Origin: a virus
Length of the DNA: 64,000 nucleotides
Virus record (IMG/VR): IMGVR_UViG_3300042518_001860
Location: 1 to 64,000 of that record
Direction: 5' to 3' (one strand)
Every line of letters begins with the position of its first letter. The first letter of the stretch is position 1. Below, piece by piece: positions 1-64,000 of this stretch. Made by a program: the position numbers and the translations under genes. Under the pieces are notes generated by a model that saw nothing but the letters and a program-made list of their open reading frames with translations, did not search any database and was not told the origin of the DNA.

Positions 1-145
1 CCGACTCGACCGGGGCCGGGGCCGGGGCCGACTCGACCGGGGCCGGGGCCGGGGCCGACTCGACCGGGGCCGGGGCCGGGGCCGACTCGACCGGGGCCGG
101 GGCCGGGGCCGGGGCCGACTCGACCGGGGCCGGGGCCGACTCGAC
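1..145. repeat. 27-base GC-rich tandem repeat
   Basis: Units begin at 3, 30, 57, 84 and 117 and are 27, 27, 27, 33 and 21 bases long. Each is GACTCGACC followed by two to four GGGGCC blocks. All length differences are multiples of six, so the reading frame is kept on either strand. Read on the minus strand the unit gives Ala-Pro-Ala-Pro-Ala-Pro-Val-Glu-Ser. The array continues past the left edge. Confidence 0.9.
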
Positions 146-196
146 GGTGACGGGGGCAGAACGGTGGGGAGAAGAACGACGGGTGGATCGCGACAT
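1..196 (-). CDS. 5' end of a minus-strand gene with an Ala-Pro-rich repeat linker (partial)
   Basis: Reading leftward from 196, an ATG is preceded by GAAGGTGAAAAGACC, with AAGGTG eight bases from the start. The frame stays open to the window edge (65 codons). After about 20 basic and serine-rich residues it becomes repeats of APAPAPVES, a typical flexible Pro/Ala linker. No domain is visible, so the function is unknown. It would be the only minus-strand gene here, divergent from the genes at 1417 onward. A competing plus-strand frame (3-317, Asp-Ser-Thr-Gly-Ala-Gly-Ala repeats ending at TAA 315) is also open and is followed by a terminator at 333-360. I prefer the minus reading because it has a start and ribosome site, but this is not settled. 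Confidence 0.45.
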   Translation of the reverse strand, partial: MSRSTRRSSPHRSAPVTVESAPAPVESAPAPAPAPVESAPAPAPVESAPAPAPVESAPAPAPVES

Positions 197-255
197 GGTC
201 TTTTCACCTTCGCGCGCAATGTGGAAGGGGAGCGCGTATGACCCCTTTACGCATA

Positions 256-281
256 CCCATGGGGGAACCTTCCCCCATGGG
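256..281. repeat. 26-base near-perfect palindrome
   Basis: CCCATGGGGGAA (256-267) and TTCCCCCATGGG (270-281) are exact reverse complements separated by only CC. Such a site could bind a dimeric protein or form a hairpin. It lies between the minus-strand start at 196 and the terminator-like hairpin at 333. Confidence 0.85.
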
Positions 282-332
282 CTTGCGCCGCGTGCTTTAA
301 GCACACCCTTTTTGTAATCGCTACCACGGCCC

Positions 333-360
333 CGCGCAAGGCTTGCGCGATCTTTTTTTT
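333..360 (+). terminator. Rho-independent terminator-like hairpin
   Basis: CGCGCAAG (333-340) and CTTGCGCG (342-349) are exact reverse complements around one base. ATC and eight T residues (353-360) follow, the classic intrinsic-terminator form on the plus strand. Which transcript it would end is unclear, because the nearest supported gene upstream reads the other way. Confidence 0.65.
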
Positions 361-628
361 CGACTTTCGTAAATCCGCAACAATTCCACGGATTTAGCGT
401 CGGCCCGCGCTCCGACGAAATCCCCATTTTTTCCCCATTTTCCCCCTGATTCGTGCCCGTGCCCCGCCCGAGAGGCGCCCCGTCAAGCTCGCCGATTTAG
501 ACCCTACGTGCCAGGTAGTGTGAGCTTTGTGAGTTTTACGGGGTCTGGACGCGTCGAAACTTGGCATGGCCGTTGCTACGCGTGCCGCACGTTCCTTTAG
601 GCGCGTAAAGGGGCTCCGCGGTTTAGGT

Positions 629-663
629 TGGCACGCGGCGTGCTAATGCAACTGTTATGCCAA
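629..663. repeat. 35-base direct repeat, copy 1
   Basis: Identical to 870-904. Each copy starts with TGGCACGCGGCGTGC, which contains the inverted repeat GCACGC-G-GCGTGC, and ends with AACTGTTATGCCAA. The AACTGTT part resembles the AACTGTTG(C/T)A element found at the early promoters downstream. It is likely a protein-binding site (inference). Confidence 0.9.
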
Positions 664-869
664 TATCGGTTTTTGTGCAGTATTTGTTAAATTTTACAGT
701 GGCAACTCGACTTGCCGAATCGCGTTAAACGGCCGTTTCGGGGTCGGGGCATATCAGGGGCGCGGAGCACGCTCCGCGCGCCTTTACGGGCCCTTAGCGG
801 CCCGGCAATCGGCATAGAAGATCTGAAACATTTATCAAGTTTCAAAGCTCCGACTTGTCATTTGTCCAG

Positions 870-904
870 TGGCACGCGGCGTGCTAATGCAACTGTTATG
901 CCAA
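870..904. repeat. 35-base direct repeat, copy 2
   Basis: Exact copy of 629-663, 241 bases further on, again carrying the GCACGC/GCGTGC inverted repeat and the AACTGTTATGCC tail. The flanking bases differ, so the repeat is sharply bounded. Confidence 0.9.
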
Positions 905-940
905 ATGGGGTGCCCTTGCCGAGCGGCCCACCTCCCTCCA

Positions 941-1047
941 GGAGGGGGGGGCTACCAAGGGGATATGTAGAGGTGGACCAATGGGATGTGTGTAGGGGGA
1001 TAAATGGGATAAAGGGGATGTGTGGAGGTGGTCGGGAGGTGACTGGT
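941..1047 (+). other. G-rich tract with quadruplex potential
   Basis: Runs of three to eight G residues recur with short spacers: eight G at 944-951, then GGGG, GGG, GGGGG, GGG and GGGG up to about 1017. Such spacing can form G-quadruplexes on the plus strand. CCCTCC-A-GGAGGG (934-946) adds a small hairpin at its left end. No gene is supported here. Confidence 0.5.
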
Positions 1048-1207
1048 TATCAATGCGATTACGTGGTTTGAGCATTATCGAGGTGATAACCTCCTCGCCA
1101 CCCTCCGCCGCCCAGCTACCTCGAGGTGCCCGGGGTGGCACCGCGGCTCGAGGACGGTGCATCCCAGGCTGGGGTAGCCCCACGCCCGCCCGGTCTCTAC
1201 GGGTACC

Positions 1208-1296
1208 CTCATGATTCTTTTTTGTTTGGAAATTTTTTTATTTCTTTTGTTTTTATTTTATTTTTTATAGAATTTTTTTTATTTCAAACTGTTGCG
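1208..1296. other. T-rich, AT-rich tract
   Basis: About 90 bases of almost pure A/T with long T runs on the plus strand, in a genome that is otherwise GC-rich. It could be a DNA-unwinding element or promoter upstream sequence; the promoter at 1359 lies about 60 bases downstream. Role inferred from composition only. Confidence 0.5.
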
Positions 1297-1358
1297 ATTC
1301 CTCGGGGGTTTTTTCATAGGTGGCCGCGGAGGACGCATTTTTTGAGGTGTGAAAGGCG

Positions 1359-1387
1359 TTGACAATTGTTGCAACCACGTCTATGGT
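1359..1387 (+). promoter_or_regulatory. Promoter TTGACA-17-TATGGT
   Basis: A perfect sigma70 -35 box (1359-1364) and TATGGT (1382-1387) are separated by 17 bases. The spacer carries ATTGTTGCAAC, a member of the recurrent early-promoter motif. The predicted transcript starts near 1394, about 23 bases before the ATG at 1417. Confidence 0.75.
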
Positions 1388-1416
1388 GGGAGCTACTCCC
1401 AGAAAGGAACTGCGAC

Positions 1417-1851
1417 ATGCGCCCCCACACCCTCAGCTTCTACAACCCGGAGAGTCGTGAGCTCTATGTCTGGATGTACTATCCCCCCGCCCTGAATCTG
1501 GACCGGTTCACTTTTGCCCGCCGCGCCGTGGATGTTCCCCTCGAGGCTCGAGAGCTGGTCGACGATGGGCTGAAGACCCTCCTCACCCGGGAGTTGAGGT
1601 ACGAGCTCGAGTTCAACATCGCCGAACTGACTCAGGAGCAGCGCGGCAATCAGACCCTGGCCTTCAGCGCGCTGCATGGGTTGGAAACGGCGTCGATCAA
1701 GGTCACCATCACCGGCCTGAAGAAGCTGCTCGAGGATCTTCCGCCCGACCGGGACCTTCCGCCCGAGCTCACTTTCTACAACGTTCAGCGGGTGAACCCT
1801 GATATTGCCCCCTGGCGAGATCCGCCCCCCACAACTGGAGTAACCCGATGA
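1417..1851 (+). CDS. Hypothetical early protein, 144 aa
   Basis: I do not recognise this protein. The ATG at 1417 was chosen because it follows AGAAAGGA at a normal distance and lies downstream of the promoter at 1359; an in-frame ATG at 1366 falls inside that promoter. The product starts MRPHTLSFYNPESRELYVW, is mixed alpha/beta and rich in Leu and acidic residues, and ends with a Pro-rich tail. No signal peptide or membrane segment is seen. It is the first gene of the early operon, and its stop overlaps the next start (ATGA at 1848). Confidence 0.75.
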   Translation: MRPHTLSFYNPESRELYVWMYYPPALNLDRFTFARRAVDVPLEARELVDDGLKTLLTRELRYELEFNIAELTQEQRGNQTLAFSALHGLETASIKVTITGLKKLLEDLPPDRDLPPELTFYNVQRVNPDIAPWRDPPPTTGVTR

Positions 1852-2016
1852 ACAAGATGACGCCGGAAAGACCAGGTCATCACGTTCGACTACCGTCCCA
1901 ACCCTCGGCTGCGCGAGGTCCGGGAAGCCCCACTGGACCGGGTGGTAAGACGAGGAATTTTCTCCTCCCCGTCCTCGCCACCTTCGTGCGGTTATCGGAA
2001 CCACCGGCACAAGTAA
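1848..2016 (+). pseudogene. Small gene needing a +1 frameshift (about 55 aa)
   Basis: An ATG at 1848 overlaps the previous stop (ATGA). Its frame starts MNKMTPE, then at GGAAAG (1865-1870) the protein-like reading moves to the +1 frame: DQVITFDYRPNPRLREVREA and on to TAA 2014-2016. That frame has no start of its own, because TGA lies at 1858-1860. One fewer A at 1867-1869 would join the two parts. Read without a shift, the first frame stays open to 2060 but has atypical codon use in its first half. It may be a recent indel, a sequence error or a programmed shift. Function unknown. Confidence 0.35.
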
Positions 2017-2040
2017 CGCGCGAACAGGAGCCACGACACC

Positions 2041-2613
2041 GTGAAAATCACGACCAATAACCTCATCCACGCTGATGCCTGTAATTCAGGCATCATGGCC
2101 TTCGGGGGGATCTTCCCCGACGGATTTGATGGGGAATGGACCCCCACCATGCAGGCTCTGTGTTTCGGCACTGAACTGCGAAGATTCCTGTACTGGGCCA
2201 AAGAAGTAGAACTGCTCCCCTGCCTCTATCCCATGACGGGGTGGGATCTGCGAGGAGCGGACTTGTACTGCGCAGATCTGCGATGCGCCGTCCTGAACGA
2301 AGCCGACCTACGAGGGGCGGATCTTCGTGAGGCCAACCTGTTTGGGGCCGACTTGCTCGGGGCTAACCTGACCGGGGCACGACTGGCAGCGGCAGTTCTG
2401 CGCGGGGCGGACCTCAGTAGGGCGGATCTGCGCGGGGTGGATTTGAGCCAACACGACTTGTCTGGAGCATGTCTGCGAGGCGCCCGCCGCAACCCGGATG
2501 ACCATCCCATCCCTCACTGGAGGCTGATGGATGGCGAGTTGCACTGGGCCTTTAAGCCGCATGACGGGGTTCTTTCCGCCCTAAAAGAAAACAGGGTTCG
2601 AAGGAGTGAGTAG
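2041..2613 (+). CDS. Pentapeptide-repeat protein 1
   Basis: 190 aa from a GTG start preceded by CAGGAG. Residues about 64-150 are tandem A(D/N)LxX pentapeptides ([19 protein letters not shown] and onward), which fold as a right-handed quadrilateral beta-helix. Some family members (Qnr, MfpA) mimic DNA and protect gyrase; others only act as scaffolds. The flanks are non-repetitive: an N-terminal region with GEWTP and LRR, and a C-terminal PIPHW segment, both shared with the protein at 5338. The two are therefore paralogues. No signal peptide, so it is probably cytoplasmic. The target cannot be told from sequence. Confidence 0.85.
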
Positions 2614-2617
2614 ACGT

Positions 2618-2941
2618 ATGACAATGCAGTACTCAATTCGGGAGCGGCTTCTGCGTAGCTTCATTTTTGGAGTGGTGATAGCCCTCATGCTGGCCGTCTT
2701 CGGATTTCCGTTTGCGGGACCCCACACAATTGCCGCTGGGATGATCGAGGCATTCACTGCTGATCCTCCGCCGCCTGGCGGGCTGTTGGTTCAACTGCTG
2801 GACAGTGCCAAGGCGCTTCCTTTCACCCTCGTGCTGTTGGTCGCACTCTTGTACGCCGACCTTGGCCGTCTTGGGGTGGAGTGCTTCTTCTCATCTCAAC
2901 AGGCCTGCGAGAGCCTCTCAGAGAAAGGGTGGCAGCCATGA
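2618..2941 (+). CDS. Small membrane protein, 107 aa
   Basis: The ATG at 2618 lies 11 bases after AAGGAG (2601-2606); a second ATG at 2624 is possible. There are two hydrophobic stretches, at about residues 14-40 (FIFGVVIALMLAVFGFPFAG) and 68-85 (LPFTLVLLVALLYADL), separated by a Pro-rich loop. This predicts two membrane helices. Function unknown; a holin-like or superinfection-exclusion role is possible but unsupported. The stop overlaps the next start. Confidence 0.7.
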   Translation: MTMQYSIRERLLRSFIFGVVIALMLAVFGFPFAGPHTIAAGMIEAFTADPPPPGGLLVQLLDSAKALPFTLVLLVALLYADLGRLGVECFFSSQQACESLSEKGWQP

Positions 2942-3378
2942 TGCCGCTGTTCAAGGTGGGCGACATCCTCTACCGCGCACGCGCTCGCGTCTCCTACACC
3001 GAGTTCGGGGACCGCGTCGTGATCCGCTATGAAACGTGGCACGTCGTACGGACGACGAAGTACATGATGTGGCTCTCGACCCACCCTCTGGTGCAGCCCT
3101 GGGAGGTGCTGCCCGGACACGGCTCAGACAACTGGGTTGAGCTCACCGAGGCTGAATACGATAAGCGAGTCCGAGAGCATTGGGGCTCTCTCAGACGTTG
3201 TGCGCAACATGCGCGCGTCAAGTTCGCATGGCGGACGCAGCTCGAGGCGATGAACAGCCTCGCCGCTCGCACGCACTGGCGCGTCATCCACGCCGAACAC
3301 AGGCTCGCCGAAGCCAAAGCAATCAAACAGAAAGTCGACTCGCTCATCCGCGAGCAGTCCCTCCAGGAGTTCAAATGA
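2938..3378 (+). CDS. Hypothetical protein, 146 aa
   Basis: Not recognised. The start is the first of two adjacent ATG codons and overlaps the previous stop (ATGA). The first half is beta-rich with a KVGDILYRARA start, like small SH3-type folds. The second half (about 75-146) is a long charged helix rich in Ala, Arg and Glu. Translation is probably coupled to the genes on both sides, since its stop overlaps the sirtuin start at 3375. Confidence 0.75.
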   Translation: MMPLFKVGDILYRARARVSYTEFGDRVVIRYETWHVVRTTKYMMWLSTHPLVQPWEVLPGHGSDNWVELTEAEYDKRVREHWGSLRRCAQHARVKFAWRTQLEAMNSLAARTHWRVIHAEHRLAEAKAIKQKVDSLIREQSLQEFK

Positions 3379-4190
3379 ATAGCACCCACCGACTCGACGA
3401 TCCCCGCCGCCTTCTGGCCGAGACGCTCTCTGTTCCCAACGCTCACCCCGTCTTCATCACCGGCGCGGGGATCTCGATTGCCTCCGGTATCGCCCCCTTC
3501 CGCGGCACCCCGGACGCGGTCTGGGAAAAGGACGTTACGGAGAAGGGGACCTTCGACTACTTCCTCTGCCATCCTGTCGAGGCGTGGCAGTGGCTCCTCT
3601 CCGCCCTGGCTGGGGCCACCGGGGCAAAACCCAACCCCGCCCACCTTGCCCTCGCCCGCCTGGAGGAGAAGCTGGAGGACCGGATGACGCTGATCACCCA
3701 GAACGTCGATGGCCTCCATTTGGCGGCGGGGAGTAAGCGGTGCCTCGAGGTCCACGGCAACATGCGGCACATGCGCTGCGTCGATAGGTTCTGCTCCAGT
3801 GGTTTTGGTGGGACTCGAGGCCTCCTGCCCTGGGACGAGGTGCAGGTCTCGAGGTTCTTGACCAACCCTTGCCGCGAGACCTTGCCCCGCTGTCCGTGTG
3901 GTAAGATCCTCCGCGCGCACGTCCTCTGGTTCGACGAGTGCTACGATGGTCACGAGGACTACCAGTTTGTGCAAGCCATCAAGGCCTTCAACAAGATGAC
4001 CGCGCTGATCTTCATCGGCACCTCGTTTGCAGTGGGCTTCACCGAACTTGCCAAGCTCGCCGGGTACCAATACCGGGTGCCCATGTTCGTCATCGACCCT
4101 CACGACTCCCTGCGCTTCCCTGGGCTGCATATCCAGGCGGCGGCGGAAGACTTCCTCCCGCATCTCGCCGCTGCAGTTGAAGTGGGCTGA
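3375..4190 (+). CDS. Sirtuin (NAD+-dependent protein deacylase, SIR2 family)
   Basis: 271 aa, the usual size of a bacterial sirtuin core. Visible motifs: GAGIS (30-34), which binds NAD; PFRGTPDAVW (41-50); TQNVDGLH (108-115); catalytic His127 in EVHGN; zinc ligands Cys135, Cys140 and Cys173/Cys175; and GTSFAV (215-220). All active-site residues appear intact. The family removes acyl groups from lysine using NAD+, giving nicotinamide and O-acyl-ADP-ribose. The ATG overlaps the previous stop and follows CAGGAG. It closes the first early operon; a new promoter follows at 4204. In a phage it could deacylate host or phage proteins or alter NAD+ levels (inference). Confidence 0.93.
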   Translation: MNSTHRLDDPRRLLAETLSVPNAHPVFITGAGISIASGIAPFRGTPDAVWEKDVTEKGTFDYFLCHPVEAWQWLLSALAGATGAKPNPAHLALARLEEKLEDRMTLITQNVDGLHLAAGSKRCLEVHGNMRHMRCVDRFCSSGFGGTRGLLPWDEVQVSRFLTNPCRETLPRCPCGKILRAHVLWFDECYDGHEDYQFVQAIKAFNKMTALIFIGTSFAVGFTELAKLAGYQYRVPMFVIDPHDSLRFPGLHIQAAAEDFLPHLAAAVEVG

Positions 4191-4203
4191 CGCTTCATTG
4201 TCG

Positions 4204-4232
4204 TTGACCCATTGAGTAAACTGTTGTAGGGT
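4204..4232 (+). promoter_or_regulatory. Promoter TTGACC-17-TAGGGT with AACTGTTGTA element
   Basis: TTGACC (4204-4209), 17 bases, TAGGGT (4227-4232). AAACTGTTG directly abuts the -10 box, as it does at 7851. The predicted start near 4239 leaves a 19-base leader holding GAGGAGAGG before the GTG at 4258. Confidence 0.65.
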
Positions 4233-4257
4233 CCCCCGCAACACCGAGGAGAGGTTC

Positions 4258-4443
4258 GTGGCTCACCAGCCTGTTGAAGTGCGTGTCGATCACTCCCACA
4301 AACAGCTTTCCATCCATGTTGACGTCCCGGAGTGGCGGCTAGGGTTCCAGGACTTCCAACTCAGCGTCGCACTGGCGCGGGAGCGCCACGCGGTCCTCGA
4401 GTCCCTCATCCTCTGCCTCGAACAGGAACTTCAGGAGGACTGA
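4258..4443 (+). CDS. Small hypothetical protein, 61 aa
   Basis: GTG start behind a strong GAGGAGAGG site, first gene after the promoter at 4204. The sequence is a short beta-hairpin-like part (VEVRVDHSHKQLSIHVDV) followed by a helix ending in CLEQELQED. No known family is recognised. One base separates its stop from the next gene. Confidence 0.7.
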   Translation: MAHQPVEVRVDHSHKQLSIHVDVPEWRLGFQDFQLSVALARERHAVLESLILCLEQELQED

Positions 4444-4444
4444 A

Positions 4445-5050
4445 ATGAACCACATCAAGAAGCTGCAGGCCCTCGGGGCCTGCGATGAATCCATCGAATT
4501 CGCCGCCCAGTTCTCCCACGCCCAGGAGGCGTGGGAGAACAACACACGGCCCGACTGGGCCCTGTGGCTTCTCGCCCGCCTCGGCGGCGAGCACAAACGG
4601 ATGGCGGTCCGCCTGGCGGCGGACTTCGCCGAACGGGTTGTCCACTTGGCCGGCGAAGGCCGGCCAGCGGCGGAAGCCGCCATCGCGGCGGCGAGAGCGT
4701 GGGCTGACGATCCCTGCGAGGAGACGCAGTCGGCGGCGCTGCGCGCCGCCTACGACGCCCGCGCCGCCGCCTACGACGCCCGCGCCGCCGCCTACGACGC
4801 CCGCGCCGCCGCCTACGCCGCCGACGCCGCCGACGCCGCCGCCTACGCCGCCGCCTACGCCGCCGCCTACGCCGCCGCCTACGCCGCCGCCTACGCCACC
4901 TACACCCCCGACGCCGTCGCCTGCGGCTGCGCCGCCGCCTACGCCGTCGACGCCGCCGCCGAACCGGGGGAGGAAAGGGCGTGGCAGATCTCGCGAATTC
5001 GTGAGATCTGTCCCAACTGTCCCATTGGGGAGGTAGGGAGCAGAGCGTGA
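4445..5050 (+). CDS. Ala/Tyr-rich helical repeat protein, 201 aa
   Basis: Residues about 1-95 form a compact helical domain (MNHIKKLQALGACDESIEFA; later DWALWLLARLGGEHKRMAVR). Residues 98-160 are tandem repeats encoded by DNA repeats: three AAYDARA units, then AAYA units. A short Cys-containing tail ends with ICPNCPIGE. The layout recalls phage and bacterial proteins annotated as putative immunity proteins with Ala-rich heptads, but I cannot prove the family. The GTGA at 5047 overlaps its stop. The repeats make its length prone to vary. Confidence 0.75.
   Translation: MNHIKKLQALGACDESIEFAAQFSHAQEAWENNTRPDWALWLLARLGGEHKRMAVRLAADFAERVVHLAGEGRPAAEAAIAAARAWADDPCEETQSAALRAAYDARAAAYDARAAAYDARAAAYAADAADAAAYAAAYAAAYAAAYAAAYATYTPDAVACGCAAAYAVDAAAEPGEERAWQISRIREICPNCPIGEVGSRA
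4751..4903. repeat. In-frame 21-base and 12-base tandem repeats
   Basis: Three exact 21-base copies (starting 4751, 4772, 4793) encode YDARAAA, followed by 12-base TACGCCGCCGCC copies (starting 4844, 4856, 4868, 4880). Unit lengths are multiples of three, so slippage would change protein length without a frameshift. Confidence 0.85.
4985..5010. repeat. 26-base imperfect palindrome inside a coding region
   Basis: CAGATCTC (4985-4992) pairs exactly with GAGATCTG (5003-5010), and the centre CGAATTCG (4994-5001) is itself a palindrome. Only the 4993/5002 pair does not match. It lies near the 3' end of the Ala/Tyr-repeat gene, just before the ribosome site for 5047. It could be a protein-binding site or an RNA hairpin. 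Confidence 0.75.
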
Positions 5051-5341
5051 GACTTTATGAGTTAGATTACAACAGTCTTCGAGAGGAGGCCCACTTTGAG
5101 GCTGGAAAGTGGTCGTCGAAATTTTCCTCGTAGAGGGGAGAAAGTCGGTCGCTTTGCCCGAGTAGAGATTGACTGCCCAGACGAGTCAGCGGCACGAGAG
5201 CTACTCCACGCTGCACTTTTCAAAGTTCGTGGGCAGTTTCAGAACTATGTAAGAGATGTAATCCACACCCTTACAGGTAGTCTTCAGGACACAAACCACC
5301 TCATCTACCTCGATGATTTGCGGACGCAGGACTTATCATGA
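5047..5341 (+). pseudogene. Small gene needing a +1 frameshift (about 97 aa)
   Basis: A GTG at 5047 overlaps the previous stop and follows GGGGAGGTAGGGAG. Its frame reads MRLYELDYNSLREEAHFEAG and on to KFSS, then meets TAG at 5131. The downstream +1 frame is clearly protein-like: RGEKVGRFARVEIDCPDESA, ending DDLRTQDLS at TGA 5339-5341, in overlap with the next ATG. TTTT at 5120-5123 would let a Phe tRNA slip +1 with full pairing. The whole product has no recognised family. An indel in a T run, a sequencing error or programmed frameshifting would all explain it. Confidence 0.5.
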
Positions 5342-5976
5342 ATCTCGCAACGATCCTGGGCAGACACCCATGCCCAAAATCCCTCATCTCCAGCCTTGAG
5401 GCCACCTTCCAGCCGGGACTCCAGGTAGAGTGGACACCTGAAGCTCAGCGTCAGGCACTCTCCTCCTTACCCCTGCGGCGACAATTCGGTCTCTTGGTTG
5501 AGGATGGAGTGCTGCCGCTCTGGAGTATGCGTAGATGGAACTTCTCATGTGAGAACCTGAGTGACCTCAACTTGACCTGTGGGGACCTATCCCGCGCGAA
5601 CTTGGATTCCACCAACCTGAGCCTGGCGTTTTTGGTGTGGACCAACCTCAACTTTGCCAGCATGCGTGGCGCGGACTTGTCCGGAGCTCACCTCGGCGGG
5701 GCGAGATTGCTTGGAGCAGTTCTGACAAAGGCCTCCCTCCGCAGTGCCAACCTGTACGGTGCAGACCTTAGAGGGGCCGACCTCAGTGGGGCGGATCTGT
5801 CTGAGGCGAACTTGTTTGAAGCCGACCTGCGAGATGCGAATCTCGAGGGCGCCAACTTGGCCGAGGCTGATTTGAGGGGGGCAAGCCGCACCTCGTATGA
5901 CCCGCCAGTTCCTGGGTGGGCTCTTCAGGTCCAGACTTCTGCGGAAGACACACGACTTCTTTTAATTAAGAATTAG
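5338..5976 (+). CDS. Pentapeptide-repeat protein 2
   Basis: 212 aa; the ATG overlaps the previous stop. Residues about 70-185 are A(D/N)LxX repeats ([20 protein letters not shown] and onward), giving a longer beta-helix than the paralogue at 2041. The N-terminal region shares EWTP, LRR and a following LP-rich segment with that protein, and the C-terminus PPVPGWAL matches its PIPHWRL. It is probably cytoplasmic, and DNA mimicry or protein shielding is possible for the family. Its last codons lie in an AT-rich inverted repeat (5962-5995), so the gene ends at a probable terminator. Confidence 0.87.
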   Translation: MNLATILGRHPCPKSLISSLEATFQPGLQVEWTPEAQRQALSSLPLRRQFGLLVEDGVLPLWSMRRWNFSCENLSDLNLTCGDLSRANLDSTNLSLAFLVWTNLNFASMRGADLSGAHLGGARLLGAVLTKASLRSANLYGADLRGADLSGADLSEANLFEADLRDANLEGANLAEADLRGASRTSYDPPVPGWALQVQTSAEDTRLLLIKN

Positions 5977-5995
5977 ATAATTTTTTCTTAATTAA
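5962..5995 (+). terminator. AT-rich hairpin at the end of the pentapeptide-repeat gene
   Basis: TTAATTAAGAA (5962-5972) and TTCTTAATTAA (5985-5995) are exact reverse complements with a 12-base loop containing a T run. It overlaps the stop codon at 5974. There is no T tract after the stem, so it may end transcription weakly or stabilise the 3' end. Confidence 0.5.
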
Positions 5996-6002
5996 GAGAT
6001 TT

Positions 6003-6029
6003 GTTGCAAAAGGCCTTCCCCTTTGCAAC
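6003..6029 (+). promoter_or_regulatory. Inverted pair of GTTGCAAA elements
   Basis: GTTGCAAA (6003-6010) and TTTGCAAC (6022-6029) are exact reverse complements 11 bases apart. Each half resembles the GTTGCA element at other early promoters. It lies in the 93-base gap before the GTG at 6070 and could be a dimer-binding operator. I see no clear -10 box with it. Confidence 0.45.
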
Positions 6030-6069
6030 ATTTTCTGCGAGGCTTCTTCCACCACCAAGGAGGTTCCCC

Positions 6070-6456
6070 GTGAAGTGCTTGTTCTTCTACTCGTCGAGCC
6101 AAGACGTTTTCTACCAGGCCACCCACAAGCTCCGCTGGCTACTGAAGGCCTATGACCCTGATCCCTCCTTCGAGACCTTCCGCCGCCAAGTGGTTGAAGA
6201 CGAAGACTATTTCACGAGCTTGTCTCAATTCGGGATCACTTGGGGCTTTGTGCGACCGCACATTGGTTTCATCTGGGACCCTAAGACCGAAGCCTTCAAC
6301 CGTGCCTTGAGTGAGTTCTGTGCTTGGTTTGACCAGACCATGGACAACCCGAAAAACCGCAACTCGGTTGGAGGTTATCGGTTCGTTGAGTTCCATCCCG
6401 GTCAGCGTTGCTACGAGGCACTCCTTCAACTTCATCCTGAAGGGGAGGCAGAGTGA
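6070..6456 (+). CDS. Hypothetical protein, 128 aa
   Basis: The GTG at 6070 is chosen because a perfect AAGGAGG precedes it by seven bases; upstream in-frame codons fall in the hairpin region. The product starts MKCLFFYSSSQDVFYQATHK and is rich in aromatic residues, with a WGFVRPHIGFIWDP segment. No known domain or membrane segment. The stop overlaps the next GTG (GTGA). Function unknown. Confidence 0.75.
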   Translation: MKCLFFYSSSQDVFYQATHKLRWLLKAYDPDPSFETFRRQVVEDEDYFTSLSQFGITWGFVRPHIGFIWDPKTEAFNRALSEFCAWFDQTMDNPKNRNSVGGYRFVEFHPGQRCYEALLQLHPEGEAE

Positions 6457-6833
6457 CTACCAACTACTACGCGACTGGACTAGGTCTTCCTTCCATTGGT
6501 ACTCGAGTTCACCTCGGATTGAGCGCAAGCGGGTGGGTCTTCCAACTCAGGGTCTACCCGAATCTTGGCATCTCCTCTTGGGCAGATTGGTGGACCCTAC
6601 TGTCCAAGCCCGGAGTGCGAATCTGGGATGAGTACAAACATCGCGTCAGCCTGTCTGATTTCCTCAAGGTGGTGACGGAGCGTGAGCGCGGAAGCCAAGC
6701 AGTACGCTCTGCCGAATGGTGGCTAGTAAATCAGGCAGAACCTGGGCCCTGTGGCTTGGCCAGGTCTCGCGCGCACCTGGTCTACTCTTACGGGGAGGGA
6801 ACCTGGGAGTGCCATGACAAGGACTTCTCGTAA
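6453..6833 (+). CDS. Hypothetical protein, 126 aa
   Basis: GTG start behind GGGAGG, overlapping the previous stop. Rich in Trp and Gly (SSWADWWTLL, SAEWWLVNQAE) and probably beta-rich. No family recognised. It sits between two other unknown genes in the same short operon, and a small leader frame begins ten bases after its stop. Confidence 0.7.
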   Translation: MTTNYYATGLGLPSIGTRVHLGLSASGWVFQLRVYPNLGISSWADWWTLLSKPGVRIWDEYKHRVSLSDFLKVVTERERGSQAVRSAEWWLVNQAEPGPCGLARSRAHLVYSYGEGTWECHDKDFS

Positions 6834-6842
6834 GGAGCGGAG

Positions 6843-6887
6843 ATGAACATATATTTCAATGGGTTGGAGCAGGAAAACACAAAATGA
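6843..6887 (+). CDS. 14-residue leader peptide, translationally coupled
   Basis: An ATG behind TAAGGAGCGGAG opens a 14-codon frame, MNIYFNGLEQENTK, whose TGA (6885-6887) overlaps the ATG of the next gene (6884). A near-ideal ribosome site for so short a frame suggests it is translated. Its role may be coupling or attenuation of 6884. It could also be non-functional. Confidence 0.45.
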   Translation: MNIYFNGLEQENTK

Positions 6888-7840
6888 ACATCACCCATCA
6901 GGACATGCTCAAGGTCTGGGGGTACCTGCCCGCCAGGTTCTTCCTGAAGTTCGACGTGACGGCTACCCACGGGAAGTTCCTTGTCTTTCGAGAGGGGTCT
7001 TTGGAATGCGTCGTGGGGGTTCAGTTCGGAGGCCGCTACGTTTACGGCCTTCACAAAACAAACGGCGGAAAGTCGAACGTCGCATTGGCGGGTGGCCGCG
7101 GTTATCACCACAAGTGCGCTGAGGCCATCCTCATGCTCAGTGGGGAGAAGGCCAGCGAGCTTCGGAGCGCCCCGTCCACGCTGGAGGAGCGCCTTCTTCG
7201 ACAGTACGAGCACGAGGTCGTCTTTGGTGAAGACGCTGTTTGTGTCGTCCCCCCTCCTTACCACCCGGATCTGCTCGACTTGATGGTTGCGTCCAAGAGC
7301 GTGCAGGTTCACGCTACTGCCGCGCTACACGTAACACGGTGGGAGCACCAAGAAGTGCTGCTCCGAGACAGGGATCATGCTGTCCTCCTCGGCTTGCTGC
7401 AGAACCCACACTTGTGGCTGCGCTGCGTAGACGATCTCGCCACGGGCCCTTACAGCCACGACGTCCGAGAGCTCGCAATTCGCCGTGGGCCCAGTATCGA
7501 AGCGCTTGGTGCCTGCTTGATCAACGAGCCGCATGCAGATCTACGCGCGCTTGCCATTCGGATGTTGCCTCAGAGCGCGGTCACGAGCTTCAGATTCTGG
7601 TTGCGCAACGAGACCTCCCCCGTGGTGTGGCGCGCCCTTGCGGAGCGAAACTTCGTACCTCTCCCCGAGCGCATCTCGATGGTGAACCCTGAGCAAGACC
7701 AAGACGTCCGTCTGGCCATGTGCAAGCGGAGTGATCTCTCGACTGAGGAGGCTAAATGCCTCCTGACTGCTGCGACACCAAAGATGCGCGCCGCTATCAA
7801 GGCGAACCTCAACTGGCCTTTGCCGCGTTCCCCGTCTTGA
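6884..7840 (+). CDS. Hypothetical protein, 318 aa, probable helical repeats in C-terminal half
   Basis: The ATG overlaps the leader-peptide stop. The N-terminal 150 residues look like a mixed fold (VVGVQFGGRYVYGLHKTNGG; later RGYHHKCAEAILMLSGEK). Residues about 160-315 contain regularly spaced helices with HPDLLDLMV, RELAIRRGPS, LRALAIRMLP and VRLAMCKRSDL, resembling HEAT or leucine-rich variant repeats used for protein binding. No catalytic motif is seen. Its stop overlaps the -35 box of the promoter at 7837. Confidence 0.7.
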   Translation: MNITHQDMLKVWGYLPARFFLKFDVTATHGKFLVFREGSLECVVGVQFGGRYVYGLHKTNGGKSNVALAGGRGYHHKCAEAILMLSGEKASELRSAPSTLEERLLRQYEHEVVFGEDAVCVVPPPYHPDLLDLMVASKSVQVHATAALHVTRWEHQEVLLRDRDHAVLLGLLQNPHLWLRCVDDLATGPYSHDVRELAIRRGPSIEALGACLINEPHADLRALAIRMLPQSAVTSFRFWLRNETSPVVWRALAERNFVPLPERISMVNPEQDQDVRLAMCKRSDLSTEEAKCLLTAATPKMRAAIKANLNWPLPRSPS

Positions 7841-7865
7841 CACGGTGGTAAAACTGTTGTAAGTT
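7837..7865 (+). promoter_or_regulatory. Promoter TTGACA-17-TAAGTT with AAACTGTTGTA element
   Basis: TTGACA (7837-7842) overlaps the previous stop codon; TAAGTT (7860-7865) follows after 17 bases. AAAACTGTTG abuts the -10 box exactly as at 4204. The predicted start is near 7872, 18 bases before the ATG at 7890. Confidence 0.65.
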
Positions 7866-7889
7866 GCTGCTAGCTTCAATTGGGGACTC

Positions 7890-8183
7890 ATGACCACTAT
7901 GCGGAACGATAGACCACCCTTTGGCTGGTTCCAGATTGAAAAGTACGAGGTCGAGGACGTCCAGTCCTTAGGGCGGGCGAGTGAGGTCGTCCGCCTCGAG
8001 GAGGAGGTGGGAGGTCTTCGTGGCTTCGAGAAGTTCATCAGGACCGCTATCATTTTCCGCGACGGAAGCTACGCCTTCTCCCGCTTCCGTGCGGTTGAGC
8101 TGGCAAAGCGCATCTCGGCAGCCCTCCAGAGTGGTTCAGCAGTCGAAACGCCCTCCTCCACACAAAAAGGAGACAAGGCATGA
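7890..8183 (+). CDS. Hypothetical protein, 97 aa
   Basis: First gene after the promoter at 7837, with a weak GGGGA ribosome site. It is an alpha/beta protein with a hydrophobic strand (FIRTAIIFRDGSYAFSRF) followed by a helix and a polar tail. Not recognised. The stop overlaps the next start. Confidence 0.7.
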   Translation: MTTMRNDRPPFGWFQIEKYEVEDVQSLGRASEVVRLEEEVGGLRGFEKFIRTAIIFRDGSYAFSRFRAVELAKRISAALQSGSAVETPSSTQKGDKA

Positions 8184-8422
8184 GTCGTCCACTGGCCACA
8201 CGAGAAGTGAAGCAGGGGGTTGTTCTTCGCTTGCAGGACGACCGTTTCATTGGTGTTGCCTTGACAGGCCACACCCCCACTACGTTGAACCTGGCCGTCC
8301 TGTTCTCTCCCGAGAACCTCGAAGAGCTCGAGCGCCTCGAGCGCATGTTCGGGGCGACCCGAGTGGCTGCCGAACGGACAATCATCACCAGATTGGCAAC
8401 CGAGTCGAGGAGTTCACCATGA
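8180..8422 (+). CDS. Hypothetical protein, 80 aa
   Basis: ATG behind AAGGAGACAAGGC, overlapping the previous stop. The first 45 residues are strand-rich (GVVLRLQDDRFIGVALTG); the rest is a charged helix (ENLEELERLERMFG). Small single-domain protein of unknown role in a run of small early genes. Confidence 0.65.
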   Translation: MSRPLATREVKQGVVLRLQDDRFIGVALTGHTPTTLNLAVLFSPENLEELERLERMFGATRVAAERTIITRLATESRSSP

Positions 8423-8718
8423 GGGCGCTCAAGCGTGTTCTGGATCGAGTAGGTGACCGAGTTGCAGCCTGGGTGCTTGGCTCGCTCGAGAGTGACGAGT
8501 CGACTGCCGCAGACGACTTGTACTTCGCCCTGATCCGCTCAGGCCTGCGCGTTGACGTGACGTGGCGCGATGAGCCGGATGCAGGTCGCGTGCGTCGAAT
8601 CTCGTACACCAATTCAAGGGGTGACCGCATCGTCGCTCATGACTTCACGTCCAACGGTCGGTACCTATTGACCGTCTGGGACTCCCCGACAACCAACCTC
8701 GCCCCCGAGGTCAAGTAG
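8419..8718 (+). CDS. Hypothetical protein, 99 aa
   Basis: The ATG at 8419 overlaps the previous stop (ATGA) and follows GAGGAG. The N-terminal helix (MRALKRVLDRVGDRVAAWVL) is amphipathic; the rest is polar and beta-rich (RVRRISYTNSRGDRIVAHDF). No family recognised. Confidence 0.65.
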   Translation: MRALKRVLDRVGDRVAAWVLGSLESDESTAADDLYFALIRSGLRVDVTWRDEPDAGRVRRISYTNSRGDRIVAHDFTSNGRYLLTVWDSPTTNLAPEVK

Positions 8719-8732
8719 AATCAGAGTTTCCC

Positions 8733-9083
8733 ATGCAGAGTGAAGACGCTGTTTTTTCCGTCTCCAAGACGTCGTTCTGGACGATCAAGACGCAGGGTCG
8801 CGGCCTCTTGTTGAAAGCGCAAGATCTCCGCAATCTTTTGATCCTGTTGAACTTTGCTGAGGAGCATCCCAGCTTGCAGTTCGACGCCCAAGTCCGCACC
8901 GTCAATTCGGGATTCATCACGATTCGTACCTGGGATGAGGGTCAAACCTTCGTCAGACTGGCAGAGCTCAACGAAAGCGGGGAATTTCTCGGTTCCGTCA
9001 CTCTCTTCAGGAGCCGACTGGCCGAACTCGTCACCGCGGTCACTCGAGAGCTGCAGAACCAGAAAGACGGACATGCCGCCTGA
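8733..9083 (+). CDS. Hypothetical protein, 116 aa
   Basis: The ATG at 8733 has no strong ribosome site; translation may follow from the gene 14 bases upstream. The protein alternates strands and helices (SFWTIKTQGRGLLLKAQDLR), with a C-terminal helix LAELVTAVTRELQNQKDG. Unknown function. Confidence 0.65.
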   Translation: MQSEDAVFSVSKTSFWTIKTQGRGLLLKAQDLRNLLILLNFAEEHPSLQFDAQVRTVNSGFITIRTWDEGQTFVRLAELNESGEFLGSVTLFRSRLAELVTAVTRELQNQKDGHAA

Positions 9084-9128
9084 CCTGCGCGGCGAAGGTT
9101 CTGGTAACCTGCGTGGGGGGAGTGAGGC

Positions 9129-9602
9129 GTGTTGACTGCCCTTCTCCAAATCCTCCTGATCGGTGACTCGCTGTTTACGTCTACGGCCACCCACACAGAG
9201 CTCGAGCGGGCAGGGGTGGAAGTGGTCGTAGACGCGAAGGTGGGCAGGCGTGCGACGGAAGCGCACCTACGCTTCTGTCCGGATACGGCTTTCGTCCAGC
9301 TCGGTTCCAATGATGCTGTGCATGGGCAGAGCGCGGAGGGGCTGGCTGCGCTTCGCGAACTGTACCGGAAGCTCCGGGTCTGCAACAGCAAGCTCTTGGT
9401 CATGTTGCCGCCCGGCTCCAGCCCGAAGATCCGAGCATTCGCACAGAAGCTGTTCGACCACGCGCAGCCTTCCGGCGGCCCCAACACGAGCTGCACGGTC
9501 CTCCTCTCTCAAGCCCTTCCTGGTGGAACACCGGACGGGGTACACCCCACAGTTCGCGGCTACCGTGAGCTAGGGCGCAGAATTGCGCAGGAGCTGAAGT
9601 AA
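9129..9602 (+). CDS. SGNH/GDSL-type hydrolase, 157 aa
   Basis: Block I is IGDSLF (residues 10-15, nucleophile Ser), block III is QLGSNDAV (about 57-64) and block V is DGVHPT (about 138-143) with the catalytic Asp/His. The oxyanion Gly of block II is less clear. The family cleaves acyl or acetyl esters of lipids or polysaccharides. The GTG at 9129 follows GGGGGGAGTGAGG; a TTG next to it is an alternative. The N-terminus is hydrophobic but too short and too close to the catalytic motif to be a signal peptide. In a phage it could deacetylate surface sugars or act on membrane lipids (inference). Confidence 0.82.
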   Translation: MLTALLQILLIGDSLFTSTATHTELERAGVEVVVDAKVGRRATEAHLRFCPDTAFVQLGSNDAVHGQSAEGLAALRELYRKLRVCNSKLLVMLPPGSSPKIRAFAQKLFDHAQPSGGPNTSCTVLLSQALPGGTPDGVHPTVRGYRELGRRIAQELK

Positions 9603-9612
9603 CTGTCGCATA

Positions 9613-9810
9613 GTGGGTAGGTTTCGAAGCGCCGTCTACCACATTAACTCAGAGCACGTCGTCGTGTTCGAGTACGGCGATTCTTCCGAAGCCTGCTACA
9701 AGCTGGACCCGTCAACTTCCTTGGCGGATGTTCACAGCACGATCAACTGTTTTCTGCACAACCGGCGTGTAGCCGCCGTGGTTGGCGCCAAGAAGGTGGT
9801 CTCAATATGA
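9613..9810 (+). CDS. Small hypothetical protein, 65 aa
   Basis: GTG start 11 bases after the hydrolase stop; the ribosome site is weak. Strand-rich N-terminus (AVYHINSEHVVVFEYG) resembling KTSC-like small domains, but not proven. The stop overlaps the next ATG. Confidence 0.55.
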   Translation: MGRFRSAVYHINSEHVVVFEYGDSSEACYKLDPSTSLADVHSTINCFLHNRRVAAVVGAKKVVSI

Positions 9811-10193
9811 GGAATCCGATTCAACCGGTCGTTGTCGCCGAGGGTGGTGTGGTGCGCTTCAAGAAGAACCTCCTGGTTAATGCGCTGGTCGAACACGGCG
9901 CAAAGACCGGGCTCGGCTTGAACCAACTCGCCGTGAGGTTCTCCGCCCCCGAACACGCTGACGACCGGCGTCAGCTCGCGCAGCTCATCGGTTACAGCCT
10001 CTCAGGGTTCGCAGATCTGAGCTATGCTGACGACGAGACCTGCATCGCCGCTGAGCAGATGCGCCAAGGCAAGAGTGAGGTCCAGGCTCGTATCGAGGCT
10101 CTCGAGACGAAGCTCGAACTGGTTCGTGGCGGGATGCGCGACGTTGTAGCCACCCTCTTTGAGATTCACCCCGACGATTTGGATGGCGGTTGA
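9807..10193 (+). CDS. Hypothetical phage protein, 128 aa
   Basis: The ATG overlaps the previous stop. It reads GVVRFKKNLLVNALVEHGAK near the start, then a helical region, and a C-terminal coiled coil (QARIEALETKLELVRGG). It ends in an acidic DDLDGG. The type occurs as a small conserved phage hypothetical; I cannot assign a role. An inverted repeat (AACCTC/GAGGTT, 10193-10210) follows at the stop. Confidence 0.7.
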   Translation: MRNPIQPVVVAEGGVVRFKKNLLVNALVEHGAKTGLGLNQLAVRFSAPEHADDRRQLAQLIGYSLSGFADLSYADDETCIAAEQMRQGKSEVQARIEALETKLELVRGGMRDVVATLFEIHPDDLDGG

Positions 10194-10220
10194 ACCTCTT
10201 GTCTGAGGTTTGAAAAACTG

Positions 10221-10249
10221 TTGCATCAAGCTCGAGCTCATGGTATAGG
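10221..10249 (+). promoter_or_regulatory. Promoter TTGCAT-17-TATAGG
   Basis: TTGCAT (10221-10226), 17 bases, TATAGG (10244-10249). Here the -35 box is the end of the motif AAAAACTGTTGCA. The predicted start near 10256 decides the start codon of the next gene (TTG 10276 rather than GTG 10249). Confidence 0.65.
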
Positions 10250-10275
10250 TGCTGAAACTATGCCGAGGACGAATC

Positions 10276-10692
10276 TTGAAGACCCAACCGACCGACATCG
10301 ACCGTGAGGCGGCCTCTCTGTTCGAGCCTGCGCCGGGGATGCGAGTCGCGTACCGGAGCATCTTTCACGGCCGGGCCAAGATGGAGTGGTGCCGGGTCAG
10401 GGATGGTAGAAACTGCATTTACGGCGGTGTCGATGGTATCGACACAGACGACCCGGCGACGGTCGGGTGCATGCTCGCGCAGGTCGAGGAACGCGGCGGC
10501 GGCGTGATTTGGACTCAACCTCACTGGCGCGTGAGCATCCCTGATGATGCGCCATATCACGGCAAGACGACAGCGACGATTATCGGGCGTAGCTGGTCTG
10601 TGATGACTATTGACGGCGTGGTCGGCGACGGGCCGACTGAGGGCGCTGCGCTGGTCGCGGTGATGCGCAAGCTGAAGGGGGTGAAGCGATGA
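10276..10692 (+). CDS. Hypothetical protein, 138 aa, first gene of a GC-richer cassette
   Basis: The TTG at 10276 follows GAGGA by seven bases and lies downstream of the promoter; earlier in-frame starts fall within the -10 box. The product starts MKTQPTDIDREAASLFEPAP and has strand-rich segments (EWCRVRDGRNCIYGGVDGID). No family recognised. It begins a block (to 12763) with higher G+C and more CGG/GCG codons than its neighbours. Confidence 0.65.
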   Translation: MKTQPTDIDREAASLFEPAPGMRVAYRSIFHGRAKMEWCRVRDGRNCIYGGVDGIDTDDPATVGCMLAQVEERGGGVIWTQPHWRVSIPDDAPYHGKTTATIIGRSWSVMTIDGVVGDGPTEGAALVAVMRKLKGVKR

Positions 10693-11084
10693 ACCTGGAC
10701 GAAATCAAGGCGCGGGCCGCTGCGGCGACGTCGGGGCCGTGGGGCGTGTCGACGTGGGAAGATCGAGAGGATGGTGGATTTTGCGCGGCCGGGCCACATC
10801 ACATATACGAGGACGCCGACGACCCGGATGAAGCGGCGTATGACGCGGCGCAGGTGGACGCTGTGTTCATCGCTAATGCCCGCACCGACATCCCCGCGCT
10901 CGTCGCGGAGGTCGAGCGGCTGCGGGCGCGGCGGGCAGAGGTCTGCGAGTGCGTCGGGGTCACCATGGGGTACCAGCAGGGTATGACCGTTGTCGCGTGG
11001 TTCCTCGACTACAGCGTATCGGCAAGGGTCGAGTGCCCTCGCTGCCACGGCTCCGGCGCGGTCATCGTGGAGGGCGACGCATGA
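10689..11084 (+). CDS. Ead/Ea22-like phage protein with zinc knuckle, 131 aa
   Basis: N-terminal LDEIKARAAAATSGPWG and FIANARTDIPALVAEVERLR are hallmarks of the Ead/Ea22-like accessory proteins common in phage early regions; their function is not known. The C-terminus carries CPRCHGSGAV, a CxxCxGxG zinc knuckle as in DnaJ, with a further Cys pair at CECVG. The ATG overlaps the previous stop. Confidence 0.72.
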   Translation: MNLDEIKARAAAATSGPWGVSTWEDREDGGFCAAGPHHIYEDADDPDEAAYDAAQVDAVFIANARTDIPALVAEVERLRARRAEVCECVGVTMGYQQGMTVVAWFLDYSVSARVECPRCHGSGAVIVEGDA

Positions 11085-11521
11085 CCACCATCGAGGACCT
11101 GTGTGCCCTTCTGCCTGCCGAGCTGAACGGGGCGCCGACGCAACCGGGGTTTTATGTCGTGGAGGCTGGCAGCATTCCTGCGCGCGTTGTGGAGGTCGAG
11201 GTGGTCGGCGGCGGCGTATGGTGGGGTCGGCACAACATGCGTCACGCTGACATCACTCGCCACGCACCGATTGCCTTTACGTCCGTTGCCGAGACGCGGC
11301 GGGCCAATGATGCGGAGGCCGAGCGCGACGCGCTCAAGGTGGAGGTCGAGCGGTTGAAGGCTGCGCTCGAACGGGAAATGGAGCGGCAGTTCCGCGTCGG
11401 CGTTGTGCTCGCCGAATCGGGTTGCGATTGTGACTGCGGGCATCACTATGATGACCACGATGACGACTGCGAACGGTGTCTGGGGTGCCGCGTTGAGGCG
11501 GCGCTGCGGAGCAGGCCATGA
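11081..11521 (+). CDS. Phage protein with coiled coil and Cys/His cluster, 146 aa
   Basis: ATG at 11081 overlapping the previous stop. Residues 1-60 are strand-rich (QPGFYVVEAGSIPARVVEVE), then a coiled coil (RDALKVEVERLKAALEREME) as in Ead/Ea22-type proteins. A C-terminal CDCDCGHHYDDHDDDCERCL segment is rich in Cys, His and Asp and probably binds metal. It belongs to the same GC-rich cassette; role unknown. Confidence 0.7.
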   Translation: MTTIEDLCALLPAELNGAPTQPGFYVVEAGSIPARVVEVEVVGGGVWWGRHNMRHADITRHAPIAFTSVAETRRANDAEAERDALKVEVERLKAALEREMERQFRVGVVLAESGCDCDCGHHYDDHDDDCERCLGCRVEAALRSRP

Positions 11522-11616
11522 AGACCATCCGATTGCTCTTCAACGACGAGATGGCCCGCGCCGTCGTCTTGGGCCTGCTGCGCATCGAGTTTGAGGGGGT
11601 GAATCATGTCCCCTGA
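11518..11616 (+). CDS. 32-residue peptide resembling the start of an ASCH-domain protein
   Basis: An ATG overlapping the previous stop opens MKTIRLLFNDEMARAVVLGL and ends HVP at TGA 11614-11616, overlapping the next gene, which starts at 11606. The first 15 residues resemble the N-terminus of phage ASCH proteins (K-x-I-x-x-x-F-x-x-x-M-x-R-A-I/V), which then continue EGRKTQTRR. Here that continuation is missing, so it may be a remnant. It could still be translated as a coupling peptide. Confidence 0.4.
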   Translation: MKTIRLLFNDEMARAVVLGLLRIEFEGVNHVP

Positions 11617-12256
11617 CCGCCTGGAGATCACCCGGCGATGCCCCGGCTCCGGCCGATCCCTGGAGTCCCTCCCGGAGGAGACCGGCCCTCGCGTCGCCTG
11701 CCCCGGTTGCGGCTCGACGTTCGGGCGAGTCCAGTCCCGGAGCGGAATCCCCCACCACGACTCGCCGCGCGCCGCGCGTACCACGACGCCCCCGGCCGCC
11801 GACATTGCCACACCCTTGATCCGCGCCAGGACGCCGGAGGATCGCGGAGTCTACGCCCGCGAGCGCGAGGCCGATGCGCTCGCCCGGCGCTTTATGCGCT
11901 CTCCGAAGTTCAAGCCTCTCCGCGGCATGTGCGCGGTTGTCATTGGCGGATGGGCCGACGGAACGCCGCTGCGGTGGGACGGTAGCGGGTGGGCAGACTC
12001 GGACGGAGACTCAATCTACGGGTCGTGCGACGTCGTTCTGGATCTCGATGACGACCTGACCCGCGCCGGGCTGCTTCCGGTCGTGCGCGCGGCGCACGGC
12101 GCTCCGCATTTCGGAGTATGGTGCCGGCCCATGAACGAGCCGCATGTGCGGTGGTCATGTGGCGAGGCAGGCGGGCGCATATGGCTCGGACCCACCGAAG
12201 AATCCGCTCTTCTCACCGCCCTGGAGGCCGCTCGTGCGGCACGGGGGGAACGATGA
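11606..12256 (+). CDS. Hypothetical protein with N-terminal zinc ribbon, 216 aa
   Basis: ATG behind GAGGGGG. CPGSGRSL and CPGCGSTF (residues 12-39) form a probable zinc ribbon, followed by a Pro/Thr-rich linker. The C-terminal half has GMCAVVIGGWADGTPLRWDG and ends in an Ala-rich helix (ESALLTALEAARAARGE) similar to the 10276 product. Several proteins of this cassette share this style, suggesting common ancestry. Function unknown. Confidence 0.68.
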   Translation: MSPDRLEITRRCPGSGRSLESLPEETGPRVACPGCGSTFGRVQSRSGIPHHDSPRAARTTTPPAADIATPLIRARTPEDRGVYAREREADALARRFMRSPKFKPLRGMCAVVIGGWADGTPLRWDGSGWADSDGDSIYGSCDVVLDLDDDLTRAGLLPVVRAAHGAPHFGVWCRPMNEPHVRWSCGEAGGRIWLGPTEESALLTALEAARAARGER

Positions 12257-12495
12257 ACTTTCTGTCCATAGCCACCATCGTCGAGGTGATGTGCGGGTCC
12301 GGCACCCTGGACGCCGCGCTCGAGGCCGGCGAGTTGTTCGCCGAGCAGGCCAACCGCGAAGAGGACCGCGCGACGGGCGCGGACGGTGGCCGGATGCGGT
12401 GGCGATACGCCCCGGCGTCCGTCGTGGCCGAGCACTCGCGGCTGGCCCCTCGCTCGGCGTTCTGTCGACGCCGGATGTGCAGGAGTACGCGATGA
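12253..12495 (+). CDS. Small hypothetical protein, 80 aa
   Basis: The ATG at 12253 overlaps the previous stop. Helical with MNFLSIATIVEVMCGSGTLD, then an acidic helix (LFAEQANREEDRATGA) and a basic tail. Not recognised; part of the GC-rich cassette. Confidence 0.6.
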   Translation: MNFLSIATIVEVMCGSGTLDAALEAGELFAEQANREEDRATGADGGRMRWRYAPASVVAEHSRLAPRSAFCRRRMCRSTR

Positions 12496-12719
12496 CCGGG
12501 CCAATGACCGAAGCGGAAGCGGTCGCCGCATTCAAGGCCGAGATCGCTGCACTTCTCGCCCGATGGGGCGCAACCATCGAAGCGGCGGACCACTGGAAGG
12601 GATACTCCGAGTGCGGCGAGGACATTCGCATGACGGCGAGCATCGAGGTCATACACCCGGACGGGTATCCGCTATTCCTGGACGTCGACCTCGGTCGATA
12701 CCTGGATGGTGAGTTATGA
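12492..12719 (+). CDS. Small hypothetical protein, 75 aa
   Basis: The ATG at 12492 follows AGGAG by six bases and overlaps the previous stop. Helical N-terminus (EAEAVAAFKAEIAALLARWG) and strand-rich C-terminus (RMTASIEVIHPDGYPLFLDV). This two-part pattern occurs in small phage early proteins of unknown role. Confidence 0.65.
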   Translation: MTGPMTEAEAVAAFKAEIAALLARWGATIEAADHWKGYSECGEDIRMTASIEVIHPDGYPLFLDVDLGRYLDGEL

Positions 12720-12763
12720 AGAACAAGCGGAACACCCGGCGCGGCCGCGCGAAGAGGTGGTGA
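12716..12763 (+). CDS. 15-residue basic peptide
   Basis: ATG overlapping the previous stop gives MKNKRNTRRGRAKRW and then TGA. Nine of 15 residues are Lys or Arg. It could bind nucleic acid or be incidental. Its stop overlaps the -35 box of the next promoter, as another gene does at 7837. Confidence 0.3.
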   Translation: MKNKRNTRRGRAKRW

Positions 12764-12787
12764 CACGCTAACTGCCGAATGTAGCGT
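12760..12787 (+). promoter_or_regulatory. Possible promoter GTGACA-16-TAGCGT
   Basis: GTGACA (12760-12765), 16 bases, TAGCGT (12782-12787), in the only gap between the GC-rich cassette and the next gene. It is a weaker match than the others and lacks the AACTGTTG element. Confidence 0.35.
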
Positions 12788-12856
12788 CTTATGTCTTCCA
12801 GCAGGGCTTCGACCCGTACAGCACTATTCCACTCAAAAAATGCCAGGTGGTCGAAA

Positions 12857-13220
12857 ATGAGTAGTACCCCACTCGAGGCCCTTCTCCCCAACTTCAACTT
12901 CAGCGGATTCCCTGTAGAGGCCTGCAGCAAGATCGTTGACGAAACCTTGCGCGAATCTGAGCAGCCCTTCTGCGTGGTACTGTGCAACACCAAGGGGAAT
13001 TTGGCGGAGATCAGACTACTTCGCCCCCTACCTATTCTTCCCCCTGCCAGCGCATCGTGGGGACTCCCCTCTGTCCGTCTACTACGGCTGGACCTCTTTG
13101 AGCGGGCAGGACGTCTTTGACCACCACGAAAACTGCATCCACCTGGATGATGCTCGGGTCGTGGCGTGGCGAGGGGTAGACTTCGAGACCCTCCACCATG
13201 CTGAGTGGAGGGAGGATTGA
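12857..13220 (+). pseudogene. Small gene needing a +1 frameshift (about 120 aa)
   Basis: An ATG behind AGGTGG opens MSSTPLEALLPNFNFSGFPV, continuing to CNTKGNLAEI (about 13012). After that the protein-like reading is in the +1 frame: DYFAPYLFFPLPAHRGDSPL, ending FETLHHAEWRED at TGA 13218-13220. The first frame without a shift gives a Leu/Pro/Arg-rich tail to 13120 that looks non-coding, and the second frame has no ribosome site. An indel near 13012-13016, a sequence error or recoding would each explain this. No family recognised. Confidence 0.5.
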
Positions 13221-13251
13221 AGCCGGAACCTCAGGCTTGTGGAGAAAACTG

Positions 13252-13280
13252 TTGTACTTCTTGATCCTCTTTGCTAGAAA
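13252..13280 (+). promoter_or_regulatory. Promoter TTGTAC-17-TAGAAA
   Basis: TTGTAC (13252-13257), 17 bases, TAGAAA (13275-13280). The -35 box is the end of GAAAACTGTTGTAC, matching the arrangement at 10221. The predicted start near 13287 is about 20 bases before the ATG at 13308. Confidence 0.65.
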
Positions 13281-13307
13281 GTAGCAGCACTACTTGATGG
13301 AGACGCA

Positions 13308-13829
13308 ATGAAGCCAGAAGACTGGAAGCGCTTCTCAGCACGGGAACTTTCGGTGGACTACTTGGTCAACGAGAGCTTTGGGACCGCCATGGTCAAAGGC
13401 TGGCACGACGAGGACAGCCAACCCCCCTCCGCCGCCGTTCGTGGTGTCGCTGTGGAGGGTCTGTACATCGCCAACGCCTGTGCTCGGATCGAGGGCATTC
13501 GTAAAGGGTCATTGGCCGTTACAGACCTCTACTTGGCACCTGAAGACATTGTCGAGAGACTCGATGACAAGCAAGTGCGAGTTCTGAGCTGGCTTGCGCT
13601 CATCTGCACCGAGGCGGCTGAGGCGATGGACGACGTTATCGCGGGCCGGTGGGAGACCGTGGTCAACTCCAACGGCAAACCTGAAGGTCTCGGCTCGGAG
13701 CTCGCGGACATCATCATTCGAGTCTGTGATGATGTTGGCGCTCTTGGGATCGACCTCAAAGCCGAACTGCTTGCAAAAATGAGCTTCAACCGGACCCGAC
13801 CCTATCGTCACGGTGGAAAGGCTGTCTGA
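13308..13829 (+). CDS. MazG-like nucleotide pyrophosphohydrolase, 173 aa
   Basis: The C-terminal half carries the all-alpha NTP-PPase pattern: EAAEAMDDVIAG (about 101-112), then ELADIIIRVCDDVGALGIDL with the E-xx-D metal ligands, then KMSFNRTRPYRHGGK, a typical MazG-like ending. The family hydrolyses (d)NTPs to NMPs, and in some phages is thought to act on (p)ppGpp-linked pools. The N-terminal 90 residues are not clearly assigned. ATG behind GATGGAG, driven by the promoter at 13252. It heads an operon of five genes. Confidence 0.8.
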   Translation: MKPEDWKRFSARELSVDYLVNESFGTAMVKGWHDEDSQPPSAAVRGVAVEGLYIANACARIEGIRKGSLAVTDLYLAPEDIVERLDDKQVRVLSWLALICTEAAEAMDDVIAGRWETVVNSNGKPEGLGSELADIIIRVCDDVGALGIDLKAELLAKMSFNRTRPYRHGGKAV

Positions 13830-14092
13830 TGATCCGTTTCTTTTGTGCAGCACGGCCTGAGGAGTATGTCGAACTTCACCCAGGGATGATCTGGGTGTAC
13901 AGCGTTGAGGAGAAGCTCTTCGCCCCTGCTATTCTGGCTGACCACTTGCAACTCCAAGGGCAGCTCGTCGTGGCGGCGTTGAGCTCAACTCACATCGTCT
14001 ATGCCTTCGAAGAATACCCGCCGAAGGTCCTGAAGGTAGAAGGATTGGTCTGCCTTGATCCCGACCTGGATTTGTGGGCGTCCAATGCGTGA
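13829..14092 (+). CDS. Hypothetical protein, 87 aa
   Basis: The ATG shares its A with the MazG-like gene stop (TGATG). Beta-rich, with hydrophobic strands (GMIWVYSVEEKLFAPAILAD; LVVAALSSTHIVYAFEE). Not recognised; probably translated by coupling. Confidence 0.65.
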   Translation: MIRFFCAARPEEYVELHPGMIWVYSVEEKLFAPAILADHLQLQGQLVVAALSSTHIVYAFEEYPPKVLKVEGLVCLDPDLDLWASNA

Positions 14093-14303
14093 TTGGGCAA
14101 CGTCAGTGGCCGAGATGAAGTCCCTTCGCTCGAGGGAGCTACCCGTTATGATTCGTCAGCTTCACGGCGTCCAGTGCTTGGTCTTCGCCCATGGACACTG
14201 GTTTGCTGGAGACAGCTTCAGTGAGGCCTTGGCAATTGCCCGTCACTCTCCCCTCCTTGTAGATGCCACTCCCTCTCTCATCCACGCTCTGAGGCCCCTG
14301 TGA
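14085..14303 (+). CDS. Small hypothetical protein, 72 aa
   Basis: The ATG at 14085 overlaps the end of the preceding gene by eight bases; a TTG at 14055 is less likely. Contains a strand pair (VQCLVFAHGHWFAGDSFSEA) and a short helix. Unknown. Confidence 0.6.
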   Translation: MRDWATSVAEMKSLRSRELPVMIRQLHGVQCLVFAHGHWFAGDSFSEALAIARHSPLLVDATPSLIHALRPL

Positions 14304-14704
14304 AAAAGTTCAAGCCGAAGTTCAAGAAGGGGGAAATAGTTTACTGTGACACCCACCCGCCCTTCCGCTTCAAGGTCGTTGGGTCGTGTTCTTCGCTGGA
14401 CGGTTCAACCTTCAATTATGTGCTGTCTTGCGACGGCAGTGAAAGGCCGGAAGATGTACTTCTAGTTTGGGAGGCCAACATCCTGAGTCATGCTGACTAC
14501 ATTGCGCGGGAGATGCGATTCGCCGCTCAGGAGCGGATCTACGAGGGCTGCGGTTTATTGCCTTTTGTCAGTGCCTTTGACCGCACCGGAGAGGGGACAG
14601 GCGCTCACTTATACGTGTCTGGGATCGACGACTTGCGTAAGTTACGCGACGTCTTGATGAACAACCCTCTCCTGAAGGACCCGAGATATGGGCAACATGG
14701 TTGA
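14300..14704 (+). CDS. Hypothetical protein, 134 aa
   Basis: GTG start overlapping the previous stop. Very basic N-terminus (MKKFKPKFKKGEIVYC), then a beta-rich half that may be an SH3-like barrel (KFKKGEIVYC... PFRFKVVGSC). The C-terminal helix DDLRKLRDVLMNNP is amphipathic. A role in nucleic-acid contact is possible from the charge, but not shown. Confidence 0.65.
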   Translation: MKKFKPKFKKGEIVYCDTHPPFRFKVVGSCSSLDGSTFNYVLSCDGSERPEDVLLVWEANILSHADYIAREMRFAAQERIYEGCGLLPFVSAFDRTGEGTGAHLYVSGIDDLRKLRDVLMNNPLLKDPRYGQHG

Positions 14705-15044
14705 CGCCTACGTCGATCTCCCTGATGACTTTGTTGAGCGACTGGTTGAAGCGGAGAAGCGCCTATCAACTCCCGGGCTCGTTGAGGTAGCCCCTGAGCT
14801 GATGCGACGTTGGGCAGGGAAGGCCCCACAGGCGCTACTCGAGGCTCTGCACCACCAGTACAAAAAGGGGATCGAGAAGTACGGGGTCCCTTTGTACGCC
14901 GATACGGGCCTTGACTGTGAAGCCCATGCTGCCATGGAGGCCGCAGACCTCGCGGTCTACTTGAGTGCGCTCAAAATGCAGAACCCAGCGGCTGCTGAGT
15001 CCTTCCGCTCAATCTTGCTGACCATCCTCTCCATCCTCGATTGA
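14688..15044 (+). CDS. MazG-like/phage nucleotide-hydrolase-type protein, 118 aa
   Basis: The central motif KKGIEKYGVPLYADTGLD, followed by EAHAAMEAADLAVYLSALK, is the pattern of small phage proteins related to MazG-type all-alpha hydrolases (K-G-x-x-K-Y-G and E-xx-D). The N-terminal part is shorter than in true MazG. ATG at 14688; a second ATG at 14697 is possible. It ends the operon that starts with another MazG-like gene, so the two may act on different nucleotides. Confidence 0.55.
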   Translation: MGNMVDAYVDLPDDFVERLVEAEKRLSTPGLVEVAPELMRRWAGKAPQALLEALHHQYKKGIEKYGVPLYADTGLDCEAHAAMEAADLAVYLSALKMQNPAAAESFRSILLTILSILD

Positions 15045-15047
15045 AGG

Positions 15048-15077
15048 TTGCCGGACGCCCGTCTGGAATCGTATGCT
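15048..15077 (+). promoter_or_regulatory. Promoter TTGCCG-18-TATGCT, leaderless layout
   Basis: TTGCCG (15048-15053), 18 bases, TATGCT (15072-15077). Only seven bases separate the -10 box from the ATG at 15085, so transcription would start at or next to the start codon. Confidence 0.5.
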
Positions 15078-15084
15078 CTCTGGC

Positions 15085-16671
15085 ATGCGAACCTTCACCT
15101 TCCTTCTGCTCCTCCTTCTCCCCTCACTTACCCTAGCCGCGTCCAAAGACCGATTCCTGACCTCCAGTGGAGGTCAACTGGTCCGGGTCACGAGCGCAGA
15201 TAACGTCGAGACGCTCGCCAACGCCAGCGGCGAGGTTGCTGTTGGGGATGCTGTCTACCTCGCTTCAGCCGGGACAGTCGCCAAAGCATCTGCCTCTACG
15301 ACAGGCCAGCCTGTCTATGGGATCGTCTACGAAGTTGTTTCAGCCACGTCCTGTGTCGTTCTGACGCAAGGCATCTTCCCGGCTTGGTCTGTGGGAATGA
15401 CGGCTGGGCAGGCCTACTATTTGGCTGAGACGGCTGGGGCTCTACAAACCACTCCTGTTCTGGCCTCTGGGAAGCTCGCACAATTGGTGGGGTACGCAGT
15501 CTCTGCGACGGACCTGATGGTCCAGCCGACCAACGTGCGCGCGGTGGGTACCTCTGCTGGGAACTTGGTAGCTCTGGACTACGCAGGGAAACTTCCTGCA
15601 GTCGACGCAAGTCAGCTCACCAATCTTCCTTCTGGAAGCATTGGCGGATCTGTTGCCTCCGGCCAAGTCGCAGTTGGTTCAGGGACCGACACCATCGGCG
15701 GGTCCTCGAGCCTGACTTGGAACTCCGGAACGACCACGCTCACGGTCGGCGGAACAATTTCGGTTGGTGGGAACTACTCGCTGCCGACTACTGCCGGCTC
15801 GAGTGGACAAGTTCTCCAATCAGCAGGTGGAGGAGCTGCATCTTGGCAAAGTGTCAGCACGGTTGATACCCAAATCTTCTCTGCGTCTGGGACATGGTCG
15901 AAGCCCTCTGGTACATCCTCCAGTTCGATGACCAGGGTTGTCCTGATTGGGGGTGGCGGCGGTGGTGGCGCAGGGCGGCCCAATGCTGCAGGCTCCTCGA
16001 ACCGGAAGAACGGTGGCAGTGGAGGTGGTGGCGGTGCGCTTGTGCTGGCTGAGTTCCCTACGTCTTTGTTGAGTAGTACCGTGAGCGTGACTGTGGGTGA
16101 GGGTGGGCCTGGGGGGGCGGCTTCCTCCAACTCCTCGACTTTCAATGTAGGTACGGCAGGAGGGTCATCCTCCTTTGGTTCTTACGTATCAGCACCTGGT
16201 GGAAGCGGTGGTATCGTCAACGGTCTCTCCTCCAACTCGGCAGGCGGTACTGGTGGGACTGGCACTTCTTCTGGCGGGACTGGGGGCTCAGGCAGTAGCG
16301 GAGCGGCCACGGCGGGTTCGGTCACCACGACCGAAGGACCAGGTGGGGGTGGCGGTGGCGGTGGAACCAGCGGAAGCACTACCACCCTCTACGCCCCAAC
16401 TGCGGGGGGTGGGGTCACCTTCTTCTCGACGTCTGGCGGTGCGGCCGGGACCTCAGCCATCTCGCCAGTTGCCGGCACTGCTGGAGCTCAGGTCGCTTAC
16501 AGCGGGACAGGAGGCGGGGGAGGCGGCGCCAGCGGGGACAACACCGGGGCGGCTGGTGGGAATGGCGGTCTCTACGGCGGTGGTGGTGGCGGGGGCGGCG
16601 GAGGTGTCGGGACTAGCGGTAAGGGGGGAGATGGCGCCAACGGTGTGGTCGTCGTCATCACCTTCAAGTAA
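15085..16671 (+). CDS. Secreted glycine-rich adhesin-like phage protein, 528 aa
   Basis: It begins with a clear signal peptide, MRTFTFLLLLLLPSLTLAAS. Residues about 25-150 form a domain also seen in phage fibres and decoration proteins (VAVGDAVYLASAGTVAKAS; GYAVSATDLMVQP). Residues 270-528 are a glycine-rich region opening with FSASGTWSKPSG, typical of phage adhesins with polyglycine-II folds, and ending VVVVITFK. The ATG at 15085 was chosen because one at 15073 overlaps the -10 box; neither has a ribosome site. A signal peptide on such a protein is unusual. It may be exported from the infected cell to coat the surface, or be a fibre tip; both are inference. Confidence 0.72.
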   Translation: MRTFTFLLLLLLPSLTLAASKDRFLTSSGGQLVRVTSADNVETLANASGEVAVGDAVYLASAGTVAKASASTTGQPVYGIVYEVVSATSCVVLTQGIFPAWSVGMTAGQAYYLAETAGALQTTPVLASGKLAQLVGYAVSATDLMVQPTNVRAVGTSAGNLVALDYAGKLPAVDASQLTNLPSGSIGGSVASGQVAVGSGTDTIGGSSSLTWNSGTTTLTVGGTISVGGNYSLPTTAGSSGQVLQSAGGGAASWQSVSTVDTQIFSASGTWSKPSGTSSSSMTRVVLIGGGGGGGAGRPNAAGSSNRKNGGSGGGGGALVLAEFPTSLLSSTVSVTVGEGGPGGAASSNSSTFNVGTAGGSSSFGSYVSAPGGSGGIVNGLSSNSAGGTGGTGTSSGGTGGSGSSGAATAGSVTTTEGPGGGGGGGGTSGSTTTLYAPTAGGGVTFFSTSGGAAGTSAISPVAGTAGAQVAYSGTGGGGGGASGDNTGAAGGNGGLYGGGGGGGGGGVGTSGKGGDGANGVVVVITFK

Positions 16672-16674
16672 TTG

Positions 16675-16703
16675 TTGCATTCCTCCTTCAGTCGTTATAG
16701 GGT
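16675..16703 (+). promoter_or_regulatory. Promoter TTGCAT-17-TAGGGT
   Basis: TTGCAT (16675-16680), 17 bases, TAGGGT (16698-16703), beginning four bases after the stop of the glycine-rich gene. The -35 box is the end of TAATTGTTGCAT, a member of the early-promoter motif. The leader holds GAAGGAA before the ATG at 16733. Confidence 0.65.
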
Positions 16704-16732
16704 ACTCCTACTTTCACTGAAGGAACTTCCCC

Positions 16733-16954
16733 ATGCTCTTCACCAATCTTCGCCCTGGCGCTTGCGCACAGTTGCCTGATGGGCGGGTAGCCGTTCGCAC
16801 TATTTACGGATGCGTTTTGGTGGACCCGGAGAAACCACTCTCGACCTACATCTTTCAGGAAAGCGACCCACACTTCCACTTGGAAGTGGGGGGCGAGGTC
16901 TGGCACTTGATTGGTGAGCCGGTGCGCGTTCGGGACTCTGGAGACGCCGCTTGA
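16733..16954 (+). CDS. Small hypothetical protein, 73 aa
   Basis: ATG behind AAGGAA, first gene after the promoter at 16675. Beta-rich (GRVAVRTIYGCVLVDPEKPL; HFHLEVGGEVWHLIGEPV). Unknown. Its stop overlaps the TTG start of the exonuclease gene. Confidence 0.65.
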   Translation: MLFTNLRPGACAQLPDGRVAVRTIYGCVLVDPEKPLSTYIFQESDPHFHLEVGGEVWHLIGEPVRVRDSGDAA

Positions 16955-17517
16955 CCTGCTCTGACGAAAACACACACATCATGCTTGACCTCGAGACGCT
17001 CTCGACCGCCCCAGATGCGGCCATCGTGAGCATTGGGGCACAGGTCTTCTACCCAGTGGCGGGTGGGCTTGGGGCCGCATTCTACGCTTGCATCCAACCT
17101 GAAGGGTGGAAGGGGCACATCGACCCCAAGACTGTCGCTTGGTGGCTCCAGCAAAGCGACCGTGCCCGCTGTGAAGTAGTTTCAGGGACCATGCAGACTC
17201 TCGAACACGCACTCCTCGATTTCAGCGCTTGGGTTCTGCGGACCTCCTACAACGGTAGTACTTCCAATCCAGTGTACATTTGGGCCAACAGCCCAGCATT
17301 TGACTGTGTAATCCTCCGCTCTGCATACCACAGAGTCGGACTCAAAGAGCCATGGTCCTTCCGCAACGAGCGGTGCTACCGCACAATCAGGGCCCTGAAC
17401 CCAAGGGTTCAAGGCCCCAGTGACACTGGTTGCGCCCACAACGCGCTGGATGATGCCAAGTGGCAAGCCGCGCATCTGCTTCGCCTCATGGGGCACGAGG
17501 ATAGCCATGCAGGTTGA
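16951..17517 (+). CDS. DEDDh 3'-5' exonuclease (Rv2179c/DexA-like), 188 aa
   Basis: Motif I: IMLDLETLS (residues 10-18, catalytic Asp and Glu). Motif II: NSPAFDCVILRSAY (Asp). Motif III: HNALDDAKWQAAHL, the HxAxxD of DEDDh enzymes. The two-metal active site looks complete. The family degrades RNA or DNA from the 3' end; related phage enzymes such as T4 DexA degrade single-stranded DNA. TTG start overlapping the previous stop, with GGAGA upstream; an in-frame ATG at 16981 has no ribosome site. It lies just before ThyX, consistent with nucleic-acid turnover. Confidence 0.8.
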   Translation: MTCSDENTHIMLDLETLSTAPDAAIVSIGAQVFYPVAGGLGAAFYACIQPEGWKGHIDPKTVAWWLQQSDRARCEVVSGTMQTLEHALLDFSAWVLRTSYNGSTSNPVYIWANSPAFDCVILRSAYHRVGLKEPWSFRNERCYRTIRALNPRVQGPSDTGCAHNALDDAKWQAAHLLRLMGHEDSHAG

Positions 17518-18298
17518 CCCCAGAAATTCCCTGTCAGAAGACCTCATCTTCGCGCCCAAAGTTACGCTTGTGGCTGCTTCCCAAGTCGTAAACTGGCCCG
17601 ACTTTGCGCATGGCGAAGGCCAGGGTCAGGGAAGGTTCCCTGAGCGTCTTGTGGAACTTGCGGGGCGTGAGTGCTACGACTCCTGGGGGAGAGGTCGCAA
17701 ATCCCCTGAGTACCATGCCCACATTGCTGAAGCGCTCCACGGGAGTGTCCTCGAGCATGCGAACTTCACATTCAGAATCTCTGGGGTCTCGCGCTACCTG
17801 ACGCACGAACTCATTCGACATCGTGCTGGTTGTGCTGTGTCCCAGCGGTCCACTCGTTACGTCGATGAAGGCCGCGCATGTGTGGTTGTCCCGCCCGCCC
17901 TGATCATTACCGAGACAGATTCGGCAGAGAGGGCTCAGGAAAAGAGAGCAAGGCAGGCAGATCTTCTGACCTTCACTAAGCAAGGTCTGGCTATCTACCG
18001 GCAACTCTCTGTTAGCGCCTCTACTACAGCGCGAAAGACTATGCGCGGCGCAGCCCGGGCCTTTCTTCCAAGTCAGCTTGAAACCAGCCTGATTTGGACG
18101 GCCAACGCTCGTGCGCTCTTGAACGTCATCGAGCAGCGGTTCTCGGATGCGGCTGATGCGGAGATCTGCCGCCTGACTGGGCTCCTACTGACCGAAATGG
18201 CGGTCGAGATGCCGAGCTACTTTGGCGGAGCTCGCCGACAACTGCGCTCGGATGGTCTTGGCGACTGCCTTGTTCCAGGAACCTTGAGGGCCTTCTGA
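17507..18298 (+). CDS. thyX: Flavin-dependent thymidylate synthase
   Basis: 263 aa. The ThyX signature is RHRAGCAVSQRSTRY (about residues 112-126), followed by LPSQLETSLIWTANARALLNVIEQR, a typical substrate-binding region. The spacing after RHR is one residue longer than the textbook RHRx7S. It methylates dUMP to dTMP using methylene-tetrahydrofolate, NADPH and FAD, which leaves tetrahydrofolate. The ATG at 17507 overlaps the end of the exonuclease gene. Together with the thymidine kinase at 23334 it gives two routes to dTMP. Confidence 0.92.
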   Translation: MQVDPRNSLSEDLIFAPKVTLVAASQVVNWPDFAHGEGQGQGRFPERLVELAGRECYDSWGRGRKSPEYHAHIAEALHGSVLEHANFTFRISGVSRYLTHELIRHRAGCAVSQRSTRYVDEGRACVVVPPALIITETDSAERAQEKRARQADLLTFTKQGLAIYRQLSVSASTTARKTMRGAARAFLPSQLETSLIWTANARALLNVIEQRFSDAADAEICRLTGLLLTEMAVEMPSYFGGARRQLRSDGLGDCLVPGTLRAF

Positions 18299-18570
18299 TG
18301 TGTGACCACTGTGAAGAGTACAAATCTCATGGTTTTAAAGCCGGCGATAGGGTCACACTGAATCGCCCTCATAGCCTGTTTGCCCCTCCGACTTGGCAGC
18401 ATTCCGTTCATGGGCGGGTCATCAAAGTGGAGGCCTCCTACATTCACGTCCAGCATGACGATGGCGCCGTCTTTCTCTGGGGCCCGGGGGAGATCACCCA
18501 CGAGACGCCTGAAACCCCTGAGCGTCAGACAGGCTTCTGGAATTGGCTGCGAGGATTCTTCCGTGCGTAA
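18298..18570 (+). CDS. Hypothetical protein, 90 aa
   Basis: The ATG shares a base with the ThyX stop (TGATG). Starts MCDHCEEYKSHGFKAGDRV and reads like a small SH3/KOW-type beta-barrel (GDRVTLNRP; HGRVIKVEASYIHVQHDDGA), with a hydrophobic C-terminal helix (FWNWLRGFFRA). CxxC and HxxC could bind metal. Unknown role. Confidence 0.65.
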   Translation: MCDHCEEYKSHGFKAGDRVTLNRPHSLFAPPTWQHSVHGRVIKVEASYIHVQHDDGAVFLWGPGEITHETPETPERQTGFWNWLRGFFRA

Positions 18571-19072
18571 CTCTATCAACTGCCAAATTCGGTTGACTCA
18601 CACTCAGTTTGAGTACGTCACTCAGCAGCACTTCTCGCAGACGATGTCGAAGATTGGGTTGCAGATGAAGGTGGAGAAGCCTCAGTGGCCCGCCTCCAGG
18701 AATAGGCAGGCTGGGGAGTTCATGCTCATCTACCTAAACGTACCGAAGCCGTATCATCGCGTACTGCGAGAAGAGGCCATTGCTGCACAGCGCTGGATTG
18801 GTGACCTTCTTCGGGAACGGCTCTTCCTGGCCCTCGGGATGAACGTATCCGAAGCTCCTGCCAGTTCTCAGCGCCATTGGCGCATTTCCTCATGTGGGGG
18901 CGAGGAACTGCAGCGGGAGGTGTTCCTGGACATCAAGACAGGAGTGATGCGTGTGACGCCACGCCACCCATCAGCATCGGAGCGGTTTCGCACCTTCTTG
19001 GCTGAGGATCGGGACAGCAGGTGGCCTGCTGGTAAGCCGGCGGCTGTTGGTGGCTTCAGTGTGGAGGTCTGA
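18563..19072 (+). CDS. Hypothetical protein, 169 aa
   Basis: The GTG at 18563 follows GAGGA by seven bases and overlaps the preceding gene by eight. An alpha/beta protein with LTHTQFEYVTQQHFSQTM, then VPKPYHRVLREEAIAAQRWI and a polar C-terminal part. I do not recognise a family. Confidence 0.65.
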   Translation: MRNSINCQIRLTHTQFEYVTQQHFSQTMSKIGLQMKVEKPQWPASRNRQAGEFMLIYLNVPKPYHRVLREEAIAAQRWIGDLLRERLFLALGMNVSEAPASSQRHWRISSCGGEELQREVFLDIKTGVMRVTPRHPSASERFRTFLAEDRDSRWPAGKPAAVGGFSVEV

Positions 19073-19076
19073 CGGC

Positions 19077-19568
19077 ATGCTGCACTTCGCGGCTGCCCGT
19101 GTTGGGTGTTCCACACGAGAGCAACTCACCCAGAAGATTATCAGCGTCGTGAGAGGAGATTGTATGTTTGACACTTTCAAGATCCTGCCGCCCACCTGCG
19201 CCCAAGTAGAACGAGCCCAGGAGACTGCGAGACGGAGATTGCAACGGTGTGAACGCGAGACAGGAGTCTCGATGGAAGAGTGCCTGTCTGCAGTGGAGGG
19301 TGCCTTCTCAGAAGCATCTCGAGCCCGACTGGCGCTCCGTGCGGCTTGGTCAGACCATGTTCTGGCACTTCGCCAGTACCTTTTCACTTGCCCCGGATGT
19401 GGTAGACCGTACGCAACACGCGATGATCTGGAGACTGCTCACCACATCCAGTCGACCCCGCGTGAACCTCTTCCGCTTCTCTGGCAAGATCATTACGGTT
19501 CCCACTTGTGTTGGGAGATTGTCTCCGAAGGACAAGCGTGCAACCTACGCCTGAAGGAGGTCCTGTGA
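19077..19568 (+). CDS. Hypothetical protein with Cys/His zinc-like motif, 163 aa
   Basis: The ATG at 19077 follows GGAGG; a second ATG at 19164 with GAGAGGAG is an equally strong start and would give 134 aa. The middle is a long helix (QVERAQETARRRLQRCERET). The C-terminal third has CPGCGRPYATRDDLETAHHI and later Cys residues (HLCWEI, GQACNL), arranged like a zinc-binding or HNH-like fold but without an assignable catalytic motif. Confidence 0.6.
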   Translation: MLHFAAARVGCSTREQLTQKIISVVRGDCMFDTFKILPPTCAQVERAQETARRRLQRCERETGVSMEECLSAVEGAFSEASRARLALRAAWSDHVLALRQYLFTCPGCGRPYATRDDLETAHHIQSTPREPLPLLWQDHYGSHLCWEIVSEGQACNLRLKEVL

Positions 19569-19852
19569 CCGTCTTCTTTCTCCCGGGCTGCCCTGCGTGC
19601 GATGCGAATTCAGAGAAGTCGACTCTGGCCACTGAAGAGATCCACGCTCGACTCCACGAACTGATTGCCCTCGACCACAAAGAGCGAGCCACTCCGAGCG
19701 TTTTGGATCTCCTCAATCGACTGGACCGCCGACTCGATACAGTTGTTCGAGTGCTTGAAGAGATTGACGGGGCGGATGAGGCTGAGTTTCTTGTCTCAGA
19801 GGCTCTCGACGATCTCGAAGCCCTTTATGCTGCGCTGGAGTACGAACGATGA
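19565..19852 (+). CDS. Hypothetical helical protein with thioredoxin-like CPAC start, 95 aa
   Basis: A GTG directly behind a perfect AAGGAGG. It opens MTVFFLPGCPACDANSEK, like the first strand and CxxC of a glutaredoxin, but then only helices follow (IHARLHELIALDHKE; LNRLDRRLDTVVRVLEEI) with no cis-Pro or later strands. The redox motif may therefore be a truncated relic or a metal site. Stop overlaps the next ATG. Confidence 0.6.
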   Translation: MTVFFLPGCPACDANSEKSTLATEEIHARLHELIALDHKERATPSVLDLLNRLDRRLDTVVRVLEEIDGADEAEFLVSEALDDLEALYAALEYER

Positions 19853-20925
19853 AACTCTCCCGCTACACCAGGTTTCTTGTCTCTGAGGATTATGACCTCG
19901 GCGGTTTGGCAGGTTCGGAGTGGCGAGAGATTCCCGCGGACCTGACCAGCAGCGCCGGGTTCGTCCCATACGAGGCTGGGGGCGACCTTATCGTGGACCT
20001 TGACATTTCGGTCTACCTCCTGCAGTTCAGGCTGGATGAGATTGAGCTTCATGCCCCGACGCTCAAGACACGCATCAAGGAGCGTGAGCAGGCTTTGTGC
20101 CGAGAGGCAGGTGTCCCCAAACTCAGCCGTTATGAGCGTGCTGAGCTCGCTGAGGTGGTTAGGGCGGAGATGATTGCCAATACGCCGCCTCGAACCACAC
20201 TCGTCCCCATCCTCTTGGATTCGGACTCGCGAACGTTGCTGATTGCAACGACCAGCAAGAAGCTGGTCGACCTTGTCGCATTGGCGTTCGAGACCGCGAC
20301 TCAAGCAAAACTCACGCCTACGAGCCCGCTCCTTCGAGCTCGAGCTCGGGACCTCGACTGGTTGAAGTTCCACTACACAGACATCTTGCGCGACGAGTCG
20401 GGGGTGAGTCTTCAGAGCCAAGTACCAGATGACTATCTCGGCCGTCTGGATCTCGCGAGGAAGTTTGGTCCTGACTTCTTGCTCTACCTGCTCCACCGGG
20501 AACGCGAAGGCGGGTCAGATATTGCCTTTTCTTTCGGCGACTGCCTGAAGTTCAAGCCCTCGCAAGACCCGTTGGCGCTGGTTTCTTCAGCGATGAAGGG
20601 TGAAGAAGTGGCTTCGTCAGCCGTAGCTCATCAGGCAATCCTGCGGGGTTGCCCTATTGCTGAGGCGAAGCTCAACTTCAACCTTGCTGGTACCCTGATT
20701 CCCTTCTCATTGGCAGCCGACACGCTTGCAGTGCTTGGAGCGAAACTCCCTGTCAGCTTGGCTGAGGATGAGTATGAGGCTATCCTTGAGGACTCCCTCT
20801 ATGTTGAACGTCTCGAGAGCGCTATTGACGAGGCCTTTGTGTCCTTCCTGGACTTGTGGGTTGGTGAGCAAGGCCCACCTCTGCGCGAAGCGATGCGTGG
20901 TACCATCTTGAACGCGGAGGTCTGA
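19849..20925 (+). CDS. RdgC-like recombination-associated protein, 358 aa
   Basis: The central region follows the RdgC order: a strand-rich N-terminal part with GFVPYEAGGDLIVDLD, then a long helix TRIKEREQALCREAGVPKLS, RYERAELAEVVRAEM, then LVPILLDSDSRTLLIATTSK, like the helix and strands of RdgC (E. coli, 303 aa). RdgC is a ring-shaped DNA-binding protein that restrains RecA-mediated exchange. Homology is by pattern, not by strict motif, and the C-terminal third is more divergent. Next to nuclease and nucleotide genes, a DNA-maintenance role fits. Confidence 0.6.
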   Translation: MKLSRYTRFLVSEDYDLGGLAGSEWREIPADLTSSAGFVPYEAGGDLIVDLDISVYLLQFRLDEIELHAPTLKTRIKEREQALCREAGVPKLSRYERAELAEVVRAEMIANTPPRTTLVPILLDSDSRTLLIATTSKKLVDLVALAFETATQAKLTPTSPLLRARARDLDWLKFHYTDILRDESGVSLQSQVPDDYLGRLDLARKFGPDFLLYLLHREREGGSDIAFSFGDCLKFKPSQDPLALVSSAMKGEEVASSAVAHQAILRGCPIAEAKLNFNLAGTLIPFSLAADTLAVLGAKLPVSLAEDEYEAILEDSLYVERLESAIDEAFVSFLDLWVGEQGPPLREAMRGTILNAEV

Positions 20926-21131
20926 TGTCACGCCCTAAAATCGACGTTTCACGCGATGGTAAGTGTACGGACTGTGGGAACCCCAACTTGGAGGTCACCT
21001 TCTCGAGTGGTGGGGGTATGTGCCGTCGCTGTGTGGCCTACTACCGCAGCGACTCTTTGGATCGTGAGAACGTCGATTTAGGGGTCCTGACCAAACCTTC
21101 CAGGCGGTGGAAAAGGAACCGTGACAAATGA
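20925..21131 (+). CDS. Small zinc-finger protein, 68 aa
   Basis: The ATG shares its A with the previous stop. GKCTDCGNPNL and GMCRRCVAYY give two CxxC pairs 19 residues apart, a treble-clef-type zinc site. Basic C-terminus (SRRWKRNRDK). Probably binds nucleic acid or protein. Stop overlaps the lysis gene start. Confidence 0.7.
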   Translation: MSRPKIDVSRDGKCTDCGNPNLEVTFSSGGGMCRRCVAYYRSDSLDRENVDLGVLTKPSRRWKRNRDK

Positions 21132-21556
21132 TAGCACTTGCACTCTCCATCAGCTTGTGGGGCTCCTTTGCTACCTATCTCCACAAGGCGAACTGTCCTG
21201 TAGATTCATGGTCGACTTGGGTGGTGTGCCAGGAGGTGGCTCTCGCCGCAAAGACTGTGGGTGGGCCTATCCGAATCACGACTACGCTCGCGTGGTCTGA
21301 GTCTCGTTTCCTTCCAGAGCGTGTATCCTCAGTTGGCGCGGTCGGGCCCCTGCAGGTTCTCCCACGCTACTGGTGCCCTGGAGGTGGAGTTGACCGCTGC
21401 GACCTGACCCTGGCTGGGGCGCTTGCGGTCAAAACCCTTGTCAACCGCTACGGGGCGGAGCGGGGTTTGTGCCATTTTGCCGCTGGAAACGTATGCAATG
21501 CGCGTGCCCTTCGATATGCGCAGTACATCCTGCGTCGGACTAAACATCGTAGATGA
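21128..21556 (+). CDS. SLT-type lytic transglycosylase, probable endolysin or cell-wall hydrolase, 142 aa
   Basis: LAWSESRFLPERVSSVGAVG followed by PLQVLPRYW matches the soluble-lytic-transglycosylase core: catalytic Glu in S-E-S-R-F and the GAxGPxQV loop. A later region reads LCHFAAGNVCN. Six Cys suggest disulfides outside the cytoplasm. The N-terminus (MIALALSISLWGSFATYL) is a signal or signal-anchor. These enzymes cleave peptidoglycan glycan strands, giving anhydro-muramic ends. A membrane protein gene follows at 21588. Confidence 0.75.
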   Translation: MIALALSISLWGSFATYLHKANCPVDSWSTWVVCQEVALAAKTVGGPIRITTTLAWSESRFLPERVSSVGAVGPLQVLPRYWCPGGGVDRCDLTLAGALAVKTLVNRYGAERGLCHFAAGNVCNARALRYAQYILRRTKHRR

Positions 21557-21581
21557 CATCGAGAAAACCCGAAGGTAAGAT
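21553..21581 (+). promoter_or_regulatory. Promoter ATGACA-17-TAAGAT, leaderless layout
   Basis: ATGACA (21553-21558) overlaps the preceding stop, then 17 bases and TAAGAT (21576-21581). Six bases separate the -10 box from the ATG at 21588, placing the transcript start at the A of the start codon. Confidence 0.55.
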
Positions 21582-21587
21582 GCGCGC

Positions 21588-21962
21588 ATGGACTCGATCA
21601 ACGACCAAGCCCGCATCCTGCTCGAGTTGAAGGAGATTCTGTCCCGACTCGAGAATTTGCAGCGCAGTAGTGATAAAACTACCGCCGCCATCAATGGACT
21701 CGACCTCGAGACCCGTCTTCAAGAAGTTCTACGGGAATTCGGCCGTCAGGCCGACCGAACCCTTCAGCACATCGAGACTATCGAAAAGGGTCGGGCTGTA
21801 GAACGGGAGATGCGTGTCAGCATCGCCAGCAAGGTGGCGGCAGAACTCTGGCAGAAGGGCGGCCAGTATATTGTGTTGGGCGCCTCTCTTCTACTTGTTG
21901 GTGCAGTTGCCAAATATCTTGGTCTGCCTGTACCCTTCTTCGGTCAGATCGGGGGACCATAA
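21588..21962 (+). CDS. Coiled-coil protein with C-terminal membrane helix, 124 aa
   Basis: The first 85 residues are coiled coil (LLELKEILSRLENLQRSSDK; RLQEVLREFGRQADRTLQHI). Residues about 95-115 form one membrane helix (YIVLGASLLLVGAVAKYLGL). No ribosome site is seen; the ATG lies at the predicted transcript start. Topology resembles hemolysin-XhlA-like or holin-type proteins, and it follows the cell-wall hydrolase. It also directly precedes a response regulator (TAATG overlap) and kinase, so it may instead belong to that signalling unit. Confidence 0.7.
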   Translation: MDSINDQARILLELKEILSRLENLQRSSDKTTAAINGLDLETRLQEVLREFGRQADRTLQHIETIEKGRAVEREMRVSIASKVAAELWQKGGQYIVLGASLLLVGAVAKYLGLPVPFFGQIGGP

Positions 21963-22396
21963 TGCAGCCCAGCCGTGTCCTCCTTGTTGAGGATGATGAA
22001 GACGACGCCTTCCTCAGCAAGCGCTCACTGAAGAAGGCTATGGATGCTCGCGGTATCACATACGATCTCGAGCATGTCCGGAATGGGAAGGCGGCCCTGG
22101 ACCGCCTTTTTCAAGGTGAGGTCCTGAGAGCGCCAAACTTCGACCTTGTCCTTCTCGACTTGATGATGCCCATCATGGATGGGAAGGAGACGCTCGAGGC
22201 TATTCGACAACATCCGCAGGGGTACAAGATCCCTGTGGTTGTTCTGACTACCAGTGACAACCATCGAGAGATCGACTTGGTCTGGGGGCATGGAGTCTCG
22301 GCCTACATCCTTAAGCCTGTAACTGCGGCCGACTACGCCTCGATCATGGACTCCACTGGAACTTTGTTCCTCCGGCACAACCGCTCCGTACGTTGA
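21962..22396 (+). CDS. Response regulator receiver protein (Rcp1/CheY-like), 144 aa
   Basis: A single receiver domain with no output domain. LLVEDDEDDAF gives the acidic pocket (Glu10, Asp11, Asp12); Asp66 in VLLDLMMPIMDG is the phosphoacceptor; Thr96/Thr97 and Lys118 in AYILKPV complete the site. The long insert after helix 2 (HVRNGKAALDRLFQGEVL) and LTTSDNHREIDL resemble Rcp1-type regulators paired with phytochrome-class kinases. The ATG overlaps the preceding stop, and the kinase gene overlaps its end, so the pair is co-translated. It would act by protein contact, not DNA binding. Confidence 0.93.
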   Translation: MQPSRVLLVEDDEDDAFLSKRSLKKAMDARGITYDLEHVRNGKAALDRLFQGEVLRAPNFDLVLLDLMMPIMDGKETLEAIRQHPQGYKIPVVVLTTSDNHREIDLVWGHGVSAYILKPVTAADYASIMDSTGTLFLRHNRSVR

Positions 22397-23322
22397 ATCC
22401 TGTCTATCTGGTTGTCCGCCCCTGGAACGCGCTCTCCGTCTTGGCGGCAGCAGCCACCTCCATCGCTTTGCTCACCGAAGCCCAGGTGAAGGAGATCATC
22501 CTCCTAACCATTATGTGGGCGGCCACTATGTTGACTGCTGTTCTAGAACACCGTAGGGCAGCACTCCGAACGCGGGAGGCCCTGACTCAGAGCCTGACGC
22601 TGCAGAAGCGCAATGAGGACCTTCAGCGAGCAAATTCGGCCCTCGAGCGATTTACCTCCGTGGCAGCACACCAAATGCGCTCCCCTCCCCGCACGATCAA
22701 GGGCCTGGCTATGACTGCTCTGGAGGAGTATGGGGACCGGCTACCAGTGGAAGCGCGGGACCTCCTCGAGAGCATCATGCGGCGCGCAGACAATTTGCTC
22801 GAGGTGATCACAGTGCTGCACGAAATGGGCATGCGCCATTCGGCGTCGATCACGCTCCGCCCGTTGGAAGTCGCAAAGATGATCCCCTCTGCGAGGGGAC
22901 GTGTGGGAGCTCAATGGCGAGGTGAGATTGACTGCAGTGAGCTTCCCCCGTGGCTCGAGGTGGTGGGTAACGACATCCTTTTTGTGGAGGTGCTGGCCAA
23001 CCTCATCGAGAACGGGTGGAAGTTCAACGAGAGTCCTGTACCAACCGTGAGATTCTCCGGTTGCGTTGAGAACGGATTCTGTCGACTCCGAATCGCAGAC
23101 AACGGGATTGGGTTGTCGCCCAGTACAACTGGGCTATTTCAGCTTTTCCGCCGACACACCGACCGCTTCCCTGGGACAGGGGTAGGCCTTGCTCTCGTCC
23201 ATCAGGCGGTTGAGAAGATGGGTGGAAAGATCTCGGTGGTCAATCCCAGACAAGGGGAAGGGGCGGCCTTCGAAATCGAGCTTCTTGCCCCCAAAAGTTC
23301 CGGGAAACGCGACGTCTTCTGA
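22393..23322 (+). CDS. Membrane histidine kinase, 309 aa
   Basis: TTG start overlapping the regulator gene. Two hydrophobic segments (about 12-28 and 33-51) anchor it, followed by a coiled coil (RANSALERF). The phospho-acceptor His93 is in SVAAHQMRSPPR. The ATPase domain has an N-box (LANLIENGWKF, Asn203/Asn207), G1 DNGIGL (236-241) and G2 GTGVGLAL (261-268), all intact. No sensor domain beyond the short membrane hairpin is seen. Kinase plus regulator form a full two-component pair, very unusual in a phage. It could sense host envelope state or rewire host signalling (inference). Confidence 0.92.
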   Translation: MNPVYLVVRPWNALSVLAAAATSIALLTEAQVKEIILLTIMWAATMLTAVLEHRRAALRTREALTQSLTLQKRNEDLQRANSALERFTSVAAHQMRSPPRTIKGLAMTALEEYGDRLPVEARDLLESIMRRADNLLEVITVLHEMGMRHSASITLRPLEVAKMIPSARGRVGAQWRGEIDCSELPPWLEVVGNDILFVEVLANLIENGWKFNESPVPTVRFSGCVENGFCRLRIADNGIGLSPSTTGLFQLFRRHTDRFPGTGVGLALVHQAVEKMGGKISVVNPRQGEGAAFEIELLAPKSSGKRDVF

Positions 23323-23333
23323 GGAGGTGCTTC

Positions 23334-23885
23334 TTGGGTCGAATCCACGGGTACTGCGGGCCGATGTTCAGTGGGAAGTCCACACTGCTCATTGACCAAC
23401 TCCGCCGCGCCGAGATCGCCGGCAAGCGGGTGATCTGCTTCAAAGCCAGTCTTGATAATCGGTATGCTGCTGACCAGGTCTGCACGCATACCCGGCAAAC
23501 TATGGAGGCGAGGCCGACTCCCCCCACGACAATCGGGGCTGCTGCAATCGGCCGGCTCTCGAGGGGCTACGACGTCGTTGGCGTGGATGAGGTGCAGTTC
23601 TTCCCAACAACAATTGTTGACGAGTTCCTCGAGCTCCGCGCGATGGGTAAGGTCGTCCTGTGGGCCGGGCTTGATATGGACTTTCTTGGGCTCCCGTTTG
23701 GGCCAGTTCCAACGCTGATGGCGGTGGGCGGGGTATCGAAATTGTTCGCGGTCTGCCACTCTTGCGGTGATATGCAGGCCACGCACACCTATCGCGTTGA
23801 CAAGTCACGAAGCGAGCAGGTCCTCGTCGCTGGGCTGGATGGTTACCAAGCACGTTGTTATGCTTGCTGGGCGAAAAACTCTTGA
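23334..23885 (+). CDS. tdk: Thymidine kinase (type II)
   Basis: 183 aa, usual length. P-loop GPMFSGKST (residues 9-17), VDEVQFF (about 83-89), GLDMDFLGLPFG (about 112-123), and zinc Cys pairs CHSC and CYAC. It phosphorylates thymidine to dTMP with ATP. The TTG start follows AGGAGGTG at good spacing. It complements ThyX and suggests the phage salvages thymidine from degraded DNA. Confidence 0.94.
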   Translation: MGRIHGYCGPMFSGKSTLLIDQLRRAEIAGKRVICFKASLDNRYAADQVCTHTRQTMEARPTPPTTIGAAAIGRLSRGYDVVGVDEVQFFPTTIVDEFLELRAMGKVVLWAGLDMDFLGLPFGPVPTLMAVGGVSKLFAVCHSCGDMQATHTYRVDKSRSEQVLVAGLDGYQARCYACWAKNS

Positions 23886-23909
23886 CGAGTGCAACAATTG
23901 GAGTAGACT
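23882..23909 (+). promoter_or_regulatory. Promoter TTGACG-16-TAGACT, leaderless layout
   Basis: TTGACG (23882-23887) overlaps the thymidine kinase stop, then 16 bases and TAGACT (23904-23909). Six bases separate the -10 box from the ATG at 23916. The spacer holds TGCAACAATT, the early-promoter motif in inverted orientation. Confidence 0.55.
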
Positions 23910-23915
23910 CACCCT

Positions 23916-24197
23916 ATGCCAAAAGTTGATATTCGACATGAAGATCGATACGAGACCGTGACCGCGATTGCGGTTTTCGGTCCTTGGGCCATCACTCCCT
24001 CCCGCCGCCCCGAAACCTCTGGGCTCGTAGTCACGCATGTTCCCAGTGGGACGCAGGCTTGGCCCAACAGGGCCTGCGCGCCAATTCTACTACCCGAGGC
24101 CATCGCCATGGCCAAGAAACTGCAGAGCGTGTGGAACTCGGACTCCAACATGCCGGACACAATCCGGCTCCAAATCAAGGGCATGGTCTGCGCATGA
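23916..24197 (+). CDS. Hypothetical protein, 93 aa
   Basis: The ATG falls at the predicted transcript start; the nearest GGAG is 13 bases away, too far for good use. Beta-rich N-terminus (ETVTAIAVFGPWAITPSRRP) and a helical C-terminus (PEAIAMAKKLQSVWNSD). Not recognised. Stop overlaps the next start. Confidence 0.65.
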   Translation: MPKVDIRHEDRYETVTAIAVFGPWAITPSRRPETSGLVVTHVPSGTQAWPNRACAPILLPEAIAMAKKLQSVWNSDSNMPDTIRLQIKGMVCA

Positions 24198-24394
24198 AGG
24201 CCATGGTGTTGGAGTACGCCTCGAGGCGGGAGGCAATGGCTGCCTACACGCAGTTCTGCAAAATCATGCAAGCGCAGCCGAAAATGGTTCTCTCTGTGGA
24301 GGTCGACCTCGAGGATGACCTTGTCATCATCGAAGGTACGGATGAGTTTTTGGGTATCTTGGAAGCCAAACTTCATCCTGCTCAAACAACCTGA
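24194..24394 (+). CDS. Small hypothetical protein, 66 aa
   Basis: The ATG at 24194 overlaps the previous stop. Helix-strand pattern MVLEYASRREAMAAYTQFCK and VEVDLEDDLVIIEGTDEFLG. Unknown function. Confidence 0.6.
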   Translation: MKAMVLEYASRREAMAAYTQFCKIMQAQPKMVLSVEVDLEDDLVIIEGTDEFLGILEAKLHPAQTT

Positions 24395-24430
24395 CTTGCT
24401 TTTATTGACATCTGCTGCAACCATTGCGGC

Positions 24431-24715
24431 ATGCAGCAGATCACACACCTCTTCCTCCAATTCATCGCAGAGAACCCTGACCTCCCGACTTCGCGGTTTG
24501 AGGGTCTCTACAACCACGCCAATCCGCGTAATGGGCAGCCTCACCTCGAGGACAAAGCCCGTGTCTGGGCAAGGTGCCAGCTCTGCCGAATGCGACTGCA
24601 GGGACTCGTTGAGTCAGTACCCGCGGAACGCCCGGCAGAGTACCAGCGTCGTGTGGGTCCCTACAGGGTCTGGCGACTGACTGAAGTTGGACGTCGTACG
24701 CTCGAGAGCGTATGA
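24431..24715 (+). CDS. Small protein with CxxC pair, possible winged helix, 94 aa
   Basis: The ATG has no ribosome site, and a weak AACCAT box lies six bases upstream, so it may be leaderless as well. Contains HLFLQFIAENPDLPTSRFEG, CQLCRMR, and ends YRVWRLTEVGRRTLESV, like the last helix of a winged helix-turn-helix. A role in packaging or DNA binding is possible since terminase genes follow. Confidence 0.55.
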   Translation: MQQITHLFLQFIAENPDLPTSRFEGLYNHANPRNGQPHLEDKARVWARCQLCRMRLQGLVESVPAERPAEYQRRVGPYRVWRLTEVGRRTLESV

Positions 24716-25209
24716 ACATCAAGACGCCGCCCGTCCCGGTTCGAGTCCTGCCGACGACCGTAGCGTCTGGGCCTCGCTCGGAGTTGGACGAGATCATTCA
24801 GGCCAGACGGACGCGCGCTAAGCCGTCCAACCTCGATGACTACGCCTGGTCACTAGCTGAGGAGATGCGGCGTAACGGTGGGCTGTTCGACTTGTCCGTT
24901 CAGATTGCTCGGCTCGAATCCCACTATGCCGAGATTGAGCGGCTTGTTGAGCAGAACGACATCCTTCGATCTACGGCTCTTACTCTTCAAATCCGCCTGA
25001 CCACCCAGATTGCTGACCTGAAGGCCAAGGCTGTGGATGTCGCAGCCAAAACCCGCACCATCATCACACTTGATGGGATGCAGGTCGTCATGCAGGCCCT
25101 TTTGGCCTCACTGCAGACGCATATCCATGATCCGCATCTACTCGAGAAGATCGGTCGTGATGTGACAGATGCAGTCCGCGCTGCCCTGGCTTCCGTGAGG
25201 CAGAAGTGA
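24712..25209 (+). CDS. Coiled-coil protein, candidate terminase small subunit, 165 aa
   Basis: It lies directly upstream of the large terminase gene with ATGA and GTGA overlaps, the usual place of the small subunit. The sequence is mostly helical: DYAWSLAEEMRRNGGLFDLS, IARLESHYAEIERLVEQND, then IADLKAKAVDVAAKTRTI. A clear DNA-binding helix-turn-helix is not visible, so the call rests on position and oligomer-type helices. Confidence 0.5.
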   Translation: MNIKTPPVPVRVLPTTVASGPRSELDEIIQARRTRAKPSNLDDYAWSLAEEMRRNGGLFDLSVQIARLESHYAEIERLVEQNDILRSTALTLQIRLTTQIADLKAKAVDVAAKTRTIITLDGMQVVMQALLASLQTHIHDPHLLEKIGRDVTDAVRAALASVRQK

Positions 25210-27287
25210 AATCACCTGGGCACGTTGCAGGTCTCGTAGGCGAGTTCCGCGTCAAAGAAGCCACAAAGCGAGTCGTCGAGGATGAATTTGACGAACTCCT
25301 CACGGGCTTCGAGCGCGCTCTCCAGACCACAGGTGGAACAGAGCTCGAGGCGCCCCTCCTCTCCCCTGAAGAGTGGATCGAGAACCCCTACTACGCAGGC
25401 CCCTTCGCCGGGTCATTTCTTTGGCCTGAAAAGAAGCGCGTGTTCTGCAAGGCAGCGCGCGGTGACAATATCGTCAACGTGTTTACTGGCGCCATCGGTA
25501 CTGGCAAGACGCAGTTGATTGTGCTGATTGCCCTGTACGACCTGTACCGGATGTGCAACTTCGTCTCCCCCCACGCTTTCTTGGGCTTTCCAGCCACGTC
25601 TGAACTCGTCACGGTTCTAATCCACCAGAACCAGACGAAGGCCAAGGACAAGATCCTTGACCCGTTGCGAGCAGCAGTGGACCTCACGCCATACTTCAAG
25701 CGGGAGTGTCCCCGAGACAAGCGACTTGAGAGCAGCATCTTCTTCCCCAGGAAGAACGTAAAGGCGCGCGTGGGTGTCACTGGGGAGGCCGCTATCCATG
25801 GTGAAGACGTCTTCGCGCTACACTGCTCAGAAGCGAACTTCTATTCCGTTGTGGCCGACTCCGTCCGCAAGCGAGGTGGCGAGGTTCTCGACGTAGCACA
25901 GGACCTGCATGACAGTATGCTGGTCCGATGGGAGTCACGTTTCCTGCGTGGTGGGAAGCTCCAGCTCTGCCGTATGAGCCTGGACTCCTCCCGCCAATAC
26001 CCTGACGACTTTGTCGAACGGGTGGAGAAGCGCATCCTGCGGGGTGACTACCCCTACCCAGCGCAGGTCTTCTCCATGTCTCAATGGGACGCCAAGCGAG
26101 GCGTCCTCGACAACATGGGCAAGCCCCTCTACTCTGGGCGCGTCTTCCCCGTTGAAGTGGCTACAGGCAACCGCGTCAGTCGCATCTTGGATGCCGATGA
26201 AGTCGAACACGCCATCGGGCAGGTCGTCTGGTGTGCTGAGGAGCATCGAGCCTCTTTCGAGGGAGATATTGACAAGGCTCTTCGGGACCTGGCCGGTGTT
26301 GCTGTCCAGGGCTTGCACCCACTAATCCCACAGCGCGAGGCCATCTCGGCGTGTTTCCGCCTCGAGCCTGCCTTCCAACAGCACCAAGTCATGCACCCCT
26401 TCACCGCCACGACCACTACGTTGCGGGACAGCGTGGCGATGATCCTGGACTTCTTGTGCGACAGCAAGACTCGCCAACCGCGAGTTAACCCCGACAAACT
26501 TCGCACCGTGCATGTTGATCCAGCGTTCACCAGCGACGCCCTTGGCTTGTGCATGGCGCATGTTGACGAAGTCGTCACGGTCAATCGCATGACCGAAGGG
26601 CAACTCGATATTCCCTGTCTTGTCTGCTGTATAGGGGATAACCCTACCCCAGGCGTTGTACGTTGTCCGCGCTGTGTAGGTTCTGGTCTCCGGAAGCATT
26701 ACGGTAGGACCGTGGCCTGCGTTGAGTGTCGTGGGGCTAAGGTTATCAAGTGCCCCTCGTGTAAGGGGTCCATGAAGCACGGTACTCCGACTCAGCGTCC
26801 CCGCGTCTATGCGGACCTGACACTTCAGGTCACGCCCCCGAAGTCGGGGCGCATTCAATTTGACGACGTGGAGGCCCTTCTCGCTCGACTCCGTGCCGGA
26901 GGTTTCCGCATTGCGGTGGTCACGGCTGACGGTCATCAGTCAGAGCAATTCCTGCAGCGGCAACTGAATGAGACGGGCGTCTATATCGCAGAGAAACTTT
27001 CCATGGACACGTCCAAGGACCCCTACTACGCGCTCCGCGACTCGATCCTTGACTTGGACTCTGAGGGGCGTCGGCGGTTGAGTCTCTATGACTACCCGCC
27101 CCTCTTCGATGAACTGTGTCGTGTCGAGGATCGTCGAGACAAAATTGACCACCCACGAAATGGGTCCAAGGATGTTGCTGATGCCTTAGCGGGTGTGGTG
27201 TACAATTGCGAGGTTCACGGCTTTCTGCGAGAGTCGGTCATCTCTGGAAACCTTCAAGTCAAGGGGTTCGACGGTAAGGTGCGATGA
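25206..27287 (+). CDS. terL: Terminase large subunit with an inserted DnaJ-type zinc-finger domain, 693 aa
   Basis: ATPase domain: Walker A GAIGTGKT (95-102), Walker B region DVFALHCSEANF (201-212, Glu209), coupling motif RMSLDSS (256-262). Nuclease domain: Asp438 in HVDPAF, Asp575 in VVTADGHQS and Asp656/Asp659 in KDVADALAG. Between the first and second nuclease acids, residues 471-522 carry four CxxC pairs (471/474, 487/490, 505/508, 516/519). The last three are each followed by x-G as in DnaJ CxxCxGxG repeats. This insert is not usual for terminases. The motor pumps DNA into the prohead and cuts it. GTG start overlapping the previous gene. Confidence 0.92.
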   Translation: MKSPGHVAGLVGEFRVKEATKRVVEDEFDELLTGFERALQTTGGTELEAPLLSPEEWIENPYYAGPFAGSFLWPEKKRVFCKAARGDNIVNVFTGAIGTGKTQLIVLIALYDLYRMCNFVSPHAFLGFPATSELVTVLIHQNQTKAKDKILDPLRAAVDLTPYFKRECPRDKRLESSIFFPRKNVKARVGVTGEAAIHGEDVFALHCSEANFYSVVADSVRKRGGEVLDVAQDLHDSMLVRWESRFLRGGKLQLCRMSLDSSRQYPDDFVERVEKRILRGDYPYPAQVFSMSQWDAKRGVLDNMGKPLYSGRVFPVEVATGNRVSRILDADEVEHAIGQVVWCAEEHRASFEGDIDKALRDLAGVAVQGLHPLIPQREAISACFRLEPAFQQHQVMHPFTATTTTLRDSVAMILDFLCDSKTRQPRVNPDKLRTVHVDPAFTSDALGLCMAHVDEVVTVNRMTEGQLDIPCLVCCIGDNPTPGVVRCPRCVGSGLRKHYGRTVACVECRGAKVIKCPSCKGSMKHGTPTQRPRVYADLTLQVTPPKSGRIQFDDVEALLARLRAGGFRIAVVTADGHQSEQFLQRQLNETGVYIAEKLSMDTSKDPYYALRDSILDLDSEGRRRLSLYDYPPLFDELCRVEDRRDKIDHPRNGSKDVADALAGVVYNCEVHGFLRESVISGNLQVKGFDGKVR

Positions 27288-28822
27288 AGATCTACACTCC
27301 CCACGCCCAGCGCTTCATCGTCAAAGCGCTCGAGCGGCATACTCCTGGGCAGGGGCGTGCTGATAGCCCCGACCTCCTCTCCCCTCTCTTCGGTCGCTAC
27401 GTTCGCCCCCGCTTCGAACCTGTGGAGTGGCAGGAACACCTTGAGCGGAGTACGCGCCTGAAGTCGGCTCTGGAGGAGATTGCGCTGGCTTCCGTCGGCC
27501 TGGGCGTGCGCGGTGTCCCCGACCCGCTCGAGCTGGAGGCTTTAGGCGAGCGGGAGGCCCCGACGCTTCGGAAGAAGTTGTTGGACGCCGCGCGCAAGAT
27601 CACCATGTTCTGCCAGTCGCCAAAGCGTGGCAGTTTCTTGCCCCTCTCCTGGGAGCTCTACAAAGCCGAGGTGGATTACCTCTCGACTGGCAATGGTTGC
27701 CTTGAGGTCATCGAGGAGAACTATGAGGCTGGTGGGCCTGTCGTTGGCCTGAGTCACGTCCGTTCGAGCTACATGCGGATTGCCCCAGATCGTAGTCACT
27801 GGGTCCAAGGCACCCAGTACGCAGTCTACCGCACCGAGCGCGAAGGTGAGTCCATCCCGGTCTCGGTGACCAGCAACTACTACCGCACCTTCGGCGATGA
27901 TGCTCCCGAGCGGCGCTTCATCAACCGCAAGACGGGAGAGTTCTACCGGGAATGGCCGAGCAACCTGGACCCTGGTTTGAAGGGCTCCGCCATCATGCAC
28001 GGGGCCTCCTACAACCCCCTCGACCCGTACTATGGGATGCCGGTCCACGTCCCCGCGCTGTACGCCATCATGGAAAACGAGATGATGGCGCAGTTCATGG
28101 TGGCTTTCCTCAAGAGTGGTACCCAGGTACCCATCCTGATTGTAGTTGAAGGCGGCAATCTCACCGCGGACTCTCAAGAGAAGATCGAGGCCCTCTTCAA
28201 CAGCGATACAAAGGGCTTGGACTCGAGCGGTCGCGCTGCAGTTATTCAGCCTACGATTCATGGCCTTCTCGGGCAGGGGGCCAAGATTCGTGTGGAGCGC
28301 GTCGAATTGGGCATCAAAGACCTGGCCCCACTCTTTGAGCGTAAGGCGACCAACGACGGCGAGATCATCGAGACTACGGGCATGTCCGGTGTTTTCATCG
28401 GTGGTGGTGAGGGTGCCCAAGCCACGACGCGAAACGCTGCTGTGTTGAAACAGTTGTCGTTTGAGCATGCCATCGAGCCCCGCGCCAAATTCTGGGAGTC
28501 CATGCTGAACAATGGCGTGGCGGGGAGGATTTCTCTGGGCGGGTACTTCCACTGTCAACGTCCGAAGAACATGGACCCCCTCCAGGTGGCGAGCCTCCTT
28601 CAGAAAATGAAGGATGGTCTCACCATCGAGGATATGCGACAGGCTGTCCGCTCTTTGGTCAATGGCGTGGACATGCCCACGCTGAAGCTCGACAAGTACG
28701 GTAAGATGCCTATGGGCATTCTTCAGGAGAAATTGAAGGCCGATCTGGCACAAGAATCCGTGCCCGCCCCGGGTCCAGCGGCCTCGGACATGGAAAAAGT
28801 GATGTCTCTGCGGGTCGTGTAA
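27284..28822 (+). CDS. Portal protein, 512 aa
   Basis: Length and order (between terminase and protease) match a portal. Recognisable features are GSFLPLSWELYKAEVDYLSTGNG, then GYFRE-like SNYYRTFGDDAPERRF, LDPYYGMPVHVPALYAIMENE and FVIGGGEG-like GVFIGGGEGAQATTRN, characteristic of PBSX-type portals. It forms the dodecameric ring at one capsid vertex through which DNA passes. The C-terminus is Ala/Pro-rich. ATG overlapping the terminase stop. Confidence 0.88.
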   Translation: MKIYTPHAQRFIVKALERHTPGQGRADSPDLLSPLFGRYVRPRFEPVEWQEHLERSTRLKSALEEIALASVGLGVRGVPDPLELEALGEREAPTLRKKLLDAARKITMFCQSPKRGSFLPLSWELYKAEVDYLSTGNGCLEVIEENYEAGGPVVGLSHVRSSYMRIAPDRSHWVQGTQYAVYRTEREGESIPVSVTSNYYRTFGDDAPERRFINRKTGEFYREWPSNLDPGLKGSAIMHGASYNPLDPYYGMPVHVPALYAIMENEMMAQFMVAFLKSGTQVPILIVVEGGNLTADSQEKIEALFNSDTKGLDSSGRAAVIQPTIHGLLGQGAKIRVERVELGIKDLAPLFERKATNDGEIIETTGMSGVFIGGGEGAQATTRNAAVLKQLSFEHAIEPRAKFWESMLNNGVAGRISLGGYFHCQRPKNMDPLQVASLLQKMKDGLTIEDMRQAVRSLVNGVDMPTLKLDKYGKMPMGILQEKLKADLAQESVPAPGPAASDMEKVMSLRVV

Positions 28823-28834
28823 CTTTTCCCATTG

Positions 28835-28864
28835 TTGACTTATTTCTGCTCTGTCGAGTACCTT
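28835..28864 (+). promoter_or_regulatory. Promoter TTGACT-18-TACCTT, leaderless layout
   Basis: TTGACT (28835-28840), 18 bases, TACCTT (28859-28864), eight bases before the ATG at 28873, within the 50-base gap after the portal gene. The predicted transcript starts at or next to the start codon. Confidence 0.5.
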
Positions 28865-28872
28865 CCAGTGCG

Positions 28873-29313
28873 ATGAGTGATTTCACTTTCCGATGCTCCA
28901 TCCTCAAGGTCCTTGACGAGAAACGTATCGTCAAGGGGCCTGTACTGCGTCCCGGCATTCGTGACCGGCACGGTACCACTGTGTCGGCAGACGAAATCCA
29001 GAATGCTGCGCACACATTCATGGTCGAGTATCGTAAAGGCGAGACGACCAGTGGGTACATGCACCGAGACTTCTACAAAGCGGATGAGCGTTTCCGCATT
29101 GTGGAGAGCTACATCCTCGACGTAGACCTCTCTGTGCCACGCACAGAACGTGCCGGCTTGGTTGAAGAATCTGGCGAAGGAGAAATCAAAGTCCCTGCCG
29201 GTTCTTGGGTCATGGCGGTTCAGGTCATCGACGATGATGTGTGGGAGCAGGTGAAGCTAGGCATTGTCAAAGGCTTTTCTATCGGCGGCACGGCCGAAGT
29301 GGTTCCGGAGTGA
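28873..29313 (+). CDS. XkdF-like prohead serine protease, 146 aa
   Basis: Matches the XkdF/peptidase S78-like pattern: RHGTTVSADEIQNAAHTFM, then GYMHRDF with the probable catalytic His, VPAGSWVMAVQVIDDDVWEQ, and GFSIGGTAEV with the probable catalytic Ser. It would mature capsid or scaffold proteins. The position between portal and scaffold-like gene is typical. No ribosome site; the ATG lies at the predicted transcript start. Confidence 0.82.
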   Translation: MSDFTFRCSILKVLDEKRIVKGPVLRPGIRDRHGTTVSADEIQNAAHTFMVEYRKGETTSGYMHRDFYKADERFRIVESYILDVDLSVPRTERAGLVEESGEGEIKVPAGSWVMAVQVIDDDVWEQVKLGIVKGFSIGGTAEVVPE

Positions 29314-29316
29314 CTC

Positions 29317-30801
29317 ATGAAGATCAGCGCCGCCAATCTGCACCACATCCTCAAGCAGAGTGCCCCCATCGAGCAGGCCTACAAAGGCCCGCATCGGTTG
29401 AAGAATCTGCATGTTGGAGAAGTTTCTCTGGTGACGGAGCCGGCCATTCTCTCGGATGCCGAGTCCCAGGCTGGTACTGGTTGGTACGTAGTCAAGAGCG
29501 CCACTGGTGGCGCGCCGGTTCCAGAAAAGATTCTGCGAATGTTCCAACTCCGCGAGGGGGAGGAGCTGTTTGCTGCCCGCGAGCGTCTGGCCAATGCCTG
29601 CCGCATCAAGATGGTCACCGAACTCCAGAACCAAGAGATGTTCTGGATGGACCCGCTGATGGTCTACACGGACCATGTGGTGATGGGGTATTGGTGGTAC
29701 CTCTCCCTCGAGGACATCCGAACCGAGAAGCCCCTGTACTACGCCTGCTACTTCACGCAGGATGAGGTTGGGGAGTTTACCATTTCTCGCGTTGTCCCTT
29801 TGAAGGTGACCATCGGCGAGGAGCCTGCGGCTTCCGAGGAGGGAGTCGAGAAATTGGCGACCCCTCCTCAAGAAGGGGGGGAGCCGAGCGCAGATGAAGT
29901 CGACGACGTGGATGACACGAATGTCGAGCGAGCTGCGTATGAAGGGATCGACTTCACCCCCCCGGAGCGCGTTCAGTCACAGTTCTCCAAGGGTGTCGAA
30001 CTCTATGAAGCTGGTAAGGGCGGTGATGGCCTGCAGGCTGCTACTGTTCGCTGGGCCCGCCGACTTGCCGCAGGTGAGGCCGTCTCTCCCGCCAAGGCTC
30101 GCAAGGCTGTCGCTTGGTTTGCTCGTCATGAGACCGACAAGAAGGACGGCTGGGATAAAGCTGGTGAAGAGACGCCTGGGTATGTGGCGTGGCTTCTCTG
30201 GGGTGGAGATGCTGGCCGTACTTGGTTCACCTCTTTGACCGAGAAAATGGATGCGGCAGACGCCAAGGTCGAGAAGAACTTGGAAACTGAGACCGCTCCT
30301 ACCTCCACGGGCGTCGTAGATTCCGAGGTGGCGGTTGAGCCGTCTGTAGAGGCGCCTGCAGAGGCCTCTGTTGAGGTTGTGGAGCAGAGTGCGCCGGCGG
30401 TCGAGTCTGAAGTTACGCCCGAGAAAGATTCGGCGCCCGTAGTTGTCGAGTTGGAGCCAGGGATTCTCGTTCCTGAGGCCGCTCATCTCTCGGTCATCAA
30501 GACACTGATCGCCGGTGGCTGCCCCTTCAGCGTTACCATTAGTCCTGATGGGGCTGTCCAGGTGGTCACCGAGACCCAGAAGTCTGCGGAGCCCACGTCC
30601 ACCCCGGCGCAGGCTCCAGAGGAAGAAGCACTGCGGAGCGAGAATGAGAAGCTCCAGCAGGAAGTTCGCAAGCTCAAAGCACAGCCGGTGGCGGACATCC
30701 CTCCCGCCATGAGCCCGGCACCCGAGGCAATCCGGCGTTCGGAGGCCTCGTCTCATGACAGACTGCTCGACGCGGCCCGTCGGCAGACGCGACGAGAGTA
30801 A
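29317..30801 (+). CDS. Scaffold-like head protein with XkdF-associated domain, 494 aa
   Basis: The N-terminal 180 residues form a globular domain (HVGEVSLVTEPAILSDAESQ). Residues about 205-310 carry the conserved phage-head module FTPPERVQSQFSKGVELYEA with VAWFARHETDKKDGW and YVAWLLWGGDAGRTW. Then comes an acidic, Val/Glu/Pro-rich linker, and a C-terminal coiled coil (EEALRSENEKLQQEVRKLKA) ending in a basic tail. A long acidic linker and C-terminal helix next to the capsid gene suggest a scaffold, cleaved by the protease at 28873. Alternatively it is a minor head protein. Confidence 0.7.
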   Translation: MKISAANLHHILKQSAPIEQAYKGPHRLKNLHVGEVSLVTEPAILSDAESQAGTGWYVVKSATGGAPVPEKILRMFQLREGEELFAARERLANACRIKMVTELQNQEMFWMDPLMVYTDHVVMGYWWYLSLEDIRTEKPLYYACYFTQDEVGEFTISRVVPLKVTIGEEPAASEEGVEKLATPPQEGGEPSADEVDDVDDTNVERAAYEGIDFTPPERVQSQFSKGVELYEAGKGGDGLQAATVRWARRLAAGEAVSPAKARKAVAWFARHETDKKDGWDKAGEETPGYVAWLLWGGDAGRTWFTSLTEKMDAADAKVEKNLETETAPTSTGVVDSEVAVEPSVEAPAEASVEVVEQSAPAVESEVTPEKDSAPVVVELEPGILVPEAAHLSVIKTLIAGGCPFSVTISPDGAVQVVTETQKSAEPTSTPAQAPEEEALRSENEKLQQEVRKLKAQPVADIPPAMSPAPEAIRRSEASSHDRLLDAARRQTRRE

Positions 30802-30812
30802 GGAGAATTATC

Positions 30813-32375
30813 ATGGGTCGTTTTTGGAAGCAGCACGGGCTCAACCGGGAGACCGTCAACAAGATGTACCTGGCCGGTGGAGACCTTTCCACCATCGCGG
30901 CGGGCGGCCGGCTCGATCCCGAGCAGCAGCTTGACACGCTGAATGCCATTCGGGCCATGAGCGGCCTGCTCGGCCCCGTGGTTGGCATGGGTCCGCGCGC
31001 CGCCGGCCCTGGCTTTCTGGAGCCGACGGCGGCCCAGTCGGCAGGTGGGCCTACCCCTGCCCCTGGCTCGGCTCTGTACGCCCCGATGGGCGGCCCCGGC
31101 GTTTCGTTCATCAACGTCACTTCGGGTCGCACGAGCGGCGTCATCGAAGGCTTTGTCGGCGGCGGCTACGTCGTCGAAGGTGCGACCGAGGCCACTGCAC
31201 CCGTCGGCGCCGCCCCGAAGGTCCTGACCCCTCGCGCCCGCGAGTGGGTGCTCCGCAAGCTGCATATGTGGCAGCAGTGGAGCCAGGAGATCACTTGGCA
31301 GTCGATCCTCGAGGACCGCTTCGGTGATTTCCTGTTCGAGAACTTCTTCCCGCTCGTTGCAGACAACCTCGAGCAGCTCGCGCTGTTCGGCGACATGAAC
31401 AACGCCGAGGTGAGCCCCAAGGGCAATCTGCTCCGCGCCGCGGACGGCTGGCTCAAGGCCATGCGCGCTGAGAGCAAGATCCACGATGCTGGTGGTGAGT
31501 TCATCAGCGAGGACCTGTTCTTCGAGCTGAAGCGGGTCCACCAGCGCGCCATCCAGCTCTACCGCAGTGCCACCAACTACCTCTTCTGCAACCCGGCCGT
31601 CATTCAGGACTGGCTGCAGGTGCAGCGTGCGGTCGGTCAGGGCTCCCTCGAGGCCCACCAGGCGCTGTTCGGTCAGGCCATCGGCCCCCTGGGCATGCAG
31701 TTCTGGCCGCTCCCGCTCCTGAACATCGACGAGGAGATCGTCCAGTCCACGGCCGCTGTGGGCGCGCGGGTCATCGGTATCGGTGGCAAGGCCGACCAGT
31801 TCCAGTTCCCGACGACGAACTACCAGCTCACGCTGAACGTCAATGGCGCTGGTGCGGTGACCGTCAGCTTCCCGCACCAGGAAGCGGCGGCCCGCAAAGA
31901 CCGTACGCTGTCGATCACGCGGGTCTGCAACCTCATCAACGCCGCCCTCGTGGCGGAGCACGGTGATACCTACGCCAAGGTGGCCCGCGAGAACAACGGC
32001 CGGCTCGAGCTCGTCACCCCCGGGACGGGCGCGGGTCAGGCCATCGTGATCTCGGACGGTGGCCTGTCGGCACACGCGCTGTTCGGCTTCACGCTGGGCA
32101 CGACCTCGGGCGTCGCGGCCAACGGCGGCGGTTCGACCTACAACGGCACCACGATGTTCCTCGGCGCCCCGTCGAACCTCGAGATGCGGGTCAGCACGGC
32201 TCCGGAGCCCAGCAACAATCGTGGCTATTACAGCGCGATGAAGTGGCTGCAGGAGAACGACACCTTCCGCTTCGACGCCTACATGCACGCCTCGTTCAAT
32301 GTGCGTGTCCCCGAGGCGATGGTTCTCGTCGAAAACCTCCGCGTCGCCGGCCCCGGCGAAAACCCCGCGGCCTGA
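30813..32375 (+). CDS. Major capsid protein (HK97-like) with an inserted domain, 520 aa
   Basis: Position after the scaffold, an AAGGAG site, and strongly biased high-G+C codon use fit the most abundant virion protein. The region about 120-330 reads like an HK97-fold capsid of large myoviruses (VLRKLHMWQQWSQEITWQSI; YLFCNPAVIQDWLQVQRAVG). Residues about 336-440 form a separate beta-rich domain (QLTLNVNGAGAVTVSF; NNGRLELVTPGTGAGQAIVI), probably displayed on the outer surface. The chain returns to the core with DTFRFDAYMHASFNVRVP. No N-terminal delta region beyond about 100 residues is obvious. Confidence 0.85.
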   Translation: MGRFWKQHGLNRETVNKMYLAGGDLSTIAAGGRLDPEQQLDTLNAIRAMSGLLGPVVGMGPRAAGPGFLEPTAAQSAGGPTPAPGSALYAPMGGPGVSFINVTSGRTSGVIEGFVGGGYVVEGATEATAPVGAAPKVLTPRAREWVLRKLHMWQQWSQEITWQSILEDRFGDFLFENFFPLVADNLEQLALFGDMNNAEVSPKGNLLRAADGWLKAMRAESKIHDAGGEFISEDLFFELKRVHQRAIQLYRSATNYLFCNPAVIQDWLQVQRAVGQGSLEAHQALFGQAIGPLGMQFWPLPLLNIDEEIVQSTAAVGARVIGIGGKADQFQFPTTNYQLTLNVNGAGAVTVSFPHQEAAARKDRTLSITRVCNLINAALVAEHGDTYAKVARENNGRLELVTPGTGAGQAIVISDGGLSAHALFGFTLGTTSGVAANGGGSTYNGTTMFLGAPSNLEMRVSTAPEPSNNRGYYSAMKWLQENDTFRFDAYMHASFNVRVPEAMVLVENLRVAGPGENPAA

Positions 32376-32407
32376 TCCACCTTCAACCCAACGAGGTTTC
32401 TCCTCCT

Positions 32408-32893
32408 ATGCTGCGATTCATTCTTTCAATCGCGTTCGTGGTCATCCCCCTGTTCGCGGCTACTGCCACGGATGGGGGCATCCCTGCGTCCGCCCCAGTC
32501 ATCTCCTCGGAGCCCGCCACGCTCGTCGACGCTGGAGCCCCCTCCGTGGTCAGCGCGGCGCCGAGTGTCGAACCCAGCGCTCTGGTCCCGAGCGTCGTCG
32601 AGATTGCTGTCGATGCAAAGAGCGTGGTCGAACAGGGGAAGGAAGTCATCCAGGGGCCCACGGTGGTGGGCGTGGCTGGCTTCCTGGCAGCGCTGTTCCT
32701 GCTCATCACGAAGCTCGCTCGCAGGAGCGGGAAACTGCTGAAGCAGGTCCAGGTCAACAAGGTGGTCGCCATCTGCTCTGCTCTGGCTCTTGGGGCCTCG
32801 TCAGTGACTCCCGGGATGCCTTGGTGGGGTGCCATTATCGTTGGCATCTCCCCCCTGCTGTTCACCCTGGGTCTGGGCGACAAAGAAGCCTGA
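32408..32893 (+). CDS. Membrane protein with signal peptide, 161 aa
   Basis: Signal peptide MLRFILSIAFVVIPLFAATA, then an Ala/Pro/Val-rich stretch to about 85, then two hydrophobic helices (VVGVAGFLAALFLLITKLA; WWGAIIVGISPLLFTLGLG) flanking a basic loop (RRSGKLLKQVQVNK). The topology fits a holin or an envelope protein, though it sits inside the head module. ATG at 32408; GAGG is 14 bases upstream. Its stop shares a base with the next ATG. Confidence 0.65.
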   Translation: MLRFILSIAFVVIPLFAATATDGGIPASAPVISSEPATLVDAGAPSVVSAAPSVEPSALVPSVVEIAVDAKSVVEQGKEVIQGPTVVGVAGFLAALFLLITKLARRSGKLLKQVQVNKVVAICSALALGASSVTPGMPWWGAIIVGISPLLFTLGLGDKEA

Positions 32894-33366
32894 TGTCCGC
32901 GCGCCCCCGAAACCCCGCACGACTGGTGCGGCGCGTGTCGGAGTTCCCGACCGCATCCGAAGGCCTTGTCATCTTCCACACAGGATTTGATGAGTATTTC
33001 GGAAGTGACGGGGCGCGTTGGAATACCCTGGACCGTGGCGGGGCCGTCTTTACGGTTGGGGTGGGCGTTGCTGCCCGTTCAGCAGTGATGATTGATGACA
33101 TGGGGGATGTTACCCTCCTTGACGTCACTTCGGCACTTCGCCCTCTCGGTGTTGTGTCTGCCGTTTCGGACGGACAGGCACTCATTCGGTGGCGTGGGAT
33201 GATTCATGGGTTCCTCGACCTCACACCTGGGGCAACCCAGTACGCCTCAACTGAGGTTGGTGAAATCGTCGAGGAGCCTGACGAAACCGCATCTTTGATG
33301 CGGCTTGGTCAGGCCATCTCAGCAACATCCATGGAAGTCCAACTGGACCAGCCTGTTCTCGTGTAG
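32893..33366 (+). CDS. Probable capsid decoration or fibre protein, 157 aa
   Basis: The ATG shares a base with the previous stop (TGATG). Beta-rich; GVVSAVSDGQALIRWRGMIH and LTPGATQYASTEVGEIV recall the small trimeric domain seen in phage fibres and in the 15085 and 34025 products here (V/L-G-D-x-V-Y and G-V-V motifs). The first 65 residues include FDEYFGSDGARWNTL, a fibre-type segment. It lies two genes after the capsid gene, which suggests head decoration. Confidence 0.55.
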   Translation: MSARPRNPARLVRRVSEFPTASEGLVIFHTGFDEYFGSDGARWNTLDRGGAVFTVGVGVAARSAVMIDDMGDVTLLDVTSALRPLGVVSAVSDGQALIRWRGMIHGFLDLTPGATQYASTEVGEIVEEPDETASLMRLGQAISATSMEVQLDQPVLV

Positions 33367-33370
33367 TAGC

Positions 33371-33685
33371 ATGGCCGCCGTGGGAACTTCTTCACGATCC
33401 ACAGAGGACCTCAGTCTCGCAGCCATGATGGTGGCTCTCGGTGGGACTGTATCTGAAGTGGATGCCTCACGAGGTCGCGGGGAAGTCACTGTAGATGTGC
33501 GACGTATCTCTGCGACCAAAATTCGCGAGCTCTGTGAAGTCCTCACCGAACAAATGCTCGAACTCCCTGATCAACCTACATTCGAGCAGCTCGAACAGGT
33601 AGTCGGGAATACCTTCCTAAGTCGCTTGTTCGAACAACGCGACACCCTCCGCACCAGAATCCTGAACCAAAAGAGGCTTCGATGA
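33371..33685 (+). CDS. Hypothetical protein, 104 aa
   Basis: ATG four bases after the previous stop with no ribosome site; probably reached by coupling. A short strand pair (GRGEVTVDVRRISATKIREL) precedes helices (PTFEQLEQVVGNTFLSRLFE). Its product and the next are small and helical, in the place where head-completion genes often lie. Unknown. Confidence 0.6.
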   Translation: MAAVGTSSRSTEDLSLAAMMVALGGTVSEVDASRGRGEVTVDVRRISATKIRELCEVLTEQMLELPDQPTFEQLEQVVGNTFLSRLFEQRDTLRTRILNQKRLR

Positions 33686-33948
33686 GTAACCCCCAGGAAC
33701 GCTTCCGCGCCTGCCGAGAAGAAATGGCCAAACTGCAGTCCGAACTACAGGCTCGTTCGGCTGAGCTTCAGAAGGAGCAGCGCCCCTTGCTAGCCGTGTG
33801 CGAGAAGTTCCTGATTGATGCGGACCTTCCGGAATGGAAAGAGCTGCAGAAAAAGTTGTCCGCGCACAAGCAGTTTGTCCAAGGCGTTTCGGAGCAGTAC
33901 AACAAGCTCAATTTGGAACTCCTAGAGCTCAGCAAACAGATCTGCTAG
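33682..33948 (+). CDS. Coiled-coil protein, 88 aa
   Basis: ATG overlapping the previous stop. Almost wholly helical with heptads (MAKLQSELQARSAELQKEQR; YNKLNLELLELSKQIC). Could be a small scaffold or linker. No family recognised. Confidence 0.6.
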   Translation: MSNPQERFRACREEMAKLQSELQARSAELQKEQRPLLAVCEKFLIDADLPEWKELQKKLSAHKQFVQGVSEQYNKLNLELLELSKQIC

Positions 33949-34024
33949 TCTTGTCCCAGAGCCCCACTCCCCGCACCCGCCCCTGACTCCGGAAGCGTAG
34001 CTACTCAACTCCAGGAGTCTCATC

Positions 34025-35968
34025 ATGGCTTTTACTTCTCGAACTCGGGGTCTGCTCGCCCGTGTAGGCGGCGAACTCCGCAACCTTGGTCTGCGCGATC
34101 GGACTGACCTCCAGGCTGACCCCACGAGCTCTAGCGGCTTCGGGGCGGTTCTTGAGCAGCTCGTTCTCTCGGACCTCTACATCGGCCTCAACTCTGGCGG
34201 CGATGCCCTCCGTGTCTACGGCTCGGACGGTTCGACCCTGCTCCTGACGGTTGCCGATGCTACGACAACCTTCGAGAACGATATCGTCTTCGAGGGTAAT
34301 GTGACCTTCAATGGTGGCAATGTCACCGTCGAGGGTACTACGGTTACTTACGAGGACAGCATCCTGCTCCTCGCCAAGGACCAGGAGACTGGCACGCTCG
34401 ACGCAGGCTTCATTGTCGAGCGCGGCTCGGATGCGAATGTCGCCTTCATTTGGGATGAATCGGCCGATGCCTTCGTCCTCTGTGAGACGACGGACACTGG
34501 TACGGATGGTTCTGTTTCGGTCGGGACTCTGCTCAACCTGCAGGTCGGTGAACTTTCCGCCGCCAGCGCGGTCCGACTGACCGAGGCCCTTGCACCGTCC
34601 AATGGTGCGAATGTGGGCTTCTTCTATGTGAAGGATGTCGGTGGCAACACCGAGGCCTTCTACATGGACTCGACGGGCAACGAGGTCCAGCTCACCAACG
34701 CGGGCGACGTCAACGTGACGGTTGCTGCGTCGGATCTCGATGACGCCTACAATGAAGGCCGCACCATTACGGTTGATGCCGGGCCCATCCTGGCCAATCT
34801 GGCGTACAACGTCGCAGGTTTCACGGCGCACAGTGTTGCTGTCGGTACGGCCGCGAACGACCTGAGCAACACCTGGGTCGGCTACTACTTCGCCCTCGGG
34901 GCGGACGAGTACACCGGGGCCGGTTCCGCCCTCAAGGCCGACTTCAGCGCAGCCACGCTCAATTCCGCCTCGAGCTTCTACGCGGTCGATCTCACGGGCG
35001 TGACGAACTCTGGTGCAGGGAGCAGTGTGGGTATCGCGATGTCGGGCTTCGACATCGGCATCCAGCTCCTCGACGATGATATGGCGCTGACCATCGGTGC
35101 CGGCAGCGACCTGTCGCTGTCCCACGATGGGACGAACAGTACCATTGCCAATGCTACTGGCAACCTGGTCATCGACCTGACCCATGCCACGAACTCGGGG
35201 ACGATCCAGCTCAAACTGGGTGTCGACAACAGCACCCAGCACGTCGGTGTCTACAACGACAGCGGCACCGCTGTGTTCCAGGTCAATGGTGCTGGGGCCG
35301 TCACGGTCACTGGGAATGTTGGTCGCAGCTCTGGCGACTTGGTCCTCCACGGTGGCATGGGCGGTGGTGCTGTCTCGGTCCGCGCCAACGGCTCGGGTTC
35401 TGCCAACGGGATCGACATCAGCAGCTCGGCGGTCACGTCCTACCAGGACATCGTACCGAGCGCTGATGACTCCAAGGACCTCGGCAGCAACAGCGCTCGC
35501 TACGCTGAGCTGCACGCTCGGAAGATCGTGCGGCAGATCGTCAGCGGCAACAGCGCGACGGGCGCTCCTTCGACCGCGGGCAGCCTCTGCATTGTTGCCT
35601 CGGACGGCCTGCAGCTCGCTGATGCCGCTGCCTTCTCGACCAGCGGCATCGTCGAAGGTCCCTACACGGGTACCGCCGGCCAGGTCTACGGTCAGGACAG
35701 TGAGGCCATCTCGCTGCCCAAGATGGCGACCAATGGTGCAGGGACTTTGTACGAGGCGATGGCGGTCGGCGATCTCGTGTACCTCGCGGCTGCGCTGGCT
35801 GATGAGTATGATGCAGGCGTGACTCCTGCCAAGGGCGTTGTCACCCTCCAGACGCCCAATTCTGCAGGCACCACGAACAGCCTCGTGGGTCGAGTGGTTG
35901 CGACTTCTGGCACCGGCGCTGCGACGGTCTCCGTTGCACTCCGCCTCCAGTACCTCGGCACCAACTGA
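34025..35968 (+). CDS. Large structural fibre-like protein, probable head fibre, 647 aa
   Basis: Rich in Gly, Ala, Ser, Thr and Asp with repetitive beta-segments (DIVFEGNVTFNGGNVTVEGT; LKLGVDNSTQHVGVYNDSG), typical of trimeric fibres. Residues about 490-525 read DIVPSADDSKDLGSNSARYA, a common fibre-shaft motif. The C-terminal part (AMAVGDLVYLAAALADEYDA... SLVGRVVATSGTGAATVSV) is the same module as in the 15085 product. ATG behind CAGGAG. It is followed by a strong terminator, so it ends the head operon; a head-fibre role is inferred from this. Confidence 0.7.
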   Translation: MAFTSRTRGLLARVGGELRNLGLRDRTDLQADPTSSSGFGAVLEQLVLSDLYIGLNSGGDALRVYGSDGSTLLLTVADATTTFENDIVFEGNVTFNGGNVTVEGTTVTYEDSILLLAKDQETGTLDAGFIVERGSDANVAFIWDESADAFVLCETTDTGTDGSVSVGTLLNLQVGELSAASAVRLTEALAPSNGANVGFFYVKDVGGNTEAFYMDSTGNEVQLTNAGDVNVTVAASDLDDAYNEGRTITVDAGPILANLAYNVAGFTAHSVAVGTAANDLSNTWVGYYFALGADEYTGAGSALKADFSAATLNSASSFYAVDLTGVTNSGAGSSVGIAMSGFDIGIQLLDDDMALTIGAGSDLSLSHDGTNSTIANATGNLVIDLTHATNSGTIQLKLGVDNSTQHVGVYNDSGTAVFQVNGAGAVTVTGNVGRSSGDLVLHGGMGGGAVSVRANGSGSANGIDISSSAVTSYQDIVPSADDSKDLGSNSARYAELHARKIVRQIVSGNSATGAPSTAGSLCIVASDGLQLADAAAFSTSGIVEGPYTGTAGQVYGQDSEAISLPKMATNGAGTLYEAMAVGDLVYLAAALADEYDAGVTPAKGVVTLQTPNSAGTTNSLVGRVVATSGTGAATVSVALRLQYLGTN

Positions 35969-36019
35969 TCCGGTCTTGGCACCACTGACGGGTGACCCAC
36001 TCGTCAAGTTCAACCAGCA

Positions 36020-36057
36020 GCCCACGATGGGGAATCCCGTCGTGGGCTTTTGTTTCT
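36020..36057 (+). terminator. Strong rho-independent terminator
   Basis: GCCCACGATGGG (36020-36031) pairs with CCCGTCGTGGGC (36036-36047) with one G-T pair and a GAAT tetraloop, followed by TTTTGTTTCT. It ends the head operon, four bases before the -35 box of the next promoter. Confidence 0.92.
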
Positions 36058-36060
36058 GAG

Positions 36061-36089
36061 TTGCGAACATTCAAATCGGGTGGCACACT
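36061..36089 (+). promoter_or_regulatory. Possible promoter TTGCGA-17-CACACT, leaderless layout
   Basis: TTGCGA (36061-36066), 17 bases, CACACT (36084-36089), seven bases before the GTG at 36097. The -10 box is a weak match, but a promoter is expected directly after the terminator at 36020. Confidence 0.45.
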
Positions 36090-36096
36090 TCGCAGC

Positions 36097-36453
36097 GTGG
36101 GACTCTTCTCCAAAACTGAAGCCCCCTCCGGTGAGGGGAAGCAAGCAGCCCAAGACCACCGCATGCGGTTGGGGTTGGGCGATATGATTCGCCGTCTCGT
36201 GGTCCTCGACGCCAAATACCGTCAGGGTATTTGCTCCGCGACAGACTTGGCCGAGCGAGAGTTGATCTTTTCGGGGCTGAACGAGATTCAAGTCCCAGTA
36301 ACCGCGAGTTGCACTCCTGGTGAAGACCTGAATCAAAACGGTATCCCGGATACCACAGAATTCTTCCGCATTGCGGCGGCCACTGATTGCTGCGTCCTTC
36401 AACATAAGCCCGAAGCGCGGCAAGAGAAGCCAAAGAAACGAGGTCGGTTGTGA
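36097..36453 (+). CDS. Hypothetical protein with a calcium-loop-like motif, 118 aa
   Basis: The GTG at 36097 has no ribosome site but lies at the predicted transcript start. Residues about 1-60 are helical (GDMIRRLVVLDAKYRQGICS). A segment reading CTPGEDLNQNGIPDTTEF resembles the D-x-N-x-N-G-x-x-D loop of thrombospondin-3 or dockerin repeats, which bind calcium. Cys residues flank it. It opens the tail operon. Function unknown; stop overlaps the next GTG. Confidence 0.65.
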   Translation: MGLFSKTEAPSGEGKQAAQDHRMRLGLGDMIRRLVVLDAKYRQGICSATDLAERELIFSGLNEIQVPVTASCTPGEDLNQNGIPDTTEFFRIAAATDCCVLQHKPEARQEKPKKRGRL

Positions 36454-36773
36454 CCATTGTCGACTTCCTCATTCTGCTGCTCGGCTCCGCCGGGTTTGGC
36501 TTCTTCCTCACCAACAAACTCCCCGATAGTTGGTATGAAAGGACCGGCTTCATCTCCAGAATGCTCTCTTGCGCGTTCTGTGCAGGCACAGAAGCAGGCT
36601 GGTGGCTCGGAGGTGTAGGCCTTGTCGGCATCATCTTTGGTACCGATGAGGTCCAAATGGCAGTTCGGGGCCTTTTTTTCGGTCCAGCCGTTGGGGTTAT
36701 CCTCTCTTTGGTCCAGGCGGTAGGCCAGATCTCTGCGAGCCTGCGTTCCATTTCTGACCGCGAGGAGAGGTAA
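36450..36773 (+). CDS. Membrane protein, 107 aa
   Basis: GTG start overlapping the previous stop. Three hydrophobic segments (VDFLILLLGSAGFGFFLT; WWLGGVGLVGIIFG; LFFGPAVGVILSLVQAVG) with MLSCAFCAGTEAGWW between the first two. The C-x-x-C plus W pattern is like DUF1360-type phage membrane proteins. It sits between head and neck genes; role unknown. Confidence 0.65.
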   Translation: MTIVDFLILLLGSAGFGFFLTNKLPDSWYERTGFISRMLSCAFCAGTEAGWWLGGVGLVGIIFGTDEVQMAVRGLFFGPAVGVILSLVQAVGQISASLRSISDREER

Positions 36774-36775
36774 CC

Positions 36776-38338
36776 ATGGCGAGCGTGGGGTCGGTCATCT
36801 ACAGCCACTTCGGCCTCTATGAAGCCGATGGCACGACGCCGCGCACGGGCGCGTCAGCCGACGTCGAAGTTGCCCTCCTGCGGGACGACGAGATCATCGA
36901 CCTCGTAGTGACTGTTGAGGAGCTCGAGGCCGGCGATTATGTTGCGAGCTTCACGCCGGATGAAGTTGGGTTCTACACAGTCAAACTCACCGATACAGCG
37001 CAGGCTGTCGACATTGTAGAGTCCTTTGAGGTCTCTGCGAACAGCCTGGATGATGTGGCGGCAGCCGTTGCCGCTATTACTGCACATGACGCCCTCGTCA
37101 GCGTGACTGGCATCGAGACGTTGCGCGCCTCTTCGGCTTGGTCGCCGAACCTCATCTTCCTGCGCCGCTCCACGATGTCCCCCATCGATCCCGACTCAGT
37201 CACTTCGTTGGAAATCCTCGGGGGTGACGGTTCTACTGAAGTGGAGGCGATTGACGGCGAGGATCTGGAGAGGGTCAGTCTTGGCAACTACGAGGCTGCC
37301 CCTGCCCAACTCGAAGCCGCAGGTACCTACTTCCTTCGGGTGACCTTCGTCTACGGCGGGACAGAGATTGTTGATGTCCTCCGAATCTATGCACAGCCTG
37401 CTCGCGGGGAGGCAAGCTCCTCGAGCGGCTCCGCTGTAGACCTCGCACGGGTTTATACATACCCAAGCAGCCTCGAGGCTGCCCGATTCGACCTCAGTGA
37501 TCTGACTCAAGCCGAGGTGTGGCGCCGCATCAAAGACGTCAGCGCGCAGATTGAAGTCCTCACGAAGGGAAACCTATTCAATGGCGAATACGGCACCTTC
37601 GAATGCTCAGGTCGTGGTCGCCGAATCGTGTATCACCCTCAGCAACACCCATTCGTCCACCTCGAAAGCGTTCAGCTCTCTGAGAGCCGGACGGACCACG
37701 GGCGAGACGGGTTCTTCCGCCGTCCCCTCGACAGTTTTGGTAGCCCTACTATTGCCTCTGCGAAGTACCACCTTCGAGCTGGCATGGTCGAAGGTATTCG
37801 CTACGACTTCCCTATGGGAGCGGGCAATGTCCTGGTGACCGGGGCTATCGGTAAGCTCGAGCCTGCGAAGTATGCGGAGACTCTTTCTGCCTCTGAAGTT
37901 GGCGCGGACTCAGATTCGGTCCAGGTGGAAGATAGCACCGGCTTTGCAGCCCGAGACGTGGTAGATATCATCGGTGAGACCTTTGCCGTCCGCGTGATCC
38001 TCACCTCGATTGACCGGGCAGACCATGTCCTGTACTACGACGCTGTCGGCGGGGAATTCGATGCTATCCCCGCAGAGGCAGTCGTTCGAACCTTCGGTGC
38101 AGTCCCGCGAGCCGTTGAGCAGGTGGCAAATTACTTGTTTGGAGTCCTGCTCCGAGAGGAGGCTGCCAACGCTGACGGGGTAGAGCATATCCCCGCCGGC
38201 CGCATCCGCCGTGAGCGGACAGACAACTACGAGATCGAATTTCAGATGGCGGGCATCAATGAGACGCTCACCGGCTCACCAAAGTATGATCTTCTTCTCC
38301 TGCCTTACATGAAGGCAATTGACGTGAGGATTCCATGA
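36776..38338 (+). CDS. Head-tail adaptor with N-terminal Ig-like domains, 520 aa
   Basis: Residues about 1-85 and 115-205 read like two beta-sandwich (Ig-type) domains (DLVVTVEELEAGDYVASFTP; LEAAGTYFLRVTFVYGGTEI). A Ser-rich linker leads to a gp6/connector-type part: FDLSDLTQAEVWRRIKDVSA, QIEVLTKGNLFNGEYGTFEC and RRIVYHPQQHPFVHLESVQL, typical of the adaptor below the portal. The C-terminus has RAVEQVANYLFGVLLREEAA. The adaptor usually has 100-200 residues, so this is an extended form. ATG behind GAGAGG. Confidence 0.68.
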   Translation: MASVGSVIYSHFGLYEADGTTPRTGASADVEVALLRDDEIIDLVVTVEELEAGDYVASFTPDEVGFYTVKLTDTAQAVDIVESFEVSANSLDDVAAAVAAITAHDALVSVTGIETLRASSAWSPNLIFLRRSTMSPIDPDSVTSLEILGGDGSTEVEAIDGEDLERVSLGNYEAAPAQLEAAGTYFLRVTFVYGGTEIVDVLRIYAQPARGEASSSSGSAVDLARVYTYPSSLEAARFDLSDLTQAEVWRRIKDVSAQIEVLTKGNLFNGEYGTFECSGRGRRIVYHPQQHPFVHLESVQLSESRTDHGRDGFFRRPLDSFGSPTIASAKYHLRAGMVEGIRYDFPMGAGNVLVTGAIGKLEPAKYAETLSASEVGADSDSVQVEDSTGFAARDVVDIIGETFAVRVILTSIDRADHVLYYDAVGGEFDAIPAEAVVRTFGAVPRAVEQVANYLFGVLLREEAANADGVEHIPAGRIRRERTDNYEIEFQMAGINETLTGSPKYDLLLLPYMKAIDVRIP

Positions 38339-38700
38339 GCGCACTCAGTACGCAGTTCGGTGGTTCCGCCTACAGCGTGGACCAGCCGGTCACCGAGACC
38401 GCGGCCACTGTTCTTGGCCCTGTCGATGTGCAGAATTACCCCAATCTGGGTTTCTATATCCAGAGCGCGGCTGGCAGCGATGATGTTACAGAAATCGTTG
38501 TCGAGTCCGCCCCACTTTCGAGTGGGCCCTGGGTTCAGGTTCTCGACATTGCTGATGGGACCTCCCTCGAGGCGGAGGCTGCCACCTATGGCAGCCTGAG
38601 CAACTCTGCCCACAAGTTCGTCCGTGTCCGCGCTACCTGCGGCGCAGGTGACACCGCTACTGTCTCCACCTGGCTCTGCGCCAGTCGGTACGGACTGTAA
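38335..38700 (+). CDS. Beta-rich neck or decoration protein, 121 aa
   Basis: ATG overlapping the previous stop. A beta-sandwich-like sequence (NLGFYIQSAAGSDDVTEIVV; VESAPLSSGPWVQVLDIADG; HKFVRVRATCGAGDTATVST) similar in style to phage structural domains and to part of the 58913 product (APTSGGPWITV). Likely structural, exact role unknown. Confidence 0.6.
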   Translation: MSALSTQFGGSAYSVDQPVTETAATVLGPVDVQNYPNLGFYIQSAAGSDDVTEIVVESAPLSSGPWVQVLDIADGTSLEAEAATYGSLSNSAHKFVRVRATCGAGDTATVSTWLCASRYGL

Positions 38701-38703
38701 AAG

Positions 38704-39132
38704 ATGGCTCGTCGCCCCTTCTTCATGGGGAACAGCCTGGTCGGCATTCGGCTGCTCGACCGTGCTGCTCCCCTTGTCGATCCCTTGTATGGGACTCGGG
38801 GCGGTACCGTCGAAGCTGCCTACGGTGAGGAGATTCGTGTGCCTGGGCAGCCGCGCTTTGAGAATAATAAGCGTGTGGACGCACGGTTCGGTGGTGATGC
38901 TGAACGCCTTGATGCTTACGTCATGTTTGCTCGTGATGACCTCGAACGCCGAGAGATCTCTCCCGAAGCTCTGAAAGGTGCGCGGGTCACAGGCTACATG
39001 CGTAACGGTCAGTGGTACACCGAAGAGTTTGAGGTTATTTCTGCAGACCCAACAGGGCACCTCCCGACGACTGGTCCAATCCTGGTCAAGGCAAAGCTCA
39101 GGTCCTTGAAGGACCTGAAGGGGGCGCCGTGA
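38704..39132 (+). CDS. Probable head-completion or neck protein, 142 aa
   Basis: ATG four bases after the previous stop without a clear ribosome site. Contains RPFFMGNSLVGIRLLDRAAP and a central charged region (NKRVDARFGGDAERLDAYVM), ending VKAKLRSLKDLKGA. The position between adaptor and the HK97-gp10-like gene suggests a stopper or neck role; no signature is certain. Confidence 0.55.
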   Translation: MARRPFFMGNSLVGIRLLDRAAPLVDPLYGTRGGTVEAAYGEEIRVPGQPRFENNKRVDARFGGDAERLDAYVMFARDDLERREISPEALKGARVTGYMRNGQWYTEEFEVISADPTGHLPTTGPILVKAKLRSLKDLKGAP

Positions 39133-39884
39133 ACGCGCCTTGGTCAATTCGAGACGGCTCTACTCGAGGCCGTCTTCAGCTCGTTGTCCCAAAGGAGACC
39201 ACGGAGGCCATCTCCTCCATGACCCGCACGTCCCTTCCTCAAGACGTGCGGCGCTACATTGCGGTGGTCCTGGATCGCATCGGTCGCGCTGCCCTTCAAG
39301 ATGCCCGAGGGCGGCTAGGGGTTATTGGCCGAGGACCAGCAATCACCACCAGCTCCGCCCTCCTCCGTGAAAACCCTGCGCGCCAACGCCTCTCTTTCGC
39401 ACCCCTCTACGACGAGGGAGGTATGCGCGCGAGCTTGCGCGCCCAGGTAGATCCTTCGAATCTCTCAGTCAGCTTGGGAGCTACAGGGCCGAGCGCATTC
39501 AAGGCCTACCTCCACGAGCGTGGATACTCCTTTGAGATCACCTCGAGGATGGCCAACTACTTCCTGGGCAGGGCTGGGCGTGAACGAGGGAAAGTCAAGA
39601 ACGCTTACCGTTTCCTCGGCCTGTACTTTAAGGCCAACGTAGGTGGACGAGTATCGGTGCAGCCGCGTCCCTTCATGGCGCCCGCGCTCAAACGGGCAGT
39701 ACAGACAGTCTTTGAAGGCGGCTTCTACGGACGGCGTGCTGACTTCGACTTGGCTCGAGACTTGTTTGACATCTGGGGCACCACAACCAAGACAAATCGG
39801 CACTGGATGCCCAACGCGCGGGAGATTGTCAGCCTCTCTGTCTCCGCCCCCGATTCGGGAGAAGCTGGGGACGCAAATGCCTGA
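39129..39884 (+). CDS. HK97-gp10-like neck protein, 251 aa
   Basis: GTG start overlapping the previous stop. The C-terminal half has VSVQPRPFMAPALKRAVQTV, the PRPFMxPA pattern of HK97 gp10-like tail-completion proteins, while the N-terminal half is helical (VRRYIAVVLDRIGRAALQDA). Longer than usual (gp10-like proteins are about 110-150 aa). Likely part of the head-tail joining complex. Confidence 0.62.
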   Translation: MNAPWSIRDGSTRGRLQLVVPKETTEAISSMTRTSLPQDVRRYIAVVLDRIGRAALQDARGRLGVIGRGPAITTSSALLRENPARQRLSFAPLYDEGGMRASLRAQVDPSNLSVSLGATGPSAFKAYLHERGYSFEITSRMANYFLGRAGRERGKVKNAYRFLGLYFKANVGGRVSVQPRPFMAPALKRAVQTVFEGGFYGRRADFDLARDLFDIWGTTTKTNRHWMPNAREIVSLSVSAPDSGEAGDANA

Positions 39885-41139
39885 ATTCATCTTCCCTCTG
39901 GCTGCTGGCGGCGTTGTCGAAGAAACCTCCATTGAGGGGGTTGACGTGCCGACGATGCACTACGGAAAAGATGGAGCGTGGCTCCACCGACCGGGGCCAG
40001 ATCCTGTGTACTATGACCGTTCGGGTCGCCTTCTCTCCCAGGGCATCATCCAGACGGAACATTCTCAGATGAACGCACTGGTCGAGGTGTTCGGTGTGGG
40101 TATTGAGGCCATCTGGCCGAATCGTGCCTCTGCTGCGGATAACTGTTCTCTGCAGATCTCTCTTGATAACGGAGACACCTTCCTAGCATGGACTGGCGCT
40201 GCTTGGGAGGCGCAAGACACTGACGGGACCTTCAACACCGTGGCTGACTTCAACGACCACTGCGATGAGCTCGAATTCGAGCGACCTTGCTATTTGGGAT
40301 TCCGAGTCCGCGTCACGCCGTCTGATGATGTTTCGCCACTCCTGGTGTCGGTGCGTGCATATGTCGAGTGGTCCTATGATCCCCACATCGACATGGACGA
40401 GTTTCTGATGGAACGCCTCCAGGCGGCGCGATTCCCGTTTATGGTCATGCACCGAATGGCCGCGCTTGGGACTCGCGTGAACCCCCAGACCGAGATGGTG
40501 AAGGACCTCTCCGCACCTGTTCGGATCTTCAACCTGACAACTGACCCGAATAGGAACTCCAACCTTTTCAGTGCAGTCGATGCTGGGGAGCTTGTCCTCT
40601 CTGGGCCTCAAGCTGCTGGGTCGGTGTTGGAGATTCACCTAAGCGGCACCATGCCAATCATCATCGCCCGGCAAGACGAGATGATGACGCCGACAACGGT
40701 TCCGAGTCTCCTGCTCAGGTCCAAGGCTGTGAAGAACGTCCCCATGTCGAACACGGGGATGTTGTATGACTACAAGCGCGGGGCCGAAACCAAGCTGACG
40801 CGCATGCGACAGTTCTCCCGCGCGCTCGAACGAGGGTTCGACGTTGAAGTTGTCACTGCCGAACCAAGGACAGCGCGCCTCGCCATTGAGGCAGTTCGTC
40901 GAGCCTTCGGGGAAGCTGACTACAAGTCGAAGAGTACTGGCATCCAGTTTCGAGTCCTCGAGGAGAGTCCTGGGGATGAAGTGCCAGTCTTTGCCGAAGG
41001 GATCGAGGTTATGCGGTGGCAGGCATGCTTGTACACTGTTCACCCCACCCCTGTCTTCACCCAGTACGCTGGGGTCGAAAGTGTCGGAATTAAGTTCGGC
41101 GATAGTCGCCGAGTGTTTGAACGCAGAACCTTCCGGTGA
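39877..41139 (+). CDS. Probable neck/tail-terminator-region protein, 420 aa
   Basis: The ATG at 39877 lies inside the end of the previous gene and follows GGGG. The sequence is beta-rich: NCSLQISLDNGDTFLAWTGA and FRVRVTPSDDVSPLLVSVRA; then IRIFNLTTDPN-like APVRIFNLTTDPNRNSNLFS and a C-terminal part with FDVEVVTAEPRTARLAIEAV and WQACLYTVHPTPVFTQYAGV. Its place between the gp10-like gene and the sheath fits a tail terminator or connector, but I do not recognise a family. Confidence 0.55.
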   Translation: MPEFIFPLAAGGVVEETSIEGVDVPTMHYGKDGAWLHRPGPDPVYYDRSGRLLSQGIIQTEHSQMNALVEVFGVGIEAIWPNRASAADNCSLQISLDNGDTFLAWTGAAWEAQDTDGTFNTVADFNDHCDELEFERPCYLGFRVRVTPSDDVSPLLVSVRAYVEWSYDPHIDMDEFLMERLQAARFPFMVMHRMAALGTRVNPQTEMVKDLSAPVRIFNLTTDPNRNSNLFSAVDAGELVLSGPQAAGSVLEIHLSGTMPIIIARQDEMMTPTTVPSLLLRSKAVKNVPMSNTGMLYDYKRGAETKLTRMRQFSRALERGFDVEVVTAEPRTARLAIEAVRRAFGEADYKSKSTGIQFRVLEESPGDEVPVFAEGIEVMRWQACLYTVHPTPVFTQYAGVESVGIKFGDSRRVFERRTFR

Positions 41140-41160
41140 GAAAATCTGGAAGTTATCCCA

Positions 41161-41189
41161 TTGAGATGGTAACAACTTTCAGGTAAATT
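41161..41189 (+). promoter_or_regulatory. Promoter TTGAGA-17-TAAATT
   Basis: TTGAGA (41161-41166), 17 bases, TAAATT (41184-41189) in the 73-base gap before the sheath gene. The leader carries CCAGGAG before the ATG at 41213, so this gene is not leaderless. A separate promoter suits the high demand for sheath and tube. Confidence 0.6.
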
Positions 41190-41212
41190 CGGAGCCGACC
41201 AGGAGCTATCGC

Positions 41213-43600
41213 ATGGCAACGAAATTCGAGTACGCACCCGGAGTCCGCACGATTGAAGCGCCTCCGGTCGCCCTGCCCCCCAATGTCGGCCCGACTCTGG
41301 TCGGATTTCTGGGCTCGGCCCAGCGCGGCCCGGTCGACGCCTCCCGGCTCATCACGAGTTGGCAGGAGTTCGTGTCGATCTATGGGGGGTTCAACCCCGA
41401 CGTCGTGGACCTCGGCGTGTACGTTCGGGACTTCTTCGACTGTGGTGGCGCCTCTGCTCGCATCCTGCGAGTGGCTCCGGCCGATGCTGTCGCAGCCTCG
41501 GATACCAGTCACGTCCTGACGCGCGGTGGCGCGACAGCCTTCGAGGTCTACGCGCAGTCTCCGGGCGTCTGGGGTAACGACTTGGCGGTCGCCTTTGCAC
41601 TTCGAGACGTCACCGCCACTGACGTGCAGACGCTCCTCGACGACGGTGGCAACGAACTCCCGAACGCGACCGACAACGACGACTCGTTCAATACGGCGCG
41701 CATCCCGGTCGACAACATCACCAAGTTCACCCCTGGTGATGTTGTCGATGTCTTCACGGACGCAGGTGCCCACGATACTCGTGACCCGATGGTCGTCTAC
41801 GCTGTGGATGCAGCCAGCAAGTCGATCATTGGGAACCTGCCTGCCGGGCGAAGTGTGACAGCCAACTACACGCTGCGCTCCTGCTCTCAGCACCGGGTCA
41901 AGACCTACGCGAAGGCGGACCTTGCGGACGCCGCGACCTCCATCGAGCTCGACTCCATCGAGGGCATCAGCCGGGGTAGCATCCTGACGTTCATCTGCTA
42001 CAGCCACGTCGAGACTGCCCCCGACCTCAGTATCGCGAGCCACTGCAATGTGGTGGTCTCTCGAGTCAGCGGGAAAGTGGTCCACTTCACCGCGGCTGCG
42101 CTGGTGAACCATGATGCGACGCTGCCGGCCCAGACCCACGCGGCGCTGCGCTACTTCATCGACGATGACAACTACCTGACCTTCACCGCGGTCAACCCTG
42201 GCCCTGTGGGCAACCGGGTCAGCATCGTCATCGACGTGGATGCCGACAACACTCTCGACGTCTCGGTGAGTGGCAAGACGATCACCATCCTGGCGGACAC
42301 TGACAGCACGCTCTCCGACATTGTCACTGCGATTGAGGCCAGCACCGCAGCCTCCGCCCTGGTGACGGTCGTTGACGAGGGCTCGGGAGCTGTCGTGGAC
42401 AGCCTTGCTGAGACTCGCCTGACCGGCGGCGCCTCTCTCATGGTTGTTAGCCAGGAGTTCGGGATGGATGTGTACCTCGGCGACGTGGTCGCCGAGTCGC
42501 ACTCCTACCTCTCCCTGACTCCGACCAATCCGGACTTCATTAAGACGCGCCTTGGTGGCGACCCTGCTGCCTACGCCCCCGTCTCTGGCAACCAGAGCCG
42601 TTACATCATCGTTGACGGCGCGGCGGCTACGGTCGGTACGGCTGCCCAGGAGTTCGCCAAGCAGCCTCGAGCTCTCACGAGCATTGGACTCGCTGGCGGT
42701 AGCGATGGCTCTGTGGTCTCGGACGATGAGTGGATCGGTGAGGACTCGCCATTGAGCGGTGCAAAGCTCCTGGCCTCCCTCGATGACTTCAAGGTCCTTG
42801 TGGCCCCCGGCATCGAGAGCCCGGATGTGCAGATCGAACTGAACCGGCTGGCGGCGGTGAGCGGCAAATTCATCGCGCTGCTTGACCCCCCGTCGGACGT
42901 CGCCAGCGCCTCGGACCTCGTGCAGCACCGTCAGAACGATCTCGGCATCAACAACCGCTTCTCGCAGGTTGCGAGCTCCTGGGCCTACATCACGGACAAG
43001 CGCAGTGGCGCGCTCCGCGGTTCGGAGCTCCTGGTCCCCCCGACTCCGGGTTGGGCGGCCCTGATTGCGGTTGCACAGCGCGAGGTCGGCCCGCACGGCA
43101 GCCCTGGCGGTCGTAGCCCGGCCACTTGGCTCCGTCTCGCCTACAACCCTGGCGCCGAAGACGCTGCGCTGCTTGGTCAGGAAGGCGTCGTCTGCTTCCG
43201 CGTTGTGGCCGGTAGAATCCGCTGCTTCGATGATCTGACCCTCCTGACGGTGGATGACCCTCGGCAGTTCGGCAACGTGTCGCGGATGATCAATCAACTC
43301 ATCCACGACCTGGAGCAGGATCTCTCGGACGTCATCTTCCAGCCCGGCAACGAAGATATCTTTGATGTCGTTGCCAGTCGCCTGAATCGACGCCTCGATG
43401 AATACCGCAAGATCGGGGCCTTCTCGACTCGTGACGCCAAGCAGGCCTATTTCGTCGCTTGCAGCCGCGCTACGACGACTCCCGAGGACATGGCTCGAGG
43501 CATCTTCTACGCCGAGGTGCAGATCAGCCCGGCGACTCTGGCCCGCAACATCATCCTGCGCCTGTCGGTCTCTGCCGGTGGCGTGCGTATCGCGAACTGA
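41213..43600 (+). CDS. Contractile tail sheath protein, 795 aa
   Basis: N-terminus YAPGVRTIEAPPVALPPNVG, then PTLVGFLGSAQRGPVDASRL, ITSWQEFVSIYGGFNPDVVD and VRDFFDCGGASARILRV, the standard start of phage tail sheaths. The C-terminal domain has ATWLRLAYNPGAED, VDDPRQFGNVSRMINQLIHD, FQPGNEDIFDVVASRLNRRL and TTPEDMARGIFYAEV, also typical. It is longer than T4 gp18 (659 aa) because of a middle insert (about residues 319-410, NPGPVGNRVSIVIDVDADN and SDIVTAIEASTAAS). It contracts to drive the tube into the cell. Own promoter and good ribosome site. Confidence 0.95.
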   Translation: MATKFEYAPGVRTIEAPPVALPPNVGPTLVGFLGSAQRGPVDASRLITSWQEFVSIYGGFNPDVVDLGVYVRDFFDCGGASARILRVAPADAVAASDTSHVLTRGGATAFEVYAQSPGVWGNDLAVAFALRDVTATDVQTLLDDGGNELPNATDNDDSFNTARIPVDNITKFTPGDVVDVFTDAGAHDTRDPMVVYAVDAASKSIIGNLPAGRSVTANYTLRSCSQHRVKTYAKADLADAATSIELDSIEGISRGSILTFICYSHVETAPDLSIASHCNVVVSRVSGKVVHFTAAALVNHDATLPAQTHAALRYFIDDDNYLTFTAVNPGPVGNRVSIVIDVDADNTLDVSVSGKTITILADTDSTLSDIVTAIEASTAASALVTVVDEGSGAVVDSLAETRLTGGASLMVVSQEFGMDVYLGDVVAESHSYLSLTPTNPDFIKTRLGGDPAAYAPVSGNQSRYIIVDGAAATVGTAAQEFAKQPRALTSIGLAGGSDGSVVSDDEWIGEDSPLSGAKLLASLDDFKVLVAPGIESPDVQIELNRLAAVSGKFIALLDPPSDVASASDLVQHRQNDLGINNRFSQVASSWAYITDKRSGALRGSELLVPPTPGWAALIAVAQREVGPHGSPGGRSPATWLRLAYNPGAEDAALLGQEGVVCFRVVAGRIRCFDDLTLLTVDDPRQFGNVSRMINQLIHDLEQDLSDVIFQPGNEDIFDVVASRLNRRLDEYRKIGAFSTRDAKQAYFVACSRATTTPEDMARGIFYAEVQISPATLARNIILRLSVSAGGVRIAN

Positions 43601-43611
43601 GGAATCACCAC

Positions 43612-44145
43612 ATGGCAACCTACGCAAACGGAGTTCCCACGAATCCCACGGTGGGCGCTTGGTTCGAGGTCTACACGCCTGATGCCGACTGGATTCCGAA
43701 AGGGACCGTCGGTTTTGAGTCGGTGGACGGTCTCGTTCGCGAGACCGCAGTCATCGAACACAAGCAGGGCAACGACCTGTACTCTGACCAGATCGCTGGT
43801 CGCACGGCTCCGGCATCGATCACCATCCGAAAGGCGCTGGACGAGAACAACTCGCTTGAGCGCTGGAAGGCTGCGGTCGAGGAGGCCTCGAGTCTCTCGC
43901 CGGCTTCGACTCGCGCTGACCTGATCGTCGAGATGTATGACCGTCGTGGTACCCCTGGTAGCGGCGGCGACCCCAACAAGAAGCTGCTGCGCGCTTGGCG
44001 TATTCAGCGTGGGTGGGTGAGCCGCTTGACCACCTCGGCCCTCACCGGGCTCGCGAACGAGGTCTCCACGGTCGAGGCTGTCCTGTCGGCCTATGGACCC
44101 CCCGTCCAGATCTGGCCGACACTCGATACCCAGACGATCACCTGA
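43612..44145 (+). CDS. Tail tube protein (T4 gp19-like), 177 aa
   Basis: Follows the sheath gene directly, with GAGGA before the ATG at 43612. Signature segments: WFEVYTPDADWIPKGTVGFE, VIEHKQGNDLYSDQIAGRTA, then SITIRKALDENNSLERWKA and LRAWRIQRGWVSRLTTSALT, typical of the PF06841-type tube family. It forms the inner tube through which DNA passes. Confidence 0.92.
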   Translation: MATYANGVPTNPTVGAWFEVYTPDADWIPKGTVGFESVDGLVRETAVIEHKQGNDLYSDQIAGRTAPASITIRKALDENNSLERWKAAVEEASSLSPASTRADLIVEMYDRRGTPGSGGDPNKKLLRAWRIQRGWVSRLTTSALTGLANEVSTVEAVLSAYGPPVQIWPTLDTQTIT

Positions 44146-44206
44146 TCCTTCCCACTCCACCGTCCACCAGACCTCCGCTTCGGCGTCGAACTGGTAGTGA
44201 GGTAAC

Positions 44207-44965
44207 ATGGAACTCTCTCTCCCCATCGGCATCTCGCACGACGGCATCCTGCTGAAAACCTTTTCCATCTCGCGCCCCACCGGGGCACTGCGTGGGGAAA
44301 TCAAGGATGCCCCCAACCACATCCCAGGTATGGACCTGGCGGCATTCAAACACGTCTTGCGGACCCTCGGCCCGCTTGACCGTCCCAACGAACAGATCCT
44401 GCGGCGAATGACTCTCCCGGACGTTCAGTACGTCCACGCCTGCTGCACCGCAGCGCGCTATGATGGGAAGATCCCCGTGCGGGTCAAGTGTGAAGCCTGT
44501 GGGCACGAGTACGAGGACAGTGTCCAGGCAGACGGCATTGCCATTTTGGATGCTGATGCCGAGGTGAAGTTCGTCAACGACAAGGCTGTCCTCGAGGGCG
44601 AGGTGGAGTTCCCCACGACAGGTCGGCGGGCGAAGATCCAATATTTCATCCCGACCATTGCGCTTGAGATCAAGCGCGAGGATGGGAAGAAGCGGGGCCT
44701 GAAGGACTCGGAAGTCCACTACCAGCGGGTGGCGGACACCATCGTCACGATTGATGGAGTGCCTGGCCCTACGGCCAAGCAGCTCCGCGAGATGGATCTC
44801 GATGACTTCGACGCGCTCGTGTCTTCGCTGGACAGTGTCCGTGTCCCGCGACTCGACGAAGAGGTGGTCACAGTTTGCCCGGCGTGTGAGATGGAGAATC
44901 TCACCACCGCTCTGTTCGAGTGGTGGATTCTCCCTTTCGATCCCCGCAAGCAGAAAAAGCCCTGA
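44207..44965 (+). CDS. Probable tail assembly chaperone with two zinc pairs, 252 aa
   Basis: It sits between tube and tape measure, where tail assembly chaperones lie. CEACGHEY (about 96-103) and CPACEMEN (about 224-231) form a likely four-Cys zinc site. The start IGISHDGILLKTFSISRPTG and the mid part IPTIALEIKREDGKKRGLKD are typical of phage proteins annotated as chaperone or baseplate assembly factor. No slippery frameshift site was found at its end. ATG behind GAGG. Confidence 0.65.
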   Translation: MELSLPIGISHDGILLKTFSISRPTGALRGEIKDAPNHIPGMDLAAFKHVLRTLGPLDRPNEQILRRMTLPDVQYVHACCTAARYDGKIPVRVKCEACGHEYEDSVQADGIAILDADAEVKFVNDKAVLEGEVEFPTTGRRAKIQYFIPTIALEIKREDGKKRGLKDSEVHYQRVADTIVTIDGVPGPTAKQLREMDLDDFDALVSSLDSVRVPRLDEEVVTVCPACEMENLTTALFEWWILPFDPRKQKKP

Positions 44966-45156
44966 TGATGGAGACGGTCGAGATATGCTTGGCAGGACAG
45001 AGCTTCTCGACCGGACTTGGTGGTAGTGTTTCGATACCCTACCTCCCGTGGGGGCCCGACCAGATCCGGAACCTGACTGAAGATGACCGAACTGAAATCC
45101 TGAAAGCCCTTAGAGAGATCCGAGGGCAGATCATTTCACAGGCTACAAAGTCGTGA
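44965..45156 (+). CDS. Small protein between chaperone and tape measure, 63 aa
   Basis: The ATG shares a base with the chaperone stop (TGATG); a second ATG follows at once. Contains ICLAGQSFSTGLGGSVSIPY and a C-terminal helix TEILKALREIRGQIISQ. May be the second chaperone part, made as a separate coupled gene instead of by frameshift (inference). Confidence 0.6.
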   Translation: MMETVEICLAGQSFSTGLGGSVSIPYLPWGPDQIRNLTEDDRTEILKALREIRGQIISQATKS

Positions 45157-48100
45157 TCACTCGGTGGTTCAATCTTGGGGTTCGGTGGGTCGGTGGCGGC
45201 ATGGCTGCCGGCATGCGCCAGACTGGTCTTCAGTTTCGGCAGATGGTCGATGGTCAGATTGGTGACCTGCGCCGCCTCGAACAGGAGGAGGCGGCAGCGG
45301 ACGCCAAGCGCCGGAACATCCAAGCCAACACCAAGCGGCAGCTCGAGCTCATCAAGAATGAGGAGAAGGTGCAGCACGCGCTCATCAAAGAGCGCGTCAA
45401 GGCCATTGCAGAACTCGAGAAGGCGCAGAAAACCCTCATTTCTTCCGCAGTCTCCCCCTCTGACGACTTCCGGAAGAACCGTCAGGCGCTTCGTGACGTC
45501 GCTCAGGAGGCTGCGAACCTCCGCGCAGAACGTCGTTCGATTGAGTCCCTGCTTCGCGCAGAAGCTCGCGACCCATCTGGCGTGGGTCGGCGTTCGGACA
45601 TTGAGCGCTCTGCGGCCTCCATCAACAAGCAGAGAAAGAAGCCGTCTAACACTGTTATCAGGGAGTTGGACGATCTTCTCCTGAAGGAGCTGCGAGCGCA
45701 GCGTGCGGGGCGGTCGTCTGAGATTGTTTCTGAAATTGATACCGCCATTGCTAGTAGGGCTCGGTCTCTCTCACGGGAGGTGCTGAGGCGCTCTGCAGCC
45801 GGTGAGGTCAATGTTGTCAATCAGGTCATCTCCGACTTCTTCACCTCAGTCTTCCAGGGGAAGATTGCTGACCTCGATGACAAACTGAAGTCACAGGCCG
45901 CCGCGGGTACGGTTCTCCGAGGTGTGATGAAGCCTGAAGCTGAGCAGTTGAAGGCTTCAGAGGCTGAGATTCGGAGGGGACAAGAGGCAATCGAAGCTGC
46001 TCGTTTGGCCAAGCAGGCGACCGCCGAAGGCTTCAAAGAGCTCGAGGCCCGTAAAGACGTCGCACGCCGCGCTAACGAGATCGCCACTGAGCAGCATGAA
46101 GCCGCTAAGCAGCGAACGCGAATGGAGCGGGAAGCCGTCGAGGCGCGGAGGGATGAGGCCAATTCGATCAAGCAGACCGCCACGCTCATCAAGCAGCATC
46201 TGTGGGGCTCTCTGTTCGACCTGCAGACGAAGCTGCTTTACCTTGCGGGGACTGTACGCTCCCTCGGTTTGATGATCGAGTCGGCTGCCAAGTTCCACTA
46301 TGAAGCAACCGGCCTAACGACCATGCTGTCGAAGGGGCGTGGTGCTGGCGAGGACGTCTACGGTCGCTACGCTCGAATGGCAGGCAACCAGACTGAGGTG
46401 ATGCCTTCAGACGCCGTGCGCCGCATGACCGAGCTCGCCGCTGCTGGTTACAGTGAGACTGAGATTCCGGCTGGCGTGGCGGCCATTCAGAACGTACTTC
46501 TCGCCGCTCGAGGTGAAGTCTCTCAAGAAGGCGCGGCGGATCTCGGTATCTCGCTCCACCGCGCCTTTGGCACGCAGGGACGCGACATGACGATGCTGTT
46601 GGACACTGTCATTGCAGCATCGAATGCCTTCCCGATGACCGTCGGCAAAGTCCGTGACGCAATGGGCTATGCAACCGAAGCTGCGGTTCAGCTCAACCAG
46701 GACGTCGAGGAAGCACTTATCGCCATCGGCGCCTTGATGCCCATCACCAAGACTGCCTCAAAAGCAGGTACGGTTTATCGAGGTGGCGGTCTGTCAATGG
46801 TGAAGCCGAAGGGGCAGGAGATGTTGGCGCAGTTGGGTGTGATGCCCACTGATGCGCTCGGTAAAGTCCGGCCCTTGATGGACATCTTCATTGACCTGGA
46901 CCGCGAACTCCAGAAAGTCCAAGCAGCGGACCTGGCGGGCTCTTGGCAGTCTCCTCTGCAGGCGCGCGAGGGAAAGCTGCGGGGTGAGCTCGAGGAGTCC
47001 CGTGCAGCTCGAGAGCAGCGGAGCATCCTCAACAAGTTGCAGAGTGCCGGGTTGGATACAACCCAGGTGCAGAACCTGCAGGCTCGCCTGCGGGAAGCCG
47101 AGATCAAGGGAGAGCTCCGGGCAATTCGAGATGCCAAGGCCGAACTCAAATCTGAGCTCAACCTGAAACGGCAGGAGCTCGAGTTCGTCCTCACTGGTCA
47201 ACGAGGTGGGTCGTGGTTCGCTGCTGTGCAGAAGCTCCCGGAGCTTGCGGCTGCCGCACTGCGCGGTACGGCCTATGAGACTGGACCGGGCCAGACGCCT
47301 TACGTCTTCAGAAACTCGGCAGATGCCTTGGCTGCCCTGCGCCTCAGCATGGAGGACACCTCTGGTGAAGCGCGGCGGATGGCGGACGAGCTCCGCAAGA
47401 CCAGCTTCATGTTGGGCACCTCGTTCGACGCTTCGGTCGAGAAGTTCAAAATCTCTCTCGGCACCTTCCTTCTCCCGATCCGCGACTCGTTCCTGAACGT
47501 CCTGTCGGGCGTAATGAACTGGTTCACGTCCTGGGTGAATTCGGATGCGTCTCCGAAGGAGGCCTACGGGCAGCTCGGCGGGCGACCGGCAGGGTCCAGC
47601 GTTGGTTGGAATTTTGCTGGTACCGCCATGATGTTGGGCGGAGTCACCATCGCCGGAATGGCTCTGAAGAACATCTTCGGGCTCGTCCGCAACATGGGCA
47701 CTCTTTTCGACCCCACGCGCATCGCAAAGGTCGCCAGTGCCCTCCAGGCCGGAGGTGACATCACAGAGGCTCTTCAGAATGCGCGCCCCCGCGGGAAGCT
47801 GCAGACCTTCCTCGGTAACGTCGGTGATGCCGCCTTGGGGGGGATCACTCGGAGGACCGGGGATGAGTTGACGAAACTTAAAGCTGGCATTGGGGAGATT
47901 GCCGGGAAGTTCTTTGGGTTCGTCCCCATTATTGGCTTGGCGGTTGGTGGCCTGATGGCTTTTCAGGAGGCCATTACCACAGCTCGCAAGGCCATCTCTG
48001 ACTTCACGGCGGAAACCGACGCAGCAGCAGCTCAGCGGAACGAGAAGGCTTTCCGCGGCGTGGAGCTCGCGCTGCGGTTGTTTTCCGAGGGGAAGCTCAG

Positions 48101-49109
48101 TTTCGGAGACAAAGGGCAGATCCTCTATCCCGAGTCCGAACGCCGAGCGGTGCTTGCGTCAGGCACTTACGGCCCCTCGGCCATGCGTGAGCTCCTTCTG
48201 GGCAAGAGCCCTGCGGCAGTTGTCGAGGGACTGCTGAACTATCGAATGGGTGAAATCCAGCGTCAGTATGCTGGGGCTCCCAGCGAAAAGCAGCGGGAAA
48301 TCTTCACTGGCTTCGCTATGGAACGGCAGCGCTTGATGGGGGATACCCTTCTCCCCCTCATTGGCAATGCTATTGAGTACATGGCTTCTTCAAAGGGTGC
48401 AGGTGGTCGGCCTTCTGTTGATATTCGGCGGTTGCTAGCCACACACACAGCAAGCCGTTTGACTGGAGATGTTCTCCTCCCGAAGTATGGAGAAGAGCGT
48501 GGACCTGGACCTGTCTTCTCGCTCCTCGGGAATGCAATCAGGGGTTCGGGGAAGAATACATTCCGTGAGGCCTACAACTCTATGGGGCCTTTGGATAAAT
48601 ACAGTCTAGAGATGCAGTTGAAGAATGCCCTTAGTGAGGAGTATGACCTCAATAGGGGACAATTGCCGTCCATGAAGTCTCTCGGCCTCAAGGAATCTGT
48701 TTACCAGCAACTTCGCGGTTTCTCAAGCATCCCGACAGACTTTGCAGGTGGTGACTTCATCGCGACGCGACTAGCGCTATCCCTGGACGAACTTGGCGTC
48801 ACTGGTAAGAACTGGGATAAGTCTGGGTTCTTCACCCCCCCAGGTGGGAGCGCACCGGAATTCGCTCCTGGCACGCCACAGAATCTGCAGGCCATGATTC
48901 TTGCCACCAATCAAGCCAAGGAAGCTCTGGAAGCCCAAAAGAACCGTGATGCTGAGACCGCGGCAAAGCAGGTTGGAGCAGCGGACAAAAACATGAAGGC
49001 TGCTGGCACACTCAATACGGCGGCAGACAGCATCTCCAAGGCGTTCGACAACCTTCGGCTCTCCCTTGAGACGTTGACGCCCACTCAAGTCATGCCCGGA
49101 GCCCCGTAA
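45153..49109 (+). CDS. Tail tape measure protein, 1318 aa
   Basis: The longest gene here, after tube and chaperone as expected. Residues about 30-360 are largely coiled coil (RRLEQEEAAADAKRRNIQAN). Residues about 375-590 match the TP901/PhageMin_Tail core: FHYEATGLTTMLSKGRGAGE, EMTELAAAGYSETEI-like RMTELAAAGYSETEIPAGV, MTMLLDTVIAASNAFPMTV, AMGYATEAAVQLNQDVEEAL. Hydrophobic segments follow (MMLGGVTIAGMALKNIFGLV; IIGLAVGGLMAFQEAI). At about 1.5 angstrom per residue the tail would be near 200 nm. GTG start overlapping the previous gene. Confidence 0.93.
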   Translation: MITRWFNLGVRWVGGGMAAGMRQTGLQFRQMVDGQIGDLRRLEQEEAAADAKRRNIQANTKRQLELIKNEEKVQHALIKERVKAIAELEKAQKTLISSAVSPSDDFRKNRQALRDVAQEAANLRAERRSIESLLRAEARDPSGVGRRSDIERSAASINKQRKKPSNTVIRELDDLLLKELRAQRAGRSSEIVSEIDTAIASRARSLSREVLRRSAAGEVNVVNQVISDFFTSVFQGKIADLDDKLKSQAAAGTVLRGVMKPEAEQLKASEAEIRRGQEAIEAARLAKQATAEGFKELEARKDVARRANEIATEQHEAAKQRTRMEREAVEARRDEANSIKQTATLIKQHLWGSLFDLQTKLLYLAGTVRSLGLMIESAAKFHYEATGLTTMLSKGRGAGEDVYGRYARMAGNQTEVMPSDAVRRMTELAAAGYSETEIPAGVAAIQNVLLAARGEVSQEGAADLGISLHRAFGTQGRDMTMLLDTVIAASNAFPMTVGKVRDAMGYATEAAVQLNQDVEEALIAIGALMPITKTASKAGTVYRGGGLSMVKPKGQEMLAQLGVMPTDALGKVRPLMDIFIDLDRELQKVQAADLAGSWQSPLQAREGKLRGELEESRAAREQRSILNKLQSAGLDTTQVQNLQARLREAEIKGELRAIRDAKAELKSELNLKRQELEFVLTGQRGGSWFAAVQKLPELAAAALRGTAYETGPGQTPYVFRNSADALAALRLSMEDTSGEARRMADELRKTSFMLGTSFDASVEKFKISLGTFLLPIRDSFLNVLSGVMNWFTSWVNSDASPKEAYGQLGGRPAGSSVGWNFAGTAMMLGGVTIAGMALKNIFGLVRNMGTLFDPTRIAKVASALQAGGDITEALQNARPRGKLQTFLGNVGDAALGGITRRTGDELTKLKAGIGEIAGKFFGFVPIIGLAVGGLMAFQEAITTARKAISDFTAETDAAAAQRNEKAFRGVELALRLFSEGKLSFGDKGQILYPESERRAVLASGTYGPSAMRELLLGKSPAAVVEGLLNYRMGEIQRQYAGAPSEKQREIFTGFAMERQRLMGDTLLPLIGNAIEYMASSKGAGGRPSVDIRRLLATHTASRLTGDVLLPKYGEERGPGPVFSLLGNAIRGSGKNTFREAYNSMGPLDKYSLEMQLKNALSEEYDLNRGQLPSMKSLGLKESVYQQLRGFSSIPTDFAGGDFIATRLALSLDELGVTGKNWDKSGFFTPPGGSAPEFAPGTPQNLQAMILATNQAKEALEAQKNRDAETAAKQVGAADKNMKAAGTLNTAADSISKAFDNLRLSLETLTPTQVMPGAP

Positions 49110-50083
49110 TGGCCACCCCCGCATCAGGTCGCCCCGCCACCTACAAGACTGTGCAGGAAGCTGTCCGCTGGTCTGAGAGCGATGCTGCCAAGATCCGGAG
49201 TGACGCCATTCAGCGCAATCTGGATGCTCAGGCGGGGCGCCCTCCCTTCCCGGAGGCGCTGAACAAAGAGGTGCCTCTTCGCTACCGTGCGCCTGATAGC
49301 TTCAAAGGGGCCCTCTACGCCCTCGATCCGGATGACCACACCCAGGGTGATGCTCTCCTCTTCTCCCGCTACCCTGAGACACTGGACGAGGAGATTGAAT
49401 CCATCCTCGCCGCTGATTCTCCCCCTGGTCGCGCCTACCCGGCATTCCAGCAGATGGGCGCAAAGGGGGTCCAACTCTCTACGGAGCTCTGGTTCTGCGA
49501 CGCTTTCATGTGGCGCTGGAAGGGTCTGAACGGGCCCATGCAGCAGATGCTCGGACCTCTGGCAACCGATACGAGTCTTCGTAGCGCTGAGCCCTTGGGG
49601 ACCTTGGCCGAACAGGCGCGCAGGTTCTTTGAGTTCTACATTGCCGGCCACGATGGGACCGGGGTGGCGCTCCCCCCCGCGGATCTCTACCTTCAGTGGG
49701 GTTCTCGCCCAGCACCCCTGCCAATCGTCATCAAGCGCGTAAGTCTCAAGTTGGAGAACTTCACAAATCCTGGCGGCCCTCTCGAGGATGTACGCGGTGG
49801 TGCTGGGGCCCCACAAACCGTGACTGCGCGGCTCGAGATGGAGGTCAACATTCCACTACGAGCTATCAACCCGTTCCAACCTCGCAAACCGAAACCGCCC
49901 GGCGGTGGTATGAAGAAGGTGCGTTGTCCGACTGGAACGGGCTTTGGTCCAGATTTCCGCCCGGTCGTTCAGGCCATCATGGAGGCTTCTCCGCTCTCCA
50001 ATGAAGTCTTTGACCTGAATCTTCAAGAGTCCGACGTACGTGGGTATTTTGGACTCGGGCCGAAAGGTTTTGCTGCCCCATGA
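49109..50083 (+). CDS. Baseplate/tail-initiator-type protein, 324 aa
   Basis: The ATG shares a base with the tape-measure stop (TAATG). Middle part QMGAKGVQLSTELWFCDAFM and LLQWG-like LYLQWGSRPAPLPIVIKRVS followed by KLENFTNPGGPLEDVR is typical of proteins next to LysM-type tail proteins that attach tube to hub. The C-terminus is basic and Gly/Pro-rich. Role in the tail hub inferred from order. Confidence 0.62.
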   Translation: MATPASGRPATYKTVQEAVRWSESDAAKIRSDAIQRNLDAQAGRPPFPEALNKEVPLRYRAPDSFKGALYALDPDDHTQGDALLFSRYPETLDEEIESILAADSPPGRAYPAFQQMGAKGVQLSTELWFCDAFMWRWKGLNGPMQQMLGPLATDTSLRSAEPLGTLAEQARRFFEFYIAGHDGTGVALPPADLYLQWGSRPAPLPIVIKRVSLKLENFTNPGGPLEDVRGGAGAPQTVTARLEMEVNIPLRAINPFQPRKPKPPGGGMKKVRCPTGTGFGPDFRPVVQAIMEASPLSNEVFDLNLQESDVRGYFGLGPKGFAAP

Positions 50084-50346
50084 GGTACAAAGGCCTGAGC
50101 ATCATCCAGCCGGGTGAATTCAACGAACGAGCTGAGTTAGAGCCGCGCGTCCTCGTGGACGGTGAGGTTATCGAGCGTCAGGGTCGAGCGATGGACTATA
50201 CCGTGGTACAAGGTGACAGGATTGACGTCTTGGCGTACGAATACCTTGGTGACTCTCGCCTGTGGTACATCATCGCCGACATGAACCCGACAGTGGACCC
50301 ACTTCATTTGGTTGGCGGAACGATTCTGAGGCTTCCACGCTCATGA
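50080..50346 (+). CDS. LysM/gpX-like tail or gp53-like wedge protein, 88 aa
   Basis: ATG overlapping the previous stop. The motif MDYTVVQGDRIDVLAYEYLG and SRLWYIIADMNPTVDPLHLV, then GTILRLPR, is the LysM-like pattern found in P2 gpX and contractile-tail attachment proteins. It links the tube end to the baseplate hub. Confidence 0.8.
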   Translation: MRYKGLSIIQPGEFNERAELEPRVLVDGEVIERQGRAMDYTVVQGDRIDVLAYEYLGDSRLWYIIADMNPTVDPLHLVGGTILRLPRS

Positions 50347-52055
50347 TGGTCTCTTCGGACAAGATTCGCCCTCGGATTGCTGTTCTGTGGAACGGCATTC
50401 CACTCGAGCAGTTGGGTATTGCCCATTTGCTCAAGTCGGCAGACTTGACGATGACCAATGGTCGCACCAATCCAACTCCAAACATGCCGCTAGGCAAGCC
50501 AAAGCTGGGTGGCGCAAACATCACTTTCGTGCTGCCGGATGAGCGTTCCGCGAAACGCATCCTTCAGTTGCTCTACGCCAACCCGCGTCCGTTCCTCACA
50601 ATGGGGTTTGGGTTCCAGGGAAGCACATCGTACTGGCTCGGTGGCGCCGCGATACAGCAAAAGCAGAACTCGAAGAAGCACGGCGCAGTACGCGGCTACA
50701 AGATCAACACCGTTTCTTGGCGGTACTCGAGCGAGATTCCGACCGTCATACTGAGCGGCGCTGCAGGGCGAATCCAGAACTTGTCCGAAGACAAGCGCGC
50801 TCGAATCTGGTCCGGGAAGACCCTCGCACAAATTGCCGAGGGGGTAGCTCTCGAGGGTGGTGTGACGGTTCGGATCAGTGGGCGCCTCCCAGTCAACAAA
50901 CGCATCGAGCATGTGGTGCAAGCTGCTGGTGAATCTGGTGTAGATGTTCTGCAGAGACTCGCTGCAATGTCAGGCGGTGTGGTTGATGTCCAGACGATGC
51001 TTGCCTCGCAGATTCCTGGTGCGTCACGCGCCTACGATTATGTTTTTGAAGGACGCTCAGAGGATGAGTCCGATGACCATTGGGCGCTCGATCAGGAGCG
51101 CGTGCGTACGATCATCACCCTGAAGACCATTGAAGAGGAGTTCGTTTCTGTAGAGGAGTACGAACAGGGCCGAATCCCGATCATTGCCTGGGCGCCTAAC
51201 CTTAGTCCTGGCAAGTTTGCAGCATCAGGGGGCGCTACCAGTCGCAACGAAGAGCTTCAGACCCTCTACTACGGAGTGCCCGACTACGTCGCAGCGTCGA
51301 TCTCAATTGACGAGGAGAACGTTCAGCGATCATACGCCCAGGGTGCTGGTGTGACAGCATCCGCCCAAAAGGCTGCGTCAAAGGCCAAACCAAAAGATCC
51401 GACGGCACAGGATCTTGCGGTCTACGTTGACCTCGAGACTGGGACTTTGATGCCGGCTGGCCCTCTCCTCGAGGCGTCCCGCTCCTCACAGGTCTCGAGC
51501 CCGTCTGCGGTTTCAGGAGAGGCCCCGGTGGTACAGGCGCAAGTCAAGCCAGCGCCCAGCAAACCTACGCAGACAGTACAATCGACGATGCCCGAAGCAC
51601 TCGGGGGGAAGGACCTCACAGAGGCGCAACTAAGGGCTGCGGTGATTGCCTCTGGCATCAAGAGTAAGGTGACTGTTGAGCTCCATACGGGGGCACCTGA
51701 GCTACCCCCCGGCATGATCGTCCAAGTGCTTGGGACCTTCACCCATGATGACCACTATGGTATCGAGGAATCCCGCATTGTCTACGACGCGGAGAATGGG
51801 TTGAGGACGTCGCTCACTTGCCGGCGTCTTAGGCGTGATGGGAGCGGTACCTCCCCCTTGAAGGCGGCTGCTCAACGTGGCGTTAAGACGCCCAAGTCTC
51901 CCGAGAGTTTGAAGTCGGACATTGCGGTTGGCGTGAGTCTCGAGACTAACACCCTGATGTCAGAGGCCATCGTCCTCGAGGCGGCCCCTTCTGTACCTGC
52001 AGCATCTTCTACAGAAGCGCTGGATCGTGAGATTCAAAATGGTGGCGCACCATGA
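50343..52055 (+). CDS. Baseplate hub protein (gpD/gp27-like), 570 aa
   Basis: ATG overlapping the previous stop. It follows the LysM-like gene and precedes the spike, the order of P2 gpX-gpD and related systems. Segments MTMGFGFQGSTSYWLGG-like LTMGFGFQGSTSYWLGGAAI, then VSWRYSSEIPTVILSGAAGR and RIEHVVQAAGESGVDVLQRL fit late-control-protein-D-type hubs. A Pro/Ala/Ser-rich linker lies at about 400-440, and the C-terminal part ends in MVSVSLETN-like VGVSLETNTLMS, repeated from residues about 365 (VYVDLETGTLMP). This internal repeat is unusual. Confidence 0.78.
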   Translation: MMVSSDKIRPRIAVLWNGIPLEQLGIAHLLKSADLTMTNGRTNPTPNMPLGKPKLGGANITFVLPDERSAKRILQLLYANPRPFLTMGFGFQGSTSYWLGGAAIQQKQNSKKHGAVRGYKINTVSWRYSSEIPTVILSGAAGRIQNLSEDKRARIWSGKTLAQIAEGVALEGGVTVRISGRLPVNKRIEHVVQAAGESGVDVLQRLAAMSGGVVDVQTMLASQIPGASRAYDYVFEGRSEDESDDHWALDQERVRTIITLKTIEEEFVSVEEYEQGRIPIIAWAPNLSPGKFAASGGATSRNEELQTLYYGVPDYVAASISIDEENVQRSYAQGAGVTASAQKAASKAKPKDPTAQDLAVYVDLETGTLMPAGPLLEASRSSQVSSPSAVSGEAPVVQAQVKPAPSKPTQTVQSTMPEALGGKDLTEAQLRAAVIASGIKSKVTVELHTGAPELPPGMIVQVLGTFTHDDHYGIEESRIVYDAENGLRTSLTCRRLRRDGSGTSPLKAAAQRGVKTPKSPESLKSDIAVGVSLETNTLMSEAIVLEAAPSVPAASSTEALDREIQNGGAP

Positions 52056-53311
52056 TGTATCGCGGAATCGTCACCAATGTGGCCGATCCCGAGAAGCGGG
52101 GCCGGGTGAAGGTGGCCATCCCCGAGTTGTTCCACGACGTGGAGACTGGGGAGGTTCTGGACTCTCCCTGGGCAGCCGCGAAGGGGACTGGCGGCCTGAA
52201 TGTGCCAGACGTCGGGACGATGGTCTGGGTAGACACAGTCTTTTCGAGCCATCTGCACACCTATGAGCTTGTCTACGAGCGCGGTGAAAATGGTATCAAC
52301 GCTCAGGGGCCCATGGTCCCGGATGTGGCTCAGGGGAAAGATGACGAGTCAGTCTGGTTGAAGGCTAGTGCCCCGTTCAGCGTGCCGAGTCCGCGTACGG
52401 CCCTCGCGCGGCGCAGTCCGACGAAGCTCCCGGGGCAGGACATCACACGGCCTGCCAACGAGGACCGCCTGGAGATTCTCGGCATCCCCCCTTCCGCCAA
52501 CGCCGGCCAGTATCCGAAGAATCGAGTCTTCAAGACGCAGGGCGGTCTTCTCCTGGAGATGGACGACACCCCTGGCAGCGAGCGGTGGCAGCTTCATCAT
52601 CCAAGCGGGACGAGCATCGAGGTCGGTGCTGGCGGGACTTTCACCCAACGCATGGTCAAGCAATGGGAGGAGGTCCTCGAAACCCGCACAACGCGCATTG
52701 GTGGTGATGACCGGATCTGTACTGACGGGAGCCGCTTGGAGGCTGTAAACGTCAATAGCGTTGAAGACGTGAAGCAGCGCAAGGTCATCCTCGCAAGTGA
52801 GATTGATCTACAAAGCCGCTTCGACTTCATCATGGAAGTCGGCTCCCACTTCTTCAGCAACGTACGGGGGTACCAGACTTTCCGGAGTGGCTCTGACACC
52901 CGTATCACTGCTGGTCGTGAACTCACCTTGACGGGCTTGGTGAGTGCCACGATGACAGGGGCGCTTTCGGCGTCGGTCACAGCACTCGCTGGGCCACTCA
53001 CCCTACTCGCCCCTGGCGCCATCCTCCTCAATTCAACCCTGGGCGCTGTCGCGATCACGGCTGGAACAGCCGTCAATGTCACTGCTGGCGGCGCATTTGC
53101 GGTCCAGTCGGCTGGGACGGCAACGTTCACGGCGCCCAGTGTGAATCTTGTAGGTGCTGTGGCCTGTGGAGAGCCCTTGAGCGCTGTACCTGTCTTGAAG
53201 GCCACTCCCGACCTCTTGGCCGCCTTGACTATGGCTTTCACAACTGCTGGCGTCGCGGGCGGCGCAGCTACTTTGGCAGCCGCGACCTCTGCTGCGCTGA
53301 GGGCAACGTAA
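52052..53311 (+). CDS. Baseplate spike (gp5/VgrG-like) protein, 419 aa
   Basis: The N-terminal OB-fold is clear: MYRGIVTNVADPEKRGRVKV with PWAAAKGTGGLNVPDVGTMV, the gp5/VgrG OB signature. The middle has FKTQGGLLLEMDDTPGSERW and LHHPSGTSIEVGAGG. The C-terminal part is repetitive beta (LTLTGLVSATMTGALSASVT; AGTAVNVTAGGAFAVQSAGT), expected for the intertwined beta-helix needle, and ends in an Ala-rich stretch. It punctures the outer membrane. No lysozyme domain. ATG overlapping the hub stop. Confidence 0.9.
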   Translation: MMYRGIVTNVADPEKRGRVKVAIPELFHDVETGEVLDSPWAAAKGTGGLNVPDVGTMVWVDTVFSSHLHTYELVYERGENGINAQGPMVPDVAQGKDDESVWLKASAPFSVPSPRTALARRSPTKLPGQDITRPANEDRLEILGIPPSANAGQYPKNRVFKTQGGLLLEMDDTPGSERWQLHHPSGTSIEVGAGGTFTQRMVKQWEEVLETRTTRIGGDDRICTDGSRLEAVNVNSVEDVKQRKVILASEIDLQSRFDFIMEVGSHFFSNVRGYQTFRSGSDTRITAGRELTLTGLVSATMTGALSASVTALAGPLTLLAPGAILLNSTLGAVAITAGTAVNVTAGGAFAVQSAGTATFTAPSVNLVGAVACGEPLSAVPVLKATPDLLAALTMAFTTAGVAGGAATLAAATSAALRAT

Positions 53312-54396
53312 TGCCTGCCACTACACCAGGTTGGATTCGATGGGACCCGATTGGGGCGGCGCTTGTTGACCTCGATCCTGCCATCTTCGATGGCGCCGCA
53401 GAGGGCCTCGAAGCAGTGGCAAATACCCTGCAGAGCGCTGTGAATATCCTGGCTCTCGTTGAGGGTCTCCTCGCCTCGGACCCGGCTAGCACTGCCCTCA
53501 GCGCTATTGTCTCGGTACTCGAGGCATTGATGAATGACATTGAGGGTACCGACATCTACTTTATCCCTCACCTGCCACACTCGTGGGGGGATCTTCTTCA
53601 TCCTTACACGATCCAGGACGTGGCTCTCGACCTCAACAAGTCCGTGGCGGACATTCTCGACCCCAGCCGTCCCATCTTCGATGCTGGTGCTGCCTTCGCG
53701 TCCACTACCTTCATTGTCGGCGCTGACAACTGGATGGACTTCCGGCGCCTGCTGAAGTTGCTCACGACCATCTTCTCCGACGACCAAGTGAGCAAGTGGA
53801 CACGTCTGGCAGACATCCGCTTCAAGTTCGACACCTATCAGCGCCGCCCTGTACCTCGTGCCGAGCGGGGTTCTCAGGGTGAAACCTGGGACTGGTCACG
53901 CACCAACTGGACGGAGCTTGTTCCGCCGGTAGGGGACGCCCTTCGCTCAGCTCGTGACTTCGCGGAGGGCTTCAACAGCGGAGTGAAGGGTCTCTCGCGT
54001 GGCCTCTCCGAGGTGACATACATTCTTCAGGAGCGCGTCGCCTACATTCGTACCTTCCTCGAAGAATTCTCCAAGCTTGCCGCCTTCCTGGCGAACCTGA
54101 AGGAGATTGCCCCCGAGTTCGCCGTCCTGCCTATTGTGTCTCAAGACGGGGGCACCAACGAATTCACGCGGACGTTCTACTCCAGTCTTGGAGGCTCGGG
54201 GGTCGACTATGCCAGAAATGGGGCAGATAGGGACCGTGGCGGCCCCCAGTTCAAGCTCTGTGCTGGCTTTACCCTGTTTACCGGAACTGGCAATCCTCTG
54301 GCCTACTTCCGTATCCTCAAGACGTTGCTCGGCTTGCAGGTGCCTGCTTTCGAATCCTTCGCCGCCAATGTCGAGGCAGAGGCCCAAAATCTATGA
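53311..54396 (+). CDS. Baseplate-region structural protein, 361 aa
   Basis: The ATG shares a base with the spike stop (TAATG). Mostly helical in the first 120 residues (VANTLQSAVNILALVEGLLA), then polar with PHSWGDLLHPYTIQDVALDL and a middle charged part; the C-terminal third returns to FLEEFSKLAAFLANLKEIAP. No family recognised. Its position between spike and gp25-like gene argues for a baseplate component. Confidence 0.6.
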   Translation: MPATTPGWIRWDPIGAALVDLDPAIFDGAAEGLEAVANTLQSAVNILALVEGLLASDPASTALSAIVSVLEALMNDIEGTDIYFIPHLPHSWGDLLHPYTIQDVALDLNKSVADILDPSRPIFDAGAAFASTTFIVGADNWMDFRRLLKLLTTIFSDDQVSKWTRLADIRFKFDTYQRRPVPRAERGSQGETWDWSRTNWTELVPPVGDALRSARDFAEGFNSGVKGLSRGLSEVTYILQERVAYIRTFLEEFSKLAAFLANLKEIAPEFAVLPIVSQDGGTNEFTRTFYSSLGGSGVDYARNGADRDRGGPQFKLCAGFTLFTGTGNPLAYFRILKTLLGLQVPAFESFAANVEAEAQNL

Positions 54397-54701
54397 GCTC
54401 CATTCGCAACTTCTACACCACATCAAGACTTGGCGCCCTCCGCAAGCGTGTTGAACTCCTCCGATCCCAAATTGAAGGTGCTGATGCTGAGGCCCAGGCC
54501 ATGGTAGGTCTCTTCAACGACCTCATAGCCCAGATGCGTGAGAACACAGCTCCGTCTATCCCAGCAGCGCTCGAGCTACCCTTCGTCCGCGAGGAGCGGG
54601 ACCGAGCGCTCGGTAAGGCTGAGAAACTGCGTCGGGAGCTCGAAGAGGTCAATCTCCGCCTGCAGAACTGTTTAGCGCTGCAACGAGGTGGTGAATCATG
54701 A
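54393..54701 (+). CDS. Coiled-coil protein in the baseplate operon, 102 aa
   Basis: ATG overlapping the previous stop. Two long heptad stretches (LGALRKRVELLRSQIEGADA; RDRALGKAEKLRRELEEVNL) separated by a Pro-rich linker. It could be an assembly factor or a baseplate staple. Unknown. Confidence 0.6.
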   Translation: MSSIRNFYTTSRLGALRKRVELLRSQIEGADAEAQAMVGLFNDLIAQMRENTAPSIPAALELPFVREERDRALGKAEKLRRELEEVNLRLQNCLALQRGGES

Positions 54702-55087
54702 ATCGCGACTGTGGACTTAAGTTCCCCTTCCAATTCTCCAATGGTCGTGCTGCTACCGTCGGTGGAGTGGAGACAAACGGTAGTCGAGATGAGGCTGTGA
54801 AGGTATGTGCCGAGCATATCCTTCTCACAGAGAAGCGTGAGCGGGTCATGTTCTGTGAGGTCGGAGCAGGGCTCGGTCGATTCCTCTTCGATGTCCTGCC
54901 GGGCGCCGAGAATTTCATCGTCCTCGAGGCGAGGGAGGCCATGAAGCGTTCTTGTCCTCGCGCTGTCATCGGCTCATTCAAGTATCAGATGGATCATGCG
55001 CGTGGTATCGTTGCCCTTTCCTGTGCGGTACGCCACAATGACTCGACCCAAGAGTCTGTGGTCCGCGCTGTGGTGAGGACAAACTGA
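54698..55087 (+). CDS. Baseplate wedge protein, GPW/gp25 family, 129 aa
   Basis: Pattern LKFPFQFSNGRAATVGGVET, then ILLTEKRERVMFCEVGAGLG and RFLFDVLPG, the GPW_gp25 family (T4 gp25, P2 gpW). The protein joins wedge and sheath in the baseplate. The usual PEFG is CEVG here. ATG overlapping the previous stop. Confidence 0.9.
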   Translation: MNRDCGLKFPFQFSNGRAATVGGVETNGSRDEAVKVCAEHILLTEKRERVMFCEVGAGLGRFLFDVLPGAENFIVLEAREAMKRSCPRAVIGSFKYQMDHARGIVALSCAVRHNDSTQESVVRAVVRTN

Positions 55088-56826
55088 TGGCCATCAACAT
55101 CCCTCCGAACCTGACCTCGGGGAATATCCGACGAGACTTCGAGGCCATCTGGGCGGACCTTCGGAGGATGATCCCGCAGGTCGCCCCTGAGTGGACCTAC
55201 TACGAGGATGATGACGTCGGAGCAGCGCTACTTCAGTTCGCCGCCTACTTGGCGGATCACGCGCATTACCGCGCTGATGCTGTCATGCGAGATGCAGTAC
55301 CTACGCGCTCCCCATTTCGGGAGACTGTGCGGGAGTTTGCGGAGTGGCTTGGTTACCTTGCCCGCCGTCCAACAGCCGCCGAGGTAGACGTCACCTTCTC
55401 TATTGAGACCGCCCTCGCCGACGACCTCAGTATCCCTGTTGGTACTCGAGTATCCGGCACTGGGCCTTCTGGGTCTGTCACCTTCGAGACCACGGATGAG
55501 GTCATCCTTCCTGCCGGAGCCACCTCGGTCGGGGCGCATGTCGCTCAAGGGACAACCCGGAGTGGCGCGCTTCTAGGGTATGCCACAGGCTCGAGCTTCG
55601 AGAAGTTCGCCATCCCCGACGCGGATTGTTTGTTCAACTGGCTCGATGAAGAGATCGTAGTGACAGTTGACGGCGCGGAGGCGAACCACTACCGATGGCC
55701 GGCACTCCTGACCTCTGACGTGTTGGGGTTCTGGGTCCGTCAAAACGGCTCAGGGCTCCTCGAGATCCGTTTTGGGGACGGGACCTTCGGGAGGAGTCTT
55801 CCGCCCGGAGCGGAGGTGCGCGCCACCTACCGACGTGGTGGGGGTTCTGTCGGGAACGTTGGTGCCGGCGCCGTCGATACGGTCCTGAGCTCTGTGGAGG
55901 ATGCTGAGGGGACTCCTGTCACCCTGACCGTCACGAATGACAGCATGGCCGCCCCCGGGCTCCCGGAGGAGACCTTGGCGAGCATCCGGGGGAACGCCCC
56001 TGCGTTCTTCCGTTCCCAGAACCGCGCCGTCACGGTCAACGATTATGCGGTGCTGGCCATGATGGTGACTGGGGTATTCAAGGCCCGCATTGTGACCAGC
56101 GGGGTCAATGGTGTTCGTATCGCGATTGTTCCCACTGGCCTGTCGACCGGCGTACGGGTAACCGACACTCTGAAGGCGCGCGTAGTCCGCGCGCTTGACC
56201 CTGTCAAGATGGCCACTGATGTGGTCTCTGCCGAAGCTGCGAGGCTCATCCCGGTTGACGTCGAACTCGTTGTTCGGGCGCATCCGGGTAAGCGGAATGG
56301 AGTCGTCCGGGAGGCGATCCGCCAGCGATTCATTAGTGACGAGGGAATCTTTGCCGAGGAGGTCAATGACCTTGGCCGGACCCTGTGGTTCAGCGACATG
56401 GTAGGAAGCATTGAAGCTGTTGACGGAGTCAACAATTTCGATGTCGTGCGATACTGTCGCCGCCCGGTGTTGACCTGGGACACCTACCTCGGAGATGCAG
56501 GGCTCTCTAGTTCCGGGGTGACGACCAACGCCACGACCCAGGCTCAAACCTGGACGATCACCATGGTCAACTCGACGGAGTTCATTGTCGAGGGAAGCGT
56601 CTCTGGCGCCCAAGAGAACACCGGTACTTTGGGTGCTGTGTACTCAGACGATGCGGGCGAGATCTCTTTCACGATTGATGCCGGTCTTGTTGATCTGGCA
56701 GAGAACGATTCTGGTACTATCGTGGTCGGCAAACTCGTTGGGAACATCGAGATTGCACAGGATGAGTTCCCCATCTTCGACTCGAAGAGTACGCGAATTC
56801 GAGTCAGCGGAGGCATCGGAGCTTGA
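55087..56826 (+). CDS. Baseplate wedge protein J/gp6-like, 579 aa
   Basis: The ATG shares a base with the gp25-like stop, and this gene order (W then J) is standard. Characteristic regions: TYYEDDDVGAALLQFAAYLA, DVTFSIETALADDLSIPVGT, LEIRFGDGTFGRSLPPGAEV and VGAVRNVGAG-like GGSVGNVGAGAVDTVLSSVE, then NDSMAAPGLPEETLASIRGN and FFRSQNRAVTVNDYAVLAM. It forms the wedge ring that triggers contraction. The C-terminal 100 residues form an extra beta domain (TWTITMVNSTEFIVEGSVSG). Confidence 0.92.
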   Translation: MAINIPPNLTSGNIRRDFEAIWADLRRMIPQVAPEWTYYEDDDVGAALLQFAAYLADHAHYRADAVMRDAVPTRSPFRETVREFAEWLGYLARRPTAAEVDVTFSIETALADDLSIPVGTRVSGTGPSGSVTFETTDEVILPAGATSVGAHVAQGTTRSGALLGYATGSSFEKFAIPDADCLFNWLDEEIVVTVDGAEANHYRWPALLTSDVLGFWVRQNGSGLLEIRFGDGTFGRSLPPGAEVRATYRRGGGSVGNVGAGAVDTVLSSVEDAEGTPVTLTVTNDSMAAPGLPEETLASIRGNAPAFFRSQNRAVTVNDYAVLAMMVTGVFKARIVTSGVNGVRIAIVPTGLSTGVRVTDTLKARVVRALDPVKMATDVVSAEAARLIPVDVELVVRAHPGKRNGVVREAIRQRFISDEGIFAEEVNDLGRTLWFSDMVGSIEAVDGVNNFDVVRYCRRPVLTWDTYLGDAGLSSSGVTTNATTQAQTWTITMVNSTEFIVEGSVSGAQENTGTLGAVYSDDAGEISFTIDAGLVDLAENDSGTIVVGKLVGNIEIAQDEFPIFDSKSTRIRVSGGIGA

Positions 56827-57731
56827 GTACCACCACCTACTACAGCATCCAACTCCCTGGTGAGGGGGATCAGGATTGGGTGACCAAGCTCAATCAAGCC
56901 CTCGCCACCATCACGGAGAAGATGGTCCGCAACCAGATGCCTTCCAGCGCCACCCTGCGTTGGGGAGACATCTCAGGCGGGAACTACATCGAGGTGTCCT
57001 CCACGGACGGCGTGAAGATTGTAGGCGGACTCCACCACGGGACCACTCCAGGTCGCAGTCTCCGACTGCCTCAGGGCGAGGAGTTCCCCAGCGACCCGGC
57101 GGTGGGGCAGGTCTTCCTCCGTTCCGACGAGGGGCTGCTGTACTTCTACTATGATGGGGACTGGCAGGCACTCAGCAACCCGAGCAGCGAGTCCGTTTCG
57201 GCCGCTGGTGGCCTCCTCGTCACTGACCTCGGGACCGACTTGGGCGGCATTGTAGTTTCAGATGGTGAAGGCGCCACCGAGATCGTCGCGCCTGGAGCGG
57301 ACAATACTGTTCTGGCCAGCGCCTCTGAATCGACCACCGGGTGGGCCCTGCGCACCGTGCTGCAGCTCCTCGGCTTCGCACTCGCCAAAGGCGAGCTAGC
57401 TGTAGGCGTAGGCTCTGAGACTGCGGAACCCCTGGAGCCTGGCGCTGATGGTGAGGTCCTCGTCGCAGACGCCGACGAAGACCAGGGGTTGCGCTGGGCT
57501 TCAGTTGCGGCATTGGTCAACGAGTTCTTTTCTACCAAGGGGCAGATACTGGCGCGGGGCGCTTCGGACCCTGTTGCTGTTGATGCTCCAGCCTCGAACA
57601 ACCAAGTCCTCATCTCGGACAGCTCGGCAGGCGCGGGTGCGCGGTGGGCTGACCAATCCGAACTGGGGGCCCTCCCCGGGACACGAACGCGCGTGGCAGG
57701 AGATCTCTACCTGTACGCCAACTACCTCTGA
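56823..57731 (+). CDS. Structural protein, fibre or baseplate accessory, 302 aa
   Basis: TTG start overlapping the wedge gene. Begins TTYYSIQLPGEGDQDWVTKL, a start seen in phage fibre-associated proteins, then a LRLPQGEEFPSDPAVGQVFL motif with FLRSDEGLLYFYYDGDWQAL, widespread in tail fibres. The rest is Gly/Ala/Ser-rich with repeated GADGEVLVADADEDQGLRWA and NNQVLISDSSAGAGARWADQ units. Likely a fibre or its adaptor. Confidence 0.65.
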   Translation: MSTTTYYSIQLPGEGDQDWVTKLNQALATITEKMVRNQMPSSATLRWGDISGGNYIEVSSTDGVKIVGGLHHGTTPGRSLRLPQGEEFPSDPAVGQVFLRSDEGLLYFYYDGDWQALSNPSSESVSAAGGLLVTDLGTDLGGIVVSDGEGATEIVAPGADNTVLASASESTTGWALRTVLQLLGFALAKGELAVGVGSETAEPLEPGADGEVLVADADEDQGLRWASVAALVNEFFSTKGQILARGASDPVAVDAPASNNQVLISDSSAGAGARWADQSELGALPGTRTRVAGDLYLYANYL

Positions 57732-57740
57732 GAGAGCGTC

Positions 57741-58157
57741 ATGGCAGAGAGCGCAAACTTCATTCAGACTCCGAACAACGTGTCAATCCGGATCGACTCG
57801 GGCGACTCCCTGGAGACACTGGATTGGCAAGCCGGGGCGAACGGCGGGCGTCTTCGGCAGATCTATGTTCGCGTGGAGGCAGATCAAGATGTGGTAGTGG
57901 CCGTCGCGATCAAGATTGGGAACCTCATCTGGCCATTCCTTCGAACTATTCCAGCCTCCATCCCGACGACTTCTGTGGCGACCGACACTTCTCCACCCAC
58001 CGCGTTGCTGCACGTCGGGTCTCTTCCGCACCTTTCGGAAGAGAACGACAATCGTGGCCTGAATTTCGCGGAAGGGGATGGGGTGCGAATGCACATTCTC
58101 ACGGAACTCGATGCGGGGGAGTACGTCTACTTCTTTGCCTTCGGGGATGACTACTGA
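57741..58157 (+). CDS. Structural protein of unknown role, 138 aa
   Basis: ATG behind GAGAG. Beta-rich (SIRIDSGDSLETLDWQAGAN; LRQIYVRVEADQDVVVAVAI; RMHILTELDAGEYVYFFAFG). Jelly-roll or fibre-like; no family recognised. It belongs to a run of five tail-tip genes. Confidence 0.6.
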   Translation: MAESANFIQTPNNVSIRIDSGDSLETLDWQAGANGGRLRQIYVRVEADQDVVVAVAIKIGNLIWPFLRTIPASIPTTSVATDTSPPTALLHVGSLPHLSEENDNRGLNFAEGDGVRMHILTELDAGEYVYFFAFGDDY

Positions 58158-58909
58158 TGCGACCACCCTTTCCCATCAAGGATGTCGCTCGTCTGAGTTA
58201 CCGCTTCCTCGATGAGGAAGGGTTGGTGGCCGACCCCCGTGACATCCGGCGCTTCACCGAGGCGCACGTCCGCGCGGACGCCGGAGACCCGGTATTGGGG
58301 GCCTTCCGACCATATGATATCCCAGTCAGCGTGATCACAAGTGTGACTCGAGGTGTCCTACGCCTCGGTGGTGCCGCAACGTTGGCGCCCATCGCCATGC
58401 GAACGGGTTCTGTAGAACTCGACGTTGTCTGCGAGGTGGGGCTCACGCCGGGGTTGGCAGACGCCAGTCACAACACTTTCGTTGGTTGCTTCATCGGAGT
58501 GGGTGATGATGCGGCCTTCGTTGCCCTCCATCGTGAAGGTGCGGACCGATATCTGACCGTCCATGACCCTGACGGCGGCGGTGCTGACTTTGAGATGCCC
58601 GTAGTCGTGGCTCGAAGTGGGACTATTGACTTGACTGATATGACAGTCTCGCAGGATGCCGTCTCCGCAACATCACCCCTCATTTGGGGTACACATGCGC
58701 TCCTTCGACTGCGGCGCAAGGCTACAATGATCAAGTCGTGGGTCTCAATGGACCGCGGCCACTCTTGGAACGCGGTGGGCTCGGACACCTTCATTGATGA
58801 CGAGACCGAAGCCGTTCTGGGCTTGTGCATTTCTGACTCAGAAGGAGCCGCCAGTCGTTTCTACGGCGTCAAGTTCCTCAACCCTGCAAGTGATGTTGGT
58901 CTGGACTGA
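58157..58909 (+). CDS. Structural protein, concanavalin-like fold possible, 250 aa
   Basis: The ATG shares a base with the previous stop. Beta-rich with MRTGSVELDVVCEVGLTPGL, FVALHREGADRYLTVHDPDG, ALLRLRRKATMIKSWVSMDR and EAVLGLCISDSEGAASRFYG. The order of strands resembles concanavalin-A-type lectin domains that phages use to bind sugars; this is inference from pattern. Confidence 0.6.
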   Translation: MRPPFPIKDVARLSYRFLDEEGLVADPRDIRRFTEAHVRADAGDPVLGAFRPYDIPVSVITSVTRGVLRLGGAATLAPIAMRTGSVELDVVCEVGLTPGLADASHNTFVGCFIGVGDDAAFVALHREGADRYLTVHDPDGGGADFEMPVVVARSGTIDLTDMTVSQDAVSATSPLIWGTHALLRLRRKATMIKSWVSMDRGHSWNAVGSDTFIDDETEAVLGLCISDSEGAASRFYGVKFLNPASDVGLD

Positions 58910-58912
58910 CTC

Positions 58913-60136
58913 ATGCCTCTCGGCCCTTACGGACAGGATCTCTACGGCGTCGGGGAAGAAGCGTACCCGTATGCTCTTAGGTCCTTCTCCGTCCGACCTG
59001 GAATGCAAGGCCCGCAGGTTGTCCTCACCTGGGGGCAGCCGAGTCTCCCTATTGCTGCCCTCGAGATCCGCCGTAAGTTGGGGGAATATCCCAGGGACAT
59101 GGAAGATGGCACCCTTGTTGTTCGTGAGGAGGGTGACCCCAGTTCACTTTCGAGCTTCGTAGACGTCAGCAGTACTCTCCTCCCCGACGCCGAGCCGGGA
59201 GAGTCTCAGTGGTGGTACTACCGCGCCTTCACGCTTCCTAAAGCTGGCGCGCTGAGTTCACAGTTTGGAGACGCCGCCTACAAGAAGTTCGTCTTCTCCG
59301 GGGTTGGGTCTCGCCCCACCACAGATGCAATTCCTACTCTTGGGAAGATGCCCCTAGCTTACCACGTCCAAAACGATGGGGGTGGCATTGCAGGTCTGCA
59401 GATCCAAACGGCGCCTACTTCGGGGGGTCCTTGGATCACTGTAAACTCATTTGGAGTTGGAGCAGGTGCCACCGCCCGCGTTGAGGTGGCATCCTGCCTA
59501 GAGTATGTCCGTCTGCGGTGGGCTGCAGGCACGGGGACCCTTTACGCTTGGATGGTCGTTCACAATCCCCCGACATGGGGGACAGGGCAAGAAATGTGCG
59601 CCCCTGCCCTTGTTTTCAAGACAGGCAAGCACATGCGCGCTGCGATTGAGGGTGGTCACCTCCCTCACGTCTACCTCGACTACGACGTCATCAACGCCAC
59701 CTCAGTCCAAGAGAGTGAGGGGGAAGACGGGGAGATCTTCAACTTCGGCGAGGATGGGCAGGCTCGAGGGCACCTCTGGAAGTTCCTCTGCATTATGCTC
59801 GCCGAGTTTGACCGGGTGGATGCCTACCTGCGAGCTGTGACCCAATACGCGCCCGACATCGACAACATGCCGGAGATGCTGTTCGCCCACGTTGCGCACC
59901 AGCTTGGTTACCCTCTTGAGCAGGGGGAAAGAGCACTTGATGATCTCCGCGCGGAGCTCTTCCGCGTGGCAGGTGTCTGGAAGGCAAAAGGGACTTCTAC
60001 CCTCGTCCTCGCCGCTTGTCGACAGGTGTTTGGCCTCGTCCCGCGTGTACAGGAAGGTGCCGGCCGAGTGTTTCGGGTGGCAGATCCAGACCTCTATGGT
60101 AGAGTCTACGACAGCAACGACTCCATCGGCGACTGA
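58913..60136 (+). CDS. Tail protein I-like protein with N-terminal beta domains, 407 aa
   Basis: The C-terminal part is a P2 gpI-like module: DNMPEMLFAHVAHQLGYPLE, then RALDDLRAELFRVAGVWKAK and GTSTLVLAACRQVFGLVPRV. The N-terminal part includes an FN3-like domain (GPQVVLTWGQPSLPIAALEI; WYYRAFTLPKAGALSSQFGD) and a beta domain (VQNDGGGIAGLQIQTAPTSG) related to the 38335 product. Protein I completes the wedge and carries fibres. ATG shortly after the previous stop. Confidence 0.82.
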   Translation: MPLGPYGQDLYGVGEEAYPYALRSFSVRPGMQGPQVVLTWGQPSLPIAALEIRRKLGEYPRDMEDGTLVVREEGDPSSLSSFVDVSSTLLPDAEPGESQWWYYRAFTLPKAGALSSQFGDAAYKKFVFSGVGSRPTTDAIPTLGKMPLAYHVQNDGGGIAGLQIQTAPTSGGPWITVNSFGVGAGATARVEVASCLEYVRLRWAAGTGTLYAWMVVHNPPTWGTGQEMCAPALVFKTGKHMRAAIEGGHLPHVYLDYDVINATSVQESEGEDGEIFNFGEDGQARGHLWKFLCIMLAEFDRVDAYLRAVTQYAPDIDNMPEMLFAHVAHQLGYPLEQGERALDDLRAELFRVAGVWKAKGTSTLVLAACRQVFGLVPRVQEGAGRVFRVADPDLYGRVYDSNDSIGD

Positions 60137-60138
60137 AC

Positions 60139-60720
60139 ATGGCCCACAGCATCGAAATCCTGAGTGACCCTCTCCAGTTCAACGACCGCGCCTGGCGGCT
60201 CGTAGCTGCCACCGTGGACAACAGCGGGCAGCGGAAGAATGGCAGGGCATTGACCGCTGCCATCTTCAAGCTCGAGGATGAGACGTGGTGGAACGCTACT
60301 ACGAATGCGTGGCAGGCCATTCGTGTCGAGAACGATATGACTGAAACTGCGCTCGTCGGTCTGCACACTCTCGTGCTGGACAGCACAGAGCTCTCGCCGA
60401 CGGGGGCGGAACTCAACCTCGTTGTTGAAGTCACGATTGACGACCCCGCAGGTCACTCTCACATCCACTGTGTTCACTTGCGGAACAGTCTCGGTTCTTT
60501 CCCCATCGAAGACGAGGCCGCCCCTAGCGCCATCACGACAGTGGCTCAACTCTTCAATGCGCTGGCTGCCGTCGTGGCGAACAATATGTTCATTGACGAC
60601 AGCGCGAAGCAGCTCATCATCTACCAGTCTGATGGTGAGACGGCTGCACTGACTTTCGACCTCAAGGATGCTGCCGGACTGCCTTCCACGCTCGAGCCCT
60701 TCATTCGCACGAGGGCGTGA
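60139..60720 (+). CDS. Structural protein, 193 aa
   Basis: ATG two bases after the tail-I stop. Beta-rich N-terminal part with DRAWRLVAATVDNSGQRKNG, ALVGLHTLVLDSTELSPTGA and VVEVTIDDPAGHSHIHCVHL, then a helical FNALAAVVANNMFIDDSA and QLIIYQSDGETAALTFDLKD, common in phage fibre or baseplate accessory proteins. Probably a fibre-linking protein. Confidence 0.62.
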   Translation: MAHSIEILSDPLQFNDRAWRLVAATVDNSGQRKNGRALTAAIFKLEDETWWNATTNAWQAIRVENDMTETALVGLHTLVLDSTELSPTGAELNLVVEVTIDDPAGHSHIHCVHLRNSLGSFPIEDEAAPSAITTVAQLFNALAAVVANNMFIDDSAKQLIIYQSDGETAALTFDLKDAAGLPSTLEPFIRTRA

Positions 60721-61091
60721 TGGGTCTGTTGACCTTCGGCTTTGGGCCACGGCAACGCCTCGTCTCAGGAGGCCTGGGTCAGCGCGTGCAGCAGACTGCG
60801 CACCCCTCCTGGTTCAACACCCCCGTGGTCGACCCGGACAACTACGCATCGGACCGAATGGGGCAGGATGGCGATCCCGAGTATGCTGTCTTCACCCCTG
60901 ACCCAGATTGCGTGTACAATGCTCGCGCACTTGAAATCTATTTGCCCCAGGATGTGCCGCTGCCTCCGGGTAGCATGGACCGTATCTTGAACCAGATGCG
61001 GCTCATGCGTCCGGCGACATGCACGATTCGCGTCACGGAGAGTCGCGGCCCAGAGCGCCTCCTGATGCCTGCTTCGCGAGGTGAAGAATGA
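60717..61091 (+). CDS. Tail-tip structural protein, 124 aa
   Basis: GTG start (ATG next to it) overlapping the previous stop. Contains GFGPRQRLVSGGLGQRVQQT, then IYLPQDVPLPPGSMDRILNQ and CTIRVTESRGPERL. Not recognised. It lies immediately before the tail spike, so a fibre-attachment role is possible. Confidence 0.58.
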   Translation: MMGLLTFGFGPRQRLVSGGLGQRVQQTAHPSWFNTPVVDPDNYASDRMGQDGDPEYAVFTPDPDCVYNARALEIYLPQDVPLPPGSMDRILNQMRLMRPATCTIRVTESRGPERLLMPASRGEE

Positions 61092-64000
61092 GCACTGGCT
61101 CCTACTATCGGTTCGGCCTTCACAACGAGCGCGCCCACAGGCAGTCGATCCTGCTGCAGCGCAGTCGGAACGGTCGTCCGGTCTACGTCGAGAGTGCAGA
61201 CTTCACCGACTGGGCACGGATCATCCGCAAGCAGATCAACCGCGTTGCGCGCCTTCATCGGAGGGGCGTGAATGGGGAGGGTGCGTGGGCGCTCCTGCCA
61301 GACCCGAGCAGCCCGAACAACAACTTCTGGATCGGCGGCGGGGAGAACACAGACGCCACCGCTAAGGAGGCTTGGGTCGGCGGGTTCTGCGCTTTGATGC
61401 ACCGCACAGTCAGCTTCGACGCACTCCGTTCTGGAGAGTTCAGTGAGCTTGACGCCGCCTGTATCCACCACAAGGCCACCTCGACTGCGGCCGGTCAGAT
61501 CGTGGACCGCAAATCGAAATTCGGGATCAACGCACTTGTGGGCTTCACCGTTCATGTCGAAGGCGCTGGTGACTTCGAGGTGAGCAGCAATACTGCCACG
61601 GTCATCCATCTCGATGGGTTTGACCCTGCAGATTACCCAGACTTGCCCGCCCGTCCTTGGTATTGGGTTCCCCCGCAGACCCTCGAGGCGGAGACTGAGT
61701 GCCAAGTCTACCTCGATGTCCATCTCGAGGATTGGGGCATGGAGGAGGACCCTGCGCTGAATCATAATGCAGGTGGCTCCCCCGTCGAGTGCGCGCGCCG
61801 CGAGGTTCTCGTTCGCAAGGTCTGGATTCGGCAGAACACGACCACGCCCGAACTTCCCATCGAGGACTATGTCGACGCCACGCAGGCGCAGCATTACGTC
61901 CTGTACCTCGGTTCCATCACACGCCGAGCGGATGTGGATGCAATCGCTGAAGAGGATATTGATCTCGAGGATGTTGAGATCTTTGCTGCCTCTGGTGATG
62001 AGCTGGACTTGGCCCGTGACTTTGCCCACTTCGATGTGGGAGCCGATCACGATGACGACGGTGAATTCCCCCTCCAGCCTCGCAACCTCGCGGAACGACT
62101 GTCGCGGGAAGACTCGTGGATCGTGGTCGGTCCTACTGGGGACCCGGGCATCTATACCGGACATCTCGGTTTGCAGGATGCTCTCGAGCTTCCTGGCACC
62201 CACACCATCTTCCTGCGCAACGGGATCTATCCCATCTCCAAGGACCTGGTGATTAGCAGTAGGTTTACCATCATTGGAGAGTCCAAGCAGGCCATCATCT
62301 CCTTCAACACGACCTCATACGGAATCACCGTGGAAGGTCGCGCCCGCCTCGAAAACCTTACAATTCAGGCCAGTGGCTCCGCGGACCGCGCCTGTGTGTT
62401 CCTCGGTCGGAACGCGGTTGTGGACTCCTGCTGGTTCTATCACGGTGGCTCTTCATCCCACCCGTTTGTGCGCGTAACCCGGGATGCTTCTACCGGAGGT
62501 GGCGGTACAGTCTTCCGAGATTGCCAGTTCCGTGGAAGTGGGCCATTGCTTCGTGTCGAGTCTGAGTCTACTTCGGCTCGGGCCTCATCAATGGACGTCA
62601 CGGGCACCTCTCCTCTGGCCGCTGATAATACCGCCTCCACTCGGCATCTACTCGGCGTGGACTTTGAGCGATGCAAGTTCTATCGGACCAGTAGCGCAGG
62701 CGCGAACCCTGACGAGGCTAACACGGCCGCGGTGCAGGTTCGTGGGGGCGGGGATCTCGGCTTCTCTCGATGTTTCTTTGCTGGCCTGGATGCCCCCGTT
62801 CTTCATGTAGGCTATGCCAACTTCAAAGACAACGCGGACTACATTGGACAGGTGACCCTCGACCGCTGCCACTTCTTGGCACTCTGTGTCGCGGGTAGTG
62901 CCTACACCACCGCCAGCTTGGTCAACCATACGAGCGGCTACGCTGCGTTCCTTGACTGCTCTTGGAGCAGTACCCGCCCCCTGGGTGACGACTCTCCCGG
63001 TCCGCGTCGACTGCTCGAGACCTACCTCAGCGGTGACCGCAACGGCGGCCTGTCCATCAAGGGCGGGCGTATGCTGGTGCGCGGCAACGATGACGCCTTC
63101 CAGCTTCTCGCTGGGTTGAGCGTCCGCATCACAGGGAGCGGGATGCAGGCCTCGGTGGATGGACTTGAGCTCTGGCAGGAGGACCTGCGCATTGGCGCCC
63201 TGGCTTTCTCCTCTTGCACCTCTGAAGAGTCCAGTATCACCTTTAGCAACGTCATGTGCAGTATCAGCAACGCGACGAATGCTATCTGGTGGTCAGGTAA
63301 CACCCATCTGCACAATATCGAAGTCAACTCGAGTCGGATGTCGTCTGATCCAGAGACCAACGTTGCGACCTGCACTTCAGTGGCTGCACTGCTCTTCACC
63401 ACGACAGACGTCTTTGGGGATCTCACACACGATCTCCCCCTACGTCCCAGTGGCTCCTCTTTGCGTGTCATTCGCCATCCCTACGCGGGCGTAGCAGCAA
63501 GAGGTGCGGGTGTCTCTGGCTCGACAGAGGTGCAGCTCTCGGACTTGGTTGTTGACGGGCTCTTCAATGGCAGTGCCGTCACCTCCTATGGCATCATCGT
63601 GCGCAACATTCGCGGCGCTGAGATCCGTGGCGCCCACATCAGCGGTGTCCAGTTCACTGGCGTCTATGACGAAGACCACATCACGAGGATGTCTGGGATC
63701 TCGGTTTCCGGCTTTGCGGAGGCCTACCGAAACTCAGAGAACTACGGGCTTTTTAGCGAAGGTTCCGGGGCTCCGGCGTGGGAAGCCGCTGCGCAGCCCT
63801 ATGTGGAGCGCAAGAGTGGGGTCTATGGGGCGAAGTCGATCTCTGGTCTTCGCGTCTTCCCGTGTCCCGAACTGAGTAATCGATCTGGAGCCATTGCACT
63901 CACAATGCTGCCAGGTCATCTCGGCCCTGTTCATGCTTCTGTCGAGCAGGTAGAAGGGGCCACGGTTGGTGCGTGGCTCACAGCTATCGGCGCCGCCGGG
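61088..64000 (+). CDS. Tail spike with right-handed beta-helix, at least 971 aa (partial)
   Basis: The ATG overlaps the previous stop, and the frame stays open to the right edge (971 codons). The N-terminal 330 residues are a head domain (IRKQINRVARLHRRGVNGEG). From about residue 355 the sequence is a pectate-lyase-type coil repeat: LQDALELPGTHTIFLRNGIY, PISKDLVISSRFTIIGESK, then ITVEGRARLENLTIQASGSA, RACVFLGRNAVVDSCWFYHG. Such spikes bind and often cut surface polysaccharides. The end is missing. Confidence 0.85.
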   Translation, partial: MSTGSYYRFGLHNERAHRQSILLQRSRNGRPVYVESADFTDWARIIRKQINRVARLHRRGVNGEGAWALLPDPSSPNNNFWIGGGENTDATAKEAWVGGFCALMHRTVSFDALRSGEFSELDAACIHHKATSTAAGQIVDRKSKFGINALVGFTVHVEGAGDFEVSSNTATVIHLDGFDPADYPDLPARPWYWVPPQTLEAETECQVYLDVHLEDWGMEEDPALNHNAGGSPVECARREVLVRKVWIRQNTTTPELPIEDYVDATQAQHYVLYLGSITRRADVDAIAEEDIDLEDVEIFAASGDELDLARDFAHFDVGADHDDDGEFPLQPRNLAERLSREDSWIVVGPTGDPGIYTGHLGLQDALELPGTHTIFLRNGIYPISKDLVISSRFTIIGESKQAIISFNTTSYGITVEGRARLENLTIQASGSADRACVFLGRNAVVDSCWFYHGGSSSHPFVRVTRDASTGGGGTVFRDCQFRGSGPLLRVESESTSARASSMDVTGTSPLAADNTASTRHLLGVDFERCKFYRTSSAGANPDEANTAAVQVRGGGDLGFSRCFFAGLDAPVLHVGYANFKDNADYIGQVTLDRCHFLALCVAGSAYTTASLVNHTSGYAAFLDCSWSSTRPLGDDSPGPRRLLETYLSGDRNGGLSIKGGRMLVRGNDDAFQLLAGLSVRITGSGMQASVDGLELWQEDLRIGALAFSSCTSEESSITFSNVMCSISNATNAIWWSGNTHLHNIEVNSSRMSSDPETNVATCTSVAALLFTTTDVFGDLTHDLPLRPSGSSLRVIRHPYAGVAARGAGVSGSTEVQLSDLVVDGLFNGSAVTSYGIIVRNIRGAEIRGAHISGVQFTGVYDEDHITRMSGISVSGFAEAYRNSENYGLFSEGSGAPAWEAAAQPYVERKSGVYGAKSISGLRVFPCPELSNRSGAIALTMLPGHLGPVHASVEQVEGATVGAWLTAIGAAG

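Follow-up and report, generated by a model that had tools for sequence, protein, structure and literature searches.

A BSD2/DnaJ-type cysteine-rich insertion in the nuclease domain of a phage large terminase

The nuclease domain of a phage large terminase (TerL) contains a lineage-specific insertion of about 55–60 residues that carries the eight cysteines of a DnaJ/BSD2-type domain. The gene lies in the first 64 kb (the window) of a 96.7-kb IMG/VR virus record. Fold and motif agree in pointing to a BSD2/DnaJ-type cysteine-rich domain that is not a member of a curated family. TerL is conserved among phages, and the orientation and docking of its nuclease domain during packaging remain under debate. 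By its defined position in this domain, a natural module would mark a surface that is free for partner contact; here, a zinc module of the DnaJ/BSD2 type that lacks a J domain is placed within a viral motor enzyme. Because sister TerLs possess only a short turn at this site, the insert should be cleanly removable or swappable.

The TerL gene (25206..27287, + strand) starts with GTG, encodes 693 aa and was assigned on the basis of a 61-sequence alignment, an AlphaFold2 model and Foldseek. Its product is a tailed-phage large terminase consisting of an ATPase part and an RNase-H-fold nuclease, with predicted packaging activity. The ATPase part contains the Walker A motif GAIGTGKT at residues 95–102, of which K101 is invariant in the 61-sequence alignment. 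The first and second nuclease acids, Asp438 (26517..26519, +) and Asp575 (26928..26930, +), are invariant in the same 61 TerLs and also in an 11-sequence TerL alignment, while Asp656 and Asp659 of the third nuclease motif, SKDVADA (27171..27182, +, located by alignment), are almost invariant in the 61 sequences. The AlphaFold2 model of the full window TerL has a mean pLDDT of 84.6 and matches Sf6 gp2, T4 gp17 and the TerLs of HK97 and D6E in Foldseek (E down to 3e-12), which includes the comparison with T4 gp17 that an earlier note on this DNA had proposed. Sequence searches with the 693-aa protein yielded no TerL match in Pfam, weak matches only in PHROGs and, using phmmer with the whole protein, no match in the PDB. 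By tblastn, related terminases were detected in 237 phage records, with 25–33% identity among the matches listed.

The genes around TerL were compared with those of a relative, L003. A 165-aa coiled protein is encoded upstream (24712..25209, +) and is 41% identical to the product of the gene upstream of the L003 TerL; by its position, it is possibly the small terminase. The order of a coil-containing or hypothetical protein followed by TerL also exists in Vibrio and Rhizobium phages. The portal protein (27284..28822, +; PHROG 12, E=6e-18) is 46.5% identical to the L003 portal. Further genes upstream of the packaging genes encode a ThyX-type thymidylate synthase (17420-18298, +) and a thymidine kinase (23334-23885, +). 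The record also encodes an RdgC-like protein (19849-20925, +; E=4e-5, narrowly under the Pfam cut-off) and an apparent two-component pair, in which the gene of a response-regulator receiver protein (21962-22396, +; Pfam E=3e-16) overlaps by 4 bp that of a histidine kinase (22393-23322, +; HATPase_c E=2e-16, HisKA).

The inserted cysteine-rich domain with its linkers spans residues 462–526 (26589..26783, +), as defined by the alignments and the AlphaFold2 model, and sits where other TerLs of the family have a short hairpin turn. According to DSSP on the model, it is borne by nuclease strand beta2 (residues 446–461; 26541..26588, +) as the first arm and by strand beta3 (residues 527–542; 26784..26831, +) as the second arm of a ribbon. 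In the modelled RNase H fold, this ribbon consists of two long antiparallel strands, and the insert substitutes for its turn. The four CxxC pairs lie within residues 471–522, corresponding to 26616..26771, exactly where the earlier note had placed them, and its assignment of the insert to the interval between Asp438 and Asp575 agrees with the invariance of both residues in the two alignments. The pairs are C471/C474 (26616..26627, +), C487/C490 (26664..26675, +), C505/C508 (26718..26729, +) and C516/C519 (26751..26762, +), all of which are conserved in L003 and a further relative, L005. The DnaJ-like CxxCxGx spacing described previously applies to three of the four window pairs (CPRCVGSG, CVECRGAK and CPSCKGSM, pairs 2 to 4) and fails for the first, CLVCCIG. 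All four pairs of the L003 insert follow CxxCxG (CGECFG, CPRCLGTG, CASCRG and CPVCNGTG). The full CxGxG form occurs in one of four motifs in the window insert and in two of four in L003. The window insert has a net charge of +8 and the L003 and L005 inserts of +7 (pI 9.2–9.3), compared with -1 to -4 for whole TerL proteins and 0 for the BSD2 domain. Every insert also has a basic loop joining pair 2 to pair 3 (LRKHYGR, KRRVGR, KRKVGR).

Cysteine motifs also occur elsewhere in the window. A short open frame (10890-11081, +) contains CECVG and CPRCHGSG and gives a partial match to the DnaJ zinc domain of 13.7 bits, which may be due to chance. A 68-aa protein (20925-21131, +) with the pairs CTDC and CRRC, without a Pfam match, is probably a small zinc ribbon.

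The window insert alone scored under all Pfam cut-offs, with weak matches including the DnaJ central domain (13.0 bits, PF00684), BSD2 (14.6 bits, PF25436) and Anti-TRAP. The L003 insert reached 15.3 bits against PF00684 (cut-off 32.7), and relatives' inserts reached up to 24.1 bits against PF25436 (cut-off 27). These inserts scored best with Pfam BSD2_CRD (E=4e-5 and 1.1e-4, below cut-off), and the top PDB match to a profile of the three inserts was BSD2 (E=9e-4). The L003 insert was modelled with AlphaFold2 on an alignment of three sequences only; the core had a pLDDT of 79–87 and was predicted as one compact cysteine-rich unit, so that the structure prediction suggested earlier as a check does not speak against the earlier reading. 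Foldseek matched this model to the BSD2 structures 6ekc, 8ilb and 6ekb (E 9e-5 to 2e-4, TMt 0.60–0.73; for 6ekb TMt 0.73, rmsd 2.2, prob 1.00), followed by DnaJA2 (7zhs, E 1.5e-3) and then E. coli DnaJ (1exk, 0.07). Zinc modules of UvrA and lambda Q were among the weak matches. In the full-length model, the window insert forms short strands at residues 484–486, 495–498, 501–504 and 513–515 between beta2 and beta3, the same four-strand pattern as in the L003 insert model, at moderate confidence (block means of 54–76 pLDDT). Because the scores are below the Pfam cut-offs, we label the insert DnaJ/BSD2-type by fold and motif. The earlier designation as a DnaJ-type domain is thereby retained in its broad sense, with BSD2 and not DnaJ itself as the closest match.

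Members of the DnaJ/BSD2-type cysteine-rich domain family bind two zinc ions. By homology, the insert is predicted to bind two structural zinc ions, one through pairs 1 and 4 and one through pairs 2 and 3, and to fold independently. For the related J-domain-less protein ZnJ2, release of only one zinc per molecule was reported (PMC5818400).

Four other IMG/VR datasets supplied the closest relatives, L003, L004, L005 and L006, whose TerL is 56% identical to that of the window. In this lineage all eight cysteines and several structural glycines are retained, while identity to the window is 38–42% in the insert and 58–63% in the rest of TerL. When the residues of the window TerL were shuffled 20,000 times, four CxxC starting within a 50-residue span never occurred; the conservation of eight cysteines at such low insert identity is the stronger evidence that the insert is not a product of chance. 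A third lineage, L110, is represented by a contig ending just past the position of the last cysteine. It reads EGTGFHG, with the cysteine codon incomplete, as would be expected for the fourth CxGTG motif.

In the 11-sequence alignment, every relative other than L003 and L005 lacks most of residues 462–526. We surveyed one TerL family in depth, using 192 TerL rows spanning nuclease motifs I and II. The segment between these motifs measures 133–138 aa in the insert clade versus 65–100 aa in all others. Four CxxC pairs were confined to the clade (6 of 192 rows, not all of them distinct genes), and a single CxxC in this segment was present in three rows outside it. Both the earlier statement that terminases normally lack such a domain and the comparison of relatives proposed with it are borne out within this family: close relatives keep the cysteines and most glycines, and distant ones lack the entire insert. 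In a midpoint-rooted FastTree phylogeny of 162 TerLs, calculated with the insert columns left out, the insert clade has a support of 1.0 and is nested in a 9-tip group (0.976) together with six insert-free TerLs, which fits one gain on the long stem of the clade.

No insert was found in the cultured phages of INPHARED by tblastn, with the insert alone or with its flanks. The best cysteine match in that search was an unrelated 700-aa protein of a 636-kb huge phage (L095:2020-4122). Its N-terminal region appears metallopeptidase-like by eye and is followed by a long CxxCxGxG array, which matches the Pfam DnaJ central domain at E=5e-6, short of the cut-off. Prophage relatives were not found in bacterial genome contigs with two sets of short patterns, a search in which absence is not proof, and a plasmid search returned a single weak TerL-like match.

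The source records are metagenomic, and a chimeric contig or assembly artefact might in principle mimic an insertion. We regard this as almost certainly wrong and rule it out by the independent contigs bearing the insert: the same in-frame architecture is present in L002 and in L003–L006 from separate datasets, the cysteines are conserved, and dN (0.066) is below dS (0.894) between the L003 and L005 inserts. An intein or homing endonuclease was likewise rejected, as the insert is only about 60 aa long, cysteine-rich and located in a turn. Among other TerLs, the 1046-aa terminase of Rhodobacter phage RcTiptonus (L094:3583-6720) does carry a LAGLIDADG domain, probably an intein, and others of the TerL matches, some 2.8 kb in length (L199, L200, L264, L265), may resemble it.

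A stable zinc hairpin could also be tolerated passively in a permissive turn, with little function beyond local stability. The variable length of this turn across the family indicates that the site tolerates change, and the insert is diverging faster than the remaining TerL (dN of 0.73 versus 0.33–0.38 between the window and L003). We nevertheless consider passive insertion improbable. A useless cysteine-rich domain should decay, but eight cysteines and several structural glycines are held between lineages of 56% identity, and even the third lineage still terminates in an EGTG-like sequence.

Our preferred reading, held tentatively and at somewhat less than even confidence, is that the insert is a rigid, structural two-zinc docking finger located far from the active site. 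The ribbon would keep the module about 16 strand residues away from the active-site end with Asp438 and Asp444. As judged from the fold, the insert is unlikely to be catalytic, because the active-site acids are at the opposite end of the ribbon. Each TerL of the motor ring would thus expose a zinc-stabilised finger that might latch onto a folded partner in the manner of the J-domain-less BSD2 on RbcL, the most likely candidates being the portal, an adjacent TerL or the small terminase. Such latching could help the motor to assemble or to change over between cutting and pumping. Docking is favoured because J-domain-less DnaJ-type zinc proteins work in complex assembly or as holding factors (PMC5818400) and because the HK97 TerL nuclease domain has an additional element that was suggested to be a platform for partners (PMC9410871). 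In HK97, this domain was moreover speculated to face the portal (PMC9410871). Weighing against docking are the basicity of the insert, which suits DNA as well as protein, its fast evolution, which exceeds what is expected of a tightly constrained interface, the moderate confidence of the window insert model, the three-sequence basis of the isolated insert model and the single zinc released per ZnJ2 molecule.

A DNA-handling finger, whose basic surface and tip would take hold of DNA close to the nuclease, whether packaged or concatemeric, is a possible though less probable alternative; it might, with similar reservation, hold the end for cutting or help in recognizing the packaging site. This role ranks a close second because the insert, unlike BSD2, is basic in all its versions, including the pair 2–3 loop, and the weak structural matches to the UvrA and lambda Q zinc modules are consistent with it. 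By fold, however, the active-site loops and the insert are at opposite ends of the ribbon, the parts of G20c TerL that modelling placed close to DNA are loops L0–L3 and the auxiliary hairpin (PMC5389553), and some of the basic residues (CRGxK) are shared with the neutral BSD2 and may be structural. Binding of the portal or of DNA had been suggested before, and we infer that either is possible.

Binding of a chaperone had been suggested as well. As a DnaJ-like module, the insert might recruit host Hsp70 for folding or remodelling of the terminase or capsid, and the domain type is indeed common to DnaJ, with DnaJA2 and E. coli DnaJ among the Foldseek matches. Recruitment of Hsp70 requires a J domain, and a search for PF00226 gave no match in the 96.7-kb record while being positive in 12 of 14 control genomes. 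Recruitment via a J domain was therefore rejected, and ZnJ2, which lacks a J domain, does not work together with DnaK (PMC5818400), leaving the chaperone proposal without support and very unlikely.

A broader reading, less likely than not, is that this phage lineage recruited a chaperone-type zinc module into its packaging ATPase-nuclease as a built-in assembly or DNA-gripping finger, replacing a separate factor that docks TerL to the portal or DNA.

In comparison with known systems, the sister TerLs (L007, L035, L038, L042, L066, L180) and those of the Vibrio phages PG28 and V-YDF132 belong to the same family and share the ribbon, but have a short turn without CxxC pairs at the insert site. 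T4 gp17, Sf6 gp2, HK97 gp2 and D6E TerL share the ATPase and RNase-H-fold nuclease, the catalytic acids and the overall fold; a cysteine-rich domain is not described for them in the literature searched, and the extra element of HK97 TerL is a different one, alpha-alpha-beta (PMC9410871). Herpesvirus terminase complexes likewise contain zinc fingers (HSV-1 pUL28, HCMV pUL56). The solved ones are in the TerS-like subunit pUL28, one being shared with pUL33 (PMC9611059), and pUL89-ZF is putative only (PMC5972660). No DnaJ/BSD2 assignment of these fingers was found in the literature searched. Zinc fingers in terminases are thus already known from herpesviruses, and a DnaJ/BSD2-type insert in a phage TerL appears new: no earlier report was found in the literature on large terminase combined with zinc, zinc finger or DnaJ (subscription papers were outside reach), and no terminase was among the named proteins in the best 50 viral structure matches, several of which are nameless. 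The central domain of type I DnaJ/Hsp40 proteins (PF00684; 1exk, 7zhs) resembles the insert in motif type and in how its four CxxC pairs are ordered, whereas the insert has shorter spacings, scores below the PF00684 cut-off and is not accompanied by a detectable J domain in the record. Nearest in fold and sequence is the cysteine-rich domain of the Rubisco assembly chaperone BSD2 (PF25436; 6ekb, 6ekc, 8ilb), which likewise has four CxxC pairs and no J domain; its pairs are of the CxxCxG type, as are three of the four in the window insert. BSD2 exists as a protein of its own in the chloroplast and has a neutral surface, whereas the insert, below the Pfam cut-off, is basic and resides within a viral packaging enzyme.
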